Notes under the pieces: generated by a model
What the model was told of the DNA's origin: nothing
Databases searched by the model: none
Seen by the model: the letters and a program-made list of their open reading frames with translations, nothing else
Translations under genes and position numbers: made by a program
Assembly (NCBI RefSeq): GCF_037201915.1
Contig: NZ_CP147505.1
Location: 1,674,001-1,738,000, forward strand
Reading direction: 5' to 3'
DNA length: 64,000 nt
From: Haloplanus sp. CK5-1
GTDB taxonomy: Archaea > Halobacteriota > Halobacteria > Halobacteriales > Haloferacaceae
Shown here: one piece after another, positions 1 through 64,000 of the stretch
Layout of the letters: the number at the start of each line of letters is the position of its first letter
Numbering within the stretch: position 1 is the first letter of the stretch

Positions 1-71
1 CTGTGGCGTGCCGTCCATATCCACACCTGTTCGTGACGGGTCTTAATAGTTCGCGGATGCGGTTCCCGCGA

Positions 72-2270
72 CTACCGCGGTGCGACCAGTTGGATCGGGT
101 GCCGGGGTCGCCGCGAGAGCAGCGCGTCGAGTTGTTCGAGACAGGACGTGCCGCTGGCGACCACTTCTCGATCCCCCGTCTCCGGGGTCGTGAACTGCTC
201 GGCTAGGTCGTCGCCGACGTCCATGCTCAGTTCGTAGTAATCCTCCTTGTAGCCGAACGATCCGGCCATCCCACAACACTCCACGTCCGAGGTGACCACG
301 TCGTAGCCCAAGTCTTCGAGGACCGTCACGGTGTGGGCCTCGAGACCGAGGGTGCGTTGCTGGCAGTGTGCGTGGTAGGCGACGGCGTCGTCGCCGCCAC
401 GGAGGGCGTCCGTGTCGGCCCCGTTCTCCAGCAGGCCGTAGACGTACTCCATGATCTCGTAGCTGTTCTCCTGGAGCCGTTCGACGGAGGCTTCGGGGAG
501 GAACCGCTCGTACTCGCGGTCGAACATGGCGAGGTCGGAGGGTTCGATCACGATCACGTCCCGGCCGGCGTCGACGTGTTCGGCGAGGCTCCCGTACACG
601 TCGTGGGCGTGGTCCTCGGCGGTGGCGATCATGCCCTGCGAGAGCGGGGCGCGGCCGCTGGATCGGACGGCGGGCACGCGGACCGAGACGCCAAGCGCCT
701 CCAAGGTCCGGACCGCGGCCTTCCCGCGTTCGACCTGGACGTGGTTGGTGTAGACGTCGGGGTAGAGGACGACCTCTCGGGACGGGTCGGAGACCGTCGA
801 GACGCGGCGGTCGAACCAGTCGACGAGCGTCTCGCGCCGGAACTCGGGGAGGTCGCGCCGCGCGTCGACGCCGACGACGCGTTCGAGCGCCCACCGTGCG
901 GGCGCGGTGTCGGCGAGCCAGTTGGAGACGGGGGCGGTCGCGCTCCCGAGTTTCGCCAGCGTCTCGAAGTTGCCGAAGAGACGCTTGTCGAGGTCGAGTC
1001 CGCCGGGTTCCTCGTCGGGGGTGAGACCCTCGACGAGGAAGTCAGCACCCTCGGGCTCCTCGCCGCGGTTGACCCGGTCGCGGACGACCGTGTTGATCCA
1101 CGGGATGTCGATCTTGGTCGGACAGCCGTTGACACAGCGCGAACAGCCGGTACAGAAGTCGTTGAACTCGGCCGCGGTGTCGAGGCCCTCGACGCCGGCC
1201 TCCCAGCCGGTGCCGATGCCGCCGGAGTAGGTCTCGCCGCCGAAGCCGTGGCCGCCGACGTGCTGGAAGTTGGCACAGGAGTTGGAACACTGCCCACACC
1301 GGATGCAGTACAGCGTCTCGCGGAGCTGGTCGTCCTCGCGCATCGCCATCCGGCCGTTGTCGACGAGGACGAGGTGGAAGTCGCGGTCCGAGTCCCGCTC
1401 GGAGAGGGGCGTCTCGTCGTCGTCGAAGTCGAGGGTCGGGGAGTCGACCGGCGGCGTGAGCAGGGAAACGTAGGCGGTGAGGTCCTGTCCCGTCCCCGAC
1501 CGGGCGAGGAGTTCGAGAAACGGCGAGAGGTCGTCGGTCGAGGGGATCACCTTCTCCACACCGGCGACGGCGACGTGGGTGTCCGGTGTCACCGCACACT
1601 TCCGGGCGTTGCCCTCGCTCGTGACCAGTGCCATCGTCCCCGTGTCGGCGGTGACGAAGTTCGCGCCGGTCACCCCCACGTCGGCGTCGCGGATGAGTTC
1701 GCCCAGCCGCTCTCGCGCGAAGCTGGTGAGTTCGTCCGCGGTTTCGGGGGGGTCCTCCGGGTCGAACGTCTCCGCGAACAACTCGGCGATGCTCTCCCGG
1801 GACCGGTGGATGGCGGGAGCGATCAAGTGAGAGGGCGTCTCGTCGGCCAACTGGACGACCCACTCGCCGAGGTCGGTCTCGACCACGTCGGTGCCGTCGG
1901 CCTCGAGGGCGTCGTTGAGGTCGAGTTCCTCCGTCGTCATCGACTTGCTCTTGACGACCCGGTCGGCGTCCTCGTCGGCCACCACCTCGCGGACGTATCG
2001 GTTGGCGTCGGCGGCGTCGTCGGCGAGGTAGAGGTGGCCGCCGTTCTCCTCGACGGACTCGCGGAGCTCCTCGATCAACTCCGGGAGACGGTCGATGGCG
2101 TCCTCCTTGATCTCCCTCGCTTGCGTCCGGAGCTCCTCGTAGTTCTCCAGGCCCGCGACGGCCTCCTTGCGCTTCTCGTTGAACCCCTTCGTGTTCTCCT
2201 CGATGGCCGGGCCCTCGGTCGCCATCAGCCGCCGAATTTCGGCGGCCTTGTCACCCTTGCCCTTACTCAT
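72..2270 (-). CDS. lutB: LUD-domain iron-sulfur oxidoreductase, LutB/LutA-like fusion
   Basis: A 732-residue protein that joins a LUD (DUF162) domain (about residues 60-305), a ferredoxin-type segment with two [4Fe-4S] motifs (CIRCGQCSNSC at 322-332 and CTGCSRCVNGC at 373-383) and a C-terminal CCG-type heterodisulfide-reductase-like domain with ECCGMAGSFG. This equals bacterial LutB plus a LutA-like tail, proteins known to oxidise L-lactate in the cytoplasm. It is downstream of the lutC-like gene on the same strand and overlaps it by 8 nt, so the two are probably co-translated. Electron acceptor and true substrate (lactate or another 2-hydroxy acid) are not shown by the sequence. Confidence 0.85.
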   Translation of the reverse strand: MSKGKGDKAAEIRRLMATEGPAIEENTKGFNEKRKEAVAGLENYEELRTQAREIKEDAIDRLPELIEELRESVEENGGHLYLADDAADANRYVREVVADEDADRVVKSKSMTTEELDLNDALEADGTDVVETDLGEWVVQLADETPSHLIAPAIHRSRESIAELFAETFDPEDPPETADELTSFARERLGELIRDADVGVTGANFVTADTGTMALVTSEGNARKCAVTPDTHVAVAGVEKVIPSTDDLSPFLELLARSGTGQDLTAYVSLLTPPVDSPTLDFDDDETPLSERDSDRDFHLVLVDNGRMAMREDDQLRETLYCIRCGQCSNSCANFQHVGGHGFGGETYSGGIGTGWEAGVEGLDTAAEFNDFCTGCSRCVNGCPTKIDIPWINTVVRDRVNRGEEPEGADFLVEGLTPDEEPGGLDLDKRLFGNFETLAKLGSATAPVSNWLADTAPARWALERVVGVDARRDLPEFRRETLVDWFDRRVSTVSDPSREVVLYPDVYTNHVQVERGKAAVRTLEALGVSVRVPAVRSSGRAPLSQGMIATAEDHAHDVYGSLAEHVDAGRDVIVIEPSDLAMFDREYERFLPEASVERLQENSYEIMEYVYGLLENGADTDALRGGDDAVAYHAHCQQRTLGLEAHTVTVLEDLGYDVVTSDVECCGMAGSFGYKEDYYELSMDVGDDLAEQFTTPETGDREVVASGTSCLEQLDALLSRRPRHPIQLVAPR

Positions 2271-2769
2271 CGAGCATCACCACGTGGACCGCTTCGGGGC
2301 CGTGCGCCCCGAGGACCAGCGCACCCATGTCGGCGGTGGCGCTCGGACCGGTGGCGACGATGCTGCTCTCGGCCCGGTCGCTCGCCGCCTCGCCGAACCG
2401 ATCCATCGCTTCGGGGAGGTCGGGAACCACGTCGCTCGCCCGGACGACGGGGACGTGCAGTTCCGGGTAGAGACTGACCGGTTCGGCCCCGTCGGGAGTC
2501 GAGGGCAACAGGACGCTGCCGTAGTTCGCGACGCCGAGACTGGCGGGGGTGATCCCCGTCGACGCGCGCTCCAGGTCGGCGGCGGTCGGATCGACCGTGA
2601 CCGACTCGGGGTAGTCGACGTCGAAGGGGAGAGGGACACCGACCGCGGGGTCGCGAACGACGTCGTCGAGCGTCGTCGCGAACGCTTCCGCGGTCGTCCG
2701 GGTGCAGTCGACGCCGAGGGAGTCGAGGGCGTCCTCGAACGTCGAGAGGGTCGTGCTCGTCGTAGCCAT
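2263..2769 (-). CDS. lutC: LUD-domain protein, LutC-like
   Basis: A 168-residue single-domain LUD protein, the usual length for LutC. It carries the family's central hydrophobic core (GITPASLGVANYGSV) and a C-terminal segment (SSIVATGPSATADMG) like the nucleotide-binding-like part of the family. It is the first gene of a two-gene operon; its stop overlaps the start of the larger iron-sulfur partner. Bacterial LutC is a required subunit or accessory of lactate oxidation. The role here is inferred from family and neighbour only. The start chosen is the ATG that gives the normal family N terminus. Confidence 0.8.
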   Translation of the reverse strand: MATTSTTLSTFEDALDSLGVDCTRTTAEAFATTLDDVVRDPAVGVPLPFDVDYPESVTVDPTAADLERASTGITPASLGVANYGSVLLPSTPDGAEPVSLYPELHVPVVRASDVVPDLPEAMDRFGEAASDRAESSIVATGPSATADMGALVLGAHGPEAVHVVMLDE

Positions 2770-3135
2770 AGGCTGGCGTTAGCACTCACCTGTTTTTGTA
2801 GCTTCGGTCCGGGCGTCGGATACTGTCCAGACGAGAGGCCAAACACAGTGAGGGCGTGGGTCGAACGACGCCAGGAGCGCTGTGGGAACTCCGAGTTCCC
2901 GCGCGCAGTCGGAACGCGTTACGTTCTGACGACATCACCACAGAGCTCCCCCTCGGCCGACAACGAGTCCCGGAGCCAAGACGGTCACGAGAGCGCCGCT
3001 CCCGTGGGCCAATCGGACGCTTCGCGTTCCGACGACGCCGGGGACGTTCGAGCCGCGTGCACCTTCGATAGCGCATCTGAACACTACCGTGGGGACCGAC
3101 CGACGTTTTTTGTACGCCCCTCCCAACCGACGTGT
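2770..3135. other. Intergenic region, divergent promoters
   Basis: About 370 nt between the divergently transcribed lutC-like gene and sppA. The open frames here are arginine-rich and lack haloarchaeal codon bias, so I call none of them. A TTTTTTGTA stretch about 30 nt before the sppA ATG is the likely TATA element for that gene; the lutC-like side has a TTTTTG-type stretch near 2790. No RNA gene or mobile element is visible. Confidence 0.5.
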
Positions 3136-4092
3136 ATGGCGAACCGAATTCGGGGTCTTCTGCGGCGGATCGCACGCTCCTACGTGCTGTTCGTCGTCAT
3201 CGGCGTCGTCGTCGGCCTGGCGCTGGCCCCCGTCGCGTGGAACGCCACCTCCTCCGAGGGGACGGTGGCGGTCGTGCCGGTGGCCGGGACCATCGACGGT
3301 GGGACCTCCGCGGGCGTCTCGTCGATGCTCCAGCAGGCCCGATCGGATCCCGACGTGGAAGCTGTCGTACTGCTCGTAAACAGCGGAGGTGGTGGGGCCG
3401 CCGCCAGCGAGGAGATGTACCTCCAGACCAAACGGACTGCCGAGGAGATGCCGCTGGTGACGAGCGTCGACGCCTCGGCGGCCTCCGGCGCGTACTACAC
3501 CATCGCGCCGAGCGATCACATCTACGCCAAACCGTCGTCGACGGTCGGGAGCGTCGGCGTGTTGGCGACGACGCCCCAGGAACTCGAGCCGACGGGCATC
3601 GTCTCGACGACGGGCCCGAACAAACTGACCGGCGGCGACGAACGGGAGTTCAACTACATCCTCGAATCCCTGGGTAACGCCTTCGTCGGCGCGGTGTTCG
3701 AACAGCGAGGCGACCGGCTGGAGCTGTCGCGGAGCGACGTCGAACAGGCACGCGTCTACAGCGGCACGCAGGCGGTCCAGAACGGGATGGTCGACTCGAT
3801 CGGCGGCCGGCAGGCTGCGGTCGAGCACGCGGCCGACGAGGCCGACCTCGACAGTTACGACGTGCGTGTGATGCGCCCCGGCGGCACGACGCGGTTCCTC
3901 TCGCGGTCGAACTACGTGTCGTCGAATGCGTCGAACAAGGAGATGGTGACCGCGGAGTACCTCTACGGCGAGGAGCCGACCGAACCGGTGTTCCTGATGG
4001 TACCGGTGTCGTACCTCGACACGGCCGGCAACGGGTCCGGGACGCCACCGACGAACGCCACCGCGGACCTGGGAGGAACGCATGTGGCGTGA
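3136..4092 (+). CDS. sppA: Signal peptide peptidase SppA-type protease (S49)
   Basis: A 318-residue membrane-anchored S49 serine protease. Residues 15-37 form one N-terminal membrane segment; the catalytic domain follows. The ASGAYY box at 115-120 matches the nucleophile segment of archaeal SppA, with S117 the likely nucleophile; K163 lies at roughly the right distance to be the general base (inference from known archaeal Ser/Lys spacing). The GSVGV motif at 138-142 is also typical. An earlier in-frame start would add about 320 low-quality residues; the ATG at 3136 gives the normal length and follows a T-rich promoter element. It overlaps the next gene by 11 nt. Likely clears signal peptides or membrane proteins at the outer face. 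Confidence 0.85.
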   Translation: MANRIRGLLRRIARSYVLFVVIGVVVGLALAPVAWNATSSEGTVAVVPVAGTIDGGTSAGVSSMLQQARSDPDVEAVVLLVNSGGGGAAASEEMYLQTKRTAEEMPLVTSVDASAASGAYYTIAPSDHIYAKPSSTVGSVGVLATTPQELEPTGIVSTTGPNKLTGGDEREFNYILESLGNAFVGAVFEQRGDRLELSRSDVEQARVYSGTQAVQNGMVDSIGGRQAAVEHAADEADLDSYDVRVMRPGGTTRFLSRSNYVSSNASNKEMVTAEYLYGEEPTEPVFLMVPVSYLDTAGNGSGTPPTNATADLGGTHVA

Positions 4093-5089
4093 ACTCGGCA
4101 AGCGGGTCGCCGTCCTCGTCGTGACCGTCGTCGTCGTGGTGGCGGTGGCGGGCGCGGGACCAGTACTCATCCAAGACGCGGAGGACGGGGACGGGTCCGA
4201 CACGCCGGCGAACCCCGAGTACGACCCGGCGACCGTCGCGCCCGACGCAATCGAGGCGACCGGCGACATCGACGCCGACCCCGCGGCGGACGCCGACGAC
4301 AGCGGGACGGTCCTCATCGACCGGGGGCACGCGAACCGGTTCTCGCGGACGGACATCGAACCGATCGTCGACGCGCTGGTGCGACAGGGGTACGACGTCG
4401 AGTTCTACAACGACGGGAACCTGGAGGCGTATCTAGAGGACGCCGACGCGTTCCTCGTCGTCGACCCCGGTCAGGAGTACCTCACCGGCGACGTCGACGA
4501 CGTGCGGGCGTTCACCCGGAACGGCGGCCGGCTAGTGATGGTCGGCGAACCCGATCGGACGGCGGTCAGTACCGGGCTCCTCGGGTCGAGCATCACGACG
4601 CAGGAGAGTCGGCTCACGACCCTCGCCTCCAACTACGGAATGAGCGTCGACACGCAGTACCTCTACAACCAGGAGCACTCGGACGGGACGTTCAAGCACG
4701 TCCTCGCGCGGCCGACCGGGGCGGGTGGCGTCGACGACGTCGACCGGCTAGCGATGTACACCGCCGCGGCCGTCACCGCCGACGACGGGACCGTGCTCGC
4801 ACGGAGCGCGCCGAACACCCACAAGTCGGGATCGGACGGGGAGAGCGGCGAGTATCCGGTCGCCGTCCGCTCGAACAACGCCCTCCTGGTGGGTGACAAG
4901 ACGTTCATGCGGAGCGACCGCTACAACGTCGCAGACAACGAGGAGTTCCTCGCCTACCTCGTCGAGTTCATGATCGAGGGCGACCACGGAACGGCGTCTG
5001 CGGGACCTGACGGTGGATCGGAGTCCGACCCGGAACCGGAGCCCACGCCCACGCCAACGCCGACGGCGACGCCCACGCCGAGCGACTGA
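4082..5089 (+). CDS. DUF4350-domain membrane protein
   Basis: A 335-residue protein with an N-terminal membrane segment (10-28) followed by a soluble domain like DUF4350: a GATase/ThuA-like alpha/beta fold in which a strand-turn ([11 protein letters not shown]) is followed by [12 protein letters not shown]. The C-terminal tail is a Pro/Thr/Asp/Glu repeat (PTPTPTPT-type) that ends the protein and looks like an extracellular linker. It starts inside the 3' end of sppA, so the two are probably translated together. DUF4350 proteins often accompany MoxR/DUF58 genes in bacteria; here the partner is SppA instead. Function unknown. Confidence 0.7.
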
Positions 5090-5141
5090 TCTCCCGGTGG
5101 CCGGTCAGCAACGTTATCCCGGCGGGCCGTCAGATAGCGAT

Positions 5142-5687
5142 ATGAGCAATCCAACTGCGACGCTCCGGACGACGCACGGCGATATTACGGTCGAACTGTT
5201 CGAGGAACGCTCGCCGAAGATGGTCGAGAACTTCGTCAACCTCGCGGAGCACGACCCCGCCGCGAACGACGACCCCGGCCCCGAGACGACGACGTGGGAG
5301 GACCCCGAGACGGGTGAGATCCGCGGGGACGCGCTGTACAACGACGTTCCCTTCCACCGAATCATCGCGGGCTTCATGCTCCAGTGTGGCGACCCGACCG
5401 GGACCGGGCGTGGCGGCCCCGGCTACACCTTCGACGACGAATTCCACCCCGACCTGAGCCACGACGGCCCGGGCGTCCTCTCGATGGCCAACCGCGGCCC
5501 GGACACCAACGGCTCGCAGTTCTTCATCACGCTGGACGCCCAGCCACACCTCGACGGCGACCACGCGGTGTTCGGCGAGGTCGTCGACGGGATGGACGTC
5601 GTCGAGGAGATCGGAGCCGTCCCGACGGGACCGAACGACCAGCCCCAGGAGGACGTCGTGTTGAAGGCCGTCGATGTCGAGCGCTGA
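5142..5687 (+). CDS. Cyclophilin-type peptidyl-prolyl isomerase
   Basis: A 181-residue cytoplasmic cyclophilin. It shows the family signature [19 protein letters not shown] (catalytic Arg in FHRII), the [17 protein letters not shown] box and the C-terminal [11 protein letters not shown] segment. It has no signal peptide. The ATG at 5142 gives the family N terminus ([14 protein letters not shown]). A frame extending upstream to 5013 overlaps the previous gene's tail and is not needed. It catalyses cis-trans isomerisation of proline peptide bonds in protein folding. An acidic insertion near residues 42-60 is common in haloarchaeal members. Confidence 0.9.
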
Positions 5688-5759
5688 GTCGACGGTCCGG
5701 GCGCGACATCAGACGGGCGGTGAGCGCGGCGACGCCGACGGAGACGGGGAGGTGCGGGC

Positions 5760-7211
5760 GTGACTGGGACGGTAGCGACCGATCGGTTGGCGTTCCGGAC
5801 GGCCGCCGAGGAGGGGACGCCCGAGACGCGCGTGCCGGTCGTCGTGGAGTTGGAGGCGGACCCCTTCGACGCCTACCGGCGGGCACGCGGCGAGGACCCT
5901 TCGGTCTTCTTCGAGACATCGGGGGGACAGCCCGGGTGGGGGTACTTCGGCGTCGACCCCGACACCGTCCACGAGGTGGACGGGGAGGGCGTCCTGGGGA
6001 CGATCACCGACCTCGTCGACGGGGAGACACTCGCCCGGGGCGACTGCGAGGTACCGTACCCCGGCGGCTTCTTCGGATGGCTCTCCTACGACGCCGTCCG
6101 CGAGATAGAGGATCTGCCGTCGACGACGGTCGACGACCGCGGACTGCCACGGCTCCAACTCGCCCGCTACACCTGCCTCGTCGCGTGGCGAGCGGGGGAG
6201 TCGACGCTCCGCGTCGTCGCGACGCCGCGGGTCGGCGACGACCCCGACGCCGCGTACGACCGGGGGATCGAGCGGGCGCGAGCGCTCGCGACGGCCGCGA
6301 CGGAGGGTGATCCCTCCGTTGGCCCGCCGCCGGTGGCGGGGCCGGCGACCTTCACGAGTTCCTGCGAACGGTCGGCGTACGCCGACCGGGTTCGGCGGGT
6401 CAAGGAGTACATCCGCGACGGCGACACGTTCCAGGCCAACGTCTCCCACCGCCTGACCGCGCCGGCGGCTGTCCACCCCGTGGAGGCCTTCGCCGCCCTG
6501 CGGGAGGTGAACCCAGCGCCCTACTCGGGGCTGGTCGAGTTCCCCGGTGTCGACCTGGTGAGCGCCAGTCCGGAACTCCTGCTGGAGCGCGAGGGGGACC
6601 GGCTCCGAACCGAACCCATCGCCGGGACGCGTCCCCGAGGCGCGGACGCCGAGGCGGACCGCCGACTGGAAGCCGACCTCAGGGCGGACGAGAAAGAGCG
6701 GGCGGAACACGCGATGCTGGTCGACCTGGAGCGCAACGACTTGGGGAAGGTGAGCGAGTACGGCTCGGTCACCGTCGACGAGTACCGCCGGATCGACCGC
6801 TACTCCGAGGTGTTCCACCTCGTGTCGACGGTGACCGGGCGACTGCACGACGACCACGGCCTGGGCGACGCCATCGGCGCGACGTTTCCCGGCGGGACGA
6901 TCACCGGCGCGCCCAAACCCCGGACGATGGAGATCATCGACGAGGTCGAACGTCACCGGCGCGGCCCCTACACCGGAAGCATGGCCGCCATCGGCTTCGA
7001 CGACCGGGCGACACTCAACATCATCATCCGGACGCTGGTCCGCCACGGCGACGAGTACCACCTCCGGGTGGGCGGGGGCGTCGTCCACGACTCGGTGCCG
7101 GATCGGGAGTACGACGAGACGCTGGCGAAGGCACGTGCGCTGATCAACGCCGTCGACGCCGCACTCGAGGGTGAGACGGAGATGGAGATGGAGACGGAGG
7201 GGGAGGCGTGA
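5760..7211 (+). CDS. pabB: Chorismate-utilising enzyme, aminodeoxychorismate synthase component I (PabB/TrpE family)
   Basis: A 483-residue chorismate-binding enzyme with the conserved C-terminal core: [33 protein letters not shown] and [14 protein letters not shown]. Position and operon partners (a glutamine amidotransferase and a class IV aminotransferase) point to p-aminobenzoate/folate-type synthesis. The motif PIAGT has Ala where many bacterial PabB enzymes have the nucleophilic Lys of PIKGT, so an anthranilate-synthase-like chemistry cannot be excluded. It starts with GTG at 5760; its stop overlaps the next gene's GTG by 4 nt. The C-terminal tail is a short run of alternating Glu-Met/Thr. 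Confidence 0.8.
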
Positions 7212-7789
7212 GCCGAGTCCTCGTCGTCGACAACTACGACTCCTTCGCCTACAACCTCGTCCAGCACGTCGGCGAGTTCGCGGGGGAGGTGGTTGTTCGC
7301 CGGAACGACGCCGTCGACGTCGACGGGATCAGGGAGTTGGACCCGGACGGCATCGTCGTCTCGCCGGGACCCGGAACGCCCGTGGATGCGGGCGTGTCGA
7401 TGCCGATCTTCGCCGACCTCACCGTCCCCACGCTCGGTGTTTGTCTCGGCCACCAGGCGCTGTGCGCGGTCCACGGCGCGACGGTCGGCCACGCACCCGA
7501 GGTAGTCCACGGGAAGCGCTCGGTCGTCGACCACGACGGACGGGGCGTGTTCACCGGGCTCCCCGACCGACTGGAGGTGGGGCGCTACCACTCGCTCGCG
7601 GTCGACACCGACGACGTGCCCGACGTTTTGGAAGCGACGGCTTGGACGGACGACGAGGCGGGTGTCGTGATGGGTGTGCGCCACCGGCGCGAACCCCACG
7701 TCGGCGTCCAGTTCCACCCCGAGAGTATTCTGACCGACGGCGGCAAACGACTCGTCCAAAACTTCCTCGACATATGCAGTACCACGTGA
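7208..7789 (+). CDS. pabA: Aminodeoxychorismate/anthranilate synthase glutamine amidotransferase subunit
   Basis: A 193-residue class I glutamine amidotransferase of normal length. It has the N-terminal [12 protein letters not shown] signature, the oxyanion segment VSPGPGTP, the nucleophile box GVCLGHQAL (Cys) and the catalytic His/Glu pair in VQFHPES. It releases ammonia from glutamine for the chorismate-binding subunit encoded just upstream, with which it overlaps by 4 nt (GTGA). It overlaps the aminotransferase gene downstream by 16 nt. Some members serve both TrpG and PabA roles; context favours PabA. Confidence 0.88.
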
Positions 7790-8637
7790 ACGGCCGACTG
7801 GTCGACGAGAGCGAAGCGACGGTGAGCGTCGAGGACCGCGGCTTCCAGTACGGCGACGCCGCCTTCGAGACGCTCCGGGCCTACGGCGGGACGGTCTTCG
7901 AGTGGGACGCCCACCGCGACCGTCTCGCCGGGACCTGCGAGACACTCGGCATGCCGGATGCGGTCCCCGACGACCTCCACGACCGGATCGTCGCGACCCT
8001 CGAGGCGAACGCCCTCGCCGACGCGTACGTCCGTGCGTCGGTGACTCGCGGCGTCCAAGCCGGCAAACTCACGCCGGCACCCGAGGTGGACCCGACGGTC
8101 GTCGTCGTCGTCAAGCCCCTCCCACGGGGCGGGGTCGAGGGGACGCCGGTGTGGGACCGACCGGCGACGGTGCGGACCGTCGAGACGCGCCGCGTCCCGG
8201 AGGCCGCGATGCCCGCCGACGCCAAGACCCACAACTACCTCGACGGGATCCTCGCACGCCTCGAACTCCGGGGGACCGACGCCGACGAGGCACTCGTGTG
8301 CGACGTCGAGGGACACGTCGCCGAAGGCGCGACGAGCAACGTCTTCCTCGTCGACAGCGGCGTCCTCCGGACGCCCACACTCTCGGGGCCGATCCTGCCG
8401 GGCGTGACGCGGAGGGTCGTCCTCGATATCGCCCGCGAGCTCGATGTTCCGGTCGAGACGGGACGGTACGACGTCGACGACGTGCGGGCGGCCGAGGAGG
8501 CGTTCCTGACGAACACGACCTGGGCGGTCCGACCCGTCGCGTCGGTCGACGGCGTCGACGTCGGCGGCGGGCCGATCACCGATCGCCTCGCGTCGGCGTT
8601 CGACCGACGGGTCGAGGCGTGGTACGACGGCGAATAA
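7774..8637 (+). CDS. pabC: Class IV aminotransferase, probable 4-amino-4-deoxychorismate lyase
   Basis: A 287-residue PLP enzyme of the branched-chain aminotransferase/ADC lyase fold. The PLP lysine lies in DAKTHNYLDG and the cofactor-binding loop in EGATSNVFLV; VEDRGFQYGDAAFETLR is the N-terminal family box. As third gene of an overlapping pabB-pabA operon it most likely removes pyruvate from aminodeoxychorismate to give p-aminobenzoate. D-amino-acid or branched-chain transaminase activity is the alternative on sequence alone. The ATG at 7774 lies within the end of pabA and is favoured over upstream in-frame codons because the family N terminus starts there. Confidence 0.82.
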   Translation: MQYHVNGRLVDESEATVSVEDRGFQYGDAAFETLRAYGGTVFEWDAHRDRLAGTCETLGMPDAVPDDLHDRIVATLEANALADAYVRASVTRGVQAGKLTPAPEVDPTVVVVVKPLPRGGVEGTPVWDRPATVRTVETRRVPEAAMPADAKTHNYLDGILARLELRGTDADEALVCDVEGHVAEGATSNVFLVDSGVLRTPTLSGPILPGVTRRVVLDIARELDVPVETGRYDVDDVRAAEEAFLTNTTWAVRPVASVDGVDVGGGPITDRLASAFDRRVEAWYDGE

Positions 8638-8699
8638 GTGTCGGATAATTTATTATCGTCTGACGATGGTTTATCACCGAGAAGGTCGATACGGCGAGT

Positions 8700-9212
8700 A
8701 TGAAGATCGATCCAGCCAACGGGAGCGACACCGACGCGGAGCGACCGGACGCCGTCGAAGCGGACGGCGGGGCCGAGGCGGAAGCGCGCCTGGCCGACGA
8801 CGGCGACACCGAACCCGAAGCGAGCCTGGTCGACGAGTCGACCGGGGCCGAGACGGACGACGCCGACGAGTCGGCCGTCGTCGACGCCGCCGAACCGCTG
8901 ACGATAACGCTGCCGGACGGGAGCGAGAGCGTCTCGGAGGCGATCCTCTCGAACCGGCGGATGCTCACGAACCCGGACGAGCACGACCTGGTGTCGGCGG
9001 GCGAACTCGAGGAGGTGCGCGACGCGGTCGACACCCTGTCGACGGAGGTGTCGGACGACCTTCGGGACGAAGTGGCGACCCTCGAAACGTCGCTCGAGGA
9101 GGTCGAGAAGCACATCGACCGCCAGGGGCGACAGATCGAGGAGCTTCGCGACACCGTCACGTCGCTCGCGGAGATTCTCGGTGCGTCGGTCGAGTTCCAA
9201 GAGACCGAGTGA
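8700..9212 (+). CDS. Acidic coiled-coil protein, haloarchaeal hypothetical
   Basis: A 170-residue, very acidic cytoplasmic protein with no membrane segment or recognisable catalytic motif. The first 65 residues are low-complexity (Asp/Glu/Ala rich). Residues 70-95 (ITLPDGSESVSEAILSNRRM) look like a short folded module, and residues 100-160 form a heptad-like coiled coil. The AT-rich stretch ATAATTTATTATC about 50 nt upstream supplies a promoter. I do not recognise a function; it resembles a small scaffold or partitioning accessory protein only in shape. Confidence 0.7.
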   Translation: MKIDPANGSDTDAERPDAVEADGGAEAEARLADDGDTEPEASLVDESTGAETDDADESAVVDAAEPLTITLPDGSESVSEAILSNRRMLTNPDEHDLVSAGELEEVRDAVDTLSTEVSDDLRDEVATLETSLEEVEKHIDRQGRQIEELRDTVTSLAEILGASVEFQETE

Positions 9213-9306
9213 GGCCGTCGGTCGGACCGCCCCGTTCGCAGTGACCGATCGAACACTCGCGGGACCGAAAGCCACTTGCGGGACAGTAGGGAACGGGCAC
9301 CGTGGC

Positions 9307-9391
9307 GCGAGGGTGGCCGAGCCAGGCCAAAGGCGGCGGGCTTAAGACCCGCTCTCGAAGGAGTTCGGGGGTTCGAATCCCCTCCCTCGCA
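9307..9391 (+). tRNA. tRNA-Leu (UAA)
   Basis: An 85-nt class II tRNA. The acceptor stem pairs GCGAGGG (9307-9313) with CCCTCGC (9384-9390), with discriminator A at 9391. The anticodon arm GCGGG-CTTAAGA-CCCGC gives anticodon TAA. A long variable arm (CTCGAAGGAG) is as expected for Leu. The T arm has GGGGG-TTCGAAT-CCCCT. No intron and no encoded CCA. Its 3' end is repeated downstream (see 9481-9502). Confidence 0.96.
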
Positions 9392-9771
9392 CTACCGCTC
9401 CGAACGAACGTGAGGAGCGTGTCGTGTGCCGTGGGGATCGAACCAGAGAGTGGAGCGAACGGAGTGAGCGGAACGACCGTGGTTCGAATCCCCTCGCTCG
9501 CATCGAACGAGTACGAACCACGGGGCGTAGCTACGGCTCGTCGGTGTGAACGGAAAAGCGAAAAGCGAGCGTACGGGAAAGAGGGGCCGTACGATCGCTT
9601 GCCGCCCTGATTGGTCCCCGCTGACGCTTCGGCCCTCCAGACGAAGCGTCACGTGGGACAAGTCGGGGAAGAGACTTAAACGTGCCGCCGGCGGCATGAC
9701 CCTCGGGAGTCGAAAGCACCGGTCGGCGGCGACGCGAGGGACTTTTACCCGCCCGCGACCTCCGTCGAACT
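9392..9771. other. Gene-free stretch after tRNA-Leu
   Basis: About 380 nt with no convincing coding frame. It holds a second copy of the tRNA 3' end, a GAGCGAACGGAGTGAGCGG-type inverted repeat near 9453, and an ACTTAAAC promoter-like element near 9674. The element ACTTTTACC about 35 nt before the next ATG is the likely promoter of the following gene. Confidence 0.45.
9481..9502 (+). repeat. Partial tRNA-Leu 3'-end duplicate, candidate att-site remnant
   Basis: These 22 nt match the last 22 nt of the tRNA-Leu gene (9370-9391) at 21 of 22 positions, covering the T loop, T stem 3' strand and acceptor 3' strand. The preceding bases do not form the rest of a tRNA. Archaeal and bacterial elements integrate into tRNA 3' ends and leave such direct repeats, so this is a candidate attachment-site scar. 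Only about 90 nt remain between the copies, so any element has been lost. Confidence 0.6.
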
Positions 9772-10257
9772 ATGACCGAGACGCCGAGGCGGGTCGAACG
9801 CGCGGTCCGCGACGACGGGGCGTTCGATCCGACCGACGACGGGCGATTCGAACTGACGACCACGGTGTTCGAAGCCGTGATGACGGCGACCGAGACGGAC
9901 GGACGGATCGACTTCGAGGTGCGGATGCGGGCGCCGTCGCTCTCCGCGGCCGTCGACGGCGACGTGGCCGACGTGATCGAGGAGGGGTGGCTGGAGACGT
10001 TCGAGCGACGGATCGAGGACGTCGGCGGTGCCATGCGCGGCGACGACGCGCCGGAGCCGACGGTCCGCGCGACGACGGACGAAATCGTCGTCGAGGCGGC
10101 GTTCACCGACATCAACGAGCGCCGCGGCGTCGGGGACGCGGCCGCGATCGTCAACTACGCCGAGGGAACCTACGTGCAGGGGCTCATCCCGGGCTACGAC
10201 TACGTCGACCCGGTCGCGGGACTGGTCGATCGGGCGCGCCGGACGGGTGAGCGCTGA
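9772..10257 (+). CDS. Conserved haloarchaeal protein (DUF5813-like)
   Basis: A 161-residue acidic soluble protein. It is rich in predicted beta strands (FELTTTVFEAVMTAT, IDFEVRMRAPSLSA) and has a conserved-looking C-terminal box (INYAEGTYVQGLIPGYDY). No membrane segment, cysteine cluster or nucleotide-binding motif is visible. Length and order of motifs fit the haloarchaeal DUF5813 family as I remember it; that assignment is tentative. Function unknown. It stands alone between the tRNA region and a small membrane protein. Confidence 0.7.
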   Translation: MTETPRRVERAVRDDGAFDPTDDGRFELTTTVFEAVMTATETDGRIDFEVRMRAPSLSAAVDGDVADVIEEGWLETFERRIEDVGGAMRGDDAPEPTVRATTDEIVVEAAFTDINERRGVGDAAAIVNYAEGTYVQGLIPGYDYVDPVAGLVDRARRTGER

Positions 10258-10312
10258 TACGGGTTCTCGTACGAGTCGACAGGCCAAAGCCGGTTGAACC
10301 CCTCGTCCCCCC

Positions 10313-10630
10313 ATGGCGACGGTCCTCGACATCGCCCTGATGGGCGTCGTTCTCGTCGGCAACACCTTCCTGGCGGCCGTGATGACCCGATTTTTCCGCA
10401 TCCAACTCGATACGCGGTGGGGGGCGATCGTCTACACCGCGTTCCTGGTTCCGGTCGTCCTCGTGGTGACGACGATCGGCGCGTTCAGCCTCGGCGTGGG
10501 CGTCGACCTCGGGAGCGCGGCCGCCGCCCTCGCGCTGATGGTCGGGCTACCGATGGGGCTGGGTGTGACGATCGACGTACTGTACGTCCCCGCGCCGGAC
10601 GAGTACGACCTCCCCGACACGGCGCGCTAG
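10313..10630 (+). CDS. Small membrane protein, haloarchaeal hypothetical
   Basis: A 105-residue integral membrane protein with three hydrophobic segments (about 5-25, 38-62 and 68-90) and a short polar C terminus. The family is not recognised. It converges with tmk: the two stop codons share the palindrome CTAG at 10627-10630. Neighbouring genes give no functional hint. Confidence 0.65.
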
Positions 10631-11211
10631 TCGACCAGTCGGTCGGCCGCCGTCGTCACGTCGTCGAGCACCACGTCCAGTGGTCGGGTGGCGTCGATAC
10701 GGACGAACCGGTCGGGCTCGTCGGCCAACAGCCGTTCGTATCGGTCCCTGACTGCACGGAGGTGCTCGACCCGCTCGAACTTGTTCGTCCCGCCGCTTCG
10801 CTCGGCAGCAGTCTCGGGGTCGACGTCGAGGTAGAGTGTCGCGTCCGGCGGTCGCGAGAACGGGTCGTGGATCGACCGGACGTACGAGAACGGGTCGTCG
10901 ACCGCCGCGTCCTCGAGCGTCGCGGCCTGGTAGGCGATCCGAGAGTCGGAGTAGCGATCGGAGACGACGAGCGACCCCTCCGCGAGCGCCGGCCGGATCA
11001 CCCGGGAGAGGTGGTCGGCGTGGTCGGCGGTGTAGAGGAAGAGTTCGGCGAGGGGATCGGCGTCGTCGTCGTCGATGGACCGGGCGACCGCGTCGCCGTA
11101 CCACGAGTCGGTGGGCTCGCGGGTGAACACCGCCTCGGGGTGGTGGTCCCGGAGCGCCCGCCACGCGGTCGTCTTGCCGCTGCCGTCGAGACCCTCCAGC
11201 GTGAGGAGCAT
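10627..11211 (-). CDS. tmk: Thymidylate kinase
   Basis: A 194-residue dTMP kinase that phosphorylates dTMP to dTDP. The P-loop is [10 protein letters not shown] at residues 6-15; the substrate/lid region has [16 protein letters not shown] and the [10 protein letters not shown] segment. Length is normal for archaeal members. The gene is monocistronic and convergent with a small membrane-protein gene; the two stops overlap in a shared CTAG. Confidence 0.92.
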
Positions 11212-11341
11212 ACCCCAGCATACCGGGGGACGGGGTTAATCCTCCGGGTCGGCGTCGCCGCGAGCGGCGCCGAGACCGGGTAGCGGTCGGGAGACCGGTG
11301 GGCGCGTTACCTTTAGGTCGGTACGTGGCCACCTACGAGTC

Positions 11342-12229
11342 ATGAAGATCCTGGTCACCGGCGGGAGCGGATTCGTCGGTCGATACCTGTGTCGCGAGCT
11401 GAAGGCCCGCGGCCACTCCGTGACGGCACTCTCCCGAACGCCGAGCGACGGCGACCTGCCGGGCGGCGTCGAGAAGGCGATGGGCGACGTGACGGCGTAC
11501 GACTCGTTGGTCGAACCGATGCGCGGGCAGGACGCGGTCGTCAACCTGGTGGCGCTCTCGCCGCTGTTCAAGCCGTCGGGCGGCGACGGGATGCACGACC
11601 GGATTCACCGGCAGGGGACCGAGAACGTCGTTCGGGCGGCCGAGGAGAGCGGCGTCGAGAAGCTCCTCCAGATGAGCGCGCTCGGTGCCGACCCCGACGG
11701 GGCGACGGCGTACATCCGCGCGAAGGGCGAGGCCGAAAAGATCGTCGAGTCGTCGTCCCTGCGGCACGTGATCTTCCGGCCGTCAGTGATCTTCGGCGAC
11801 GGAGGCGAGTTCGTCCCCTTCACGAAGAAACTCGCGCCGCCGTATCTCACGCCCCTGCCGGGCGGCGGGAAGACCCGCTTTCAGCCCGTCTGGATCGAGG
11901 ATCTGGTCCCGATGCTCGCCGACGCGATCGAGGACGAAACCTACTACGACGGCGTCTACGAGATCGGCGGCCCCGAACGCCTCACCCTCGCGGAGGTGGC
12001 CAAGCAGGTCCACAGCAGCGAGGGGCGGCCGATGACGGTCCTGCCCGTCCCCATGGGACTGGCCAAGATCGGATTGACGGCACTCGGGAGTCTTCCCGGT
12101 GCGCCGATGGGTGCCGACCAGTACCGCTCGCTCCAGTTCGACAACACGACCGACCACAACGACATCGAGGCGTTCGACGTGACCGAGAGTGACTTGACGA
12201 CACTAGGAGAGTACCTCCGGAGCCGCTGA
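11342..12229 (+). CDS. NAD(P)-binding epimerase-like protein (complex I NDUFA9 type)
   Basis: A 295-residue short-chain-dehydrogenase-fold protein. The dinucleotide-binding motif TGGSGFVGRYL starts at residue 6. The middle and C-terminal parts (MSALGADPDGATAYIRAKGEAE, FRPSVIFGDGGEF, QPVWIEDLVPML) match the NDUFA9/atypical SDR5 group rather than sugar epimerases; the canonical YxxxK is represented by Y-I-R-A-K. Substrate is unknown. In eukaryotes the relative is a complex I accessory subunit; in archaea the members are probable NADPH-dependent enzymes or quinone-linked proteins. Confidence 0.8.
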   Translation: MKILVTGGSGFVGRYLCRELKARGHSVTALSRTPSDGDLPGGVEKAMGDVTAYDSLVEPMRGQDAVVNLVALSPLFKPSGGDGMHDRIHRQGTENVVRAAEESGVEKLLQMSALGADPDGATAYIRAKGEAEKIVESSSLRHVIFRPSVIFGDGGEFVPFTKKLAPPYLTPLPGGGKTRFQPVWIEDLVPMLADAIEDETYYDGVYEIGGPERLTLAEVAKQVHSSEGRPMTVLPVPMGLAKIGLTALGSLPGAPMGADQYRSLQFDNTTDHNDIEAFDVTESDLTTLGEYLRSR

Positions 12230-12335
12230 CGGACGGCAGACGGGTGTCTGACGCCGACCTCTCGCCGACGATCCGGCTGCGGTCGGTCGATTAACGGCGC
12301 CAAACCGTCGGGTGACGGAGTGGTCGCCCACAAGG

Positions 12336-12341
12336 TTTATG
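12336..12341 (+). promoter_or_regulatory. TATA-like element of cetZ
   Basis: TTTATG within CAAGGTTTATGTTCGC lies about 50 nt before the cetZ ATG. A start site 25 nt downstream would leave a leader of roughly 25 nt. Confidence 0.45.
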
Positions 12342-12387
12342 TTCGCTTTGTACCTGCGTTATTCCCAATGAACAGGGGTCTGAAACG

Positions 12388-13575
12388 ATGAAACTGGCCA
12401 TGATCGGCTTCGGACAGGCCGGCGGCAAGGTCGTCGACAAGTTCCTCGAGTACGACCAGCGTACGGGGAGCGAGATCGTCCGGGCCGCCGTCGCCGTCAA
12501 CACGGCCAAGGCCGACCTGATGGGTCTCGAATACATTCCGCAGGAGCAGCGCGTCCTCATCGGCCAGTCCCGCGTGAAGGGACACGGTGTGGGCGCCGAC
12601 AACGAACTCGGCGCGGAGATCGCCGAGGAGGATATCGGCGAGATTCAGGGTGCCATCGACGACATCCCGGTCCACGAGGTGGACGCCTTCCTCGTCGTCG
12701 CCGGACTGGGCGGCGGCACCGGGAGCGGCGGGTCGCCCGTGCTGGCGAAACACCTCAAGACGATCTACACGGAGCCAGTGTACGGACTGGGCATCCTCCC
12801 CGGAAGCGACGAGGGTGGCATCTACACGCTCAACGCCGCCCGCTCGTTCCAGACGCTCGTCAACGAGGTCGACAACCTCCTCGTGTTCGACAACGACGCG
12901 TGGCGAAAGACGGGCGAGTCCGTCCAGAGTGGCTACGACGATATCAACGACGAGATCGTTCGCCGGTTCGGTATCCTGTTCGGAGCCGGTGAGGTACGCC
13001 AGGGCCAAGAGGTCGCCGAATCCGTCGTCGACAGTTCGGAGATCATCAACACCCTCTCGGGCGGTGGCGTCTCGACGGTCGGCTACGCCTCCGAGACGGT
13101 CGAGCGCAAACAGGAGTCGAACGGTCTGCTGTCGAAACTCACCGGTAACGATCAGTCCATCGAGGACCAACTCGACTCCGCCAACACAACCAACCGTATC
13201 ATGAGCCTGGTTCGCAAGGCGGCGCTGGGACGCCTGACCCTCCCCTGTGAGATCGACGGAACCGAGCGCGCCCTCCTCGTGATGGCTGGACCCTCCGCCT
13301 ACCTCAACCGAAAGGGGATCGAACGGGGTCGAAAGTGGCTCGAAGAGCAGACCGGCAGCATGGAGGTCCGCGGCGGCGACTACCCCGTCAACGACAGCGA
13401 CTTCGTCGCCTCCGCCATCCTGCTGTCGGGGGTCACGAACGTTCCCCGGATCAAGGAGCTCCAGCAGGTCGCCATCGAAGCACAGGACAACATCAGCGAG
13501 ATCCGCGAAGAGAGCGAATCCAACCTCCAAAACCTGGTCGAAGATGACGAGGACGAACTCGAATCGCTCTTCTAG
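12388..13575 (+). CDS. cetZ: CetZ tubulin-superfamily cytoskeletal protein
   Basis: A 395-residue member of the archaeal CetZ family. It has the tubulin/FtsZ nucleotide-binding elements: N-terminal GFGQAGGK, the signature GGGTGSG at 108-114, and a T7-like segment with NTTNRI. CetZ proteins polymerise with GTP in the cytoplasm; CetZ1 is needed for rod-cell shape and motility in Haloferax (established). The N terminus reads like CetZ1, so this is probably that subtype. The C-terminal acidic tail is typical. Its last 32 nt overlap the start of the next gene, an uncommon arrangement that suggests coupled expression with a membrane protein. Confidence 0.92.
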   Translation: MKLAMIGFGQAGGKVVDKFLEYDQRTGSEIVRAAVAVNTAKADLMGLEYIPQEQRVLIGQSRVKGHGVGADNELGAEIAEEDIGEIQGAIDDIPVHEVDAFLVVAGLGGGTGSGGSPVLAKHLKTIYTEPVYGLGILPGSDEGGIYTLNAARSFQTLVNEVDNLLVFDNDAWRKTGESVQSGYDDINDEIVRRFGILFGAGEVRQGQEVAESVVDSSEIINTLSGGGVSTVGYASETVERKQESNGLLSKLTGNDQSIEDQLDSANTTNRIMSLVRKAALGRLTLPCEIDGTERALLVMAGPSAYLNRKGIERGRKWLEEQTGSMEVRGGDYPVNDSDFVASAILLSGVTNVPRIKELQQVAIEAQDNISEIREESESNLQNLVEDDEDELESLF

Positions 13576-14344
13576 GGTCGTCCTCGCCACGGTCATCGTG
13601 CTGCTCGCCGCGACCGTCCCGGCGGCGGCGGTGTCCGTCACTGGCGAGGACGTCCCCTCGGAGGGGGAAGTCGGCACGCAGGTTTCGGCGACGATCACGC
13701 TGGAAGAACTGTACCAGAACCCACAGAGCGAGCGGTGGCAACTGTCGGGGGAGACGGGACTGACCGACGTGTCGTGGACCGTGACGCTCTACGACCAGAC
13801 TGGCTCACAGGTCGACATCGTCGAACCGACCGGCCAGTCCTTCTCGTCGGTCGATATCGCCGCCGAGAGCGGCACGGCGGCGGTCGAGATCCGCGTCACC
13901 GGAACCGTGCCCGCGATCGACTCGTACAGCTACGACCCGGCCGAGGAGTTCCTGCTGATGGAACTCACGCGCGGCCAGGAGGGCGGAGCCAGCAACACGA
14001 TCGATAGCTGGCAGACCCACCACTACACCGCCGAGAGCGACTCGGCACGCGAGGCCATCGATGAGGCCGGGAGCGCGATCGACGACGCGGAGGCGAGCGG
14101 TGCGACTCCCAGCGACGCACGGGCCAACTACGAGGACGCGATCGCCGCCTACGAGGAGGGGAGCTTCGGTGTCGCGACCAACCTCGCCAACCGGGCGACC
14201 GAGCAGGCAAACAGCGCCCAGCAGTCCCAGCAGACCCAGCAGTTGCTCATCTACGCCGTCGGCGGCCTGCTCGTGGTCGCGCTCGCCGTCGGGGGCGTCC
14301 TCTACTGGCGCTCCCAACAGGGCCCCGAGGATCCGCTGGGGTAA
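13544..14344 (+). CDS. Secreted, C-terminally anchored membrane protein overlapping cetZ
   Basis: A 266-residue protein with an N-terminal signal peptide (about 10-30, ending AAAVS), an extracellular beta-rich domain (30-145), a helical Ala/Glu-rich segment with repeated AIDEAG/AIDDAE and YEDAIAAYEEG units (160-220), a Gln/Ser linker and one C-terminal membrane helix (232-252). It begins inside cetZ in another frame and ends in an ATG-overlap with cofC. Family not recognised. Its strict linkage to cetZ makes a role at the envelope connected with cell shape a reasonable guess, not a demonstrated one. Confidence 0.75.
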   Translation: MTRTNSNRSSRVVLATVIVLLAATVPAAAVSVTGEDVPSEGEVGTQVSATITLEELYQNPQSERWQLSGETGLTDVSWTVTLYDQTGSQVDIVEPTGQSFSSVDIAAESGTAAVEIRVTGTVPAIDSYSYDPAEEFLLMELTRGQEGGASNTIDSWQTHHYTAESDSAREAIDEAGSAIDDAEASGATPSDARANYEDAIAAYEEGSFGVATNLANRATEQANSAQQSQQTQQLLIYAVGGLLVVALAVGGVLYWRSQQGPEDPLG

Positions 14345-14973
14345 TGCGGACCCTCGTCCCGTTCGAGGCGACACGACCAAAGACGCGACTCGACCCCTTA
14401 CTCGCCGCCGACGAGCGGGCGGCGTTCGCCCGTGCGATGCTCCGTGACGTGATCGATGCCGTCGAGCGCGCCGGTCACGATCCCGAGGTGGTGTCGACCG
14501 CACCCCTGGACTCGGTCGAGGGCCCCGTCGCGGTCGACGACCGCCCGCTCTCGGCGGCGGTGAACGACCGTCTCGACGGAGCGGACGCGCCGGTGGCCGT
14601 CATCGTCGCGGACCTCGGTCTGGTGACGCCGGCGGCCGTGCGTCGCCTCGTCGACGGTGGCGGAGACGCCGACGTCGCCATCGCCCCGGGACGGGGTGGC
14701 GGGACGAACGGTCTGGTCGTCGCCCACCCCGAGTTCCGGGTCGACTTCCACGGCACCTCCTACCGCGACCACCGCCGGGCCGCCCACGCGGTCGGGGCGA
14801 CGGTCCGCGTCGTCGACTCGATGCGGCTGTCGACCGACGTGGACGAACCCGCGGACCTCGTCGAGGTGTTGCTCCACGGCGAAGGCAGGGCGGCGTCGTG
14901 GCTCCGGTCGGCCGGGGTCGACCTCGACGGCGGCGACGGCCGGGTCGGGGTGCGGAGGGCGGACGAGGGGTGA
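14344..14973 (+). CDS. cofC: 2-phospho-L-lactate guanylyltransferase
   Basis: A 209-residue nucleotidyltransferase-fold enzyme. The N terminus (TLVPFEATRPKTRLDPLL) carries the Lys/Arg nucleotide-binding pattern, ADLGLVTPAAV corresponds to the metal-binding strand, and APGRGGGTNGLVV is the family box. CofC activates 2-phospholactate (or a related 3-carbon phosphate) with GTP in coenzyme F420 synthesis. It is followed 34 nt later by cofG, which supports the assignment. The start overlaps the stop of the upstream gene (TAATG). Confidence 0.9.
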   Translation: MRTLVPFEATRPKTRLDPLLAADERAAFARAMLRDVIDAVERAGHDPEVVSTAPLDSVEGPVAVDDRPLSAAVNDRLDGADAPVAVIVADLGLVTPAAVRRLVDGGGDADVAIAPGRGGGTNGLVVAHPEFRVDFHGTSYRDHRRAAHAVGATVRVVDSMRLSTDVDEPADLVEVLLHGEGRAASWLRSAGVDLDGGDGRVGVRRADEG

Positions 14974-15007
14974 TACCTTTTTCACCGTCGGCCGACCATC
15001 CGGAGTC

Positions 15008-16174
15008 GTGTCACGGGCACCCGAGACCGACGACGAACGGGTCGACCCCGATTCGCTCGTCGACGCCGACGCCGTCGACACCCTCCTCGGCGTCACCCCG
15101 GCGGACGTCGACCCGGCGGCGGAGCTCAGCTTCGCGCGAAACGTCTTCCTGCCGCTGACGACAGCCTGCCGGTACACCTGCACCTACTGTTCGTTCTACG
15201 ACGTGCCCGGCGAGGCGACGCTGATGCCCCCGGACGCGGTCCGGGAGCAACTGCGCCACGGGGCGGCGGCCGGCTGTACCGAGGCGCTGTTCACGTTCGG
15301 CGACGCGCCGGACGATCGGTACACGGCGATCCACGACCGGCTCGACGAGTTGGGCTGTGACTCGATGCTCGACTACCTCGTAGAGGCCTGCGAGATGGCG
15401 CTCGACGCCGGCCTGCTCCCCCACAGCAACCCCGGCGACCTGACCGAGGCGGAGTTCGACCGCCTCGCCGAGGTGAACGCGAGCATGGGCGTAATGTTGG
15501 AGACGACGGCCGACGTGACCGCCCACTCCGGGAGTCGGAAGAAGACCCCCGAGCGCCGACTCGGGACGATCCGTGCGGCCGGCGAGGCCTCCGTACCCTT
15601 TACCACGGGCATCCTCGTCGGCATCGGCGAACGGCCCCGCGACCGGGCCGAGAGCCTCCTCGCCATCGCCGCGCTCCACGAGCGGTACGGCCACGTTCAG
15701 GAGGTGATCGTCCAGAACGTCGTGCCCAACGAACGCTCCGAGTTCGACCGGCCGAGCGTCGAGACGATGCGCGAGACGGTAGCGATGGCCCGGGCGGCAC
15801 TGCCTCCGGAGGTGTCCGTGCAGGTCCCGCCCAACCTCTCGCCGACCCGCGAGTTGCTCGACTGTGGCGTCGACGACCTGGGCGGCGTCTCGCCGGTCAC
15901 GGAGGACTACATCAACCCCGACTACGCCTGGCCCGAACTCGGCGAACTGCGGGACATCGCGGCGTCGGCGGACGTCCCCCTGCGGGAGCGACTTCCGACC
16001 CACGAGCGATACCTTCCCGAACGGTTCCGACGGGCGGCCGGCCGGCCGGCGGCCGAGGGATCGTGGCTCCGCCTCCCCATCCGCGAGGCGCTCGACGGGA
16101 TGGAACAGCGTCGGGCGGCCGGCGAGGGCGGGCAGGAGCGGCGGCCACGCCCTCCGGCGGCCGACGACGACTAG
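15008..16174 (+). CDS. cofG: FO synthase subunit CofG (radical SAM)
   Basis: A 388-residue radical SAM enzyme with the CRYTCTYCSF iron-sulfur motif near residue 52. With CofH it makes FO (8-hydroxy-5-deazaflavin) from tyrosine and a diaminouracil ribitol. NPGDLTEAEF and the NVVPNERSEF segment are typical of CofG. I start at GTG 15008, which gives the family N terminus; an upstream frame would run into cofC. It converges with a membrane-protein gene and the stops share CTAG at 16171-16174. cofH lies nearby on the opposite strand. Confidence 0.9.
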   Translation: MSRAPETDDERVDPDSLVDADAVDTLLGVTPADVDPAAELSFARNVFLPLTTACRYTCTYCSFYDVPGEATLMPPDAVREQLRHGAAAGCTEALFTFGDAPDDRYTAIHDRLDELGCDSMLDYLVEACEMALDAGLLPHSNPGDLTEAEFDRLAEVNASMGVMLETTADVTAHSGSRKKTPERRLGTIRAAGEASVPFTTGILVGIGERPRDRAESLLAIAALHERYGHVQEVIVQNVVPNERSEFDRPSVETMRETVAMARAALPPEVSVQVPPNLSPTRELLDCGVDDLGGVSPVTEDYINPDYAWPELGELRDIAASADVPLRERLPTHERYLPERFRRAAGRPAAEGSWLRLPIREALDGMEQRRAAGEGGQERRPRPPAADDD

Positions 16175-16725
16175 AGCAACCGCTCCTCGACCCGAGGCAG
16201 GTGCTTGCGGACGAGTGTGTAGAGCGCGCCGACTGCGAGGAAGGCGACGGTCACCCGACGGACGGTCGGCCCGAAGAGGACGAGGCCCGGCGAGAAACAG
16301 AGTACGGTGACGAGGTAGTCCTCGGGGGCGCCGTCGTAGCGGATCCAGTAGCGCGGGGCGATCCACTGGCTCCGCGAGTGGAGGTACACCGCCTCGGCGG
16401 AGGTTCGCTCCCACGGGCGGGCTTCCGTCCCGGCACCGAAGACGTCGCTCACGGAGTGGACGGCCGCCGAGCAGAGGAAGGTGGCGACGGCGACTGTCTC
16501 CGGGCCGGGCGCGACGGCGGCGACGACGAGGGCGGGAACCGTCCCCACCCAGTAGTAGTCGGGGAAGTGGAGCGTCCTTCGGTGGACGCCGGCGAGCAAG
16601 TCGAGGTCGGGGAAGACACCGCCAGCGACGCCGGCGAGGGCGGCGACGGGGGCGAGGTCTGGAGCCACGACCGTCAGCGGCAGGGCCAGACAGAGGCCGA
16701 CGGCCGCGTGGGTGGTGGCCATCAT
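16171..16725 (-). CDS. Membrane-bound metal-dependent hydrolase (YdjM/DUF457-like)
   Basis: A 184-residue protein with several membrane segments. His/Asp residues near the N terminus (TTHAAVG, VFPDLDLL, HRRTLHFPDYY) match the LexA-regulated YdjM/DUF457 group of putative membrane hydrolases. It sits one base after the cofH stop on the same strand, so it is probably expressed from the cofH transcript. Its stop overlaps that of cofG. The substrate is unknown; linkage to F420 genes may be positional only. Confidence 0.75.
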   Translation of the reverse strand: MMATTHAAVGLCLALPLTVVAPDLAPVAALAGVAGGVFPDLDLLAGVHRRTLHFPDYYWVGTVPALVVAAVAPGPETVAVATFLCSAAVHSVSDVFGAGTEARPWERTSAEAVYLHSRSQWIAPRYWIRYDGAPEDYLVTVLCFSPGLVLFGPTVRRVTVAFLAVGALYTLVRKHLPRVEERLL

Positions 16726-16726
16726 G

Positions 16727-18091
16727 TCAGTCGTCCGCCGGCGATGGGGGGGAGGTATCGAGCATCGGCGTGCCGTCGGCGCGGGGGCCCAGACGCGGGC
16801 CGTGGGGCCGCTCGTCCGGGTCGATCGGGCGACGGCGCTCGTAGTCGGTCGAGCGCTCGACCGGCCGCCGGCCGATGGCCGTCACCATGTCGACGTAGTC
16901 GGCGACCGACCGAAACTCGCCGTAGTCGCCGCCCGCGCGCTTGGTAATCTCTTCGGAGAGCAGCGTCCCCATGAAGTCGTTCGCGCCACAGGAGAGCGTC
17001 TTCAGCGACTTCTGGTCGCCGAACTTCGTCCACGAGGTCTGGATGTTCTCGATGTTGTCGAGAAAGAGACGGGAGACGGCGATCATGAGTTCGTCCTCGG
17101 CGTCGCTCGCGCCGCCGTCGACGAGGCCCCGTTCGTACAGCGGCGTCCGCTCGTGGACGAAAGAGAGGGGGACGAACTCGGTGATACCACCGGTGCGGTC
17201 CTGCAGGTCGCGCACCCGCTTCAGGTGCATGACGCGGTGCATCTCGTTCTCGACGTGGCCGTACATGATCGTCGCGGTGACGGGGAGACCGGCGGCCATC
17301 GCTCCCTCCATCGCGTCCAGCCACTCGTCGGTGTCGATCTTCGCGGGACAGATCACGTCCCGAACCTCGTCGACGAGTATCTCGGCGGCCGTGCCGGGGA
17401 CGCTGTCGAGGCCGGCCTCGCGGAGGCGGCGGTAGACCGACTCGTAGGAGCGGTCGGTGCCCCTACGGGCGTGGTAGGCCTCCTCGGGCGTGATCGAGTG
17501 GACGTGGACGCCGTCGACCGACATGGCGCGGATCTGTTCGGCGTACGTGCCCGGCGACGTGGTGTAGGCATCGGGCGGCCGGTAGTTCACCCGCTCGGGG
17601 TCCGGATGAGAGGCGAGCAGTTCGCGGTGGTCAGAATCGAGGGCGAAGGCGGGGTGGAGGCCGCTGACCGAACACACCTCGTAGATACCCATGTCGAGGG
17701 CGTCCTCGACGGCCTGCCGGGACTCGGCGGGTGTCTTGGTGAACCCGCCGTGGTCGTCGGGGGCGTCGGTCTCGAACGTCGACGCGCGGTCCTTGAAATT
17801 ACAGAACAGACAGCCAGTGTCGCAGGCCGTCGTGACGTTGTTGTTGAGGTTGGCGACGAAGGTGACGTCGTCGCCGACCACCTCCGCGCGGCGGTGGTCG
17901 GCCGCCTCCAACACGCGCTCCTTCCGAACGGGGTCGATTCCGGAGCTGTCGGTGCCGGTCGTCAGGAGTTCGACGCCGTCGGCGACGGTGAGGCGGTGGC
18001 CGTCCCGGGCTTTCGCGAGTGCGTTCTCGAAGTGCTGGTCGGTCTCGGGGACGTGATCGAACGCCGCAACCGCCTCGGCCGGGTCGCTCAT
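16727..18091 (-). CDS. cofH: FO synthase subunit CofH (radical SAM)
   Basis: A 454-residue radical SAM enzyme. The iron-sulfur motif is CDTGCLFCNF (CxxxCxxC) near residue 89. NNNVTTACDTGC, YRPPDAYTTSPGTYAEQI and SVDGVHVHSITPEE are CofH-like. It couples the tyrosine-derived radical to the uracil precursor, and CofG then closes the deazaflavin ring. The ATG at 18091 gives the usual start; 24 further in-frame residues upstream are Arg/Ser-rich and not typical. A Pro/Arg-rich C-terminal extension (last 40 residues) looks haloarchaeal. The gene is divergent from uppS and followed by a membrane hydrolase. Confidence 0.9.
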   Translation of the reverse strand: MSDPAEAVAAFDHVPETDQHFENALAKARDGHRLTVADGVELLTTGTDSSGIDPVRKERVLEAADHRRAEVVGDDVTFVANLNNNVTTACDTGCLFCNFKDRASTFETDAPDDHGGFTKTPAESRQAVEDALDMGIYEVCSVSGLHPAFALDSDHRELLASHPDPERVNYRPPDAYTTSPGTYAEQIRAMSVDGVHVHSITPEEAYHARRGTDRSYESVYRRLREAGLDSVPGTAAEILVDEVRDVICPAKIDTDEWLDAMEGAMAAGLPVTATIMYGHVENEMHRVMHLKRVRDLQDRTGGITEFVPLSFVHERTPLYERGLVDGGASDAEDELMIAVSRLFLDNIENIQTSWTKFGDQKSLKTLSCGANDFMGTLLSEEITKRAGGDYGEFRSVADYVDMVTAIGRRPVERSTDYERRRPIDPDERPHGPRLGPRADGTPMLDTSPPSPADD

Positions 18092-18195
18092 CGAATCGAG
18101 AGAAGTGCCCGAGCGTGAAAAACGGGACGGTCGGGACGGTGAGGGGCGTGGCCGTAATGACAAGACCCATACCGGTCGGGAGCGACGTTCCCGCC

Positions 18196-19122
18196 ATGGA
18201 CTCGCGGCTCCGTCGATGGATCGACCGCGCCTACGAGCGCCTGCTCCGGCGCGATATCGACGGCAGTCCCGACCACGTCGCGATCATCCAGGACGGCAAC
18301 CGGCGGTACGCCCGCGAGCGTGGCGACGGAACCGCTGCTGGCCACCGGAAGGGAGCCCGAACCACGGAGCAGGTGTTGCGCTGGTGTCGGGAGCTCGGCA
18401 TCGAGGAGCTCACCCTCTACGCGTTCTCGACGGAGAACTTCGAGCGCCCGCCCGACGAGCGCGAACACCTGTTCGACCTCATCGAGGCGAAACTCCGGAA
18501 GTTCGCCGACGCGACGGAGATACACGAGAACGAGGTGTGCATCCGTGCGCTGGGTGACGTCGACCGCCTGCCCGACCGGGTTCGGGACGCCGTCGCCTAC
18601 GCCGAGGAACGGACCGAGTCCTACGACCGCTTCCGGCTGAACGTCGCGCTGGCGTACGGCGGGCGGGCGGAACTCCTGGAAGCGGCCCGCGACACGCTGG
18701 AGGCGGTCGAGGCGGGCCGTCTCGACCCCGCGGGCGTCGACACGGCAGAAATCGAGCGCCGCCTCTACGCCCGGCCGGTCCGGGACGTGGACCTGATCGT
18801 CCGCACGGGCGGCGACGAGCGGACGAGCAACTTCCTGCCGTGGCACGCCAACGGCAACGAGGCGGCCGTCTTCTTCTGTGCACCCTACTGGCCGGAGTTC
18901 TCGAAGGTCGACTTCCTCCGGGCGATCCGCACCTACGAGTCCCGCGAGGCGTCGTGGCGACACACGCGAACCGAGCGGGCGGTCGCGCTGGTCAGGGCAG
19001 TCGCGGGGTCGTCGCTGGTCGAGACGCGGGAGGTCGTCGGCCGCCTGCGCGAGCAGTTGCCCCGGGCGAGCGCCGAGGAACTGTCGGCCGAACTCGACAT
19101 CCAGGACGGGCGGGTGGACTGA
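18196..19122 (+). CDS. uppS: cis-Prenyltransferase (undecaprenyl/polyprenyl diphosphate synthase), catalytic type
   Basis: A 308-residue cis-prenyltransferase. The catalytic DGNRR (33-37) with metal-binding Asp33 is intact, as are FSTENF, LIVRTGGDERTSNFLPW and the CAPYWPEFSKVDFLRAI region. It elongates isoprenyl diphosphate chains to the lipid carriers used for protein glycosylation. The usual C-terminal RxG (RRFG) motif is absent after YESREAS; instead about 65 extra residues follow. A second, complementary family member lies at 20909-21517. The start is the ATG giving MDSRLRRW; longer in-frame options overlap the divergent cofH. Confidence 0.9.
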   Translation: MDSRLRRWIDRAYERLLRRDIDGSPDHVAIIQDGNRRYARERGDGTAAGHRKGARTTEQVLRWCRELGIEELTLYAFSTENFERPPDEREHLFDLIEAKLRKFADATEIHENEVCIRALGDVDRLPDRVRDAVAYAEERTESYDRFRLNVALAYGGRAELLEAARDTLEAVEAGRLDPAGVDTAEIERRLYARPVRDVDLIVRTGGDERTSNFLPWHANGNEAAVFFCAPYWPEFSKVDFLRAIRTYESREASWRHTRTERAVALVRAVAGSSLVETREVVGRLREQLPRASAEELSAELDIQDGRVD

Positions 19123-19169
19123 CCGCGACGACGCCGGGACCTTTGTAATGCCGGGGCGTAGCCCGGCGT

Positions 19170-20060
19170 ATGGCAACGGTCGAACCCGCGACGACCACGT
19201 CGCCGCCGCCCGTCGGACCGGCGGGGCTCGCCGACTACGGGACACTCGTCGTCCGCGGTGCGTGGTTTTTCGCCGGCTTCCTCGGCGTCGTCCTCGTCGG
19301 CTGGTTCGTCGTCGAACCACTCGTCTCGCGCTACGTCGCCCGCCGCAACCGAAACAATCCGACGATCGAGGAGGCGGTGTCGCGGTACGTCCGCCTGGGA
19401 TCCCTCGTCGTCGCCTTCTTCGTCGCCGCCGGAGTCGCCGGCTACGGCGACCTGGTCGGCGACTCGGCGCTCGTCATCGCCGCGGCGACGCTCGCCGTCG
19501 GGGTGGCGGGCCAGACGGTCATCGGCTCCATCGTCAGCGGCCTCGTCCTGGTCGCGGATCCCGAATTCAACGTTGGCGACTACATCAAGTGGGGCGACAC
19601 CGAAGGGACGGTCCAGTCCATCACACTCCGCGTGACGCGCGTGCTGACACCGAACGGGGAACTCGTCACCGTCCCGAACACGACCCTGACCAGTGGTGCG
19701 GTCACCCGTCCGTTCGGGCGGGGCCGACACCGCGTCGTCGAACGCGTCGGACTGGCCTACGAGGCCGACGTCGCCGACGCGCTCGACCACCTCACCGATG
19801 CGGCGTCGGCAGTCGAGGGGATCGAGTCGGCACCGACGCCGAAGGCGTACGTCGACGACCTCGGCTCGGACGCGGTCGTCGTTCGCGTCTACTACTGGAT
19901 CGAGGACCCACGGCGGCGGGGGATATTCGAAATCCGATCTCGGTACGCACGGACGGTCAAGGAACGGCTGGACGCGGCGGGAATCGAGATCAGTCCGGCG
20001 TCGAAGCGCGAACTTCGCGGGCGGATCGAGGTGTCGGATGACACCTCGGACGGTACCTGA
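19170..20060 (+). CDS. MscS-family mechanosensitive channel
   Basis: A 296-residue membrane protein with three membrane segments (about 28-50, 72-92 and 97-122) followed by the MscS beta domain (DPEFNVGDYIKWGDTEGTVQSITLRVT) and a C-terminal alpha/beta domain. The pore-lining helix shows the Gly/Ala pattern typical of TM3 (GVAGQTVIGSIVSGLVL). It opens under membrane tension and protects against osmotic downshock, a real risk for a halophile. It lies 47 nt after uppS on the same strand. Confidence 0.9.
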   Translation: MATVEPATTTSPPPVGPAGLADYGTLVVRGAWFFAGFLGVVLVGWFVVEPLVSRYVARRNRNNPTIEEAVSRYVRLGSLVVAFFVAAGVAGYGDLVGDSALVIAAATLAVGVAGQTVIGSIVSGLVLVADPEFNVGDYIKWGDTEGTVQSITLRVTRVLTPNGELVTVPNTTLTSGAVTRPFGRGRHRVVERVGLAYEADVADALDHLTDAASAVEGIESAPTPKAYVDDLGSDAVVVRVYYWIEDPRRRGIFEIRSRYARTVKERLDAAGIEISPASKRELRGRIEVSDDTSDGT

Positions 20061-20185
20061 CTGCGGCGGACCCGCCACCAGACGGCCGACGAACGGCCCG
20101 AAACCGGGGTAACTCGGCTGAACTCGGGTTGATCCGGGATGGAGGGTCTCGGCGGTTTATGTCCCGGCAGGTACTCGGCCGAGTC

Positions 20186-20821
20186 ATGAGTGAATCCGAC
20201 CGAGACGTGCGGACTGGATCGCGACGCGACTACCTGCGGACGACCGGGGGCCTCGCCGCCGCCGGGGTCGCCGGACTGGCCGGCTGTACGGGCGGCACTA
20301 CGACCGGGACGCTCGCGACGCAGGTGACCGACCAGCCGGGTGACATCGGCGACTTCGAGTCCTGTGTCGTGACCGTCGCCGGGATCTGGGTGAAATCCGG
20401 AAGCGGGGACGACGAGGAAACCGCCGACAGCGAGGGGACGACGGTCGACGAGAGCGACGCCCGCGAGTACCACGAGTTCGACGAGCCACGGGAGGCCGAT
20501 CTGGTCCAGTTGCAGGACGGCAACACGTCGCTGCTCGGCGAACACGAACTGGAGACGGGGACTTACGCGTTCGTCCAACTCGACGTGACGGGCGTCGACG
20601 CGACGATCGCCGACGGCGGGGACGCGACCGTCGACACGCCCGGCGAGGCACCGCTCCAGTTCAAGCAGGCCTTCGACATCCGCGAGGACACCCGAACCGT
20701 GTTCACGGCCGACTTCACGCCCGTCCGTCGGGGGCGGAGCGGGTCGTACCTCCTCCAGCCGGTGGCGCGGGGGACGAGCGTCGAGTACGAGTCGGTCGAG
20801 GGGACCGAGACCGAAGCCTGA
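20186..20821 (+). CDS. Tat-exported lipoprotein with DUF4382-like domain
   Basis: A 211-residue secreted protein. The N terminus has a Tat motif (SRRDYLRTTGG) and a lipobox (LAGC), so it should be exported folded and lipid-anchored, as is usual in haloarchaea. The mature part reads like DUF4382: TLATQVTDQPGDIGDFES, LVQLQDGNTSLLGEHELETGTYAFVQLDV and FTADFTPVRRGRSGSYLLQPVA. The ATG at 20186 follows a GGTTTATG promoter element by about 30 nt; two further upstream in-frame ATGs would bury the signal peptide. Function unknown. Confidence 0.82.
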   Translation: MSESDRDVRTGSRRDYLRTTGGLAAAGVAGLAGCTGGTTTGTLATQVTDQPGDIGDFESCVVTVAGIWVKSGSGDDEETADSEGTTVDESDAREYHEFDEPREADLVQLQDGNTSLLGEHELETGTYAFVQLDVTGVDATIADGGDATVDTPGEAPLQFKQAFDIREDTRTVFTADFTPVRRGRSGSYLLQPVARGTSVEYESVEGTETEA

Positions 20822-20887
20822 TGACACGACGTGATTCGGCCTACCGGCCGAACTTCCGAGGGACTTCACTACCGTTCGTCCCTCGGC

Positions 20888-20921
20888 GTTCGGACGCTTC
20901 GCTGGCGCTCAGCGTCCGAAC
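20888..20921. repeat. 11-bp inverted repeat at a gene end
   Basis: GTTCGGACGCT (20888-20898) and AGCGTCCGAAC (20911-20921) form a perfect 11-bp hairpin with a 12-nt loop. It overlaps the stop codon of the minus-strand cis-prenyltransferase-like gene and lies between two convergent genes. There is no T run, so it may act as a transcript-end or mRNA-stability structure rather than a classical terminator. Confidence 0.45.
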
Positions 20922-21517
20922 CTCCGCTGACGATTCTGATAATCCAGCACGGCGCGCAGGTAGTCGCGCTTGCGCACGTCTCGCCAGTTCACGTCGGTGA
21001 AGTAGAGTTCCGAGTAGACGGACTGCCAGATCATGAAATCGGAGAGGCGCTCGGCCCCCGTCTTGACGAGGAGGTCGGGTTCGTCGGGAAAGATCAGGCG
21101 GCGCTCCACGTCGGCCCCGTCGACGTCCGCGGGGTCGAGACGGCCGGCGTCGACCTCCTCGGCGAGCGAGCGGACGGCGGCGGCGAACTCCCCCTTGCCG
21201 CCGAGGCCGACGTTCACCTGAACGGGGGCTGCGACGGGGTCGGTGTCGTCGGGGGCGCGCACCGCGACCGATCGGGGGGCGTCGATGGATCGGAGTTCCC
21301 GCTCCAGCGTCGGCACCACCGCCTCGTCGAGGACGCTCACCGAGACGGTGACGCGGTCGGCACCGTACTCGAACGCCCAGCCGAGGACGCGTTCGAGACG
21401 GGCGTACGCCCCCTGTTCCAACAGGTCACGCTCGGTGAGGACGAAGGCGACGTGCGCGGGAGGGTCGCCGTCGTGGAGGCGCTGTCTGAGAGCGAGATAC
21501 CGGTCGTACAGTCCCAC
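20909..21517 (-). CDS. cis-Prenyltransferase-like protein lacking the catalytic Asp motif
   Basis: A 202-residue member of the undecaprenyl diphosphate synthase family. At the position of DGNRR it has LTERD (27-31), so the metal-binding Asp and nearby Arg pair are lost. The C-terminal half is conserved (DLLVKTGAERLSDFMIW, YSELYFTDVNW) and ends in RRFGR, the RxG motif absent from the catalytic homologue at 18196-19122. In heteromeric cis-prenyltransferases one subunit carries DGNRR and the other RxG; I infer this protein is the accessory subunit. It starts with GTG at 21517, divergent from a DUF92 gene. Confidence 0.8.
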   Translation of the reverse strand: MGLYDRYLALRQRLHDGDPPAHVAFVLTERDLLEQGAYARLERVLGWAFEYGADRVTVSVSVLDEAVVPTLERELRSIDAPRSVAVRAPDDTDPVAAPVQVNVGLGGKGEFAAAVRSLAEEVDAGRLDPADVDGADVERRLIFPDEPDLLVKTGAERLSDFMIWQSVYSELYFTDVNWRDVRKRDYLRAVLDYQNRQRRFGR

Positions 21518-21623
21518 ACCGACCGCAGGTGGCGACGGCGCAAAAGCCCAACGGGTGGCGGACCGCGGGGGGACGGCGGGGCGTGTCGGGAGCGTTAAGT
21601 GGCCGTCGAAGGTAGCGGTGGAT

Positions 21624-22937
21624 GTGACGTCCACCCTTCGGCGGGCGGGAGGGTTCGCGGCGGTCGGGACGCTCGCGCTCGCCGCCCCCGAACTCGGACG
21701 TGCGGCCGCCGCCCCCTTCGCCATCGTCGCGCTTCTCGCGGCGTTCGTGATCGACGAGGGACCGGCGTTCGACCTGTTCGCCCGGCCACAGGACCGTCGC
21801 GACGGCCGCCTCAACGGACTGGCCGGCTTCGCGCTGGCGGCCACGGGGCTGGCGATCCTGTCGACGGCACCCCGGGCGTCGATGCCGACTGCCGTCTTCG
21901 TCGCGGCGGTGTTTGTCGTCGGTTACGGCAACGTCGGCGCGTGTGCCGTCGAACGGGTCGACACCGATCCGTTCCGCGTCGTCGCGGGCTTCAGCCTCGT
22001 CGCCTTCGCCGCTGCCGTCGCCGGGCAACTGGTCGTCGGGTGGACCCTCGGTTCGTCCCGGCCGGTGCCGACCGTCGTCTTCCTCGCCGCGGCCGGCGCG
22101 CTGGTGGCGGCGCTCCTTCGATCGATGCTGTTCGAACGCGACGATCCCATCGTGATGCTGTCGACCGGGCTCCTGCTCTGGCTGTTCGAGGGTATCGGCG
22201 TCGGTCCGGGGTTCGAGGAAGTCGGCGTCGCACTCGGCGTGACGGTCGCCCTCGGCTACGCCTCGTATCGCACCGGTACGGCGTCCGTTCCGGGTATGGT
22301 GACCGGCGTGTTGCTCGGTCTGCTCACCATCGTCTTCGGCGGCTTCGGGTGGTTCGCCGTCCTCATCGCCTTCTTCGGGATCGGTGGCCTCTCCGCGAAG
22401 TACCGGTACGAGGAGAAGCGCTCGCGAGGGGTCGCCGAGGACAACGAGGGGGCACGGGGAAGTGGCAACGTCCTCGGCAACGCCGCCGTCGCCCTGATCG
22501 CCGTCATCGGCTTCGCCGCGAGCGCCGAGTTCCCGGTCGAGGGCGCGCTCTTTCGCTTCGCCTTCACCGGGTCGCTCGCCGCCGCGATGAGCGACACCCT
22601 GTCGAGCGAAATCGGCGTCCTGTTCGACCGACCACGACTCATCACGACGCTCCAACGCGTCGATCCCGGCACCGACGGCGGGATCACGTGGCAGGGGTAT
22701 CTCGTCGGCGTCGTCGGGGCTGGAGTCGTCGCCGGCGTCGCCGTCGCCCTGTTCGGTTTCGACCGGCCGGCGCTCGCGGCGGCGACCGTCGTCTGTGGCG
22801 GCGTCGCCGGCATGACCGTCGACAGCATCCTCGGCGCGGTGCTCGAAGGCGGGCGCGTCGGCAACCAGACCGTCAACTTCCTCGGCACGCTCGCCGGAGC
22901 TATCACGAGCGCCGGCCTCGCCGTCCTGTTGCTGTGA
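21624..22937 (+). CDS. DUF92-family integral membrane protein
   Basis: A 437-residue protein with about a dozen membrane segments. The second half has the DUF92 boxes: GFGWFAVLIAFFGIGGLSAKY, GNVLGNAAVA, FTGSLAAAMSDTLSSEIG and GNQTVNFLGT. A plant DUF92 member (VTE6) is a phytyl-phosphate kinase, so a role with isoprenoid alcohol phosphates is possible. That fits its position divergent from a cis-prenyltransferase-like gene, but is inference. The start is GTG at 21624 (another GTG lies 6 nt upstream). The stop overlaps the next gene by 4 nt (GTGA). Confidence 0.8.
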   Translation: MTSTLRRAGGFAAVGTLALAAPELGRAAAAPFAIVALLAAFVIDEGPAFDLFARPQDRRDGRLNGLAGFALAATGLAILSTAPRASMPTAVFVAAVFVVGYGNVGACAVERVDTDPFRVVAGFSLVAFAAAVAGQLVVGWTLGSSRPVPTVVFLAAAGALVAALLRSMLFERDDPIVMLSTGLLLWLFEGIGVGPGFEEVGVALGVTVALGYASYRTGTASVPGMVTGVLLGLLTIVFGGFGWFAVLIAFFGIGGLSAKYRYEEKRSRGVAEDNEGARGSGNVLGNAAVALIAVIGFAASAEFPVEGALFRFAFTGSLAAAMSDTLSSEIGVLFDRPRLITTLQRVDPGTDGGITWQGYLVGVVGAGVVAGVAVALFGFDRPALAAATVVCGGVAGMTVDSILGAVLEGGRVGNQTVNFLGTLAGAITSAGLAVLLL

Positions 22938-23350
22938 TTCGTCCCGCGACGCCCGACGAGGAGCGGACGCTCGCTCTCCTCCAGTCACAGCTTCGGGAGC
23001 CGAGTCCGGGACTGTTGGACGCGTGGGCGAGCGACGCCGTCCCCTCGCCCGCGGAGGTACTGGTGTCGACGACCGAGGCCGATCGACCGGTCGGCTACCT
23101 GCTCGCCGTCCCCGGCGACGGGACGGCCTACGTCGCCGAACTGGTCGTCGCACCCGACCACCGACGGGAGGGGCGCGCGACGGCGCTGCTGTCGGCGTAC
23201 GCCGAGAGCGTCGAGGGGGGCGTCACGGTCACCGTCGCAGCGAAGAACGCGGCGGCACGGGCGCTGTACCGGGGCTGTGGGTTCGAGCGCGTGTGGCGGC
23301 TCCCGGATTTTTTCGACGCCGGGGACGCGATACTGTACCGACGGGGTTAG
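22934..23350 (+). CDS. GNAT-family N-acetyltransferase
   Basis: A 138-residue GNAT protein. It has the acetyl-CoA binding motif A (LVVAPDHRREGRATALL, Q/RxxGxG/A type) and motif B (VAAKNAAARALYRGCGFERV). Small single-domain members acetylate protein N termini or small amines; the substrate cannot be told here. It starts with GTG overlapping the DUF92 stop, so the two are translationally coupled. It converges with dnaG, sharing TTAG at 23347-23350. The RimI-like length and the C-terminal Y-R-R end are normal. Confidence 0.82.
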   Translation: MIRPATPDEERTLALLQSQLREPSPGLLDAWASDAVPSPAEVLVSTTEADRPVGYLLAVPGDGTAYVAELVVAPDHRREGRATALLSAYAESVEGGVTVTVAAKNAAARALYRGCGFERVWRLPDFFDAGDAILYRRG

Positions 23351-24732
23351 TCGACCGCCACGAGTTGGTCGATCGTCCGCACGCGAACGTCGACCGGCGT
23401 CTTCACCATCTCGTCGGCGGACCGCGCGACGACCTGTTCGACGCCGCGCTGGGCCGCCACGTCGAGCAGTCGCTGGGTCACCGTCCCGTCGAGGACGACC
23501 GCGTAGGGCGTGCTCTCGGCGTCCGACACCGCGTCGAAGGTCTCGTCAGCCGGGACGGTCTCTAGGAGACGGAAGTCGGCGTCGAGGAGTCGTGCAGTCC
23601 CGGTCTCGCCCTCGATGGCCGCACGGACGTGTTCACGGAGCGTCGAGGGATCGTCGTCGTCGCCGTCCGCGTCGCCGTCCGCGTCGTCGTCCGCGTCGGT
23701 ATCGTCGTCGTCCGCGTCTTCGCCCCCCGATCGTTCGTCGACCGCGGGGTCGTTCGTGGTCTGGGACGCCCCCGACTCCGGGTCCGCGTCGGCGTTGGAG
23801 ATCCGATCCGGTTCGGGGGGCGCGTCGCCAACCGGAACGGCGGTCGCGGGCGTCGACTCGGCGGCGCGGGGAGAGCCGTCGGCGTCGACCGCCGCCGACG
23901 TCTTGCCGCGGACCGAGAGGTCGTCGTCGGCCTCGAAATCGGCGTACGCTGTCTTGTCGCGGAGCGCGGACATGACCTCGTGGTGTTCGAGGTCCTCGAC
24001 CGACCGTCCCTCGGGGGCGAAGACGACGTAGTCGACGTCGCCGATCTGGGCGAGTTCCCGGAGGATGAGTTCGCCGCCGCGGTCGCCGTCGAGGAAGGCC
24101 GTGACCGTCCGCTCCTCGGTGAGGTCGGCCACCGCGTCGGGGACGTTCGTCCCTTCGACGCCGACCGCGTTCTTGATGCCGTACTCGAGCAACGTCAGCA
24201 CGTCCGACCGGCCCTCGACGACAATGATGGCGTCGGAGTCGGTTACCCGCGGGCCCGCCGGTAGGCCGTGGTAGTCGGTGATGTCGTCGATGCGGACGCT
24301 CTCGCGGACCTCCTCCAGAATTTTGGAGGAGTCCATGACGCTCTCGTCGAACGACCCCGCGAGCAGTTCCTTGGCACGGTCGATGACCTTCCGACGCTTG
24401 GCCTCGCGGACGTCCTCGATGTCGGTCACCTCGACGGAGGCCTGACACGGACCGACGCGGTCGATCGTTTCGAGCGACGCCGCGAGGATGGCCGTCTCGA
24501 CCTTGTCGAGGTTGGTCGCGATGGTGATGCGTCCGAACGACTGTCCGTTCTCGCTGTCTATCTGTACGTCTATCCGCCCGACCTTCGAGGACTGTTGGAG
24601 GTCCCGAAGGTCGAGGTCGTCGCCGAGCAGACCCTCGGTCTGCCCGAAGACGGCACCGACGACGTCGCTCCGCTCGACGACGCCGTCGGCCGCGGTGGAT
24701 GCGTGAATGAGGTATTTGGCTGTGTCGTCCAT
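23347..24732 (-). CDS. dnaG: Archaeal DnaG (primase-like, exosome-associated)
   Basis: A 461-residue archaeal DnaG. The TOPRIM domain (about 165-260) has IIVVEGRSD (E173) and AFLDGDRGG (D215, D217). N-terminal residues 1-150 form the archaeal-specific domain, and a long acidic low-complexity linker of Asp/Ala/Glu (about 300-365) precedes a C-terminal domain. In archaea DnaG has primase activity and is a stable part of the RNA exosome (established). The start at MDDTAKYL matches family N termini; longer frames upstream run through the promoter. Convergent with the GNAT gene. Confidence 0.92.
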   Translation of the reverse strand: MDDTAKYLIHASTAADGVVERSDVVGAVFGQTEGLLGDDLDLRDLQQSSKVGRIDVQIDSENGQSFGRITIATNLDKVETAILAASLETIDRVGPCQASVEVTDIEDVREAKRRKVIDRAKELLAGSFDESVMDSSKILEEVRESVRIDDITDYHGLPAGPRVTDSDAIIVVEGRSDVLTLLEYGIKNAVGVEGTNVPDAVADLTEERTVTAFLDGDRGGELILRELAQIGDVDYVVFAPEGRSVEDLEHHEVMSALRDKTAYADFEADDDLSVRGKTSAAVDADGSPRAAESTPATAVPVGDAPPEPDRISNADADPESGASQTTNDPAVDERSGGEDADDDDTDADDDADGDADGDDDDPSTLREHVRAAIEGETGTARLLDADFRLLETVPADETFDAVSDAESTPYAVVLDGTVTQRLLDVAAQRGVEQVVARSADEMVKTPVDVRVRTIDQLVAVD

Positions 24733-24788
24733 TGATGATCCCCTCGTAGGGGTGATGATGATGAGTCCATGGGGGGGCCCATGTACGC

Positions 24789-24796
24789 CTATATAC
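24789..24796 (-). promoter_or_regulatory. TATA box of dnaG
   Basis: On the minus strand GTATATAG sits about 57 nt before the dnaG ATG, which implies a leader of roughly 30 nt. The leader contains a CATGG-Gn-CCATG-type palindrome near 24768-24782 and a GATGATGATGAG repeat. Confidence 0.55.
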
Positions 24797-24979
24797 TTTT
24801 CGGGGAGCCCGGAAATACTTGTCGTACTTCCGGGTGGCGGCCACCGACCACGGCCCGAGGGTCGCCGAGTCGCCGTCGCCATCGAACCGAGGATCTCGGC
24901 TTAATCCGCCTGAATCGCCTGAAATCCCGCTGTATCGTCGTCCTGTTATATGCGTCCGGGGCGCATCCGTCGAGACACG

Positions 24980-25219
24980 ATGCACACGACTGGACTGATC
25001 GTTGCCGTCGCCGGCGCGGTGGCACCGCTCGCCGTGCCGGCGGCAGTGACGAACGGGGACGGAGACGTGGTTGGTGTGGGACCGACGACGGAGACGCCGA
25101 GTGGCCGAGCGGGACCGACGACGGATCTCTCGGAACCGACTCCGAGGGTCGTCGAGCGACTCCCGGGAACGACCCGGAGGGCCGTGACCGACCTCGTGGC
25201 CGCCGGGACGGTGGGGTGA
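24980..25219 (+). CDS. Small secreted or membrane-associated protein
   Basis: A 79-residue ORF with a hydrophobic N terminus (LIVAVAGAVAPLAVPAAV) like a signal peptide and a Thr/Pro/Gly-rich rest. The ATG at 24980 lies about 32 nt after a GTTATATG element, which supports a leaderless start. Codon third positions are G/C rich. Family unknown. A second putative exported protein begins 8 nt after its stop, so the two may form a small operon. Confidence 0.5.
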   Translation: MHTTGLIVAVAGAVAPLAVPAAVTNGDGDVVGVGPTTETPSGRAGPTTDLSEPTPRVVERLPGTTRRAVTDLVAAGTVG

Positions 25220-25226
25220 TCGCCCC

Positions 25227-25760
25227 GTGCGCGACCGATCCATCGTGATCGGCGTCGTCGTGGTACTCGTCGTCGCCGTCCCCGTGATCCTCGCGGCCGC
25301 ACCCGGATCGGGAGACGGTGGGGACACGGCGTCGACGGACGACTCGTTCCCGACGGAGACGCCGGCCGACTCGACGACCGGAGTCGACGACGGGGCGACC
25401 GACACCGATGCCGACACTGGACCCTCGTTCGCGTTCGAGATCGACCGGATCGAGTCCTGCGGGGAGACCTGCCGGGACGTGACGACGACGCTGACGAGCG
25501 AGGGTGCCGGGTCGACGGACGTGACCGTCTACACCCGGATCTACGCCGACAACGGGACGGACGGCGACGTAGTCTGGCAGGGGAGCGAACCGATCGGCGA
25601 CCTCGACGCCGGCGAGTCGTACACGGGGACCAAGCGGGTCGACCTGTCGATAACCGACGCGTACGCGATCCAGCAGTCCGGCGGCTGGATCACGATCCAG
25701 ACGACGATCCAGTCCGACGAGAAGACGGTGACCACGACCGAACGGCGGCAGGTGGCCTGA
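25227..25760 (+). CDS. Membrane-anchored extracellular beta-domain protein
   Basis: A 177-residue protein: N-terminal membrane segment (6-25), an Asp/Thr-rich linker (30-70), and an extracellular domain with a short CGETC pair and strands resembling an Ig-like/FxLYD fold (DVTVYTRIYADNGTDGDVVWQ, GESYTGTKRVDLS). Haloarchaea encode many such proteins of unknown role. It starts with GTG and follows a small secreted-type ORF. Convergent with the DUF1405 gene. Confidence 0.7.
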   Translation: MRDRSIVIGVVVVLVVAVPVILAAAPGSGDGGDTASTDDSFPTETPADSTTGVDDGATDTDADTGPSFAFEIDRIESCGETCRDVTTTLTSEGAGSTDVTVYTRIYADNGTDGDVVWQGSEPIGDLDAGESYTGTKRVDLSITDAYAIQQSGGWITIQTTIQSDEKTVTTTERRQVA

Positions 25761-25766
25761 CGGCGG

Positions 25767-26522
25767 TCACCGACGGGATTCCAGTTTCTTCACCCGCGTC
25801 GCGAGTGTCAGGAACGTCGCCGTGAGCGTCAGGACGACCGCCCCCGCGGCGGCGACGTCGTGGACCGGCGAGAGGTGAGTGATCGTCCCGTCGACGATCC
25901 GCTGTCCGGGGAGGAGGGTGTGGTGGGACGTCCCGACGACCGGGACGAAGTAGTCGACGGCGTCGTTCAGGCCGTACCACGCGACGGCGACGGCGACTGC
26001 ACGGACGGGAAAGTCGCTGTACCGGTGGATGAGAAAGGCCTCGACGACCATCATGAGGTGGCTCCCGAGGAGGAAGGCGTACATGGGAAACGGCGTGGTC
26101 GCGAGGAAGCCGTCGGCGAAGGCGACGAGGACGAACGGCGTCCAGAGACCGAGTTTCCAACAGCCGAAGAAGGCGAGCGCGTTCACCACCTCGTTGGATC
26201 GACCGAGTTTCCAGAGGGCGAGCGAGAGCGCGATAAAAGCCGTCGCGACGGGGCTGTCGGGGACGAGCGGCCAGATCGCGAGCGGTTCGGCCGCGAACTG
26301 GAAGCGGTAGTACCAGAAGCCGAAGGCGGTGCCGACCAGGTTGATCCCAACGACGACCCACGCGAGCGAGAGGCCGAGGTTCTCGACGACACGGGGGAGG
26401 GGTGCGAGCCATCGAGGGAGTGGGTCGGCGGGAGGATGTCCGTCGCCATCGACGAGGGCGCGGACGCGGTCGATCGCCGTCGCGGCGTCGGCCGGTGACT
26501 CGGAGCCGGACCCGGATCCCAT
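25767..26522 (-). CDS. DUF1405 integral membrane protein
   Basis: A 251-residue protein with a polar N terminus and six to seven membrane segments. The FWYYRFQF, PDSPVAT, ALWKLGR and FFGCWKLGLWTPFVL motifs are typical of DUF1405. Function of the family is unknown. The ATG at 26522 is preferred; the longer frame adds 16 residues rich in Pro/Ser. It is divergent from pdxS, with a short shared promoter region. Confidence 0.8.
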   Translation of the reverse strand: MGSGSGSESPADAATAIDRVRALVDGDGHPPADPLPRWLAPLPRVVENLGLSLAWVVVGINLVGTAFGFWYYRFQFAAEPLAIWPLVPDSPVATAFIALSLALWKLGRSNEVVNALAFFGCWKLGLWTPFVLVAFADGFLATTPFPMYAFLLGSHLMMVVEAFLIHRYSDFPVRAVAVAVAWYGLNDAVDYFVPVVGTSHHTLLPGQRIVDGTITHLSPVHDVAAAGAVVLTLTATFLTLATRVKKLESRR

Positions 26523-26615
26523 CGCTCGACGTGACGGAGCGGACGGATAAATCGGTGGCGATGGCAACATCTACCGAAAGCCCGTCGTTAAGTGGATCCC
26601 ACCGTAACGTAAGAC

Positions 26616-27515
26616 ATGGCCGATCTCGAAGAGCTACGACGGGGAACGGAACTAGTGAAACGCGGCTTCGCTCGCATGCAGAAAGGCGGCGTCATCATGG
26701 ACGTCGTCAACGCGAAGCAGGCTCGGATCGCCGAGGACTGCGGTGCGGTCGCGGTGATGAGTCTGGAGGCCGTGCCGGCGGACATCCGCAAGCGCGGCGG
26801 CGTCGCGCGGATGGCCGATCCTGCGGCCCTGACCGAGATCCTAGAGGAAGTGTCGATCCCGGTGATGGGGAAATCGCGCATCGGCCACACCAAGGAGGCC
26901 GAGATCCTCGAAGCGACGGGCGCGGACATGGTCGACGAGAGCGAGGTGCTGACGCCCGCCGACGACGACTACCACATCGACAAGCGGGAGTTCACCGCCC
27001 CGTTCGTCTGTGGGGCACGGAACCTAGAGGAGGCGCTTCGTCGCATCGACGAGGGTGCGGCGATGATCCGCACCAAAGGCGAGGCGGGCACGGGCGACGT
27101 GAACCAGGCAGTCACCCACCAACGCGCCATCAAGGGCGCGATCCGAAAACTGGACGGCATGGCCTACGAGGAGCGCGAGCGATGGGCGCGCGAACACGGC
27201 GCGCCTCGCGATCTGGTCCACGAGACGGCCGAGATGGGCCGTCTCCCGGTCGTCAACTTCGCCGCCGGCGGCATCGCGACGCCCGCCGACGCGGCACTCA
27301 TGATGCACCACGGCTGTGACGGTATCTTCGTCGGCTCCGGTATCTTCGGCGCCGAGGACCCCGAGGCGATGGGCACGGCCATCGTCGAGGCGGTCAACAA
27401 CTGGGACGACCCCGAGCGACTGGCCGAGATCGCGACGAACGTCGGCAAGGGGATGAAAGGGCAGTCGAACACCGACATGCCCGAAGAGGAGAAGTTGCAG
27501 GGTCGGGGCGTCTGA
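26616..27515 (+). CDS. pdxS: Pyridoxal 5'-phosphate synthase subunit PdxS
   Basis: A 299-residue TIM-barrel PLP synthase lyase subunit. It has the family boxes [58 protein letters not shown] and [13 protein letters not shown]. It makes PLP from ribose 5-phosphate, glyceraldehyde 3-phosphate and ammonia. The ammonia comes from the glutaminase PdxT, which is not encoded nearby. Monocistronic by position. Confidence 0.95.
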
Positions 27516-27614
27516 ACGGCGTTCCCAAGGGACCGGCACCGTTATCCCACCCGTCACCGTTCGTAGACACGTACGCGGATAAGAGACGTCCGGACGAGCG
27601 GACGGCGGTGGTCG

Positions 27615-28664
27615 GTGGCGGGGATAGGCGTCCTGTTGCTCGTCGGCTCCGTGTCCTACGCCGTGTTGGACCGGGAGTCGGCGCTTGTCGATTCGGCGGA
27701 GATAGCGCTGCCGGTGATCTGTGGCCTCCTGACGGTCGGGTTCGGACGCCGACTACAGAGAGGTAATCTGACGCACCGACAGATCGCGACGGTCGCACTC
27801 GGGCAGGTCGCTGGGTCGACCCTCTTTGCCCTCCTGATGCTGTGGATCATCTTCATCCAGACGCTCGACGGCGACGTAGCCCCGGAGCCGTGGTACACGC
27901 TGTTGAACGGCATCGCGATCGGAACGTTCAGTACCGGCTTGCTCGGTGCCGAATACGTGCTGGTTCGGCAGGAGCGACGGCACGTAACGCGACAGAACGA
28001 ACGACTGGACGCGTTCGCCAGTACCGTCTCACACGACCTCCGGAACCCGCTGAACGTCGCCCAAGGACGGATCGAGTTGGCTCGGGAGCGACGCGACAGC
28101 GACGACCTCGCCGCCGCGAGCCGCGCCCACGATCGGATGGACGCGATGATCGACGACCTCCTCGAACTGGCCCGCGAGGGGGAGACAGTCGACGAGATGG
28201 TACCGGTCGACTTCGAGGCGGTGGTCGAGCGTTGCTGGCGACACGTCGACACCGCCAACGGGACCCTCGACCTCGACGCCACGGGGACGGTCGTGGCCGA
28301 CCGCGGACGCCTCCAGCAGTTGCTGGAGAACCTCGTGCGAAACGCTGTCGAGCATGGCTCGACAGGCAACCAGAACTCGATGAGTTCTGGTGACGCCGTC
28401 GAACACGGCGGGGCGGACGTGACGGTCATCGTCGGGCGAACCGACGGCGGGTTCTACGTCGCCGACGACGGCCCCGGCATCCCACCCGAGCACCGCGACG
28501 AGGTGTTCGGGATGGGCTACTCGACGACGACCGGCGGAACGGGGTTCGGACTCGGGATCGTCGAGAACGTCGCGGAGGGGCACGGCTGGACCGTCGACGT
28601 GACCGACGGGGCCAACGGCGGGGCACGGTTCGACGTCCGTGGCGTTACGTGGCGGGGCGAGTGA
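27615..28664 (+). CDS. Membrane sensor histidine kinase
   Basis: A 349-residue kinase with three or four N-terminal membrane segments (about 1-115), then a HisKA-type domain with the phospho-acceptor His in STVSHDLRNPL, an N box (ENLVRNAVEHG), and G boxes DDGPGIP and GGTGFGLGIV. Between N box and G1 is an insertion containing a second copy of AVEHG; this is seen in other haloarchaeal kinases. The sensory part is only the membrane block, with no PAS or GAF domain. No response regulator is adjacent. It starts at GTG 27615; the first residues are already hydrophobic, so a slightly earlier start is possible. Confidence 0.85.
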   Translation: MAGIGVLLLVGSVSYAVLDRESALVDSAEIALPVICGLLTVGFGRRLQRGNLTHRQIATVALGQVAGSTLFALLMLWIIFIQTLDGDVAPEPWYTLLNGIAIGTFSTGLLGAEYVLVRQERRHVTRQNERLDAFASTVSHDLRNPLNVAQGRIELARERRDSDDLAAASRAHDRMDAMIDDLLELAREGETVDEMVPVDFEAVVERCWRHVDTANGTLDLDATGTVVADRGRLQQLLENLVRNAVEHGSTGNQNSMSSGDAVEHGGADVTVIVGRTDGGFYVADDGPGIPPEHRDEVFGMGYSTTTGGTGFGLGIVENVAEGHGWTVDVTDGANGGARFDVRGVTWRGE

Positions 28665-28675
28665 GTCACGGCGTC

Positions 28676-29551
28676 TCAGTACAGCGTCGCGCCGCGACCG
28701 ATCTTCGTCTGATAGGCCCGCGCGTCGACGCCGGCGTCGTCGAACCCCTCGATCATGGCGGCCGCGATCTCCGTGCGGTCGCCGGGGTAACAGGCGGCGA
28801 GGACGCCCGGCCCGGCGCCGCTGACGGTGACGCCGGTCGCGCCCGCCGAGAGCGCCGCCTCGCGGACGTTGTCGTAGCCGGAGATGAGGTCGGCCCGCGC
28901 CGGCGTGACGAGGCGGTCGTGCATCCCCTTGCCGACGAGACGGGGGTCGTCCCGACACATGCCCGTCGTGAGCGTGGCCGCGCGACCGACGGTGTAGACG
29001 AGTTGTTCCATCGTCGCCCCCGCAGGGACGACGTCGCGGGCATCACGCGTCGAAATGGCGATTTCGGGGAGACAGGCGACGAGGGGGATGTCAGCGTCGA
29101 CGGTGGTCACGTCCCGGCCGGTCGCCACCGTGAACCCGCCGAGGAGGGCGGGCGCGACGTTGTCGAGGTGGACCTCGCCGGAGACGGTCGCCTCGCCTTT
29201 CCCCGCGATGGGCACGAGTTCCTTTCGCGTGAGCCCACGGTCGTACAGTTCGTTCAGGGCGAGTGCGGCGGCGGCAGCGCTGGCACCCGAAGAACCCAAC
29301 CCGGAGGAGGGACGGATCCCCTTGTCGATCCGGATGTGAGCCGGGGCGTCGAGGGCGTCGGCCACCGCGCCGACGGTGTTGTTGTCCGGGTCCTCCGGGA
29401 TGAACTCGCTGCCGTAGCCCGTCACGTCGATAGTCGTCCGGTCAGCCTTCTCGACGCGGACGACGTCCGCCGGTCGGTCGAGGGCCGCGCCGAAGACGTC
29501 GAACCCGCTGCCGAGGTTCGCACTCGTTGCGGGAGCCCTGACCGTAACCAT
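28676..29551 (-). CDS. thrB: Homoserine kinase
   Basis: A 291-residue GHMP kinase. It has the N-terminal RAPATSANLGSGFDVFG, the ATP-binding GIRPSSGLGSSGASAAAA motif and the C-terminal VTVSGAGPGVLAACY box. It phosphorylates homoserine for threonine synthesis. The ATG at 29551 gives the normal N terminus; the 51 codons upstream in frame are Arg/Pro-rich and not family-like. It is in tandem with carA but separated by about 165 nt, so probably has its own promoter. Confidence 0.93.
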   Translation of the reverse strand: MVTVRAPATSANLGSGFDVFGAALDRPADVVRVEKADRTTIDVTGYGSEFIPEDPDNNTVGAVADALDAPAHIRIDKGIRPSSGLGSSGASAAAAALALNELYDRGLTRKELVPIAGKGEATVSGEVHLDNVAPALLGGFTVATGRDVTTVDADIPLVACLPEIAISTRDARDVVPAGATMEQLVYTVGRAATLTTGMCRDDPRLVGKGMHDRLVTPARADLISGYDNVREAALSAGATGVTVSGAGPGVLAACYPGDRTEIAAAMIEGFDDAGVDARAYQTKIGRGATLY

Positions 29552-29718
29552 GCCACCGAGTTGCGCGAGTCGGGTCAAAAACCTGCCGAAGGTCGGTACG
29601 GATCCGAGGGGACGGGAGCGCTGTACACCGCCCGGGCGACGGCGACCCGTCGTCGCCCGCTCGCCGGGCGATAGCGCCGTCGCGTGAGGCGTCTTCGGCC
29701 TCACTGGCGTCGCCGGAC

Positions 29719-30786
29719 TCAGTCGGAAGTGGCGACCGTCGTATCGGTCTCCACCAGATCGAGGACGTCGTCGAAGAAGTCGAGCGAGTCGTTGGGGCCG
29801 GGGTGGGCCTCGGGGTGGTACTGGCGGGTGAGCACGCCGAGGTCGTCGTTTTCGAGGCCTTCGGCGGTGCCGTCGTTGACGTTCACCTGCGTCACGTCGA
29901 GGCGCCCGCCCGGGTCGCCCACGGTGTAGCCGTGGTTCTGGGTCGTCATGACGACCCGGTCGGTGTCGAGGTCGCGGACGGGCTGGTTGACGCCGCGGTG
30001 CCCGAAGTCCATCTTCTCGGTGCTACCGCCGAGGGCGTTGGCGACGACCTGTTGACCGAGGCAGATGCCCGCGATGGGGAGGTCACCGAGGAACTCGGCG
30101 ACCAGGTTCTCGGCGGCCTCGAAGTTCTCGGGGTCGCCGGGGCCGTTCGAGATGAAGAGGACGTCGGAGTCGACGGCCGCGACGTCTTCGGACGTCGCGT
30201 CGTAGGGCAGGACGTGGACGGTGGCGTCGCGGTCGAGGAGGGACTCGGTGATCGAGCCTTTCGCACCGCAGTCGATCAACGCGACGGTCGCGGCGTCGCC
30301 ACCCTCGTAGACGAGGGGGTCGTCGACGCTCACCTGCGCGCCGATGTCCGTGTGCTCGCTCATCCCCTTGCAGGCCGCGAGTTCCTCCCGAGCGGCCTCG
30401 GGGGTCGCGTCGGGACCGACCGCGAGCCCGCACTTCATCGCCCCCTCCTCGCGGATCGAGGTGACGAGGTCACGGGTGTCGAGGTGGTCGATGGCGGGGA
30501 CGCCCTCCTCGTCGAGCCACTCGACGACCTCCTCGGTGAACTCGCGGGCGATGGCTGCGCGAGGATGGACCCGGTCGGACTCGAATCGCTCGGATCGGAC
30601 GCCGTAGTTCCCGACGAGCGGGTAGGAGAAGGTGAGCACCTGCTCCTCGTAGGAGGGATCGGTCAGGCTCTCCTCGTATCCGGTGTAGGCGGTCGTGAAG
30701 ACCAGTTCACCACGGCTCCGGCCCGGAACACGACCACGCGCCTCGACGACGCGGCCGTCTTCCAGGGCGAGATAGGCGTCCGACAT
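29719..30786 (-). CDS. carA: Carbamoyl-phosphate synthase small subunit
   Basis: A 355-residue glutaminase subunit. The N-terminal half is the CarA-specific domain (GEVVFTTAYTGYEESLTDPSY-like). The C-terminal half is a class I amidotransferase with SNGPGDP, nucleophile box GICLGQQ, and QYHPEAHPGP with catalytic His. It feeds ammonia to CarB for arginine and pyrimidine synthesis; carB is not in the window. Divergent from an Lrp-type regulator, a pairing that suggests regulation by that protein. Start at MSDAYLAL rather than the ATG four codons upstream is a minor choice. Confidence 0.93.
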   Translation of the reverse strand: MSDAYLALEDGRVVEARGRVPGRSRGELVFTTAYTGYEESLTDPSYEEQVLTFSYPLVGNYGVRSERFESDRVHPRAAIAREFTEEVVEWLDEEGVPAIDHLDTRDLVTSIREEGAMKCGLAVGPDATPEAAREELAACKGMSEHTDIGAQVSVDDPLVYEGGDAATVALIDCGAKGSITESLLDRDATVHVLPYDATSEDVAAVDSDVLFISNGPGDPENFEAAENLVAEFLGDLPIAGICLGQQVVANALGGSTEKMDFGHRGVNQPVRDLDTDRVVMTTQNHGYTVGDPGGRLDVTQVNVNDGTAEGLENDDLGVLTRQYHPEAHPGPNDSLDFFDDVLDLVETDTTVATSD

Positions 30787-30825
30787 TACGAGATACACAG
30801 AAAGCCACGGCCAATAAGCCTTGCT

Positions 30826-30851
30826 TTCGAAGCTGAGTTACGAAATTCGAA
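30826..30851. promoter_or_regulatory. Candidate Lrp operator between carA and its regulator
   Basis: Two TTCGAA palindromes (30826-30831 and 30846-30851) lie exactly 20 bp apart in the 98-nt divergent promoter region. Two helical turns between half-sites is a spacing suited to a dimeric or octameric Lrp/AsnC regulator. Binding is inference. Confidence 0.4.
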
Positions 30852-30884
30852 ATCGGTAAGGCGCCCCCGTCACAACGCGGCGGC

Positions 30885-31298
30885 ATGGACGATCTGGACC
30901 GGCGAATCCTGAGCATCCTCCGGCGGGATTCGCGGGCACCGTACACCGAAATCGCGGATCGGGTCGACACCTCCGAAGGGACGGTCCGGAACCGGGTCGA
31001 ACGGCTGGTCGACGAGGGGATAATCGAGCGGTTCACCGTGGCGACACACACGGGAAACGTCAAGGCGATGGTGGAGGTGTCGGTCGCAGTCGACGTCGAC
31101 ACCACGGCGGTCTCCGGTCGCCTCGCCGAGTGGGACGAGGTAGACTTCGTCTGGCAGGTCTCCGGCGAGGAGGACATCGTCATGGTCGTCGACGCAGCCG
31201 ACACGAGTGCCGTCAACGAACTCATCACGAAGACGCGGGGACTGGACGAGGTGGAGAACACGAAGACGCGACTCATCCTCGACGAGCGACTCGGCTGA
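30885..31298 (+). CDS. Lrp/AsnC-family transcriptional regulator
   Basis: A 137-residue regulator: N-terminal winged HTH (DLDRRILSILRRDSRAPYTEIADRV...EGTVRNRVERL) and C-terminal RAM domain (about 60-137) used for amino-acid sensing and oligomerisation. Divergent from carA, and therefore a likely regulator of carbamoyl phosphate or arginine/pyrimidine metabolism and of itself. The effector cannot be told; the RAM domain's VSGEEDIVMVV strand is typical. Confidence 0.88.
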   Translation: MDDLDRRILSILRRDSRAPYTEIADRVDTSEGTVRNRVERLVDEGIIERFTVATHTGNVKAMVEVSVAVDVDTTAVSGRLAEWDEVDFVWQVSGEEDIVMVVDAADTSAVNELITKTRGLDEVENTKTRLILDERLG

Positions 31299-31348
31299 CG
31301 CCCGCGGAAACCGTCATCGGTAAATCCGGCCCCCACCCACGGGCGTGT

Positions 31349-31786
31349 ATGAACGAGTCCGACGTACTCGACGAGGACCTCTACCGACGGACGAAGGCGT
31401 TGCTCGAACCCGGCGAGATCGACCTGTCCGGCGCGATCGTCCACACGGAGCTCACGGGACAGGAGGACCTCGAGATGCACGAACTCACCGTCGAACTCAA
31501 CGAGGTGATCGCGGCCCACGCCGGCAAGGGGGAGACGTACATCTACGCCGGCAACGACGACACCGACTTCTCCTCGAACCAGTTCCAGGGGCTGACCGTC
31601 GAGGACGACACGTTCGTCTGGGAGTGTCAGCAACTCCTCCGGGAGGGCACCTTCGACATCGTGTTCTACTACGAGGCCGACGTGGACCAAGCGGCGCTGG
31701 TCGAGGCTATCCGGGAACGCGGGTACGAGGTGACGAGTGTCGTCCTCGACGACGACGAGATGACGGCGACGCGGGAGTCGGAGTGA
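31349..31786 (+). CDS. Conserved haloarchaeal protein (DUF5778-like)
   Basis: A 145-residue acidic soluble protein. It has a compact alpha/beta look with conserved aromatic boxes (ETYIYAGNDDTDFSSNQFQG, DTFVWECQQLLREGTFDIVFYYE). No catalytic motif is clear. I associate it with DUF5778 by its pattern, tentatively. It lies 50 nt after the Lrp gene in the same direction and may be co-transcribed. The ATG at 31349 is the only start that avoids overlap with lrp. Confidence 0.72.
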   Translation: MNESDVLDEDLYRRTKALLEPGEIDLSGAIVHTELTGQEDLEMHELTVELNEVIAAHAGKGETYIYAGNDDTDFSSNQFQGLTVEDDTFVWECQQLLREGTFDIVFYYEADVDQAALVEAIRERGYEVTSVVLDDDEMTATRESE

Positions 31787-31848
31787 CCGAACGGTCCGCT
31801 CACCGACAAAACGGCTCAGTGCGGGCGGTTTTCAGCCAGCGGGATACG

Positions 31849-31869
31849 ACGGGGCTTTTAACACCCCGT
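31849..31869 (+). promoter_or_regulatory. TATA-like element inside a palindrome, upstream of hemA
   Basis: ACGGGG (31849-31854) and CCCCGT (31864-31869) form perfect 6-bp arms around CTTTTAACA. The enclosed TTTTAA is a TATA candidate whose start site would fall near 31883-31887. A repressor bound to the palindrome would block promoter access. This is about 210 nt before the hemA GTG. Confidence 0.5.
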
Positions 31870-31882
31870 ACCTAAGAGGTAG

Positions 31883-32080
31883 ATCCATGCAACGAACCGG
31901 GCGGACTCGTCGGTCGCCCTCCTCGACCGCCTCCGGTCGGCTCGGAGCCGTACTGTCGACGAGGGGGAACGTCGCCACCGCGGACGGCCGCCGACATTGG
32001 AAGAGTTTAGGTACGACGGAGACGAAGCCGGAGCAGAAACGGGGCGTGTGATCGACGTGGAATACGGTGATCGACTGTGA
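31883..32080 (+). pseudogene. Acidic reading frame coupled to hemA, no canonical start
   Basis: An open frame of 65 codons with haloarchaeal codon bias (mostly G/C at third positions) and acidic composition (ALLDRLRSARSR, PTLEEFRYDGDEAG, GRVIDVEYGDRL). Its TGA overlaps the hemA GTG as GTGA, the pattern of translational coupling. It has no ATG/GTG near its 5' end: the frame opens at ATC 31883 and the only later option is TTG 31997. An ATG at 31887 lies in a different frame. Either a small indel broke the 5' end, or initiation is unusual. Family not recognised. Confidence 0.5.
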
Positions 32081-33420
32081 AGACGGGTGTCATCCACGGA
32101 GTATCCGTCTCCCACCAGCGAGCGACCGTCGACGAAATCGAGTCGGTCGTCGACGACGACGCGACGACCGTGGTTCGTGATCTCCTCGCGAACGACGGGG
32201 TCGACGAGGCCTTCGCGATCCGAACCTGCAACAGGGTAGAGGCGTACGTCGTCACCGACGACGCGACGACCGGACGAGCGGTGCTCTCGTCGTTCGCCTC
32301 GTCGGTCCGCAACGGCGCGGTCCGGAAGATGGACCACGAACCCAGCCTCCGGCACCTGATGCGGGTCGCTGCGGGGCTGGAGTCGCTCGTCCTCGGCGAG
32401 GATCAGATCATCGGCCAACTCCGCACGGCGTTCGAGGAGGCGCGGGGCATCGGCGGTATCGGGCCGATACTCGAACCGGCGATCACGAAGGCGATACACG
32501 TGGGGGAGCGCGCCCGGACCGAGACGACGATCAACGAGGGTGTCGTGTCGCTGGGGAGCGCCGCGGTCGAACTCGCCTCGCGGGAGTGTGACCTCGACGG
32601 CGCGACCGCGCTCGTCGTCGGCGCGGGAGAGATGGGTCAACTCGCCGCCCGCGCGTTCGACGACACGGGGATCGAGGACCTCGTGGTCGCGAACCGGACG
32701 GTCTCGAGGGCCGCCAACCTCAGCGAAGAGGTACGGACGGCGGCGACGGCCGTCGGACTCGAGGACGCACCCACGGCCGCGGAGCGGGCGGACGTACTCG
32801 TCACCGCCACCGACAGCCCGGACCACGTCCTCGACCGGTCGGACCTCGACGGGGTCGGTCCGACGCTCGTCATCGACCTCGGCCAGCCACGGGACGTCGA
32901 TCCGACGGTCACGAGTATCGACGCCGTCGACGCCTTCGACATCGACTCGCTGGAGACGATCACCGACGAGACGCGGGAGCGACGTCAGGAGGCCGCCCAA
33001 CGGGTCGAGGAGATGATCGACGAGGAACTCGACCGCCTGCTCGACTCGTTCAAGCGCCAGCAGGCCGACGAAGCCATCGGGACGATGTACGAGAGCGCCG
33101 AGATGGTCAAGGAGCGCGAGGTCAGAACCGCCATCTCGCGGCTCGAATCGCAGGGCGGGCTGACCGACGAGCAACGGGAGACGATCGGATCGCTCGCGGA
33201 CGCACTCGTCGGACAGTTGCTCGCCGCGCCGACCAAGAGCCTGCGCGACGCCGCCGCGGAGGACGACTGGACGACGATTCAGACCGCGCTCGAGCTCTTC
33301 GATCCGGAGTTCGGCGCCGACCGGTCCACGCCGCCGGAGACCGACGGGCCACGCGAGGGGATGGATATGGACCGCGACGACATCCCCCAACACGTTCTCG
33401 AACGACTCGGCAAGGAGTGA
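32077..33420 (+). CDS. hemA: Glutamyl-tRNA reductase
   Basis: A 447-residue enzyme that reduces glutamyl-tRNA to glutamate-1-semialdehyde, the first committed step of haem/siroheme and cobamide synthesis. The nucleophilic Cys is in IRTCNRVEAY, the tRNA/active site box is LVLGEDQIIGQL, and NADPH binding uses VVGAGEMGQLAARAF. The C-terminal dimerisation helix is present, with an extra acidic tail. It starts with GTG 32077 at the end of an upstream acidic frame. Many haloarchaea carry a siroheme synthase gene upstream of hemA; no such gene is visible here. Confidence 0.93.
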   Translation: MKTGVIHGVSVSHQRATVDEIESVVDDDATTVVRDLLANDGVDEAFAIRTCNRVEAYVVTDDATTGRAVLSSFASSVRNGAVRKMDHEPSLRHLMRVAAGLESLVLGEDQIIGQLRTAFEEARGIGGIGPILEPAITKAIHVGERARTETTINEGVVSLGSAAVELASRECDLDGATALVVGAGEMGQLAARAFDDTGIEDLVVANRTVSRAANLSEEVRTAATAVGLEDAPTAAERADVLVTATDSPDHVLDRSDLDGVGPTLVIDLGQPRDVDPTVTSIDAVDAFDIDSLETITDETRERRQEAAQRVEEMIDEELDRLLDSFKRQQADEAIGTMYESAEMVKEREVRTAISRLESQGGLTDEQRETIGSLADALVGQLLAAPTKSLRDAAAEDDWTTIQTALELFDPEFGADRSTPPETDGPREGMDMDRDDIPQHVLERLGKE

Positions 33421-33462
33421 CCGACCCCAACCGTTAATCGGCCGCCGACCGACGGTTGTCAC

Positions 33463-33738
33463 ATGTCCGACGTACTCGACGACGACGAGGTCGACCGCCG
33501 ACTCCCCGACGACTGGGACCGCGACGGCGACGAAATCGTCCGCGTCTACCCCTTCGACGACTACCTCGACGGCGTCACGTTCGCCACGCGGGTGGCCGAA
33601 GTCGCCGACGAGGAGTTCCACCACCCCGAACTGATCGTCCGGTACGACGAGGTGGAGGTCCGACTGACGAGTCACGAGGCGGGCGGCGTCACCGACGCGG
33701 ACCTCCGACTCGCGGACCAGTTCGACGCCGAGCGGTGA
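33463..33738 (+). CDS. Pterin-4a-carbinolamine dehydratase-like protein
   Basis: A 91-residue PCD-family protein. The signature EEFHHPELIVRYDEVEVRLTSHEAGGVT contains the paired catalytic His of HHP and the downstream His. PCD dehydrates 4a-hydroxytetrahydropterins; in archaea it may support pterin recycling or moonlight. It is 42 nt after hemA in the same direction and one base before the LWR-salt gene. Confidence 0.85.
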   Translation: MSDVLDDDEVDRRLPDDWDRDGDEIVRVYPFDDYLDGVTFATRVAEVADEEFHHPELIVRYDEVEVRLTSHEAGGVTDADLRLADQFDAER

Positions 33739-33739
33739 G

Positions 33740-34096
33740 ATGGAGGCAGCGTACGTCTTCCGCGTGACGTTCCGGCTCGATCCCCCGTCCGTCGGCGTCG
33801 ACCCCGATCGGTTCGAGACGGTCGTGACGAAGCCGGCGGCGGAGCCGGGGACGGAGGGGTGGCTGTTCTTCCGGGACGCCCTGTGGCGTGGCGAGGTGAG
33901 CGACGAGGCCCACCTGCGGTCGCTGGCCACGGAGTGGCTCTCGGTGCCCGTGACCTCGGTGTCGTTCAGCGAGTTACGCGCGGACGAGGCGTACGTGGAC
34001 GCCCTGCGTGGGGCGATCGAGGCGTCCGCGTCGTTCGGCGACCCGCCGCGGGACGTGTTGCACGCCCACCTGGGGAGTTCGATCCGGGTCGACTAG
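33740..34096 (+). CDS. LWR-salt protein
   Basis: A 118-residue protein of the haloarchaea-specific LWR-salt family, named for a conserved Leu-Trp-Arg; here FFRDALWRGE near residue 42-51. It has no known function. It follows the PCD gene with a one-base gap, so it is likely in the hemA-PCD transcript. Its stop TAG overlaps the stop of the convergent signalling gene in CTAG (34093-34096). Confidence 0.8.
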   Translation: MEAAYVFRVTFRLDPPSVGVDPDRFETVVTKPAAEPGTEGWLFFRDALWRGEVSDEAHLRSLATEWLSVPVTSVSFSELRADEAYVDALRGAIEASASFGDPPRDVLHAHLGSSIRVD

Positions 34097-34743
34097 GGTC
34101 GCGGGTCGAACGGCGTCCACTCGCCGTCCCCTCGGGCCAGTCCGCGGGTTCGAAGCTCCGGCCCGTCGTCGCCCTCGCGTACCTCGATCCGGCCGCCACA
34201 GAACTGGCCGACCGTGCTGACGGTGCGTTCGTCCTGCGTCTCGGGGTCGAGGAAGAGGACGCCGAAGCCGTCGACGCTGTCGATCCGCCCGATGACCGTG
34301 TGGACGAACCGCGAGACGGTCCGGAGGTCGCTGAACGACAACAGCGTCGACACCGAGCAGACCCCGGTCCTGACGCGGTCGGTCCCCCCCTCGTAGAACC
34401 CCTGGTACAGTTTGGAGTAGCGCATCCCGATGCCCGTCAGGTCGGCGGGGCCGGAGACGGTGAGGACCCGCGCGGCCACGGAGTCGTCCTCGCCGTCGTC
34501 GACGCAGTCGACGACCCCGGTCCGGTCGGGGGTGGCGGTCATGCCCGAGGCCCGGCAGTCGTCGATCACCCGCGACGCCCGGGAGTTGGTCGTGATGACT
34601 ATCGTGCCCTCGTCGGGTGACCCGGCCAGAAGGCGGAAGGCGAGTTGTCGCGTGCCGGCGTGGGTCGGCCCCGTCAGGAGGACGCTCGTCCCCGCCCTGA
34701 TCGGCGGAACGGGGAGGTCCCGGAACTCGTAGTCGTCAGCCAT
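34093..34743 (-). CDS. RecA-superfamily ATPase-like signalling protein (DUF7504-like)
   Basis: A 216-residue KaiC/RecA-fold protein. At the P-loop it has LLTGPTHAGTRQL, which lacks the invariant Lys of Walker A (GxxxxGKT), so ATP hydrolysis is doubtful. Strand motifs GTIVITTN, VVDCVDDG and FGVLFLDPET keep the fold order. Haloarchaea encode many such genes beside response regulators. It overlaps the 3' end of the regulator gene upstream by 8 nt, so the two form a tight unit. The ATG chosen (MADDYEF) lies in that overlap. Confidence 0.72.
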   Translation of the reverse strand: MADDYEFRDLPVPPIRAGTSVLLTGPTHAGTRQLAFRLLAGSPDEGTIVITTNSRASRVIDDCRASGMTATPDRTGVVDCVDDGEDDSVAARVLTVSGPADLTGIGMRYSKLYQGFYEGGTDRVRTGVCSVSTLLSFSDLRTVSRFVHTVIGRIDSVDGFGVLFLDPETQDERTVSTVGQFCGGRIEVREGDDGPELRTRGLARGDGEWTPFDPRP

Positions 34744-35620
34744 CCACACCACCGCCCGTCGCGTCCCGGACCTGTCGGCGGAGTTCGATGATCTCCATCG
34801 TCTCGTCGGCGAGCATGGCGAGGAGTTCGCGTTCGCGCCCGGAGAACGACCGCGGTTCGGCGTCGTGGAGACAGAACACGCCGATTGCGTGGCCGTCGGG
34901 CGTGACGAGTGGTGCACCGGCGTAGAACCGGATGTCGGCCTCGACCAGGCGCTCGTTGTCGGCGAACCGCGGGTCGTCGTGCACGTCCTCAACGACGGTG
35001 ACGCCGTCGTCGAGGATGGAGTACGTACAGACGGTGTCCTCCCGGTTCAGCGAGTCGGGGCCGGTACCGTAGCACGCGAGGAAGTCCTCGTGGTGGGCGT
35101 CGACGAAGCCGATGGCGGCCGATCGAACGTCGAACAGCGCGATTGCGAGTCGGCTGAGGCGGTCGACGGTGGCGGACACCCCGTTCGCGTCCTCGACGTA
35201 CCGGTCGAGTGCGGCGAGGCGGCCGTCCTCGTCGTCGGGGAGCGGGTAGGCGGTCTGGCTCCGGAAGCCGACGCTGTGACGGATCAGATCCGGGAGGCGG
35301 TCGCGTGCGCTGGGGCCTTTGGGGAGGTACTCGGCGACCGTGTCGCCGAAGGCCTCGGTGTCGACCGTCTCGAGCGACGCGTCGGTGAAGAGCATGCAGG
35401 CGGCGTCTGGCGTCTGGTCCCGGACGGCATCGAGGAGTTCGATCCCCGTCCCGTCGGGGAGGTCGTACTCGGTGACGACGCAGTCGACGGGCGTCGTGTC
35501 GAGGGCGTCGAGCGCGTCCGCGGCCGTCCCGAAGACGGAGACGTCGAAGCCGGCGTCGTGGAGGGCGTCCCGGGTCGCCCGCCGCGACTCGTCGTCGGGG
35601 TCGATACAGAAGACGTGCAT
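34736..35620 (-). CDS. Response regulator with GAF domain
   Basis: A 294-residue protein: receiver domain (1-115) and a GAF domain (about 130-280, with TVCTYSIL, DDPRFADNERLVEADIRFYAGAPLV and GHAIGVFCLHD). The phospho-acceptor position of the receiver reads CVVTEYDLPDG: Glu where the Asp normally lies four residues before the Pro. The acidic pair near the N terminus (CIDPDDE) and the Lys of YLPKG are kept. A Glu can mimic phospho-Asp, so it may be constitutively active. It has no DNA-binding domain; the partner gene overlaps its 3' end. Confidence 0.8.
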   Translation of the reverse strand: MHVFCIDPDDESRRATRDALHDAGFDVSVFGTAADALDALDTTPVDCVVTEYDLPDGTGIELLDAVRDQTPDAACMLFTDASLETVDTEAFGDTVAEYLPKGPSARDRLPDLIRHSVGFRSQTAYPLPDDEDGRLAALDRYVEDANGVSATVDRLSRLAIALFDVRSAAIGFVDAHHEDFLACYGTGPDSLNREDTVCTYSILDDGVTVVEDVHDDPRFADNERLVEADIRFYAGAPLVTPDGHAIGVFCLHDAEPRSFSGRERELLAMLADETMEIIELRRQVRDATGGGVDG

Positions 35621-35713
35621 TGGTCGGTATCGGTGAGCGACTCGTAATAAGCCTGGCGCGGCGCCGACGCGCGCCGGAACACACTTGTTTCGGCCCGACG
35701 TACCCACGAGCGA

Positions 35714-36376
35714 ATGGTCGCACACGCCTACGATTTCTGGCTGTTCGACCTCGACGGGACGCTGGTGGACGTGGACCCCGCCTACGCCCGGTCGGTGTTC
35801 GACCGCGTCGGCGACCGCCTCGGCCGCTCGTTCACCGAGCGCGAGATGGAGGTCCTCTGGCACGGGCTCTCCGGGGAGCGAACCCCACAACTCCGCGAGT
35901 GGGGGATCGACCCCGAGTCGTTTTGGGCTGCCCTCCACGAGGCCGAGGACCCGGCGGCACGCGTCGAGGCGACGTACCTCCACGACGACGCCGCCTTCGT
36001 CGCCGACCTCGACCGACCCGTGGGTCTCGTCACTCACTGTCAGGAGTATCTCGCCGCCCCGGTGCTCGACCGTCTCGACATCCGGGACTGGTTCGACGCA
36101 GTCGTGATGTGCACGGGCGAGGTGGGGTGGAAGCCCGACCCCGCGCCGGTGTATCGCGCCATGTCCGACCTCGGCGTCGAGGACGGGGCGGCGGGCGTCC
36201 TCGCGGGCGACGGCCCCAACGACGTGGGTGCGGCGTGGAACGCCGGCCTCGACGGCGTCCACGTCGAGCGCCACGGTCCGGAGCGCCGGGGGCAGTGTGT
36301 CCTCGGCGACTACCGGGTCCGGAACCTGGACGAACTGCGGACCGCCGAGACGACCGCGGTCGTCGGGAGCGACTGA
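35714..36376 (+). CDS. HAD-superfamily phosphatase-like hydrolase
   Basis: A 220-residue HAD hydrolase. Motif I is FDLDGTLVD (nucleophile and acid Asp), motif II the VTHCQEYL region, motif III Lys in WKPDPAPVY, and motif IV AGDGPNDVGAA. The helical cap (about 20-90) is of the phosphoglycolate phosphatase type. Substrate unknown. It is divergent from the response regulator and convergent with the MoeA fusion. Confidence 0.85.
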   Translation: MVAHAYDFWLFDLDGTLVDVDPAYARSVFDRVGDRLGRSFTEREMEVLWHGLSGERTPQLREWGIDPESFWAALHEAEDPAARVEATYLHDDAAFVADLDRPVGLVTHCQEYLAAPVLDRLDIRDWFDAVVMCTGEVGWKPDPAPVYRAMSDLGVEDGAAGVLAGDGPNDVGAAWNAGLDGVHVERHGPERRGQCVLGDYRVRNLDELRTAETTAVVGSD

Positions 36377-36382
36377 TCCGCC

Positions 36383-38266
36383 TCAGCGGTCGGGGTCGAA
36401 GCCGGGGAGGTCGACGACGGCGTCGTCGAGACCCGCGTCGAGGGCCGCTTCCAGTTCGGCGACACCGGCCTTGTCGGTCCGGTCCGGGTTCGCAAGGACG
36501 CGCACGGACTCGGTACCGAGTGGGACGAACTCACAGTCGAGCGCCGCGGCGGTGGCCCGGAGACCGAGGCCGGCGTCGGCCGCGCCCGAGAGCACCTTCC
36601 GCGCCGGGCTCTCGAACCCCTTGACCGTCAGGTCGTAGCCGTCGATGGCGTCCGTGAGGTCGCGGCGGTCGACACCGCGGTCGTCGGCGACCCGGTCGAG
36701 TTCGTCGTCCAGGCTGGCGCGGAGCCCGGAGTCGCCGCCGCGGTTGACGAAGCGGCCGTCACCGTCGACCAGGTCGGCCAGTCCGGACACGTCGGCGCCG
36801 GGAGCGACGAGCAACCCCCACTCGCGGGTCCAACCACCGAGGTCGACGGCGTCGACGTCGCGGTCCGAGGGACCGGAGACGACGGCGACGTCGGGGACGC
36901 CGTCGCGGAGGCGGCGACGCCCCTGCCGGCTCCCCACGTCGAGGTACCGGGGGCGCTCCAGCCGGTCGAGGAGGCGAGAGAGCGCGGGGTCGTCCTCGCC
37001 GACGCCCAGGAGGGTCGGCGGGCGCACGTCGGGCGAGAACAGTTGGACGGTCACGGCCTCGCCCTCGGCGAGGTAGGCGGTGTCGGCGTCCACCTCGACG
37101 ACGCCGTCGGCCTCGACCAGGCTCGTCGTCGCGCCGCTCCCCTTGTCGACGGGATAGACGAGCGTCCCCTCCTCGGTCTCGACGAGACCGACGGGCATCA
37201 GGCGGGTGCGACCCTCGCCGTACCGCTCGCGGACGGCCATCCGGCCCTCGACGGTCGCCGTCTGCGGGTCGGGGAGGCCGGCGGCCGACCGGATGGCCGG
37301 CGCGACGAAGGTGCGGAAGATGGTGAGCGCCGAGACCGGATATCCGGGGAGGCCGACGTACGCTGAGTCCTCCAAGCGGCCGACGAGCATGGGTTTGCCC
37401 GGCTTGACCGAGACGCCGTGGAGGAGGAGTTCACCCTCGCTCTCGATGACGCGGTAGATCACGTCGACCGCGCTGGCGGAGGTCGACCCCGACGAGAGGA
37501 CGAGGTCGCACTCGTCGGCGGCCTCGATCAGCAGGCGCTCCATCTCGTCGTAGTCGTCGCCGGCGTGGGGGTAGAGCCGCGGGTCGCCGCCCGCCTCCTC
37601 GACGCCGGCGGCGACGGTGTAGGAGTTGACGTCGTAGATCTGTCCGGCCTCGCTGTGGAGGTCGCCACCCGGGCGGACGAGTTCGTCGCCCGTGGAGACG
37701 ATGCCGACCGTCGGCGTGCCGCGGACGGGCACCTCGTCGACGCCGAGCGCCGACAGGAGGCCGATCTCGCGGGGCGTAATCAGGGTTCCGGGACCGAAGG
37801 CCCGTGACCCGGCGGCCACGTCGGCGCCCGCGAACATGACGCGGTCGCCCGGCGCGACCGCGGTGCGGATCGCGATGCCCGCATCGACCTCGTCGGTCCG
37901 CTCGACCATCACGACGGCGTCGGCCCCGTCGGGCAACACCGCGCCGGTCGATATCTCGGCACAGGTCCCCTCCCGGACGGTCACGTCCGGTTCGGCCCCG
38001 GCGTGGACCGTCCCCACCTGGTCGAGGACGACCGGGTCGGCCTCGTCGGCGCCGAAGGTGTCGCGGGCACGGACGGCGTAGCCGTCGACGCTCGCGCGAT
38101 CGAATCCCGGCACGTCGAGGTCGGCGTCGACGCGGTCGGCGAGGACCCGCCCCCGCGCCTCGTCGAGGGGGACCGTCTCCGGATCGGGCGTCAGGTCGAG
38201 GCTCCGGATCGCCTCGCGGGCCTCCGCGGGCGAGGCGAGGTCGCGGAACTGGCGTCGGTCCGTCAT
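36383..38266 (-). CDS. moeA: MoeA fused to a periplasmic-binding-protein-like domain
   Basis: A 627-residue protein. Residues 1-405 are a complete MoeA (FDRASVDGYAVRARDTFG, STGDELVRPGG, LSSGSTSASAVDVIYRV, GLPGYPVSALTIF) that inserts molybdate or tungstate into molybdopterin. Residues about 420-625 resemble a type 2 solute-binding fold (GREGRRRLRDGVPDVAVV-like strand, GLRASLDDEL, ESPARKVLSGAADAGLGLRATA), found in archaeal MoeA-PBP fusions and possibly sensing oxyanions or cofactor. It lies just downstream of a second MoeA on the same strand, so the two are probably co-expressed. Confidence 0.88.
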   Translation of the reverse strand: MTDRRQFRDLASPAEAREAIRSLDLTPDPETVPLDEARGRVLADRVDADLDVPGFDRASVDGYAVRARDTFGADEADPVVLDQVGTVHAGAEPDVTVREGTCAEISTGAVLPDGADAVVMVERTDEVDAGIAIRTAVAPGDRVMFAGADVAAGSRAFGPGTLITPREIGLLSALGVDEVPVRGTPTVGIVSTGDELVRPGGDLHSEAGQIYDVNSYTVAAGVEEAGGDPRLYPHAGDDYDEMERLLIEAADECDLVLSSGSTSASAVDVIYRVIESEGELLLHGVSVKPGKPMLVGRLEDSAYVGLPGYPVSALTIFRTFVAPAIRSAAGLPDPQTATVEGRMAVRERYGEGRTRLMPVGLVETEEGTLVYPVDKGSGATTSLVEADGVVEVDADTAYLAEGEAVTVQLFSPDVRPPTLLGVGEDDPALSRLLDRLERPRYLDVGSRQGRRRLRDGVPDVAVVSGPSDRDVDAVDLGGWTREWGLLVAPGADVSGLADLVDGDGRFVNRGGDSGLRASLDDELDRVADDRGVDRRDLTDAIDGYDLTVKGFESPARKVLSGAADAGLGLRATAAALDCEFVPLGTESVRVLANPDRTDKAGVAELEAALDAGLDDAVVDLPGFDPDR

Positions 38267-38369
38267 CGGAGGGTCCCTCCGATTACGGACGTCGGAAGTC
38301 GCAGGGCGCGAAGCGAGACGCGACCGAAGCGAGCGTCTCGCGCGAGCGCCATCGTCTTCCGGAAGTCAC

Positions 38370-39593
38370 TCACGCCGACCACTCCCAGTCCTCGACCGCA
38401 ACCGTCTCGCCGGCGTCGAACCCCTCGCGCTCCTCGGGGACGACGACCCAGCCGTCCGCGAGTGCGACGCTGGAGAGGACACCCGACCCGCTGGCGCGGG
38501 TGGGTTCGGCGGCGGGGAGGTCGCCGTCGTCGTCCGCCAGCCGAACCCGCGCGAACGTCCGGGTGCCGGGCTCGCTGGATATCTTCCGGTCCAGCTGGGC
38601 CTCGACGGTCGGGTGGGGCGGGACGGGCATGTTGCCGGCCGTCTTGAGAATGGGCCGGAGGAACTGGACGGCGTTGACGATGCAGGCGACGGGATAGCCC
38701 GGTAGCATGACGACGGGTGTCCCCTCGACCACGCCGAGCGCGACGGGGTGGCCGGGCTTCAGGGCGACGCCGTGGACGAGCACCTCGCCGATGTCGTCGA
38801 CCACCTCGGGCGTGTGGTCGCGTTCGCCGACCGAGGAGCCGCCGGTGGTGACGACGACGTCCTTCGCGAGGTCGCGCTGGATCGCGGCCCGAATGGCGTT
38901 GGGGTCGTCGTCGACGACGTTCCGGTAGGTGGGAACCGCACCCCAGCGGTCGGCGAACCCCGAGACGGTCAGGCCGTTGGTCTCGATCACCTCGCCGGGA
39001 CCGGGGTCGCGCTGGACGAGTTCTTCGCCCGTGGGGATCACGCCGACCGTCGGCGGTTCGTACACCTCGACTCGGTCGATGCCGACCGACTTCAGGAGGC
39101 CGAGATCCGATGGACGGAGGCGGTGTCCCGGCTCGTACAGTTCCTCGCCCTCGACCACGTCCTCGCCGACGTCGCCGACGTTCTCGCCCTCGGCGACGGC
39201 GTCGAACACCTCTATCTCGTCGCCGACGGCCTCGGTTTGCTCGATCATGACGACGGCGTCCGCACCATCCGGGAGGTCGCTCCCGGTGTGGACGCGGACG
39301 GCGTCGCCGGATCGGACGTCGCCGTCGCCCTCGCGGAGGACGGTCGGGGAGCGGTCGGTCGCGCCGAAGGTGTCGGCCGCTCGGACGGCGTAGCCGTCCA
39401 TGGCGGCACGGTCGTAGCCGGGGACCGGTCGGGGTGCAGTGACCGTCTCGGCGAGCGTCCGGCCGTCGGCCCGGCCGAGGGCCACCCGTTCGGTTCGGTC
39501 GTGGCCCGTCACCGCACCGAGGACGGTCTCGAGGGCCGCAGCGACGCGGGTTCGGTCCTTGAACCCCGCGTGTTCGAGGTCGTCGTGACTCAT
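38370..39593 (-). CDS. moeA: Molybdopterin molybdotransferase MoeA (single-domain paralogue)
   Basis: A 407-residue MoeA of normal length: YDRAAMDGYAVRAADTFGA, VIPTGEELVQRDPG, TTGGSSVGERDHTPEVVD, LPGYPVACIVNAVQF. It is a paralogue of the MoeA-PBP fusion downstream. Pairs of MoeA proteins in archaea have been proposed to separate molybdenum and tungsten insertion; which does which is unknown here. The ATG at 39593 gives MSHDDLEH; an earlier in-frame start adds 20 atypical residues. It is divergent from the Hsp20-like gene. Confidence 0.9.
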   Translation of the reverse strand: MSHDDLEHAGFKDRTRVAAALETVLGAVTGHDRTERVALGRADGRTLAETVTAPRPVPGYDRAAMDGYAVRAADTFGATDRSPTVLREGDGDVRSGDAVRVHTGSDLPDGADAVVMIEQTEAVGDEIEVFDAVAEGENVGDVGEDVVEGEELYEPGHRLRPSDLGLLKSVGIDRVEVYEPPTVGVIPTGEELVQRDPGPGEVIETNGLTVSGFADRWGAVPTYRNVVDDDPNAIRAAIQRDLAKDVVVTTGGSSVGERDHTPEVVDDIGEVLVHGVALKPGHPVALGVVEGTPVVMLPGYPVACIVNAVQFLRPILKTAGNMPVPPHPTVEAQLDRKISSEPGTRTFARVRLADDDGDLPAAEPTRASGSGVLSSVALADGWVVVPEEREGFDAGETVAVEDWEWSA

Positions 39594-39690
39594 ACCTGCC
39601 TTTGCGTTTGGGGATACAAAAACCCGTAGCCGGGCCACTGGGGCCACACACACCGCGGCCTTTTTCGATCCCCGCGCCTAACGGGGAGCC

Positions 39691-40047
39691 ATGTCAGCAT
39701 TTCGGGACGCGCTTCGGGACCTCCCCGAGGCGGTGTTCGCGGATCTGCTCGAGAGCGACGACGCCTACCTCCTCGTCCTCGACCTGCCGGGCGCGACCGC
39801 CGAGACGGTCGACGTGCGGGTCGAGATGGGACGGCTCGAGATCGAGGCTCGGCGCGAGAAGACGCTCCCCGAGTCGTTCGAGTACGTCCGCGAGGATCGG
39901 CCGCTCTTTCTCGACGCCGAACTCCCACTGCCGCCGGACGCGACGGGTGCGGGGGCCGACGGGTCGATGGAACGGGGTGTCCTCGAACTCCGCCTCCCGA
40001 AGTACGAGGCCGCACCGGAGCAGTCCGTCCCGATCGAGGACGCGTAA
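39691..40047 (+). CDS. Hsp20/alpha-crystallin-like small heat-shock protein
   Basis: A 118-residue protein with the alpha-crystallin core: YLLVLDLPGATAETVDVRVEMGRLEIEARREK and the GVLELRLPK end-strand. The N-terminal arm is short and the C-terminal IxI-type tail is reduced to VPIEDA. It may act as a chaperone or as an Hsp20-like accessory. The ABC1 kinase gene starts 6 nt after its stop, so they are likely co-transcribed. Confidence 0.85.
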   Translation: MSAFRDALRDLPEAVFADLLESDDAYLLVLDLPGATAETVDVRVEMGRLEIEARREKTLPESFEYVREDRPLFLDAELPLPPDATGAGADGSMERGVLELRLPKYEAAPEQSVPIEDA

Positions 40048-40053
40048 GCCCGG

Positions 40054-41727
40054 GTGGTCACGCTGGTCAATCTCCGTGCGTACTGGCGGTTCGTCCGGGT
40101 CGTACACCAGTTCCTCCCGCTCCTGTTCGCGTACGCCCGCGACCGACGACGCTACCTCCTGTTCGGCGGGCCCCGGAGCGTCGATCCGGAGACACAGCGG
40201 GAGCGGGCCGACCGGCTACTGAACTCGCTTCTGACTCTCGGGCCGACGTTCATCAAACTCGGGCAACTGCTGTCGACGAGGCCGGACATCCTCCCGCCGG
40301 CGTACATCGAAGTCCTGACCTCGCTGCAGGACGACGTGCCGCCGGCCCCGTGGGAGGAGACGAAGCCGGTCCTCGAGGAGGATGTCGGCCCGGTCGACGA
40401 GGTGTTCGACGACTTCGAACGCGACGCCATCAGCGGTGCCAGCCTCGGGCAGGTGTACCGCGCGACCTACGACGACGAACCGGTGGCGATCAAGGTCCGA
40501 CGACCGGGGATCGAACCCCTCGTCGAGGCCGACCTGCGGGCGGTCGGGTGGGTTCTGCCGATCCTCCTGCGCTTTACCGACGAGGCGCGCCGGTTCTCGC
40601 TGTCGAACCTCGCCGACGAGTTCTCGAACACGATCAGAGAGGAGATGGACTACGGCCGCGAGCGGCGGATGCTCAACGAGATCCGGGGAAATTTCGAGGA
40701 CAACGACCGGATCCGCATCCCGGCGGGGGTCGACGACCTCTCGGGCGAACGCGTCCTCGTCATGGAGTACATCGGTGGCACCAAGATCAACGACGTCGAC
40801 ACGCTCGACGAGAAGGGGTTGGACCGGACCGACCTCGCCGAGAGCCTCCAGCGGATCTACCTCCAGATGATCATCGAGGACGGCGTCTTCCACGCCGACC
40901 CGCATCCGGGCAACCTGTCGGTCGACGACGACGGGGCGATCATCTTCTACGACTTCGGCATGAGCGGGCGGGTGGACGCCTTCTTCCAGGAGAAGATCGT
41001 CGATTTCTACATCGCCGTCGCCAACCAGGACATCGACGGCATCCTCGACGCGATGGTGGAGATGGGGACGCTCAGCCCCGAGGCCGACCGCCAAGTGATG
41101 GGCAACGTGATGGAACTCGCCATCGCGGACGTGCGCGGCGAGGACCTCGAACAGTACCGCGTCCAGCAGGTCATCCAGCAGGTCGAGGACACCATCTACG
41201 AGTTCCCCCTCCGCCTGCCACGGAACTTCGCGCTCATCCTGCGGGTGGCGACGGTCGTCGAGGGGGTGTGTGTCACCCTCGACCCCGACTTCGACTTCAT
41301 CAGCGTCGCGACCGACTACCTCACCGAACAGGGGTACCGCGAGGAGGGCGTCCGGCAGGCCGTCGAGTCGGCGGGCGACCAACTGGAGGAAACGGCGCGG
41401 TCGCTGGTGACCGTCCCCCCGAAACTCGACGACGTCCTCGACCGGGTCAAGCGCGAGGACCTCACGGTGCAGGTCCAACTCGACGACGAACACGACGTCT
41501 TGGACCAACTCGCGAAACGAATCGCCTACAGCATCCTCGCCGCGGTCGGGGTGCTCTCGACGGCCATCCTCTACTCGTTCAACGAGACGCCGGAGGCGGC
41601 GGTCGTCGCCGCGGTCATAACGGTCCCGGTCGGGGCCCTGCTCTACCGGTCGCTCCGGCGCAAGCGCGGCGTCACGGCGCGACCGCAGTTCACGAGACAG
41701 GAGATGCGGCGGCGGCGGGAGGAGTGA
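40054..41727 (+). CDS. ABC1/UbiB-family atypical kinase
   Basis: A 557-residue ABC1 (AarF/UbiB) protein. It has the family's KxGQ motif (FIKLGQLLSTRPDILP), the Ala-rich loop variant AISGASLGQVYRA, catalytic Lys in VAIKVRRP, HADPHPGN and YDFGMSG. Two C-terminal hydrophobic segments (about 490-510 and 514-532) anchor it to the membrane. In other organisms these proteins support quinone or lipid metabolism. It starts with GTG; the stop is directly adjacent to the stop of the giant tubulin-like gene on the opposite strand. Confidence 0.9.
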   Translation: MVTLVNLRAYWRFVRVVHQFLPLLFAYARDRRRYLLFGGPRSVDPETQRERADRLLNSLLTLGPTFIKLGQLLSTRPDILPPAYIEVLTSLQDDVPPAPWEETKPVLEEDVGPVDEVFDDFERDAISGASLGQVYRATYDDEPVAIKVRRPGIEPLVEADLRAVGWVLPILLRFTDEARRFSLSNLADEFSNTIREEMDYGRERRMLNEIRGNFEDNDRIRIPAGVDDLSGERVLVMEYIGGTKINDVDTLDEKGLDRTDLAESLQRIYLQMIIEDGVFHADPHPGNLSVDDDGAIIFYDFGMSGRVDAFFQEKIVDFYIAVANQDIDGILDAMVEMGTLSPEADRQVMGNVMELAIADVRGEDLEQYRVQQVIQQVEDTIYEFPLRLPRNFALILRVATVVEGVCVTLDPDFDFISVATDYLTEQGYREEGVRQAVESAGDQLEETARSLVTVPPKLDDVLDRVKREDLTVQVQLDDEHDVLDQLAKRIAYSILAAVGVLSTAILYSFNETPEAAVVAAVITVPVGALLYRSLRRKRGVTARPQFTRQEMRRRREE

Positions 41728-44700
41728 CTACTCCCCGAGGTCGATCGTACTCTCGAAGGTCTCGACGTTCGTCTTGCTCGCGAAGACGTCGTCCCGGTCG
41801 GCCTCGGTCGCGTCGACGAACTCCAGTAACTCGTCGGGGTCTCTGAGGTCGATGAGCGGGTCCCGGTAGACGTACGCGCCCGTGCCGTCCTCGTCGACCA
41901 TCGTCCGGTCCATCCCGTCCAGTCCGTGGGCGTGGCGTGCCTTGATGCTCTCGACGAGTTCGTCGCGCTGCTCGAAGTATTTCTCGCGGTAGCCGGAGGC
42001 CTCCCGGACCGGTCGGAGGTTGTCGAGGAAGACGCCGCCGACGAACGTGACCAGTGACGTGTCCCACGGCCCGCCGAACTCACAAGTTCTCGGCAGGTAG
42101 CCGTTCACCCCGTTCTGCGCCGCGATGGTCCGCCGGAGAGTCGCCTCGATATCACCGTCCGGATCGTAGTCTGTGATGTCCTTCTCGGCGAACGCCTCCC
42201 CCATGAACACCGGGAGGATCTTGTGGTGGTCGTACAGGATGTTCTGCAGGGTGTCGTCGTCGGGGATCGTTCCGATGTCCGGCGCGGGCCTGCCCTGGTA
42301 GAGCGGTAGCCGATCGTCGAGCACCGCGATGTTCTCGGCGAATCCCTTGAGTCGCGCCCCGATGACCCCCTCGTCCTCCTCGTGGAGGCCGGCCTCGACG
42401 AGGCTGTCGTGTTCGAGGATGGGCACATCCCTCCCGACGTCGATCCGGTTGATGTACTGGTCGTTCTCGGCGACGCTCACGAACTCGATGTCCGGGGGTC
42501 GCTGGGTCGTCGGTGCCGTGGAGAACAGGTGACCCTCGTCCTGAATGATGTCCATCAGGGCTTCGTACCGGCCGTGTTCGACCAGCAACCGGTCGCGCTC
42601 CCGTTCGATATCGGTGCGGAGGTCGGCGACCGGGTCGACGAACGCACCCCGGAAGCCCGCGTTGACCGGATCGCTCTCGTCCGGAGCGACGCCGCTCGCC
42701 TCGATGGCGTCCAGAAACGTATCGACCGATTCGTCGTCGAAGCCGGCCTCGAGGCGGTCTCGAAGCGCCTGTGGGGCGTCGGCGACGCTCCCGGGCCAGG
42801 AGAGGTACGGGTGCCGGCTGTGGAGCGCGTCGCCGACCTCGTCGTCGAACGTCTCGCGGTCGATCGACGGGTCGGCGAGACGCCGCTCGAACGAGTCGAC
42901 GGCCTCGGCGACGAGGGTCGACCGGTGGGCGTCGAAGTCGCCGAGGAAACCGGCTCGTTCACCGAGGTCGCCGGTGTACTTCGCGTAGAACTGCTCGTCG
43001 AAGTCGGTCTGGACCGAAAAGAGGTCGTCGTCGATCAGGCGGACCGCATCCGCGAACTCCGCTCGCCAGTCGTTCCCCCCGAACGGCAGCCATCGAAGGA
43101 TTCCCTCCCGGTCCGCGGCCACTTTGGCCGCCTTCGCCCGGCCGAGGGCATCGACGGAGCGCTCGATGGCCGCCGAATCGATCGGTGACAGACCCACCTC
43201 GTCGAGCCGTTCGTTCAGTTCGTCGAACCGGTCGAAATCGAGGGTGATGTCGCGGAGGCCCTCCGGGTGGGCGGTCCCCTCGACCTCGGCGGCGCTATGC
43301 CTGATTTCGGCCTCCAAGTCGTCGAGGAGGTCGACGATGGCGTCCTCGTGGCGGTCTATCGTCTCGATCTCGTCGAGCGTCGGACGAACGTCGAGCAACC
43401 ACTCGTCCCTGGCCCGGGTGGCCATCTCCACGATATCCGACTCGAACGCCTCGATGCGGTCGATGTCGTCCTCGAGGTCGTCGAGCCTATGCCTGATATG
43501 CGCCCGCTCGTCCTCGACGCCGACGGGCGCGACCGAGCGGTCGTCGTCCATCGCACATCCCTCGATCGCCGCGGCGATGTCGTCGTCCTCGAAGAGGGAG
43601 ACGGCGCGAAGCAGGTTCGCCCGGCGCCGGATCGCCTCTAGTTCCCGCTGGACGAACTCGTCGAGATGCTGGTGTCTCCGTTCTTGCGGGTATCTGTCTT
43701 CCGGATCGTCGACCTGGCGCACGACGCGCGGCACCTCCGTCACGATGGCCTCGTTCCGCTCGACGCCCTCCTCGGTACTCCGTTTCAGGGTGTCGACCGC
43801 GTCCTCGAGCGTCTCCAGCCAGTCCCAGGCCGGGTCGTATCCCAGGGCGTCGAGGACGTCTCCGTCGAGCACCTCGACCAGCGTGTCGAAGCGGTCGCGA
43901 AGCGCCGCCGCTTGGGCGCTGGTGAGGCTGAACCGGTCGCTGTCCGGGGCCGTCCCCTCGTTTGCCCGTTCGAGGTACTCCGCCGTGTCCTCCCGTCGGA
44001 AGTGCGTGACGACGTAGTCCTCGAGGGCGTCGTACAGTTCGTGTTCGGCCTCGAGCGCGTGGAGGCGGTCGTCGAGGAAGTCACGTATCTTTCCGTCCGC
44101 CTCCGCAAGGTCTTCGACGTCGTATCGGAGAGTCTGGGGCACTGCGACGGTGAACGGGGCGTACTCCGGTGGACCGGCCATCGTCCCGAGTTCGTCGGTG
44201 CAGGAGCCGATATTCCGGTGGGCCATGATGGCGTTGACCGCCGCCTCGTCGAACTCCTGCCGGTCGCTCTCGTCGCGGATGTCTTCTAGCCCGCCGAAGG
44301 GCAGGAGGACGACGTTCTTGAACGGGCTGATTTCGTGTCGGGACAGGTATTCGAGCTCCGAGAGGGCGGCGTAGGCGTTGGCGAGTTTCTTGTCTCTCTC
44401 CCCGGTGTCGGGAATGACGGCGAAGAGGTGGAGCGTATCGACGTTCCCGGCGATCTCCCTGGCGACGTCGAGGAACATGCCCGACCCGGTGCTCGCGTGA
44501 TAGATCGCCTTGCCCAGGGCGCGCCGACGGAGCAGGCCCTCGTTGTAGTCGTCGACCAGCATCTCGTCGCTGTCGTCCATCCACCAGGCCCGCAGGTCGC
44601 CGGCGAACTCGTTCACTACGGCAGGTTGAGCGAGCGCCGACGGCTGTTGGAGTTCGGGTCCGACCCCGTCCAGTGGGTTGATGTACTCGATGCCCGTGTC

Positions 44701-44979
44701 CAGCACCGGTTCGTCGCGTCCGACCTCGTCCGCGAGCGCTTCGATATGCTCGTTGATCTGGGCAGCGACGCGTTCGTCGGTCGACTGCTGGTCGCGGTCG
44801 GTGTCGACGACGTACGCTTGAACGTCCGGTGCGAGAGTGTCTCCCCTCGGTTCGATTGCCTCCCGGAGTATCCAGTCCGTCCGCATGAACTCGGTGACGA
44901 TACGTTTGCCGGCGTTGCCGATTCCGACGAGCATCTCGGGCGTCGCCGCCCGGGGTTGTCCGTCGTCGTGTGCACCCAT
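41728..44979 (-). CDS. Giant tubulin-superfamily-like protein (Tubulin_2 type)
   Basis: A 1083-residue protein. Residues about 15-420 keep the tubulin/FtsZ fold order: an N-terminal nucleotide-binding loop [12 protein letters not shown], Asp-rich VVDTDRD strand, and HASTGSGMF at 161-169 in place of the canonical GGGTGSG. The rest is a long mostly helical region with coiled-coil segments (about 480-800) and a mixed C-terminal domain. It belongs with the tubulin-like (PF13809-type) proteins, which have been proposed to act in membrane remodelling. ATG 44979 is chosen because longer frames cross the promoter. It is divergent from eIF5A. No partner gene is adjacent. Confidence 0.75.
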
Positions 44980-44992
44980 GGACCACGGATAT

Positions 44993-45013
44993 ACTATCGT
45001 CGAACATGATAGT
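44993..45013. promoter_or_regulatory. Inverted repeat upstream of the tubulin-like gene
   Basis: ACTATC (44993-44998) and GATAGT (45008-45013) form a 6-bp palindrome with a 9-nt spacer, 14 nt before the tubulin-like ATG on the minus strand. It overlaps the expected core promoter, so it may be an operator. Confidence 0.35.
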
Positions 45014-45101
45014 TTGGGAACGGAAAGGTGCTTCCGAAAGCGACACCCACCGTTCGCCCCCGGAGGACCGCCCGTGGCCCGACGACCCACTTTCCAAACC
45101 G

Positions 45102-45108
45102 TTTATAC
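45102..45108 (+). promoter_or_regulatory. TATA box of eIF5A operon
   Basis: TTTATAC lies 24-30 nt before the eIF5A ATG, the spacing of a leaderless archaeal transcript. Confidence 0.65.
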
Positions 45109-45131
45109 ACCGCGTTCCGTTATCGGTCCGT

Positions 45132-45506
45132 ATGTCCAGACAACAGACGCAAGTGCGGGAACTACAGGAGGGGAGCTACGTCATGATGGACGACGCTCCG
45201 TGTAAGATCAACAGTTACAGCACGGCCAAGCCGGGCAAACACGGTAGCGCCAAGGCACGCATCGAGGGGAAGGGCGTCTTCGACGGCAGGAAGCGCTCGC
45301 TCAGCCAGCCGGTCGACGCGAAGGTGTGGGTGCCGATCATCGAGCGCAAGGGCGGTCAGGTCGTCTCCGTCTCCGGGGACGACGCCCAAATCATGGACCT
45401 CGACACCTACGAGACGTTCACGATGCGCGTGCCGGAAGACGAGAGCCTGTCGCCCGACGACGAGATCGAGTACCTGGAGTACGAGGGCCAGCGGAAGATC
45501 GTGTAG
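45132..45506 (+). CDS. eif5a: Translation factor eIF5A (aIF5A)
   Basis: A 124-residue translation factor. The hypusination loop [12 protein letters not shown] places the modified lysine at K36. The N-terminal SH3-like and C-terminal OB domains are complete. It helps ribosomes at stalling motifs such as polyproline once its lysine carries deoxyhypusine. The agmatinase-like gene starts right after its stop, and deoxyhypusine synthase lies two genes further on, so target and modifying enzymes share one transcript direction. Confidence 0.95.
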
Positions 45507-46361
45507 ATGTTCCCCGGTGCGACCGCCGACCGCGAGTCGGCCGACTACGTGGTCGTCGGCGCACCGCTCGACGTCTCGACTACCTTTCAACCCGGGACCC
45601 GGTTCGGCCCCGATCGGATCCGGCGCTTCGCGGCGTCGTTCGAGGACTACGATCACCGAACCGACCGGCACTTTTCCGATCTCGCCGTCCACGACGCCGG
45701 CGACGTCCACGCCTGGACCGACGCCGCCGACTACGTCGACTTCCTCGCGGGCACCCTCGGCGACGTCGTCGACGACGACGCCGTCCCCCTCCTGTTGGGC
45801 GGCGAACACACCGTCACCGTCGCCGGAGTCCGGGCGGTCGATCCGGACCTCTTCGTCTGTCTCGACGCCCACCTCGACCTCAGAGCGGAGTTCGACGGCG
45901 ATCCGTGGAGCCACGCTTGCGTGACCCGCCGAGCGCTCGACACGGCCGATCACGCCGTGATCGTCGGGGCGCGAAGCGGGGGCGAGAGCGAGTGGGAGCG
46001 GGCGAGCGCCGGGGACGTGACCGTCCTCGGCGTCGACGAGGTGGCCGCCACCGGTGGCGCGGCCGTCGTCGGCGCGGCCGCCGAAGCCGCCGACGACCTC
46101 GCGAGCGCGACGGCGTACCTGAGCGTCGACGTCGACGTCGCGGATCCAGCTGTCGCCCCGGGGACGGGCACGATGGAGCCCGGCGGACTCTCGGCTCGAA
46201 CCCTCCTCGACGTCGTCCGGGGCGTCACGCCGCTGGTCGACGGGGCGGACGTGGTCGAAGTGAACGACCGAGACGACGGCCAAGCGGCGGCGCTGGGCGG
46301 GAAACTCCTCCGGGAGTTCGTCTTCGCACACGCCGACGCCGGCGACGACCGGGATCACTAG
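45507..46361 (+). CDS. speB: Agmatinase/ureohydrolase-family protein
   Basis: A 284-residue arginase-fold enzyme. The binuclear manganese ligands are visible: GGEHTVT, CLDAHLDLRAE, and SVDVDVADPAVAPGTGTMEPGG. It begins on the base after the eIF5A stop. In Haloferax the deoxyhypusine side chain has been linked to agmatine, with an agmatinase-like enzyme acting on the modified protein or its precursor, so its place in this operon is likely functional. Plain agmatine hydrolysis to putrescine is the alternative. Confidence 0.88.
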   Translation: MFPGATADRESADYVVVGAPLDVSTTFQPGTRFGPDRIRRFAASFEDYDHRTDRHFSDLAVHDAGDVHAWTDAADYVDFLAGTLGDVVDDDAVPLLLGGEHTVTVAGVRAVDPDLFVCLDAHLDLRAEFDGDPWSHACVTRRALDTADHAVIVGARSGGESEWERASAGDVTVLGVDEVAATGGAAVVGAAAEAADDLASATAYLSVDVDVADPAVAPGTGTMEPGGLSARTLLDVVRGVTPLVDGADVVEVNDRDDGQAAALGGKLLREFVFAHADAGDDRDH

Positions 46362-46392
46362 CCTACAAGCCCCCACCGGCCGACACGCCGGT

Positions 46393-47151
46393 ATGGACCG
46401 CACCGAGTTCGTCGACCGGCTGGACGAGCGGCTTCGTACCGACGACTACGCCGACCTAGACGCGAGCGCGAACGGCCTCCAAGTCGGGCGGGCGGTGGGC
46501 GAGGTTGATCGGGCCGCCCTCGCCGTCGACGCCGCGGACGCGACGATCCGCGAGGCGGTCGACCGAGACGCCGACGTACTGGTCGTCCACCACGGCCTCG
46601 CGTGGGGAGGGTTCGACCGCCTGACTGGGCTCGACTACGACCGGATCGAACCGCTCGTCGCAAACGACGTGGCGCTGTACGTCTCGCACCTCCCCCTCGA
46701 CGGCCACCAGGAACTCGGCAACGCGGCGGGGGTCGCGGACGTCCTCGACCTCAACGACCGCGAGCCCTTCGGGACGCTGGGCCCCGAGTACGTCGGCATG
46801 CGGGGACGGACGGCCGATCACTACACCGTCGACGATCTGTCCGGACTGTTGGACCGCGAACTCGACACCGAGACGCGGGCGCTCGACTTCGGCCCCGAGC
46901 GGATCGAGACGATCGGAATCGTCACCGGGAGCGGCGTCGACTGGATCGGGGAGGCCGACGATCGGGGACTCGACGCCCTCGTCACGGGCGAGGGGAAACA
47001 GAAGGCGTACCACGAGGCCCGTGATCGCGGGATCAACGTCTTCCTCGCGGGGCACTACGCCACCGAGACGTTCGGGGTGCGGGCGCTCGGCGAGTTGATC
47101 GAGGGGTGGGGCGTGGAGACGACGTACGTCGACCATCCGACCGGGTTGTGA
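46393..47151 (+). CDS. Nif3-like dinuclear metal-centre protein
   Basis: A 252-residue NIF3/YbgI-family protein. The metal ligands are recognisable: VVHHGLAWGG, HLPLDGHQELG and the C-terminal GEGKQKAYHEA with FLAGHYATETFGV. The biochemical role of the family is uncertain (metal-dependent hydrolase or GTP cyclohydrolase-like fold). It sits between the agmatinase-like gene and deoxyhypusine synthase on the same strand, 31 nt and about 49 nt from them, so it may be part of the eIF5A unit. Confidence 0.88.
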   Translation: MDRTEFVDRLDERLRTDDYADLDASANGLQVGRAVGEVDRAALAVDAADATIREAVDRDADVLVVHHGLAWGGFDRLTGLDYDRIEPLVANDVALYVSHLPLDGHQELGNAAGVADVLDLNDREPFGTLGPEYVGMRGRTADHYTVDDLSGLLDRELDTETRALDFGPERIETIGIVTGSGVDWIGEADDRGLDALVTGEGKQKAYHEARDRGINVFLAGHYATETFGVRALGELIEGWGVETTYVDHPTGL

Positions 47152-47200
47152 CGGCTCGGGAATCGCGTCGTTGAAGCGACTGGAGCGTCGACCCGTGGCA

Positions 47201-48196
47201 ATGACCGACGACGAGACCCGCGAGGAGTTTCACGAGGATCCGCTGGAGCACACCGAGGTGTGGGCCGGCATGAGCGTCGGCGACCTGGCGACCGAGTACG
47301 GCAAGGCGGGCATCGGCGCGAAGGACATGGGCCACGCCGTCGACGTGTACGCCGAGATGCTCAACCGGGACGACGTGACCAACTTCTTCGGACTCGCGGG
47401 CGCGATGGTGCCCGGCGGGATGCGGTCGGTCGTGGCGGACCTGATCCGCGACGGCCACATCGACGTCCTCGTCACGACGGGAGCGAACCTGACCCACGAC
47501 GCCATCGAGGCCATCGGTGGCCACCATCACCACGGTCGGACCGGCGAGGACGGGCGGGAGCGCGAACACGACGAGCGACTCCGAGACGAGGGGGTCGACC
47601 GCATCTACAACGTCTACCTGCCCCAGGAACACTTCACGCTGTTCGAAGAGCACCTCCGGGACGACGTCTTTCCCGAGTTCGACGGTCCGGTCGCCATCAG
47701 CGAGTTCACGCGGGAACTCGGGCGCGCGAACCGGGCGGCGAACCGCGAACGCGGACTCGACGCCGACGCCGGCATCGCCGCCGCTGCGTACGCGAACGAC
47801 GTCCCCGTGTTCGTTCCTGCGATCCAAGACTCCGTACTGGGGATCCAGGCGTGGATGCACTCGCAGGTCTCCGCGTTCACCTTCGACGCCCTCGCCGACC
47901 TGACGAACATCACCGACGTGGCGTTCGACGCCAAGAAGGCGGGGGCGACGGTCGTCGGCGGCGGCGTCCCGAAGAACTTCGTCCTGCAGACGATGCTGAC
48001 GGTCCCCGAGGCGTACGACTACGGCGTCCAACTCACCGCCGATCCCGCCTCGACCGGCGGCCTCTCCGGGGCGACGCTCGACGAGGCGCGGTCGTGGGGG
48101 AAGCTAGAGAAGTCGGCGCGAAACGCCACCGTGTTGGGCGACGCCACCATCACCCTCCCCCTGCTCGTCGCCGCGGCACGCGACCGGATCGAGTAG
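47201..48196 (+). CDS. dys: Deoxyhypusine synthase
   Basis: A 331-residue NAD-dependent deoxyhypusine synthase. It has the NAD and substrate boxes (VTTGANLTHD, FVPAIQDSVLGIQAW, VVGGGVPKNF) and the active-site lysine K301 in EARSWGK. A His-rich stretch (GGHHHHGRT, 106-114) is a local insertion. It transfers an aminobutyl or related group to K36 of eIF5A, encoded three genes upstream. An alternative TTG start 30 nt earlier adds 10 basic residues and is not favoured. The gene is the last core gene before the AT-rich island. Confidence 0.93.
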   Translation: MTDDETREEFHEDPLEHTEVWAGMSVGDLATEYGKAGIGAKDMGHAVDVYAEMLNRDDVTNFFGLAGAMVPGGMRSVVADLIRDGHIDVLVTTGANLTHDAIEAIGGHHHHGRTGEDGREREHDERLRDEGVDRIYNVYLPQEHFTLFEEHLRDDVFPEFDGPVAISEFTRELGRANRAANRERGLDADAGIAAAAYANDVPVFVPAIQDSVLGIQAWMHSQVSAFTFDALADLTNITDVAFDAKKAGATVVGGGVPKNFVLQTMLTVPEAYDYGVQLTADPASTGGLSGATLDEARSWGKLEKSARNATVLGDATITLPLLVAAARDRIE

Positions 48197-48240
48197 TCGC
48201 AAGGCTCTTTTTCCGGTCGGTGCGTACCGCCGCGTGGCCG

Positions 48241-48351
48241 ATGACGAGTGCACCACTCCGAGCCGGGGTGGCACCCGGCGACGACGAGCCCTATGAGTGC
48301 CGAGGCCACCGATTTACTGGTACCAGTAGACGAAATTCGGGTGAGCGTTAA
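48241..48351 (+). pseudogene. Truncated zinc-ribbon-like small ORF at the island border
   Basis: A 36-codon ORF with haloarchaeal codon use for its first 22 codons, reading DDEPYECRGHRF. Small haloarchaeal rubrerythrin-like or zinc-ribbon proteins often start with D-P-Y-E-C followed by more CxxC pairs; here only one Cys is present and the frame ends in a basic tail in low-GC sequence. I read it as the 5' stub of such a gene cut by the island. Alternatively it is a chance ORF. Confidence 0.35.
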
Positions 48352-48465
48352 TCACCATCCGTCTTATAGAAACAGACTGCTAGGCTCAAACCAGACGAAT
48401 CTCCGGGTTACCACTCCGCTGTGAACCTACTTCAAGCGCACACTCGTTAGCCAATTTTCGCTGCT

Positions 48466-48490
48466 GAAACTCTGAGGTCAAGATTTTTAT
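48466..48490 (+). promoter_or_regulatory. Duplicated promoter, copy 1
   Basis: A 25-nt block with GAGGTCAAG followed by TTTTTAT, matching copy 2 (49703-49727) at 22 of 25 positions. In both copies the end of TTTTTAT is exactly 36 nt before the ATG. It is probably BRE/TATA plus an upstream regulator site. Confidence 0.6.
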
Positions 48491-48525
48491 TATTATGTTT
48501 GAATGTGACAAGAGACAACGAAACT

Positions 48526-49617
48526 ATGCCGTCCTCTGAGTATCCTGACGCCGTCTTGGAATATGTGGTGGCTCAGGGATGGACAACGAACCTCACTGAG
48601 CTACGAGAAGGGGCGTATATTATTGCTGGAGAGCGAAAGGGAGATTCTGGCTCTGAAAAAATGCTTCTGATGATCGTCTGCGAGCCGGAACAAGAAGTCA
48701 CGTCAGAACACATAGAATATCTGATTAAAGCTGGACGAGAGAAGAACGTCGATTCGGTACTGCTGACATATACTGTCCAGATTACAGAGAACGCCCGAGA
48801 GATGACTAGCGAATACGGGATAGATGAAATCAAGCCGGAGAAAATCCGTTCACATAATGAAACTGGTGAGTTTGCTGTAGGCACTGACGAGATATCGATG
48901 CCTGGCTCCGATTCAGATTCTCGGTCAGATTCGGTCGACGAGACAGCCACGAAAGGAAAAGAGCCAACAGATGAGAGAATACACAGCATCAGAGCGAATT
49001 ACACACAGTCGGAGGGCCGATCTGTAGGTGGCAACCTGATCCTATCGGAGACTTTACTTTTTTTCGAGCCGCATAAAATTGCAGAACTGAGTGGCGAAAA
49101 AGAAATTAAAGTCTCATATGATAATATCAAAGAACTGAACAGAGAAAAGAGGTTCAATCGAGGTATAAAAGATGCGATATTTGGTGGGGGATTAAGAGAT
49201 AGATTGAGAATTAGAACCCATAGTGGTAGAGAACTGCTTTTCGCCGTGTCTAATATCGAAGATGTGATGAATAAAATAAATAGATTGAAACAATCGGAAC
49301 AAGCACAGACTCGATCGCTTGGTGAATACCTTTCAGAGACGGATGAACGATCTGGGGAGCCCACAACGTTAACCCTCGGTCTTACCGCTTCTTGGATTAT
49401 TGGGCTATTTACACTAATTGTTGGTAGTAACTTATTCTGGAATCAAGGTCGTCTGAGTGGCCTCCTGTATATGATTGCGGGTGCAATCGTTGCTCCGTAT
49501 ACACGTAGATACGTAGAATCATTTGTAGGTGTGAAATTTGGTCGTTGGTTCCTTGTTGCCACGTGGATTGTTGTTTGCTTCATAGCGGCTCTTATGTACG
49601 CAGCTACGCCCGTCTAA
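48526..49617 (+). CDS. Island membrane protein A: REase-like N domain, PH/GRAM-like domain, membrane segments
   Basis: A 363-residue protein. Residues 1-110 form an alpha/beta domain resembling the restriction-endonuclease-like fold seen at the N terminus of many haloarchaeal membrane proteins, but the catalytic ExK-type strand reads LMIVCEPE, so nuclease activity is unlikely. A Ser/Asp linker (125-150) leads to a PH/GRAM-like beta domain (about 155-255: GGNLILSETLLFF, EIKVSYDNIKEL). Three membrane helices follow (280-303, 309-325, 340-360). Codon use is AT-rich, unlike the flanks, suggesting transfer. The ATG is chosen because the paralogue starts at the same motif (EYPDAVLEY). Confidence 0.75.
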   Translation: MPSSEYPDAVLEYVVAQGWTTNLTELREGAYIIAGERKGDSGSEKMLLMIVCEPEQEVTSEHIEYLIKAGREKNVDSVLLTYTVQITENAREMTSEYGIDEIKPEKIRSHNETGEFAVGTDEISMPGSDSDSRSDSVDETATKGKEPTDERIHSIRANYTQSEGRSVGGNLILSETLLFFEPHKIAELSGEKEIKVSYDNIKELNREKRFNRGIKDAIFGGGLRDRLRIRTHSGRELLFAVSNIEDVMNKINRLKQSEQAQTRSLGEYLSETDERSGEPTTLTLGLTASWIIGLFTLIVGSNLFWNQGRLSGLLYMIAGAIVAPYTRRYVESFVGVKFGRWFLVATWIVVCFIAALMYAATPV

Positions 49618-49702
49618 TTTAGAGTGATTGTGAATTATATTCAGTTTATGATATGTCGTGTGATATACGAAAGGATAAGCAACGAGTGAAAATTCTACGA
49701 TT

Positions 49703-49727
49703 GAAATTTTGAGGTCAAGCTTTTTAT
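49703..49727 (+). promoter_or_regulatory. Duplicated promoter, copy 2
   Basis: Matches copy 1 at 22 of 25 positions, again with GAGGTCAAG plus TTTTTAT and 36 nt from the end of TTTTTAT to the ATG. Each paralogue therefore has its own near-identical promoter. Confidence 0.6.
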
Positions 49728-49762
49728 CGTGGTAATGAAACGAACCAATAGATAACAGCAGT

Positions 49763-50821
49763 ATGTCGTCTCTTGAGTATCCTGATGCTGTCTTAGAGTA
49801 TGAACAGGCACGGGGATGGACTACAGATCTCACGGAGTTACGAGAAGGAGTGTATATTGTTTCCGGAGAGCGCAAGAGAGATGCTAGCTCCGAAAAGATG
49901 CTTCTGATGATCGTCTGCAAACCTGAAAACGAGATCACGTCAAATCATATAGAATTTCTGATTAAAGCTGGGCGAGAGAAGGATATTAATTCAGTGATGC
50001 TAACGTATACTGTCCAACTTACAGAGAACGCCCAAGAGCAGTGCGAAAAATACGGAGTAGATATAATCGATTCAGAAAAAGTACGATCCTACACCGAATC
50101 GGGCGGCTTCGATGTTGATATTACTGATATCCAGATGCCCGGATCTGGATCAGAGAGCCAGACCGATATATCATCTAATTCTAAGCTTCTCACACGGCGT
50201 AATGCGGTTCTTCTGTTGGGAGGAATAGGGACAGTAGCCTTGTTAGGCAATGGTGGAAATAATGGGTTAGAACTCATAGATGCAGTTCCCCGGAGAGAGC
50301 CGAGTGGATGGGCTATTTGGCATTTTAATGTGAAAAATACAGGTGAAACTCAGAACGCTCGCGCTTACGTGGACATAAGAATCACCACAGGTGAGAACGC
50401 AGGAGAGGTGACTGAATCGTATGACAGCACAAAGGTGATCGAGAGCGGCGAGACAGCAGACATCAGGGTCGACAGTACGTACTACACAAACACAGAGGAT
50501 TACGAGTTCGATTACGGTATTGAACCAACGGACCGTCCACACGCAACGTTCGAAGTGGCCTCTGAGGATTCGAAATTTCGTTTAGACGCGTCGGAATCAA
50601 CCTCCGTGACGAGTTCTATCACGTCTTACGAGTGGTCGGCACACGAATTTACTATACCAGAGTACGGCGAACCTCTGAATTGGAACATACCCGACGGAGA
50701 AATAATCGATTTCGAGGTGCCGTCCAAGCGGACTCTTGACCTCGTACTGAAAGTCACAGACGAAGAGGGACGGACTGATGAGAAAGATAAACGCCTATCG
50801 CGTTCTGAATATTGGGCGTAG
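49763..50821 (+). CDS. Island membrane protein B: REase-like N domain, one membrane helix, Ig/PKD-like extracellular part
   Basis: A 352-residue paralogue of protein A. Residues 1-110 are about 70% identical to A (77 of 110 by my count), while everything after about 125 is unrelated. A single membrane segment (147-164) preceded by LTRRN leads to an extracellular-type part: a CARDB-like strand region (183-240, WHFNVKNTGETQNARAYVDIR) and a PKD-like domain (260-345, RLDASES, SYEWSA, LDLVLKVTDEEG). The N-terminal domain should be cytoplasmic. AT-rich codon use matches A. Function unknown; nuclease activity is doubtful because the key strand is VCKPE. Confidence 0.75.
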   Translation: MSSLEYPDAVLEYEQARGWTTDLTELREGVYIVSGERKRDASSEKMLLMIVCKPENEITSNHIEFLIKAGREKDINSVMLTYTVQLTENAQEQCEKYGVDIIDSEKVRSYTESGGFDVDITDIQMPGSGSESQTDISSNSKLLTRRNAVLLLGGIGTVALLGNGGNNGLELIDAVPRREPSGWAIWHFNVKNTGETQNARAYVDIRITTGENAGEVTESYDSTKVIESGETADIRVDSTYYTNTEDYEFDYGIEPTDRPHATFEVASEDSKFRLDASESTSVTSSITSYEWSAHEFTIPEYGEPLNWNIPDGEIIDFEVPSKRTLDLVLKVTDEEGRTDEKDKRLSRSEYWA

Positions 50822-51357
50822 TGTCCAGATACGGATGTAACGACGTTGCCGAGCGATCGCACGGTGTGGCCGCCGAAATCTCCGACCGGGTTCGAGAAAT
50901 CGCCGAAGCTCGCGGCCTTCGGGAGTCCGAAGCGTTCGAGCGGGGACTCGAACTGCTGTCAGCGTTCGATACGCTCCTGATTCCGGAGACAGTCTACGAG
51001 GAAGTTGAGGCCGGTGGCGTCCCCGACGGGTTATCCGCCCTCCCGTACGAACTCGTCGAAGCCGACGAAAGACGAGTCGGAACTGAAAAACTGGATGGCG
51101 GAGAACGCGCCGCGATTGCGGTAGCTGAAGAGCGGGGAGTCGTTCTCCTAACCGACGGCCTCGCCGCCCGAGCGGCAGTATCCGACGCTGACGTCGAAGT
51201 GCACGGCTCTATCGGCGTAATTGCGCTTGGTCCCGCTCGGAGAGTACTCGACAAGGACGAGGCGACATCACTCGTGCGTACACTCCAACATGAGACGAGC
51301 CTCTTCGTGACGGAGACAGTCGTGGAGCATAGCATCCAGATGCTGGACGGACAGTGA
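50821..51357 (+). pseudogene. Antitoxin-PIN toxin fusion relic (DUF3368-like)
   Basis: A 178-codon frame. Its start (VAAEISDRVREIAEARGLRESEAFERGLELL) looks like a small VapB-type antitoxin; then it passes directly into the middle of a PIN toxin (LSAFDTLLIPETVYEEV, GGERAAIAVAEERGVVLLTDG, GSIGVIALGPARRVL). The PIN N terminus with the first catalytic Asp (VxDTSxLI) is missing, so the toxin part should be inactive. An in-frame deletion that joined the two genes of a toxin-antitoxin pair explains it. The GTG used overlaps the previous stop. GC-rich codons set it apart from the island genes upstream. Confidence 0.6.
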
Positions 51358-51551
51358 CGGAACGAGCGGACTCTATAGGCGCGGCAAAGACGGTAGACGA
51401 CGTCCGAACCGCCGAATCCCGGCATAGTTAGCCGAGCACTCGCGTCGGCAACCGCAATTCGGGACGTTCGTTTTCACGGTCCCGTCGCTCGACCGTCCCG
51501 TGGATCCGCGACTCAAGGATACCGCCACCGATCCGAGAGTTAATGCTTTAG

Positions 51552-51565
51552 TATATTCGCATCTT
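51552..51565 (+). promoter_or_regulatory. TATATTCG promoter element, glutaredoxin-like gene
   Basis: TATATTCGCATCTT begins 31 nt before the ATG at 51583. It is one of four related elements; see 52900, 52960 and 54610. The 215-nt region between the toxin relic and this site has no gene I can support. Confidence 0.55.
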
Positions 51566-51582
51566 CTAATCTATCGCAACCA

Positions 51583-51843
51583 ATGCTGGAGCTCTATCAA
51601 TCGGAAGGCTGTCCACACAGTGCGAAGGTTCGGGAGAAACTGTCGGAACTCGGTGTCTCGTGTGTCGTTCACAACCCGCGCCTTCCCGGCGACGAGGGCG
51701 GGGACGTGACCAATGAGGTGACCTACGGCGAACTCACGGCGAGCGGTGAAGACCAGATCCCGTATCTCGTCGACACCGAACGCGGCGTGACGATGTACGA
51801 GAGCGACGACATCGTCGAATATCTCGCCGAACACTACGAGTAA
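51583..51843 (+). CDS. Glutaredoxin/GST N-terminal-domain protein
   Basis: An 86-residue thioredoxin-fold protein. The active-site-like motif CPHS is at residues 10-13 in LYQSEGCPHSAKV, the cis-Pro is in QIPYLVD, and the C terminus has the GST_N helix (ESDDIVEYLAEHY). With one Cys it is of the monothiol or GST type. It probably handles thiols or disulfides in the cytoplasm; haloarchaea use gamma-glutamylcysteine rather than glutathione. It carries the shared TATATTCG element, linking it to the nearby ArsR gene. Confidence 0.85.
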   Translation: MLELYQSEGCPHSAKVREKLSELGVSCVVHNPRLPGDEGGDVTNEVTYGELTASGEDQIPYLVDTERGVTMYESDDIVEYLAEHYE

Positions 51844-51875
51844 GGACAAATGTCGATGTCCGGACCACGACGGCC

Positions 51876-52568
51876 ATGACCGACGTAGAACAGGAGGACG
51901 CGGCGGCCGCATTTCGGGAGATCCTGGAGACGGTCGACGACGAGATCGAGGATTTGGCGACGTCAGGGGGGATCACGGCGGACACGCGAGGCGACTTGTC
52001 GGTCGATACGCTGTTACGCATCGCGCGGTGGCGATCCGTCCAGAGCGCCGTCCTCTACGGTGACTGGGCCGACCGGCAGCGCGTCACGGGGATGGACGCG
52101 GAGGTCGCACTCGCTGCGGCGTGGAAGGCTGGCCGATCCGTCGAGCAGTACGAGGCCGTGACCGACCACCTCAGCAGCCGCGGTGTCGATCCCGAGCCGG
52201 TCGAGTACGCACTTCACGGGGAAACGCTACAGTTCATGGCCGACCTGACCGACCCGGTCGCCCGAGTCACCGCGGGGTTCGTCGTCGCTCCCAAACTTCG
52301 CGCCGTCAAGGACAAACAGGCGACACTCGTCGCGACCGGCAACGCCGACCCGCAAACGGCCAGCCTCTATCGGGATACCATCGTCCCACCCGAAGAGGAG
52401 GCCATCGAACGCGGCAAACGACTGCTTTCACGCTATCTCGACGACGACGATACATCCGCCGTGAAGACCGTCGAGGAGACCGCCGACGCCTTCCTCGAGG
52501 TCACGTGGAAGTCCCAAGAACGGGCGATGGACGAGACGGGCGATATCGACCCGAAGACGATCTGTTAG
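51876..52568 (+). CDS. All-helical haloarchaeal protein of unknown function
   Basis: A 230-residue protein predicted to be almost all helix, without membrane segments. It carries conserved-looking acidic/aromatic helices (MDAEVALAAAWKAGRSVEQYEAV, PPEEEAIERGKRLL, ETADAFLEVTWKSQERAM). Several Glu and His on helices make a ferritin-like or other metal-binding bundle possible, but I cannot identify ligands with confidence. It follows the glutaredoxin-like gene by 32 nt and is likely in its transcript. It converges with arsR; stops share TTAG at 52565-52568. Confidence 0.65.
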   Translation: MTDVEQEDAAAAFREILETVDDEIEDLATSGGITADTRGDLSVDTLLRIARWRSVQSAVLYGDWADRQRVTGMDAEVALAAAWKAGRSVEQYEAVTDHLSSRGVDPEPVEYALHGETLQFMADLTDPVARVTAGFVVAPKLRAVKDKQATLVATGNADPQTASLYRDTIVPPEEEAIERGKRLLSRYLDDDDTSAVKTVEETADAFLEVTWKSQERAMDETGDIDPKTIC

Positions 52569-52894
52569 CCGTTCTGTTCCGAGACGGCCGCGTCGTTGGC
52601 CATCCGATCGAGCAACACGTCACGCATCGTGTTCATCCCCTCGACGATCCGCTCGTCGGCGATCGAGTAGTAGTTGTTGAGCCCCGCGTCGCGTTTGGTC
52701 ACGACGCCCTGGTCGCGCATCTTCCGCAGGTGCTGGGAGACCGTCGGCTGGGAGATGTCCGTCTCGTCGCTGATCTCGCCCACGCTATGTTCGTCGTCTT
52801 TCAGGAGGTGGAGGATCCGCAGCCGCTTCGGGTTCGAGAACATCTTACAGAACTCGGCGTGACGTTCGTAGAGGGCGTCGTCTGGGTCGGTCAT
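52565..52894 (-). CDS. ArsR-family winged-helix transcriptional regulator
   Basis: A 109-residue ArsR/SmtB-type repressor. The HTH is FSNPKRLRILHLL...SVGEISDETDISQPTVSQHLRKMRDQGVV, followed by the wing AGLNNYYSI. It has no classic metal-box (ELCVCD); the single Cys is in EFCKMF before the HTH, so thiol or redox sensing is possible. An 8-bp-arm palindrome lies just before its start codon, as expected for autoregulation, and similar elements precede three neighbouring units. Confidence 0.88.
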   Translation of the reverse strand: MTDPDDALYERHAEFCKMFSNPKRLRILHLLKDDEHSVGEISDETDISQPTVSQHLRKMRDQGVVTKRDAGLNNYYSIADERIVEGMNTMRDVLLDRMANDAAVSEQNG

Positions 52895-52899
52895 GGTCT

Positions 52900-52921
52900 C
52901 ATATTCGACTCCACGAATATG
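52900..52921 (-). promoter_or_regulatory. Palindromic operator overlapping the arsR promoter
   Basis: A perfect inverted repeat, CATATTCG - 6 nt - CGAATATG, lies 5 nt from the arsR ATG. On the minus strand its distal arm (CATATTCG) starts 27 nt before the ATG, the position of a TATA box. It is the most symmetric of the four elements and is probably the regulator's own operator. Confidence 0.65.
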
Positions 52922-52959
52922 TGGGTTCGCTTCTGCCCGTACAGAACCCGTGTATTTAT

Positions 52960-52974
52960 TATATTCGCATATTC
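52960..52974 (+). promoter_or_regulatory. TATATTCG promoter element, micro-ORF/methyltransferase unit
   Basis: TATATTCGCATATTC starts 26 nt before GTG 52986. It shares its first 12 bases with the elements at 51552 and (14 bases) 54610. Confidence 0.6.
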
Positions 52975-52985
52975 AAATGTGTTTT

Positions 52986-53117
52986 GTGCGGAGACGACAA
53001 CGCATCGGAGGAACTCCCTTCACCGCCGTGATCCACACGGACCTCGCCGCGACGACGTGTCTCTACGCGGACGTCATCGAGACGCTCCGGACGCCACGAC
53101 GCGACCTGCAAGCATGA
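52986..53117 (+). CDS. Micro-ORF coupled to the methyltransferase
   Basis: A 43-codon ORF with coding-like third positions from about codon 10 on (TAVIHTDLAATTCLYADVIETLRT). Its TGA overlaps the methyltransferase ATG as ATGA. GTG 52986 lies 26 nt after the TATATTCG element; an ATG at 52977 in the same frame is too close to the element for a leaderless start. No family recognised. It could be a small protein or a leader peptide for the gene downstream. Confidence 0.45.
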   Translation: MRRRQRIGGTPFTAVIHTDLAATTCLYADVIETLRTPRRDLQA

Positions 53118-53728
53118 GCGACGTCGAGAGTTTCGTCCGCTTTTGCGAAAGCGAGTTCGGATCCGCGGTCGTGGACCGCGAAGCCGCGTACGTAAAAGAG
53201 CAGGTCACGCTCGACGACCGGATTCTCGACGTCGGGTGCGGAATCGGATCGCTCGAAGAGCGGTTCGCCGGATACGATATCGTCGGGGTGGATCGGTCGA
53301 TGGAGATGGTTCGGACGGCGCGCGACCGCGCGCTCGCACCGGTCGTCCGTGGCGATGCCCGAAAACTGCCGATAGCCACGGGCGCGGTCGACGCCGTCGT
53401 CTTCGTCGCGACGCTTTCGTTCATCCAGGCGGTGGGGGCGGCTCTTTCGGAAGCGGTCCGCGTCCTCGATCCCGGGGGGACGGTCGTGGTGCTGGCGTTG
53501 AACACCCGCTCGGAGTACGTCCAGTCGAACCTCGCACGCGACGGATCGTACTTCCGGCGGATGGTCCACCGGGATACCGAGGAACTCGCGTCGAGGGTCC
53601 TCGAGTACGTCGACGGGACACGGGAGTACCTCCTGGGTGTCGACGGGGAAACGATCGTAGAGCGTACCGACCCAGAGACCGCTGCGATAACCGCCATCGT
53701 GGGATCACCGAGTCGGCCACCGCCATAA
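53114..53728 (+). CDS. Class I SAM-dependent methyltransferase
   Basis: A 204-residue methyltransferase. Motif I is LDVGCGIGSLEERF, motif II IVGVDRSMEMV, then RGDARKLPIATGAVDAVVF and VRVLDPGGTVVVLAL. It belongs to the UbiE/small-molecule methylase type (Methyltransf_11). The acceptor is unknown; as a neighbour of an ArsR-type regulator, a metalloid, thiol or quinone-like acceptor is possible. Coupled by ATGA to a micro-ORF. The phosphorylase gene follows after 28 nt. Confidence 0.82.
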   Translation: MSDVESFVRFCESEFGSAVVDREAAYVKEQVTLDDRILDVGCGIGSLEERFAGYDIVGVDRSMEMVRTARDRALAPVVRGDARKLPIATGAVDAVVFVATLSFIQAVGAALSEAVRVLDPGGTVVVLALNTRSEYVQSNLARDGSYFRRMVHRDTEELASRVLEYVDGTREYLLGVDGETIVERTDPETAAITAIVGSPSRPPP

Positions 53729-53756
53729 TCTTGCGTCGGACGCGAGTACGAGACCC

Positions 53757-54608
53757 ATGACCGATTTCGACGAACGGCAGGATTCGCCGCTCTTCGAGGC
53801 GAAACGGTTCGGTGAGCCGTCCGTGTTCACACCGGACTCGCTCCTCTCCGAGGCACGCAGACAGAAGGACCTTCCCGACGACGACGTCCCCGACGTCTGC
53901 GTTCTCGATCCGGACGGCGACATCGTTCGACAGCTCGTCGCGACCGGACGGGGCGAGAAGGATGGGACGTGGCCTGGCTACCACACCGATCTCTACAGGT
54001 TCTCGCTCGACGGCGACGAGGTCGGGATCGTCGGGCGTGCCGTCGGCGCACCGTTCGCGGTCTTGGTCGCCGAACAGTTGTTCGCGTCCGGGTGTCAGTT
54101 TCTCGTGAGCATCACTTCGTCGGGGCGGATCGTTCCGAAGGACGACCCACCGTATTTCGTGCTCATCGACCGAGCGCTCCGCGACGAGAGGGCCAGCCAC
54201 CACTACGAGTCACCCGCCCAGTACGCGACGCTCCCGGCAGACCTCCAAGAGCGAGTCGAGACTGCGTGCCAGTCGGTGCCCCGACCGGTCTACACGGGCG
54301 CGACGTGGACGACGGACGCGCCGTTCCGGGAGACGGAGGCCGCCATCCAACGGGCGCGGGACGAGGGCATTCTCGCCGTCGAAATGGAGGCGGCCGCACT
54401 CTACACGTTCGCTGCCCAACGGGGCTGTCCGGTCGTCTGTTTCGCGTACGTGACAAACGAGATGGGACAGGGCGACAGCGAGTTCGAGAAGGGTGACGCG
54501 AACGGGAGCAAAGCCACCTTGGAGATCATCGACGCCGCGATCACGGCGTGGGAATCCGGTCGTCGAGATCCCCGGTCGGCCTCGGGGAGCCCCCGTGACC
54601 AGATTTAA
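53757..54608 (+). CDS. Nucleoside phosphorylase-family protein
   Basis: A 283-residue PNP/UDP-phosphorylase-fold protein. Family boxes are IVGRAVGAPFAVLVAEQLFASG, FLVSITSSGRI and EGILAVEMEAAALYTFAAQ, which includes the ribose-binding Glu-Met-Glu. The phosphate-binding Gly/Arg region at the N terminus is less clear. It might cleave nucleosides or act on a modified base, but the substrate is open. It follows the methyltransferase by 28 nt and is probably in the same transcript. Confidence 0.8.
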   Translation: MTDFDERQDSPLFEAKRFGEPSVFTPDSLLSEARRQKDLPDDDVPDVCVLDPDGDIVRQLVATGRGEKDGTWPGYHTDLYRFSLDGDEVGIVGRAVGAPFAVLVAEQLFASGCQFLVSITSSGRIVPKDDPPYFVLIDRALRDERASHHYESPAQYATLPADLQERVETACQSVPRPVYTGATWTTDAPFRETEAAIQRARDEGILAVEMEAAALYTFAAQRGCPVVCFAYVTNEMGQGDSEFEKGDANGSKATLEIIDAAITAWESGRRDPRSASGSPRDQI

Positions 54609-54609
54609 C

Positions 54610-54631
54610 TATATTCGCATATTACGATATG
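54610..54631 (+). promoter_or_regulatory. TATATTCG promoter element, cysteine-cluster microprotein
   Basis: TATATTCG - 7 nt - CGATATG, a near-palindrome like the arsR operator, begins 27 nt before ATG 54637. It starts directly after the phosphorylase stop. Confidence 0.6.
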
Positions 54632-54636
54632 ATGTG

Positions 54637-54798
54637 ATGCACGGGCACGCACCACCGCGACGCCACGGACGCCGGTGTGGATGCTGTTGCTGTGGCGGGT
54701 ATGGAAGCATCGAGGGAACGGACACGCAGCAATCGGCGTTGTACGAGAAACTGGACCGACTCGAAGCGCGACGAGAACGACTCGAAGACGACCGATAA
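54637..54798 (+). CDS. Cysteine-cluster microprotein
   Basis: A 53-residue protein: His/Arg-rich N terminus (MHGHAPPRRHG), a CGCCCCGG cluster at residues 14-21, and a charged helix (SALYEKLDRLEARRERLEDD). The basic, Cys/His-rich N terminus is unusual in an acidic proteome and could bind a metal ion or thiol-reactive compound. The ATG is placed exactly for a leaderless start 27 nt after the TATATTCG element. A GTG 3 nt earlier is an alternative. It is followed two bases later by a small helical protein. Short ORF, so moderately certain. Confidence 0.6.
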   Translation: MHGHAPPRRHGRRCGCCCCGGYGSIEGTDTQQSALYEKLDRLEARRERLEDDR

Positions 54799-54800
54799 CC

Positions 54801-55091
54801 ATGTCACGAGACAACCTCGTTCGAGCGATGGGTGCGGTCGACACCGCGCGTGAATCGACCACGGCTGACGACATCGGCGACCGGCTGGCTCAACTCGGGT
54901 CGCACCTCGAATCGCAGGCGAATCGGGACACGACACCGGCACTCGGTGTGCTCGACCGCATCCAGACGAAACTCCGTGAGATCGAAGACGAAACGAGCGA
55001 CCCGGCCGTCGAAGCGTCGCTGGCGGACGCTCGCGAACACATTCTGTCCTTTCTCGGTACGCTCGACGACCGGGGGATGAAACAACACTGA
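54801..55091 (+). CDS. Small helical haloarchaeal protein (DUF7553-like)
   Basis: A 96-residue all-helical acidic protein with heptad-like pattern (DIGDRLAQLGSHLESQANRD, VLDRIQTKLREIEDE, VEASLADAREHILSFLGTL). Small families of this type (I believe DUF7553) are common in haloarchaea, function unknown. It begins 2 nt after the cysteine-cluster microprotein and must share its transcript, so it may be its partner. The following 130 nt up to the convergent gene hold no gene I can support. Confidence 0.65.
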   Translation: MSRDNLVRAMGAVDTARESTTADDIGDRLAQLGSHLESQANRDTTPALGVLDRIQTKLREIEDETSDPAVEASLADAREHILSFLGTLDDRGMKQH

Positions 55092-55222
55092 GGTAGGCGG
55101 GGAGCGACCGCATCGATCCCGAACACGGGACGACTCGCAGTCGTCGAGGGCAGCGACCCGGATACGGCGGTCGATGCCGAACGGCGGTGGGGCGGGTATC
55201 GCGGGCGTCGTCGTGCCGACCG

Positions 55223-55948
55223 CTACGGCGGCGTCGTCCCCTCGACGGCGGCCGCGAAGCGATCCAGCGCGTCGTCGTCGTACTCCTCGTCGACGTGGTC
55301 CACGTTCCAGAAGCCCGACTCCCTGATCGCGGGGCTCCGGCTGTGCCGACCGAGCCAGCAGTCCGCCCGCGGATCGACGGGGTGAGTCCCGCGGTTGCTG
55401 AGGAGCGCGATCAGGTTCCGCTCGACGTACGCCCGGTCGCTGTCGGGACCGGGGGCGTCGTCGAGGGCGATCCAGAGGAAGGGCTGTTCGCGGATGTACG
55501 CGCTCACGCGCCGTTCGAGGATGTACTCCTCGTCGCGGACTGTCGAGCGGTCGCGGTCGATGGCCGACCACCGGGCGTCCCAGTCGGGGTAGTCGTCGTG
55601 GAGGGAGTGTTTCTCGATGATCGCCTCCCCGACGCGCTTGCGATAGACGGAGCCACGGTGGTTGCCGCCGTGGGGATGGTCGGCGCTCCCACTCCCGGTC
55701 CCGTAGTGCTGTTTCAGTCGATCCCAGAGCGTCGTGCCGCTCCCGGCGGAGACGGCGTGGGTGCCGACGCGGGTGACGCGAAACTGGCCGGTCGAACGCG
55801 TCTCACCCGGTTCGAGGAAGAAGTAGACGCCGCGGTCGGGCCAGTCCATGTACCCGGTACAGTTCTTGAGTTTCCGTGTCCCACCGACTCGTTGCTCGAT
55901 GGTGTCGAGTAAGCCATAGAAGTGACCGAGGTCGTCCTGACGAGCCAT
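55223..55948 (-). CDS. GIY-YIG-like nuclease-fold protein
   Basis: A 241-residue protein. The N terminus (MDWPDRGVYFFLEPGE followed by FRVTRVGTHAVSAGSGTTLWDRLKQHYG) has the GIY-YIG order: two strands with G-V-Y and R-V-G, then an Arg in LWDRL and His in QHYG. A later Glu/Asn region (RAYVERNLIALLSN) could hold the metal ligand and the conserved Asn. Homologues occur sporadically in bacteria and archaea, so transfer is likely. Function unknown, possibly DNA cleavage in defence or repair. Convergent with the small helical protein. Confidence 0.65.
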   Translation of the reverse strand: MARQDDLGHFYGLLDTIEQRVGGTRKLKNCTGYMDWPDRGVYFFLEPGETRSTGQFRVTRVGTHAVSAGSGTTLWDRLKQHYGTGSGSADHPHGGNHRGSVYRKRVGEAIIEKHSLHDDYPDWDARWSAIDRDRSTVRDEEYILERRVSAYIREQPFLWIALDDAPGPDSDRAYVERNLIALLSNRGTHPVDPRADCWLGRHSRSPAIRESGFWNVDHVDEEYDDDALDRFAAAVEGTTPP

Positions 55949-56109
55949 CTAGTGTACCGTGTGAACCGTGGTACTTCGAGGTTTATTCTCGTTTTCCGGT
56001 CGCAGTCGAGAAGATGCTGGGAGATGTCTCGGATGGCCACTCCTACGAGGGGATGAAAACGGAGTGGTCTCCGGTGAGTGCGAATGGAAACAGGACGACC
56101 ACCCGTGAG

Positions 56110-56253
56110 TCAACTGCAGTCGGGGCAGGCGTATATTTGGCTGTGGTGACCTCGGTCGACCCACTGTTTTTTCTCGCCGCAGTCGCTGCAGCGGTTGGAC
56201 TGTTCTTTCAGGTCTTCTCCGCAAGGACAGCTTTGCCCGGGAAAGTCGTCCAT
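56110..56253 (-). CDS. Zinc-ribbon microprotein
   Basis: A 47-residue ORF. It carries SCPCGEDL, RCSDCGEKKQW and YACPDCS, giving three closely spaced Cys pairs, the pattern of small haloarchaeal CPxCG-type zinc-finger proteins. A TACTATTT-like element lies about 35 nt upstream on the minus strand. The surrounding region (55950-56440) has no other convincing gene; open frames on the plus strand are basic and off-bias. Role unknown; such proteins affect motility, biofilm or stress in other haloarchaea. Confidence 0.65.
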   Translation of the reverse strand: MDDFPGQSCPCGEDLKEQSNRCSDCGEKKQWVDRGHHSQIYACPDCS

Positions 56254-56443
56254 GGTAGGATCCGGGTCACACGTTCTGGCGGGGTCGAAATAGTACTTTG
56301 GCCGTCCCTCGCTCGTTCACGGCAGTGCTCCACCTCGTGTGTCTTGCCGGAACGGGTTCGAGACGCCGATGACGTCTCGACGGGGCCGACCGCGCCCCGG
56401 CCGTCCTTGCCGGTTTCGGCCCCCATATGCCCGCAGACGACAA

Positions 56444-56578
56444 ATGATTCCCGCAGAACACGACGACGTACTCTCGACGCGGCGATCGGTACACCAGTAC
56501 ACGGACGAGGCGTTGGACGACGAGACGCTCGACGAGATATTCGAGCGCGTCCGCTACGCGCCCGTACCCGACCTCTGA
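56444..56578 (+). pseudogene. Nitroreductase N-terminal stub
   Basis: A 44-codon ORF matching the start of haloarchaeal nitroreductases: LSTRRSVHQYTDEALDDETL and IFERVRYAP, the FMN-binding Arg region. It then stops after PVPDL where the family continues with the S-x-x-N-x-Q-P-W segment. The remaining three quarters of the gene is absent downstream, so this is a deletion relic. The next 250 nt (56579-56829) hold only the cold-shock gene promoter. Confidence 0.65.
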
Positions 56579-56829
56579 CGGGAGTGGAAGACGGCGTCGG
56601 TGAGCACCCGCCGCGTCGACACGCGGTGTGGCGGCCGTGCCGGCGCTCCTCGGTACACCGATTCCTCGCGGGGAACACGACCGTCCAGTCGTCGAATCGG
56701 CGTCGAACCGACCGTCCGTGCCGGGCCACCGTCCGAAGCGTCGTATTTCGGATATTCGTCTGCCTCGCCGCCGATTCGGAACACGAATGCGGAAGGGTTA
56801 TCCGTACACTCAACGTCCGTCCATTCGCA

Positions 56830-57024
56830 ATGGCAAACGGTAAGGTTGATTTCTTCAACGACACAGGCGGCTACGGTTTCATCGAGACTGAGGATGCTGA
56901 CGACGACGTTTTCTTCCACATGGAGGACGTTGGCGGTGAGGATCTGACGGAAGGGACCGAGATCGAATTCGACATCGAACAGGCCCCCAAGGGCCCGCGC
57001 GCGACGAACGTCGTTCGCGTATAA
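56830..57024 (+). CDS. cspA: Cold-shock-domain protein
   Basis: A 64-residue single cold-shock domain: GKVDFFNDTGGYGFIETEDADDDVFFHMEDV carries the RNP1 (GYGFIE) and RNP2 (VFFH) nucleic-acid-binding motifs. Small Csp proteins bind single-stranded RNA or DNA. A GGGTTATCC element lies about 30 nt before the ATG, so the transcript is likely nearly leaderless. A candidate terminator follows. Confidence 0.93.
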   Translation: MANGKVDFFNDTGGYGFIETEDADDDVFFHMEDVGGEDLTEGTEIEFDIEQAPKGPRATNVVRV

Positions 57025-57033
57025 TATCGCACC

Positions 57034-57070
57034 GTCGCCTCGCGGCGACACGGTACGACAGCAGTTTTTT
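57034..57070 (+). terminator. Hairpin plus T run after cspA
   Basis: GTCGCC (57034-57039) pairs with GGCGAC (57044-57049) over a 4-nt loop, and TTTTTT follows at 57065-57070. In archaea the T run is the main termination signal. Confidence 0.5.
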
Positions 57071-57182
57071 GTGAACCTCGATCGGGAAGCGGTGCCTCGG
57101 GATCGAGTGCGCTGTACGTGACCGTATCGGACGGGCGCGGTGACGGCACCACCGTTATTTGAGTCCCCCACGACGGGGTGGT

Positions 57183-58313
57183 ATGCGCGTAACTGACGTC
57201 GAGGCGATTCCGATGGAGAGTGCAGTCGACTCGGTACAGATGAAGTTGGGGGAGACCGACCAGACCGTCGGCGTCTCGCCGGTCGTGGTCAAGGTCCACA
57301 CGGACACGGGGATCACCGGACTGGGCGAGACGCTCACGTACGACCCAACCGGACGGGACGCGGCGTTCGCCGCGGAGGGCGTGACGTCGCTCGCCCGGCA
57401 CCTCGAAGGCGAGGACCCACGTGACGTGAGCCAGCGGTGGAGCGAGCTCTACCAGCACGCCAAGCGCTCGGGCGCGTTCAAGCCGCTGTCGGCCATCGAC
57501 GAGGCGCTGTGGGATATCGTCGGCAAAGACGCCGGGAAGCCGCTGTACGAGTTGCTCGGCGGTGCGGCTGGCGACGTGGCTGCCTACGCGACCTTCCCTC
57601 ACCGCAAGTCGACCGAGGAACTGGCCGAGGACGGCGCGTGGTTGGCCGACACCGGCTTCGACTCGATGAAGATCACGGTCGGGGGCGGCGTCGCCGAGGA
57701 CCGCGAGCGCATCCGGACCGTCGCGGCGGCGCTCCCGGAGGGTTTTCGCCTCTCGATGGACGCCAACACCTCCTACGGCTTCTCCGAGGCGCTTCGCCTG
57801 TCCCGTACCGCGGAGGAGTTGGAGATGGAATGGTTCGAAGAACCGATCGCCCACACCGACATCGAGGGACAGGCGGAACTCAACCGCCGGGTCGACGTCC
57901 CCATCGCCGCCTACCAGTCCCACTACCCCCACTATCCGGCGGTCGACCACCTGCGGGCGAACGCGCTGGACGTCTACCAGCCGTCGCTGTACGTCTGTGG
58001 CGGCGTGACCGCGGCCGACCGCGTCGCGACGCTCGTCGAGTCGTTCGACGAGCGCTTCGTCCCCCACGCGTTCGGGCCGCTGGTCAACTACGCCGCGAGC
58101 CTCCACGTCGCCGTCGCCAGCCCCGCGTGTGACCTGATCGAGTTCGCCGTCTACGACGACGACGCCGACGACCCCGGGCAGTACGTCGCCAGCCCCTACG
58201 TCGCGAACCAAGACGAGTTCGGTCTGGAGGACGGCACCATCTCCCCGCCCGATCGCCCGGGGCTGGGCGTCGAACTCGACGACGACGTCGTCGACGAGCT
58301 TCGGATCGAGTAG
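57183..58313 (+). CDS. Enolase-superfamily protein (mandelate racemase/muconate lactonizing type)
   Basis: A 376-residue enolase-superfamily protein with complete capping and barrel domains. Metal ligand positions are MDAN (Asp) and WFEEP (Glu), but the third ligand segment reads PIAAYQSHY where relatives have a G-E-x. The acid-base KxK reads SMKITVG, with Thr at the second Lys. A His remains in VPHAFG. It may therefore have altered chemistry, for example a dehydratase with another base, or be non-catalytic. A sugar-acid dehydratase is the closest general guess. Start at MRVTDVEAIP. Confidence 0.8.
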   Translation: MRVTDVEAIPMESAVDSVQMKLGETDQTVGVSPVVVKVHTDTGITGLGETLTYDPTGRDAAFAAEGVTSLARHLEGEDPRDVSQRWSELYQHAKRSGAFKPLSAIDEALWDIVGKDAGKPLYELLGGAAGDVAAYATFPHRKSTEELAEDGAWLADTGFDSMKITVGGGVAEDRERIRTVAAALPEGFRLSMDANTSYGFSEALRLSRTAEELEMEWFEEPIAHTDIEGQAELNRRVDVPIAAYQSHYPHYPAVDHLRANALDVYQPSLYVCGGVTAADRVATLVESFDERFVPHAFGPLVNYAASLHVAVASPACDLIEFAVYDDDADDPGQYVASPYVANQDEFGLEDGTISPPDRPGLGVELDDDVVDELRIE

Positions 58314-58314
58314 C

Positions 58315-59946
58315 TCAGCGCGGCGGGACCGGTTCGGCCAGTCGGGAGCGTGGCGGGAGGACGGTCCCGGACGCCGTGATGCCGTCGGCCGTCGTCACGT
58401 CGGTCCCGTTTCCGTCGGTTCGCTGGACGACGTACCGCTGGCCGACCATCGGATCGAGGAGGGAGTCGACGGGGGCGCGGTCGTCGCGGAGGACGGGCAC
58501 GTCGTCTGTTCGCGGGGGTGGTTGGTAGGTGTTGATCTCCCGACGGAGGCTGATCCCGATATCACGTTCGGCGTTTCGCTCCCGCAGATCGGCCATCGAG
58601 AGGCGTCCGTCGCGCTTGGTGGCGACGACTTCGACGTTCTGGATGGCGTTCGTCTCGGCGGTCGGGAACGTGTACACCTGCGGGTACACCTGGGCCATCG
58701 TCTTGTACTCGGCGCGGTAGAACTTCGAAGCGGGACCGCTGGGTGCCGAGATCAGGTTGGCGAAGAGAACGCCGTCGTCGTCGAGTCGGTCGTTCGCGAG
58801 TTGCATGAACTCGACGGTTGTCAACTGGAAGGGGACCTTGTCCTTCTTGTAGGCGTCGAGGACGATCAGGTCGTACGTGTGGTTCGTCTCCTGGAGGAAC
58901 TGCCGGCCCCCGGTGTTGTGGACGGTCAGGCCGTCGGACTCCTCGAGTTCGAAGTACCGCTTCGCCGTGTCGATCACCTCGGGGTCGATTTCGGCCACGT
59001 CGACGGTGACGTCGTACTCGTCGGCGAAGTGTTTCGGTCCGGTGAATCCGCCGCCGCCGACGAACAACACCCGGTCCACGTCCTCGGTCATGAGCAGCGG
59101 GAGGTGGAAGTAGCGCGTGTAGCCGAAGACGTGGCGGTCGGGGTCGGAGACGTCCATCGCGCTGTGGGGTTGGCCGTCGAGATACAGCGTCCGCTCGTCG
59201 CCCACCTGCGTGACCTCGAGTTCCTGGTACGGCGTCTGGGTCCCGTAGAGCACCGGCCCACCCGTCGAGACGCCGACGGTGCCACTGACGCCCGCGCCGA
59301 TCACCAGGAGCGCGACGGCGAGTCCCGTGACCGTCGGCTGGCGGCTCTCGGTTCGGCGGGCGAGCCACAGTCCTGTCCCGACGAGCAGAAGGCCGAAGCC
59401 GACGCCGATGGTCTCGACGTCGAGCGACGGGATCAGGAAGAACGTCGTGCCGAACGCCCCGACGATGCTGCCGACGGTCCCGAGTGCGTAGACGCGCCCC
59501 GAGGCCGCGCCGACACCTTGGGTATCGGAGAGTTCGGCGGCGTACGGGCTGACGAACCCGAGGAGGTACGTCGGTGGACCGAAGAGGAGCGTCACCGCGG
59601 GCAGCGACGCGAAGCGGCCGGGCAACGGGAGCGCCGAGGCGGCCGACAGCAACACGTCGGTCGCGAACACGACGAGAGCGACGTAGGCGGCGGTCCCGAG
59701 CATCAGCCAGGCGAGCCGGCCGTCGCTCGCCCGGCGCTCGGCCCACTGCCCCCCGCGGTGGTAGCCGAGGGAGAGCGCCGCGAGGAAGACGGCGATGATG
59801 CTCCCCCAAGTGTAGATACTGCTCCCGAACTGCGGGGCGATGATCCGCCCGGCCAGGATCTCAAGTCCCATGCTGGCGACGCCGGAGACGAACACCGCGA
59901 CCTCCGGCCCCGGTGGGCGCCGGAGACGGTCGGGGAGGGACGGCAT
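58315..59946 (-). CDS. Membrane-fused spermidine-synthase-like protein
   Basis: A 543-residue protein. The N-terminal half has seven or eight membrane segments; one starts FVSGVASMGLEILAGRIIAPQFG, a family signature. The C-terminal half is a spermidine-synthase fold with VLFVGGGGFTGPKHF, VDVAEIDPEVID and DLIVLDAYKKDKVPFQLTT. Such fusions are widespread and of unsettled function, perhaps aminopropyl or SAM-related transfer at the membrane. Start ATG 59946; another ATG 12 nt upstream is possible. A GCTTAACC element near 59977 on the minus strand gives a leaderless spacing. Convergent with the enolase-superfamily gene. Confidence 0.82.
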   Translation of the reverse strand: MPSLPDRLRRPPGPEVAVFVSGVASMGLEILAGRIIAPQFGSSIYTWGSIIAVFLAALSLGYHRGGQWAERRASDGRLAWLMLGTAAYVALVVFATDVLLSAASALPLPGRFASLPAVTLLFGPPTYLLGFVSPYAAELSDTQGVGAASGRVYALGTVGSIVGAFGTTFFLIPSLDVETIGVGFGLLLVGTGLWLARRTESRQPTVTGLAVALLVIGAGVSGTVGVSTGGPVLYGTQTPYQELEVTQVGDERTLYLDGQPHSAMDVSDPDRHVFGYTRYFHLPLLMTEDVDRVLFVGGGGFTGPKHFADEYDVTVDVAEIDPEVIDTAKRYFELEESDGLTVHNTGGRQFLQETNHTYDLIVLDAYKKDKVPFQLTTVEFMQLANDRLDDDGVLFANLISAPSGPASKFYRAEYKTMAQVYPQVYTFPTAETNAIQNVEVVATKRDGRLSMADLRERNAERDIGISLRREINTYQPPPRTDDVPVLRDDRAPVDSLLDPMVGQRYVVQRTDGNGTDVTTADGITASGTVLPPRSRLAEPVPPR

Positions 59947-59995
59947 GCGGTGGAGCATGGGGGAGGTGTGGGTTAAGCCTTGGCTCGACGGGGTG

Positions 59996-60002
59996 TTTAT
60001 AG
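59996..60002 (+). promoter_or_regulatory. TATA box of rdfA
   Basis: TTTATAG lies 28 nt before the rdfA ATG, compatible with a leaderless mRNA. Confidence 0.6.
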
Positions 60003-60029
60003 CGGCCACGGGCGTACGGCCGCCGACCG

Positions 60030-60614
60030 ATGGGCTGTAAGATCGAGACGGTGTGTGCAAGCCGAGGGATGCCGACGCTCCCCGACCGTCTGGTGGACCG
60101 GCGCGTCGACGCGGGCGACAGCCTCCGCGACTTGGAACGCTTCTTCAACCGGGAGGTGTTGGCGGCCGCGATGCGGGACGCGGGGATGGAACTCCTGGAG
60201 GGCGAGGCGGAGAACGTCCACCGGTTGCTCACGGACGAGGACGTGAGCGACGCCGCCCGGACGGAAGCCCGGGACCGACTGCGCCGCGCCGGCGTCGACG
60301 TCGACGCCGTCCGCGACGACTTCGTCACCTACGGCACCGTCCGCACGCACCTCCGTGAGTGTGCGGGCGTCGAGACGGGGCGAGAGTCGAGCGTCGACGC
60401 GGCGTCGGTGCGGGACACCGCCTTCGGCCTGTTCGGCCGGGCCGAAGCGATCACCGAGCGGGAGGTGTCGCGACTGGCCGAGACGGAGTCGTTCGACGCC
60501 GGCGACGTGACGGTGTCGCTGACCGCACGGGTCACCTGCGAGACCTGTGGCGAGGAGTACGGCCTCCTGCGTCTGCTGGATCGGGGCGGGTGTGGGTGTC
60601 GCCGGGAAGACTGA
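60030..60614 (+). CDS. rdfA: Rod-determining factor RdfA family
   Basis: A 194-residue RdfA-like protein. It has the family start MGCK, the LRDLERFFNREVLAAAMRDAGME helix, the AENVHRLLTDEDVS segment and a C-terminal zinc ribbon CETCGEEYGLLRLLDRGGCGC. RdfA is needed for rod formation in Haloferax. It is followed by the SMC-related gene, the standard pairing. Together with CetZ it gives this window two known cell-shape systems. Confidence 0.85.
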   Translation: MGCKIETVCASRGMPTLPDRLVDRRVDAGDSLRDLERFFNREVLAAAMRDAGMELLEGEAENVHRLLTDEDVSDAARTEARDRLRRAGVDVDAVRDDFVTYGTVRTHLRECAGVETGRESSVDAASVRDTAFGLFGRAEAITEREVSRLAETESFDAGDVTVSLTARVTCETCGEEYGLLRLLDRGGCGCRRED

Positions 60615-60743
60615 CCGAGGACCGGGCGTCGGTCCGGCCGAGGACGAACGAACTCGGGCGGGTCACCGGACACTAGGCACAAACGTAATACGCCAGCCCC
60701 GACGTACGAGGGATGCGTTCGCTTCGCCACCGGAGTATCCACG

Positions 60744-62657
60744 ATGACGGACGACGATTCGGCCACCCCGGAACGGATGCGACTCGACGTACTGAACGTC
60801 GGTGGCATCGAACACGCATCGGTGTCGTTCGAACCTGGCGTGACGATGGTCGTCGGTGAGAACGCCTCCAACAAGTCGTCGCTGCTCGGGGGCCTCGGGG
60901 GCGTCCTCGGCGGGTCCCCGCCGTCGCTTCGTGGCGGTGCCGACTCGGGATCTGTGACGCTCGACGTCGACGGCGAGAGGTTCGCGCTCGACCTCTCCGA
61001 CGCGGCCGGTGAGACAGTCGTCGTGGAGGCGACCCCGTACACGACGGCGTCGACGCTCGTCGACCTGTTCGTCGATCTGAGCGAGGGGAACCCGATCCGC
61101 CGGGCCGTCGTCGGCGGCGGCGACTTCCACGACCTGCTCATGCGTCCGGTCGACACCGAAGAGATCGACGCCGAGATCCGGCGGCTGACCGACACGCGGA
61201 ACGACCTCGACGACCGCATCGACGACCTCGACGACCGGGTGGGCGGCCTCCCGGAGCTGGAGGTCCGGAGGCGACGGCTGATCGAGGAGCGCGAGGAGGT
61301 GACGGCGACGCTTTCGGAGCGGCGAGCGGCGCTTTCGGAACTCGACTACCGGGACGCCGCGGCGGCGACCCGGGACCTGCTCGACGACCTGAAGGACGCG
61401 CGGGCCGAGCGGGAACGACTCCGGGACCGACGAGAGACCAAGCGCCGCGCCCTCGAGTCGCTCCGGGAGGACCTCGCGTCGGTCGAGGAGCGACTGGCCG
61501 CCCTCGACGACGCGGAGTCGAGCGTCGAGGAGCGACTGGCAGCGGTCGAGGAGCGTCTGTCGACCCTCCGCGAGCGCGAGGGTCGCCTCGACGAGACGAT
61601 CGCTGCCTTGGGGCCGATCGTCGAACTGAATCAGGGGTTCCTCGCGGAGGGAGAGCGGGCGGTCGACGACGACGTGGTCGAGGCGCTGGGCCCGGACGAG
61701 GGGAACGTCACCTGCTGGACCTGTGGCCAGTCGGCCGCGCGCGCCGAGATCGAGTCGCAGGTGGCGGCCGTCGAGGCGATCCTCGACGAGAAGCGGGAGG
61801 AGCGGGCGACGGTCGAGGCGGAGATAGAGGCGTGTCGGCGCGACCGCTCGAACCTCGAGGACCGCCGCGAGGAGCGGGTGGAACTGGTCGAGCGTCGGCG
61901 TCGCCTCGGCGAGGATATCGACGAACGCGAGCGGGCGCTGTCCGACCTCGACGACCGGATCGACGACGCCGCCGAGCGGATCCGGGATCTGGAAGCCGAG
62001 TTGGACGGCGTCGAGGGCGCCGAGGAACTGGTCGAGCGCCACGAGGCGGTGAGCGATCTGGAGTACGAGCGCGGCCGACTCGACCGGAAACTCGCCGAGG
62101 TCGAGGCGGACATCGAGGCCGCCGAGAGCGCCCGGGCCGAGCGCGAGGACCTGCGGGCCGAGCGCGACGACGTGGCGGAGCAACTCGCGACGCTGCGCGG
62201 CCGCGTCGAACGGATCGAGCGCGAGACAGTCGAGACGGTCAACGACTGCATGGAGCGGATACTGAATCGGCTCGTCTTCGACGCGGTCGAACGCGTCTGG
62301 ATCGAGCGCCGCGAGACCGACGACGGGACGGTCTTCGACCCGCACGTGGTGCGGACGGGGGACGACGGCACCGTCTACCGGGCGTCGGTCGACACCCTCA
62401 GCAAGAGCGAGCGCGAGGTGGTCGGACTGGTGATGGCTCTCGCCGGCTACCTGGTGTACGACGTCGCGGACGCAGTCCCGGTCGTCGTTGTCGACGCCGT
62501 CGAGATGCTCGACGCCGACCGTGTCCGTGGGCTGCTCGACTTCTTCGACGACCACGCGCGATACGTCGTAGCGGCGGTCCTGCCCGAGGAGGCCGCCCCG
62601 CTCCGGGAGTGGTTCGACGCCGTCTCGACCGAAGCGTTCGACCCCGTCCGTTCGTGA
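60744..62657 (+). CDS. Archaea-specific SMC-related protein (RdfA partner)
   Basis: A 637-residue SMC/Rad50-like ATPase. N-terminal P-loop VVGENASNKSS, two long coiled coils (about 140-300 and 340-500), a zinc-hook-like CWTCGQ between them, a C-terminal signature LSKSEREVV and a Walker B region VPVVVVDAVEML. The P-loop has Asn before the Lys (usual Gly-Lys) and the Walker B has Asp-Ala in place of Asp-Glu, so ATPase activity may be weak; this is common in the group. Downstream of rdfA, consistent with a joint role in shape or DNA/membrane organisation. Confidence 0.85.
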   Translation: MTDDDSATPERMRLDVLNVGGIEHASVSFEPGVTMVVGENASNKSSLLGGLGGVLGGSPPSLRGGADSGSVTLDVDGERFALDLSDAAGETVVVEATPYTTASTLVDLFVDLSEGNPIRRAVVGGGDFHDLLMRPVDTEEIDAEIRRLTDTRNDLDDRIDDLDDRVGGLPELEVRRRRLIEEREEVTATLSERRAALSELDYRDAAAATRDLLDDLKDARAERERLRDRRETKRRALESLREDLASVEERLAALDDAESSVEERLAAVEERLSTLREREGRLDETIAALGPIVELNQGFLAEGERAVDDDVVEALGPDEGNVTCWTCGQSAARAEIESQVAAVEAILDEKREERATVEAEIEACRRDRSNLEDRREERVELVERRRRLGEDIDERERALSDLDDRIDDAAERIRDLEAELDGVEGAEELVERHEAVSDLEYERGRLDRKLAEVEADIEAAESARAEREDLRAERDDVAEQLATLRGRVERIERETVETVNDCMERILNRLVFDAVERVWIERRETDDGTVFDPHVVRTGDDGTVYRASVDTLSKSEREVVGLVMALAGYLVYDVADAVPVVVVDAVEMLDADRVRGLLDFFDDHARYVVAAVLPEEAAPLREWFDAVSTEAFDPVRS

Positions 62658-62660
62658 CGG

Positions 62661-64000
62661 TCAGTCGTCGGGCGGGTCGCCGCCGTCGGTCGCGGCCCGG
62701 CGCACCCAGCCGAGGACCGTCGCGTGGCCCCGTTCGTGGCGTCGGAACGTCGCGGCCAAGCCGACGAGGGCGACGAGCGACAGAACCGCGAAGGGGCCGC
62801 CGGTCAGTACCGCCGCAGTCTGGAGGGACTGGCCGCCGCCGACGAGCAACACCGCGACGGCGACGAGTCCTTGGAACACACCCCAGAAGACGATGCTCCC
62901 AGTGGTCGGGGCGGTGCCCCGCTCGGTCGTCAGAATCGCGACCACGAGGGTCGAGACGTCGGCGGAGGTGACGATGAAGACGACGATAAGTGCGAGAAAG
63001 AGGAAGAGCAGCAGACGGCCGAGAGGGAGCGCCGCGAGGACGGGGAAGCCGGCGACGGCCTCGGAGCCGCCGTGAGCCTCGACCGCCGCGAGCACGTCGG
63101 CACGGCCCGAGCGCTGGAGCGCGAGCGTCGTGCCACCGAGCAGGAGGTGCCAGAGGCCGGAGGCGGCGGACGTGGCGACGACGGCCGTGAAGACGACGGT
63201 CCGGACCTGTCGTCCCTTCGAGAGCGCGGCGAGAAAGAGGCCGGCGAAGGGGGCCCACGAGAACCACCACGACCAGTTCCAGACCGTCCACTCGGCGACC
63301 CAGTCGTCGAGGGTGGGGAGGCTCATCGGGACGAAGTCGGTGACGTACCGCGCGACGGCGACCCGGCTCGCGTCGACGACGGTGCCACGGGGCCCGACGG
63401 CGACGAGGAGGAGCGCAAAGAGGGCGAAGAGGACGAGATTGACGCCGGCGATGCGGCGGACGCCGCGGTGGACGCCGGTCTCGGCGGCGACACTGTAGAC
63501 GACGACCAGACCGGCGACGAACAGCACCGAGCCGACGCCGCCGAACGCGACGCCCCACTGGAAGTCGATGCCGGCGAGGAACTGTCGGCCGACGAACGCG
63601 ACGGAGGTGGCGACCCCGCCGATGGTGGCGAAGACGGCGAGGACGTCGACAAGCGTCGTCCAGGGGCCGTCCAGTCCGTCGACGCCGAGGAAGGGGGCGA
63701 GGACCGTCGAGACGCGGAGTGGCGCGCCGTGTCGGTGTGTGAAGTAGGCGATGGGAAGACCGACGACGAGGTAGGCGCTCCACGCGGAGATCCCCCAGTG
63801 AAACAGGGCGTAGGACAGGGCGACGCCGACGGCACCGGCCGAGCGTGGCGCGACGTCGGCGGCTGGCGGCGGCGACCCGTAGTGGAAGAGCGACTCGGCC
63901 GGCCCCCAGAAGACGACGCCGGCGGCGATGCCGGCGGTGAACACCATCGCGAAGTAGGTGGGGTAGGTGTAGTCGGGGTCGGCGTCGGGGCCACCGAGCG
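62661..64000 (-). CDS. BCCT-family transporter (5' end beyond the window)
   Basis: A partial gene running off the right edge; about 446 residues are visible. It is a BCCT (betaine/choline/carnitine) transporter with about ten membrane segments here. GIAAGVVFWGPAESLFHY and the Trp-rich WTVWNWSWWFSWAPFAGLFLA are the substrate/sodium-site signatures. It imports compatible solutes such as glycine betaine for osmotic balance. Reading upstream on the minus strand the frame stays open (DPDYTYPTYFAM), so no start is seen. Convergent with the SMC-related gene. Confidence 0.9.
   Translation of the reverse strand, partial: LGGPDADPDYTYPTYFAMVFTAGIAAGVVFWGPAESLFHYGSPPPAADVAPRSAGAVGVALSYALFHWGISAWSAYLVVGLPIAYFTHRHGAPLRVSTVLAPFLGVDGLDGPWTTLVDVLAVFATIGGVATSVAFVGRQFLAGIDFQWGVAFGGVGSVLFVAGLVVVYSVAAETGVHRGVRRIAGVNLVLFALFALLLVAVGPRGTVVDASRVAVARYVTDFVPMSLPTLDDWVAEWTVWNWSWWFSWAPFAGLFLAALSKGRQVRTVVFTAVVATSAASGLWHLLLGGTTLALQRSGRADVLAAVEAHGGSEAVAGFPVLAALPLGRLLLFLFLALIVVFIVTSADVSTLVVAILTTERGTAPTTGSIVFWGVFQGLVAVAVLLVGGGQSLQTAAVLTGGPFAVLSLVALVGLAATFRRHERGHATVLGWVRRAATDGGDPPDD

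Follow-up and report, generated by a model that had tools for sequence, protein, structure and literature searches.

Two cis-prenyltransferase genes in Haloplanus sp. CK5-1

We analysed a 64,000-nt stretch of the Haloplanus sp. CK5-1 genome (contig NZ_CP147505.1, positions 1,674,001 to 1,738,000; hereafter, the window) that holds two genes of the cis-prenyltransferase family, termed A and B. The features of the locus, in window coordinates, are:

18196..19122, + strand: gene A, predicted catalytic cis-prenyltransferase subunit, 308 aa, ATG start; PF01255, DGNRR present, RxG absent
18289..18306, + strand: codons of QDGNRR in A (residues 32-37), including the catalytic Asp, read from the sequence; Asp, Asn, and Arg columns conserved in 172/172 A
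19170..20060, + strand: MscS-type mechanosensitive channel gene, between A and B
20186..20821, + strand: DUF4382 gene, between A and B
20909..21517, - strand: gene B, predicted non-catalytic cis-prenyltransferase subunit, 202 aa, GTG start, RRFGR end
20909..20926, - strand: codons of the C-terminal RRFGR of B and the stop codon; RxG in 154/156 B
21618..22937, + strand: gene for a DUF92/TIGR00297 membrane protein, divergent from B, a conserved neighbour

Genes A and B lie tail to tail on opposite strands and are therefore not co-transcribed. The spacing of 1786 bp agrees with the 1.8 kb given in a first-pass annotation of this DNA. Neither the MscS-type channel gene nor the DUF4382 gene is thought to be part of the enzyme, and A and B adjoin directly in other genera. 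The 3.24-Mb genome carries exactly one A and one B and no other PF01255 gene, so without B, A has no RxG-bearing partner.

Both proteins exceeded the curated PF01255 cut-off (27 bits). The match of A spanned positions 1-216 of the 219-position profile (232.7 bits), whereas that of B covered only positions 116-219 (83.8 bits). A contains QDGNRRYA at residues 32-39 and carries a helical C-terminal extension of about 55 aa. B has LTERD at the site of DGNRR and RRFGR at its C-terminal end.

Complementary residue split across Halobacteriota

We assessed the active-site residues in 172 A and 156 B sequences, using columns numbered on an alignment to E. coli UppS (L243). One A cut by the end of its locus (G281) and one frameshifted B (G184) were dropped before alignment. 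In A, residues D26, N28, R30, S71, R77, R194, R200, and S202 were each present in 172/172 sequences. In B, the same columns were retained in 11 (D26), two (N28), one (R30), two (S71), zero (R77), 28 (R194), 117 (R200), and 117 (S202) of the 156 sequences. The C-terminal columns showed the opposite: R241, R242, and G244 were found in 156, 154, and 156 of the 156 B, vs. 17, three, and four of the 172 A, and R242 and G244 never occurred together in an A. The first-pass annotation had described A as keeping DGNRR without a C-terminal RxG, and B as having exchanged DGNRR for LTERD while ending in RRFGR. Both descriptions hold well beyond the window, as RxG was found at the aligned columns in 0/172 A and DGN in 0/157 B. 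The C-terminal motif of B was RxG in 154 sequences and KxG in the other two, and all 156 chains ended one residue past the Gly of this motif. The motif loss in A and B is thus real, position-specific, and far beyond chance, and the complementary degeneration of the two proteins holds phylum-wide.

In one locus set, DGNRR was present in 51 of 52 A, the exception (L265) having a frameshifted N-terminus; structure alignments took in 50 of these 52 A loci and 67 of 80 B loci. Mean pairwise identity was 0.50 for B vs. 0.54 for A. The N-terminal half preceding the strand at E. coli position 139 had a median length of 98 residues in B and 147 in A. Many non-haloarchaeal A had fewer than 10 residues beyond E. 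coli position 240, and the A of the window has a longer C-terminal tail than Methanosarcina-type A.

Co-occurrence, gene order, and phylogeny

The first-pass annotation had named a lack of co-occurrence across genomes as grounds for refuting its heteromer reading. This check did not refute it: of 147 genomes from across the phylum with individually itemised matches, 146 carried both A and B. Two larger searches, of 292 and 295 genomes, gave per-genome match counts only. The sole exception (G072, a 120-contig assembly) lacked A. B was present in all 147; among its copies, one was frameshifted and another was truncated by a contig end. Several genomes carried extra A copies and a single B. Because both genes are nearly universal, co-occurrence is weak evidence of interaction, and we rejected it as proof thereof. 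The pairwise identities of A and B were correlated (r = 0.94 over 145 paired genomes), which we set aside, as vertical inheritance would produce such a correlation between any two genes. Neither gene was found in the three genomes drawn from family f18 (86-91% complete), the only concordant loss of A and B seen.

Among 75 haloarchaeal genus representatives, A and B were tail-to-tail neighbours within 10 kb in 60, including one pair (G078) placed from coordinates; orientation was scored only for pairs within this distance. In the remaining 15, the genes were not within 10 kb of each other. The extra A copies, the opposite strands, and the 15 non-neighbouring pairs count against a heteromer.

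On a phylogenetic tree of 93 sequences, from which an odd third homologue of one genome (G002) was excluded, the A sequences lay on one side of a branch with SH-aLRT support of 93, and the B sequences likewise with support of 99. Sequences of the Methanosarcina MM_0014 type (C) formed a separate clan (support of 100).

Comparison with known cis-prenyltransferases

The comparison closest to hand is with Methanosarcina mazei. Its MM_0014 lacks RxG, crystallises as a homodimer, and makes C25-40 products, and two other paralogues are reported to form a heteromeric cis-prenyltransferase with C45-50 products (PMC8131916). The heteromer is MM_0618/MM_1083, for which joint activity was reported (Emi et al. 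2019, BBRC 520:291, as cited in PMC8131916). In two Methanosarcina-type genomes (G504 and G514), the PF01255 genes were A, B, and an MM_0014 orthologue only; the orthologue in G514 scored 459 bits to PDB 7vq9 and 458 bits to 7caq. Since these genomes have no cis-prenyltransferase other than A, B, and this orthologue, A and B would, by exclusion, be the orthologues of MM_0618/MM_1083. They fall in the same tree clans as A and B of the window. Unlike in the window, their genes lie far apart, with DUF92 elsewhere.

The MM_0014/MA1831 type resembles A in belonging to PF01255 and lacking RxG, but is homodimeric, ends in TLGG, forms its own clan, and is absent from the genome of the window. The TLGG end was present in six of the seven C sequences and was not found at the aligned C-terminal columns of A; given this and the separate clans, we rejected A as a member of the MM_0014 type. 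Since MM_0014 is a homodimer without RxG, loss of this motif is by itself no proof of a heteromer, and A might have some activity on its own.

The division of labour proposed for A and B is that of eukaryotic DHDDS-NgBR (Rer2/Srt1-Nus1 in yeast). Human NgBR ends in R290-L291-G292-K293, and this tail is described as crossing the interface to join the DHDDS active site; DHDDS by itself retains a low, measurable activity, reduced by about 400-fold (PMC7573591). The tails of NgBR and B both stop one residue past RxG. NgBR also has a transmembrane domain at its N-terminus (PMC7573591); the N-terminus of B is too short to accommodate one. In bacterial UppS (E. coli IspU), a homodimer of the same fold, the active-site residues here divided over A and B are the same, and DGN and the RxG end sit on one chain, whereas A and B carry one each.

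AlphaFold2 monomer models were of moderate confidence (mean pLDDT of 75.4 for A and 82.4 for B, with a low stretch at residues 164-171 of B). The best Foldseek match of the A model was DHDDS (6z1n_A, E-value 7.3e-20), and the model matched both DHDDS and UppS at fold level. The B model, which has a full-length cis-prenyltransferase fold, matched cis-prenyltransferases including NgBR, and its residues 1-202 aligned to the NgBR chains 7pay_B and 7pax_B with a Z-score of 12.4, tied with UppS-type chains. In profile searches, B was not nearer to NgBR/NUS1 than to homodimeric UppS (E-values of 0.004 vs. 1.6e-28), and A matched NUS1 better than B did (1.2e-9). Because of these preferences, the sequences do not point to a common lineage of B and NgBR, and shared descent with the eukaryotic pair is unsupported. 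A DHDDS-like helical extension as a shared defining feature was likewise rejected, because the C-terminal 76 residues of A alone had no DHDDS match (best E-value 0.37, unrelated) and the segment past position 240 is so short in many A.

A proposed two-subunit enzyme and its alternatives

We consider it very probable (about 88%) that A and B pair as the subunits of a single heteromeric (Z)-polyprenyl diphosphate synthase, in which the B tail would complete the active site of A and a dolichol-type precursor would be made. The first-pass annotation had suggested such a heteromer and was very probably right. This reading is supported by the residue split, the NgBR-like end of every B, the lack of other PF01255 genes in the genome, the co-occurrence, the separate clans of A and B, their frequent tail-to-tail order, and the match by exclusion to the M. 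mazei heteromer. In the proposed mechanism, A would bind the allylic primer and add IPP units by successive cis-condensations, for which it carries the DGNRR, Ser, Arg, and IPP-site residues itself. B, with a dead active site, would give its C-terminal RxG-X tail, crossing the dimer interface into the active site of A. There, the tail Arg could either hold Mg2+ or take its place, and the IPP diphosphate would be held by the Gly backbone. The product would be the polyprenyl diphosphate precursor of a dolichol-type glycosyl carrier. We infer the physical A-B complex, the completion of the active site in trans, the activity, and a dolichol product in Haloplanus sp. CK5-1, as well as the chain length, which would be about C55-60 in haloarchaea.

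It is improbable, though the likeliest of the alternatives, that A is a self-sufficient homodimer and B a separate protein such as a regulator or scaffold. The homodimeric MM_0014 also lacks RxG (PMC8131916), all catalytic residues checked are kept in A, and A copies outnumber B copies in some genomes. Against this, B has kept exactly the trans-acting tail and lost the cis-acting residues, as a dedicated partner of A would; the TLGG end of MM_0014 is absent from A; and the A/B equivalents of M. mazei are reported as heteromeric (PMC8131916). Still less probable is that A and B each act with other partners, for example B with the neighbouring DUF92 membrane protein as an anchor and kinase module, and that their mutual contact is secondary. 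DUF92 does lie divergent beside B even where A is distant, but it is not beside B in the Methanosarcina-type family (f13) or in the examined genomes of f14, f21, f23, f28, and f29, and the complementarity of A and B is unchanged over the whole set. A DUF92-uppS link and a predicted lipid kinase role of DUF92 are already in print and are read there as a shared pathway (PMC5898192), which is also why we dropped the DUF92 neighbour as a new lead. That B is a decaying pseudo-paralogue without function is hardly credible: its catalytic residues are lost and its N-terminal half is shortened, but the gene is in every one of the 147 genomes, its tail is nearly invariant, and its mean pairwise identity is near that of A.

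Evolution and meaning

If A and B form the heteromer, the dedicated two-subunit enzyme would, somewhat more probably than otherwise, predate the diversification of Halobacteriota, having replaced a homodimer as the carrier-lipid synthase independently of DHDDS-NgBR and been kept since, often with the genes tail to tail and their 3' ends abutting or overlapping. The two-part kind of enzyme is already known; the phylum-wide conservation of A and B is what is added here. We found no description of the haloarchaeal pair as a heteromer in the open-access PMC literature, which does not prove its absence.

The carrier lipid feeds N-glycosylation of surface proteins, those of the S-layer included, and Haloferax and other haloarchaea serve as models amenable to genetics. 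Under this reading, one of the two cis-prenyltransferase family genes of haloarchaea is predicted to encode a protein that does no catalysis of its own, and haloarchaeal 'UppS' annotations beside DUF92 would then denote the non-catalytic subunit. The reading further predicts that expression studies of archaeal polyprenol synthesis need both A and B. An active site split over two genes would offer a way to probe what a non-catalytic subunit contributes and why heteromers have evolved repeatedly.

Genes A and B in the window

Two homologues of the cis-prenyltransferase family (PF01255), A and B, were placed in the window, with a membrane protein gene adjoining B:

18196-19122, + strand: gene A, 308 residues, PF01255 matched in full (profile 1-216, 232.7 bits)
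20909-21517, - strand: gene B, 202 residues, GTG start, PF01255 match to the C-terminal half only (83.8 bits, profile 116-219)
21618-22937, + strand: DUF92/TIGR00297 membrane protein, oriented divergently to B and retained beside it in many families of the phylum

The NCBIfam polyprenyl diphosphate synthase equivalog TIGR00055 accepted A (237.3 bits, cut-off 109.55) and did not accept B (77.7 bits). A PF01255 search of the whole 3.24-Mb single-contig genome returned none beyond these two. The genes lie tail to tail, 1786 bp apart, in line with the first-pass annotation (opposite strands, 1.8 kb); the gap holds an MscS channel gene and a DUF4382 gene. B was 95% identical to its counterpart in a Haloplanus MAG and 89% to that of Haloplanus ruber, which points to a Haloplanus-like haloarchaeon as the source.

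Directly upstream of A are F420 precursor genes cofC, cofG (+) and cofH (-) at 14344-18085. G+C content was 51.5% at 48001-52000 vs 64-72% in the rest of the window; this low-G+C stretch, possibly a foreign island, encodes two proteins (48499-49617 and 49763-50821) whose N-terminal halves resemble each other.

Division of residues between A and B

We aligned 172 A, 156 B, and seven other homologues with the bacterial homodimeric enzyme, E. coli UppS. The A and B sequences represented haloarchaea and the rest of the phylum Halobacteriota (180 regions plus loci from genome searches). All 172 A proteins had the UppS residue at each of D26, N28, R30, S71, R77, R194, R200, and S202. Among the 156 B proteins, it was found at D26 in 11, N28 in two, R30 in one, S71 in two, R77 in none, R194 in 28, and R200 and S202 in 117 each. 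The 11 B proteins with Asp at D26 all came from outside Halobacteria, and none had DGN. At the C-terminus, R241, R242, and G244 were present in 156, 154, and 156 B proteins, and in 17, three, and four of the 172 A proteins; no A protein combined R242 with G244 in this alignment. The two B proteins without RxG had KxG instead, and every B chain (156/156) ended exactly one residue past the Gly of this motif. The proposed split, with DGNRR kept and RxG missing in A, and the catalytic motif lost and the RxG end kept in B, was thus confirmed.

Occurrence and gene order

PF01255 matches were found in all 292 haloarchaeal genomes: two copies in 281, as read from the match table, one copy in one, three in eight, and four in two. 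A/B typing of 147 genomes with every match listed (40 + 47 + 60), covering 75 of 76 sampled haloarchaeal genera (all but that of the window itself) and 22 further families of the phylum, identified B in 147 and A in 146, so the phyletic co-occurrence suggested as a check was observed. The sole genome without A is a 120-contig assembly (G072); of the B copies, one was cut by a contig end (G236) and one was frameshifted (G184). In a phylum-wide draw, 292 of 295 genomes had a match. None was detected in the three genomes drawn from family f18 (G298, G307, and G316; 86-91% complete), for which loss of the cis-prenyl carrier pathway is possible.

Some haloarchaea had extra A copies, mostly beside one B: two A and one B in seven genomes, three A and one B in one, and two of each in another. 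A third homologue in G002 (locus L084, 614-1900) has DGHRR and a C-terminal RNEGR, unlike the A, B, and MM_0014 types.

Of 75 haloarchaeal genus representatives, 60 had A and B at most 10 kb apart; all 60 pairs were convergent, with a median gap of 434 bp (≤200 bp in 24). Outside Halobacteria, both were on one fetched stretch in 22 genomes and convergent in 19, some with overlapping 3' ends. Among the 98 haloarchaeal B loci that had 250 nt or more of upstream sequence, the DUF92 gene stood divergent beside B in at least 77; the remaining 21 had flanks of 281-544 nt. By coordinate comparison, it was also divergent beside B in a further 19 genomes from 11 families. An earlier study described this context, with arCOG02245 (pfam01940), a predicted kinase, adjoining uppS (HVO_2318) (PMC5898192). 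As DUF92 adjoins B, not A, the published 'uppS' is probably B, the predicted non-catalytic subunit.

Relation to the Methanosarcina mazei enzymes

Two genomes (G504 and G514) had a third PF01255 homologue of the type of MM_0014, the M. mazei homodimeric enzyme; the G514 copy shares its C-terminal TLGG and matched the MM_0014 PDB chain 7caq (458 bits) and 7vq9 (459 bits) over 222 residues. Homologues of this type, with TLGG or a similar LGG end, were seen at six loci in three families of the phylum (f12, f13, and f27), for example in G292 and G387. MM_0618 and MM_1083, the two remaining M. mazei paralogues, are reported to form a heteromer making C45-50 products and probably the glycosyl carrier (PMC8131916, citing Emi 2019). 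Since the other PF01255 genes of G504 and G514 were A and B only, the window's pair is, by exclusion, orthologous to MM_0618/MM_1083 as a pair.

In a quick 93-row tree, with some long B branches, A, B, and MM_0014-type proteins were each set apart by a single branch (SH-aLRT 93, 99, and 100), which is consistent with one ancient split, short of proof. There was no sign of shared descent of B with the eukaryotic NgBR subunit.

Predicted structures

The AlphaFold2 monomers had mean pLDDT values of 82.4 for B (weak at 164-171) and 75.4 for A, whose C-terminal part (237-305) is helical. For A, the top Foldseek match was human DHDDS (E 7.3e-20), with domains differently placed given the rmsd of ~10 over ~300 columns; bacterial enzymes followed (~2.5 over ~226 columns). 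B gave general cis-prenyltransferase matches, including NgBR over residues 1-202 (Z ~12), level with UppS-type chains.

A predicted heteromeric enzyme

The Arg of RxG is a water-mediated Mg2+ ligand in homodimeric enzymes, and some structures show the backbone nitrogen of the Gly bound to the acceptor beta-phosphate (PMC8131916). In human DHDDS-NgBR, the C-terminal end of NgBR (R290-L291-G292-K293) reaches across the interface and becomes part of the DHDDS active site; NgBR by itself is inactive and DHDDS as a homodimer is ~400-fold slower (PMC7573591). B resembles NgBR, as described there, in ending one residue past RxG. In A the cis-acting residues are retained and the trans-acting tail is gone; in B it is the other way round. 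The absence of RxG from A is not decisive alone, because MM_0014 is a homodimer without it; the reciprocal retention in B is the stronger point, and RxG for A could come only from B, as the genome encodes no other PF01255 protein. Many vertically inherited pairs would be expected to co-occur universally, to keep a conserved neighbourhood, and to show matching evolutionary distances. The haloarchaeal lipid product is dolichyl phosphate, about C55-60. With the residue split confirmed, the evidence supports A and B as a predicted heteromeric cis-prenyltransferase making the lipid carrier (probability about 0.88). Archaeal heteromeric cis-prenyltransferase is an already known kind; the added result, supported here, is that the heteromer-type pair is a phylum-wide arrangement in which one gene encodes a predicted non-catalytic partner.

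Follow-up and report, generated by a model that had tools for sequence, protein, structure and literature searches.

The window (the 64,000 nucleotides of Haloplanus sp. CK5-1 DNA that were analysed) contains two genes, A and B, that lie head to tail and 145 bp apart, immediately to the right of a conserved C/D-box guide RNA gene, sR-tMet (Table 1). They are the sole occupants of an inserted segment of ~2.5 kb, the edges of which are accurate to about +/-15 bp and the right edge of which is the stop codon of B. As the earlier note had it, this is AT-rich DNA within a GC-rich chromosome: the G+C content is 45% for A and 47% for B, against ~68% in the surroundings. Local variation in composition is ruled out as an explanation by the congener sites that do not carry the segment: in three congeners (L119, L121 and L125), the same place is occupied by deoxyhypusine synthase, sR-tMet and an intact vapBC-like pair. 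Moreover, the deoxyhypusine synthase/sR-tMet region lacks A and B in all 10 of the congeners where it could be located, and the N-terminal domain common to A and B was not found genome-wide in any of the seven congeners searched, whereas sR-tMet itself is conserved in ten.

Table 1. Features of the A/B locus in the window, with one comparison locus (last line)
Feature	Position	Strand	Basis or remark
sR-tMet (C/D-box guide RNA gene) at the left island edge	48236-48307	+	Rfam RF02163, 75.8 bits, E 2.5e-14
Inserted AT-rich segment, only A and B inside	~48316-50825	.	Alignment to A/B-free sites of L119, L121, L125
Promoter block of A	48466-48490	+	TATA-like TTTTTAT; 22/25 match to B copy
Gene A	48526-49617	+	363 aa
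A residues 1-112, predicted catalytically dead Mrr-type PD-(D/E)XK domain	48526-48861	+	Model, Foldseek, hhalign
A residues 148-254, tentative PH/GRAM-like cytoplasmic domain	48967-49287	+	Free-standing homologues; weak profiles
A residues 280-360, three membrane helices	49363-49605	+	Hydropathy; helices in model
Promoter block of B	49703-49727	+	22/25 match to A copy
Gene B	49763-50821	+	352 aa
B residues 1-112, second copy of the predicted dead Mrr-type domain	49763-50098	+	BLASTP to A; Mrr_cat 21.9 bits
B residues 145-163, former Tat lipoprotein signal, now internal signal anchor	50195-50251	+	Alignment A4 with L054, L055, L056
B residues 168-341, ectodomain, CARDB-like then PKD-like	50264-50785	+	Free-standing lipoprotein homologue; weak PKD profiles
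Broken vapBC-like toxin-antitoxin remnant	50826-51357	+	Two-piece match to intact pairs in L119, L121, L125
G203 A-type PH/three-helix gene and AspBHI-type enzyme	L107:7573-8199 and 8487-9638	-	Neighbourhood reading

The landing site was compared with L120/L153-L155 (G173), L121 (G281), L126 (G334), L118 (G439) and L124 (G240), and these sequences suggest that sR-tMet serves as an attachment site. An element of 41.7 kb in G173, which encodes a tyrosine integrase, lies between exact 13-bp direct repeats of the sR-tMet 3' end (GAGTGCCGAGGCC), and beyond the right-hand copy come the native flank and vapB; in G334, the ends of a 3.6 kb segment are formed by a near-identical repeat of the same 3' end. 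AT-rich elements unlike the A/B insert sit at sR-tMet in congeners, two of them with tyrosine integrases and one, in G240, which resembles a provirus and has a putative integrase. In G281, the sR-tMet 3' end recurs after the intact vapBC unit, which thus looks like a small integrated cassette in its own right. At the window locus, no integrase is left and a search for a right-hand att repeat found none; a transposon is ruled out by the lack of inverted repeats or a transposase at the edges. The pair came as an ~2.5 kb insert at a mobile-element hot spot, and the proposal of horizontal acquisition in a variable island is borne out by the congeners that lack the segment and by the reuse of the site by other elements. 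Neither 'snoRNA' nor 'small RNA' occurs in a review of archaeal tyrosine recombinases (PMC8371274). To the right of B, the start of vapB is joined in frame to the end of a PIN-type vapC, ~220 bp having been deleted relative to the three congeners. Further along, at 51876-52568, a 230-aa protein of unknown family adjoins a glutaredoxin/GST-like gene; it is present in one of 11 congeners (82%), at a different place.

The two proteins begin alike and end differently. A recount returned the previously given figure of 77 identities in the first 110 residues; by BLASTP, the identity is 66% over 135 residues, and the total divergence noted earlier does indeed hold beyond residue ~135, where there is no meaningful match. 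The likeness extends upstream: when the sequences are aligned without gaps from the start codons, the closest-matching 25-mer has 22 of 25 bases alike, as had been claimed, and its spacing to the ATG is equal in the two genes, although the gap measures 35 nt and not the 36 nt originally stated. With three mismatches allowed, the motif TGAGGTCAAGNTTTTTAT occurs at two sites in the 3.24 Mb genome, namely, the promoter blocks of A and B, and the reversed-motif control gave no matches in the same genome; the promoter was therefore copied along with the gene. The presence of just two genome copies also rules out the common promoter as a regulon signal. At the DNA level, a 300-nt repeat (D1) starts at 48465 and again at 49702, with 76% identity, such that promoter, domain and acidic linker were duplicated as a single unit of ~465 bp, of which these 300 nt align. 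Between the two copies of the N domain, dS is ~0.91 and dN ~0.20, giving a dN/dS of ~0.22; together, these values indicate an old duplication and purifying selection on the N domain.

A structural model of the N domain, built from two sequences (A with B), has a pLDDT of 79.5 and the element order H-E-E-E-H-E-H-H (H3-16, E20-27, E30-38, E43-51, H60-72, E77-82 for the first six), within which the alpha-beta-beta-beta-alpha-beta core of the PD-(D/E)XK superfamily is present. A Foldseek search of the PDB with this model placed MspJI at the top (3.8e-5), followed by the jaw domain of RPB5 (1dzf, 9.4e-5), AF1548 and AspBHI; a sequence search of the PDB with the N domain found no match. By hhalign, the domain matches three intact Mrr domains encoded in the same genome (L131-L133) with 95.9% and E 6e-9, and its scores against Mrr_cat (PF04471; curated cut-off 21 bits) are, depending on the search, 18.2 or 21.9 bits for B and 14.7 or 18.7 bits for A. 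The intact domains carry the motif D...QAK, ECK or QAK, whereas in the alignment both the catalytic Asp and the Gln/Glu-x-Lys are replaced in A, B and ~40 distinct relatives. Given a nuclease fold in which both catalytic positions are replaced, the N domain is, on the model and the profiles, a pseudonuclease, and we infer from the substitutions that nuclease activity has been lost. The restriction-endonuclease-like domain with a degenerate catalytic strand that the earlier note had recognized is therefore upheld on both counts, and structure prediction, named beforehand as the check that could refute it, returned a nuclease-like fold and not an unrelated one. A and B thus have in common with the Mrr-type nucleases, including AspBHI and MspJI, the fold, the order of elements and the profile similarity; unlike them, they have no target-recognition domain, the catalytic residues are gone and membrane modules are attached. 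The RPB5 jaw of RNA polymerase II, which ranks second, is an instance of a nuclease-like fold serving as a structural domain, although no sequence relation to the N domain is shown and its context is unrelated.

Beyond residue 147, A has free-standing homologues in G091 and G203 (31-32% identity). The first part of this module is also found alone, without the three-helix part, and the latter follows zinc ribbons in many proteins as well as other domains. The first part is probably PH/GRAM-like, judging from its sequence: the GRAM profile matches its homologues weakly (0.023-0.04) and hhalign against bPH_3 members gives 52.8% with E 1.4e-4. The PH/GRAM assignment made earlier is therefore tentative, with weak profile scores and no PH fold confirmed by the single-sequence model of this half of A, which is poor (pLDDT about 35 at residues 148-254); the three membrane helices assigned at the same time are supported both by hydropathy and by helices in this low-confidence model. 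A sequence search of the PDB with the A module gave a single match, by chance. An independent protein consisting of Mrr-like, bPH_3 and three-helix parts is L039 (G145), the gene for which adjoins an integrase.

The C-terminal half of B has a different origin. Beyond residue 140, it shares 57% identity with a 220-aa protein that is free-standing in Halobellus clavatus (G276; NZ_FNPB01000005.1). Like the more distant L055 and L056, this protein opens with a twin-arginine signal followed by a lipobox Cys. The Halobellus protein differs from B in having kept this Cys and in having no nuclease-like domain; in B, Arg145-Arg146 are kept, the lipobox Cys is replaced by Asn163 and the signal is internal, so that B does not classify as a Tat lipoprotein. 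With the loss of the lipid-anchor Cys, a Tat lipoprotein was turned into a single-pass protein; read in this way, the alignment identifies B as a former secreted lipoprotein with an internal signal anchor and a cytoplasmic nuclease-like domain in front. The PKD-like domain already proposed for its exterior does attract profile matches (K319L-like_PKD, 9e-4, in B; PKD_4, 5e-5, in the homologue), but both are weak and below cut-off. As the homologues of both C-terminal modules occur free-standing, the idea of a duplicated cytoplasmic domain set on differing membrane modules stands, and we conclude that the cassette was duplicated and fused to genes that already existed, of one kind in A and of another in B.

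A single-sequence search found matches to the N domain in 47 of 391 Halobacteria genomes, and a ten-row profile in 79 of 392 genomes of the order; gene calls in the relatives were made with a simple composition-based script. In nearly all aligned relatives, the domain is followed by membrane helices, with diverse C-terminal modules, and a few consist of the bare domain. These relatives lie mostly among ordinary chromosomal or housekeeping genes. The earlier note had expected homologues to adjoin one another or to lie in variable islands: no second copy of the N domain lies beside the first in any of 17 relative neighbourhoods, such that A and B are the one tandem pair, whereas the window locus does lie in a variable island, and free-standing relatives of the C-terminal modules are in integrase-bearing or variable regions. 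The viral collection contained neither the N domain nor either C-terminal module, and a genome-contig collection scanned with the N domain of A alone contained no relative. There was no match in PHROGs, and tblastn against plasmids and phages gave a distant Halobaculum 'restriction endonuclease' (E 0.2) and one chance phage match.

The commonest layout among the relatives is a dead Mrr domain, one helix and a beta-rich outside domain. In four neighbourhoods (L163, L165, L166 and L167), the gene for the dead-Mrr protein has pyruvate kinase and a DUF7282/DUF7827 surface protein on one side and, on the other, a small membrane protein that looks NfeD-like but matches no Pfam family; three of these four continue with a Band_7/SPFH protein within the stretch read. 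This cluster is conserved across several genera; in a fifth neighbourhood, from G035, the surface protein is present and the rest is different. Its dead-Mrr protein shares the layout of B, with the dead Mrr inside, one helix and a beta-rich exterior; unlike B, it is encoded by a single-copy gene in a conserved chromosomal cluster, has 20-25% identity and bears an ectodomain unrelated in sequence. There is no such relative in the Haloplanus genome itself at E<=1, where A and B are the sole matches and sit between sR-tMet and the vapBC remnant, not between DUF7282 and SPFH genes.

The explanation that we tentatively prefer, at somewhat less than an even chance, takes A and B to be pseudonucleases tethered to the membrane, produced by domain capture and acting as adaptors at the envelope. 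The sequences show that a cassette of promoter, Mrr-type domain and acidic linker was duplicated; one copy was joined to a PH-like plus three-helix gene to give A, and the other to a Tat lipoprotein gene to give B, with loss of the lipid-anchor Cys. The dead nuclease domains would be held in the cytoplasm, a placement that follows from the positive-inside rule (TRR before the B helix, and TRR/GR in a loop of A), and would serve for binding or oligomerization, not as nucleases. The common domain and promoter suggest that A and B could meet and associate at the membrane: B would supply an Ig-like domain on the outside, and A, besides its helical bundle, a PH-like domain in the cytoplasm. Their job would be the organization or monitoring of the cell envelope, not DNA cutting, a role that is likely by analogy with the relatives in SPFH/stomatin clusters and through which the envelope function suggested earlier gains indirect backing. 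However, the SPFH link comes from distant relatives and may not be transferable to A and B, and as the pair was observed once, their co-operation could be accidental. A more specific proposal, that A and B form an inside-outside signalling pair, in which the dead nuclease domains are matching cytoplasmic coupling surfaces for swappable membrane read-outs on a mobile cassette, strikes us as rather unlikely.

Of the other explanations, the one raised at the outset was that of a defence pair, perhaps acting by abortive infection, in which the membrane modules would be the effectors and the dead Mrr would act as a decoy or as a sensor for invading DNA or for inhibitors of nucleases. The island location, the top structural match to MspJI/AspBHI and the precedent of inactive REases in conflict systems (PMC10853773) are all compatible with this, as is the G203 locus, where a modification-dependent restriction enzyme of the AspBHI type (RE_AspBHI_N, 3e-44; Mrr_cat, 2e-10) is followed on the same strand, after ~290 bp, by the free-standing A module, and genes for an integrase and an HSP90-like ATPase are close by. 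However, this neighbourhood is a single instance: L106, the other homologue of the A module, lacks a comparable neighbour, a wider search gave no new full-length homologues, and a recurrent link was dropped. As no PADLOC family matches A or B and the N-domain relatives keep company mainly with housekeeping genes, the defence proposal is not supported and we regard it as improbable. Similarly doubtful is that A and B are element remnants that alter the host surface, for example, in superinfection or surface exclusion. Repeated use of the sR-tMet-adjacent site by integrative elements argues for such cargo, and both the Halobellus homologue of the B module, directly beside a tyrosine integrase, and L039 would agree with it; the window locus, however, has neither integrase nor right-hand repeat, and the viral collection none of the modules.

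It is also conceivable, albeit unlikely, that chance duplication and fusion left two unpaired paralogues that act separately or are decaying, like the adjoining toxin-antitoxin genes. That one tandem pair was found is consistent with this, whereas both reading frames are intact, both promoters are retained and the dN/dS over the common domain speaks of constraint. Least persuasive, and very unlikely in our estimation, is a membrane tether for DNA, in which cleavage has been lost and putative DNA binding kept, anchoring the chromosome or a plasmid; the nuclease fold and the membrane linkage of nearly all aligned relatives would accord with this, but no conserved basic patch is established.

The reuse of inactive enzyme domains is documented (PMC7159879), and A and B offer a clear, datable example of domain shuffling that builds new archaeal membrane proteins: promoter and dead nuclease domain move as one cassette, and the fusion partners are still free-standing in relatives. 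They also point to a large, little-studied family of membrane-associated inactive nuclease domains in haloarchaea, commonest in the SPFH/stomatin-like cluster; if the domain is an adaptor, as in the explanation that we prefer, a protein class routinely labelled 'restriction endonuclease' is misannotated. The same concept, an inactive REase domain as adaptor, applies to the NACHT-associated inactive REases (PF22722) and those described in conflict systems; unlike these, A and B have no NACHT, Orc/CDC6 or HerA partner, no NACHT gene was found in the island and neither protein matches PF22722 at E<=1. In the Haloplanus genome, the only match to PF22722 (27.3 bits) is an intact Mrr domain (D...QAK; L003/L131, G000:C1:2678341-2678688) that is fused to an HtpX-like M48 peptidase.
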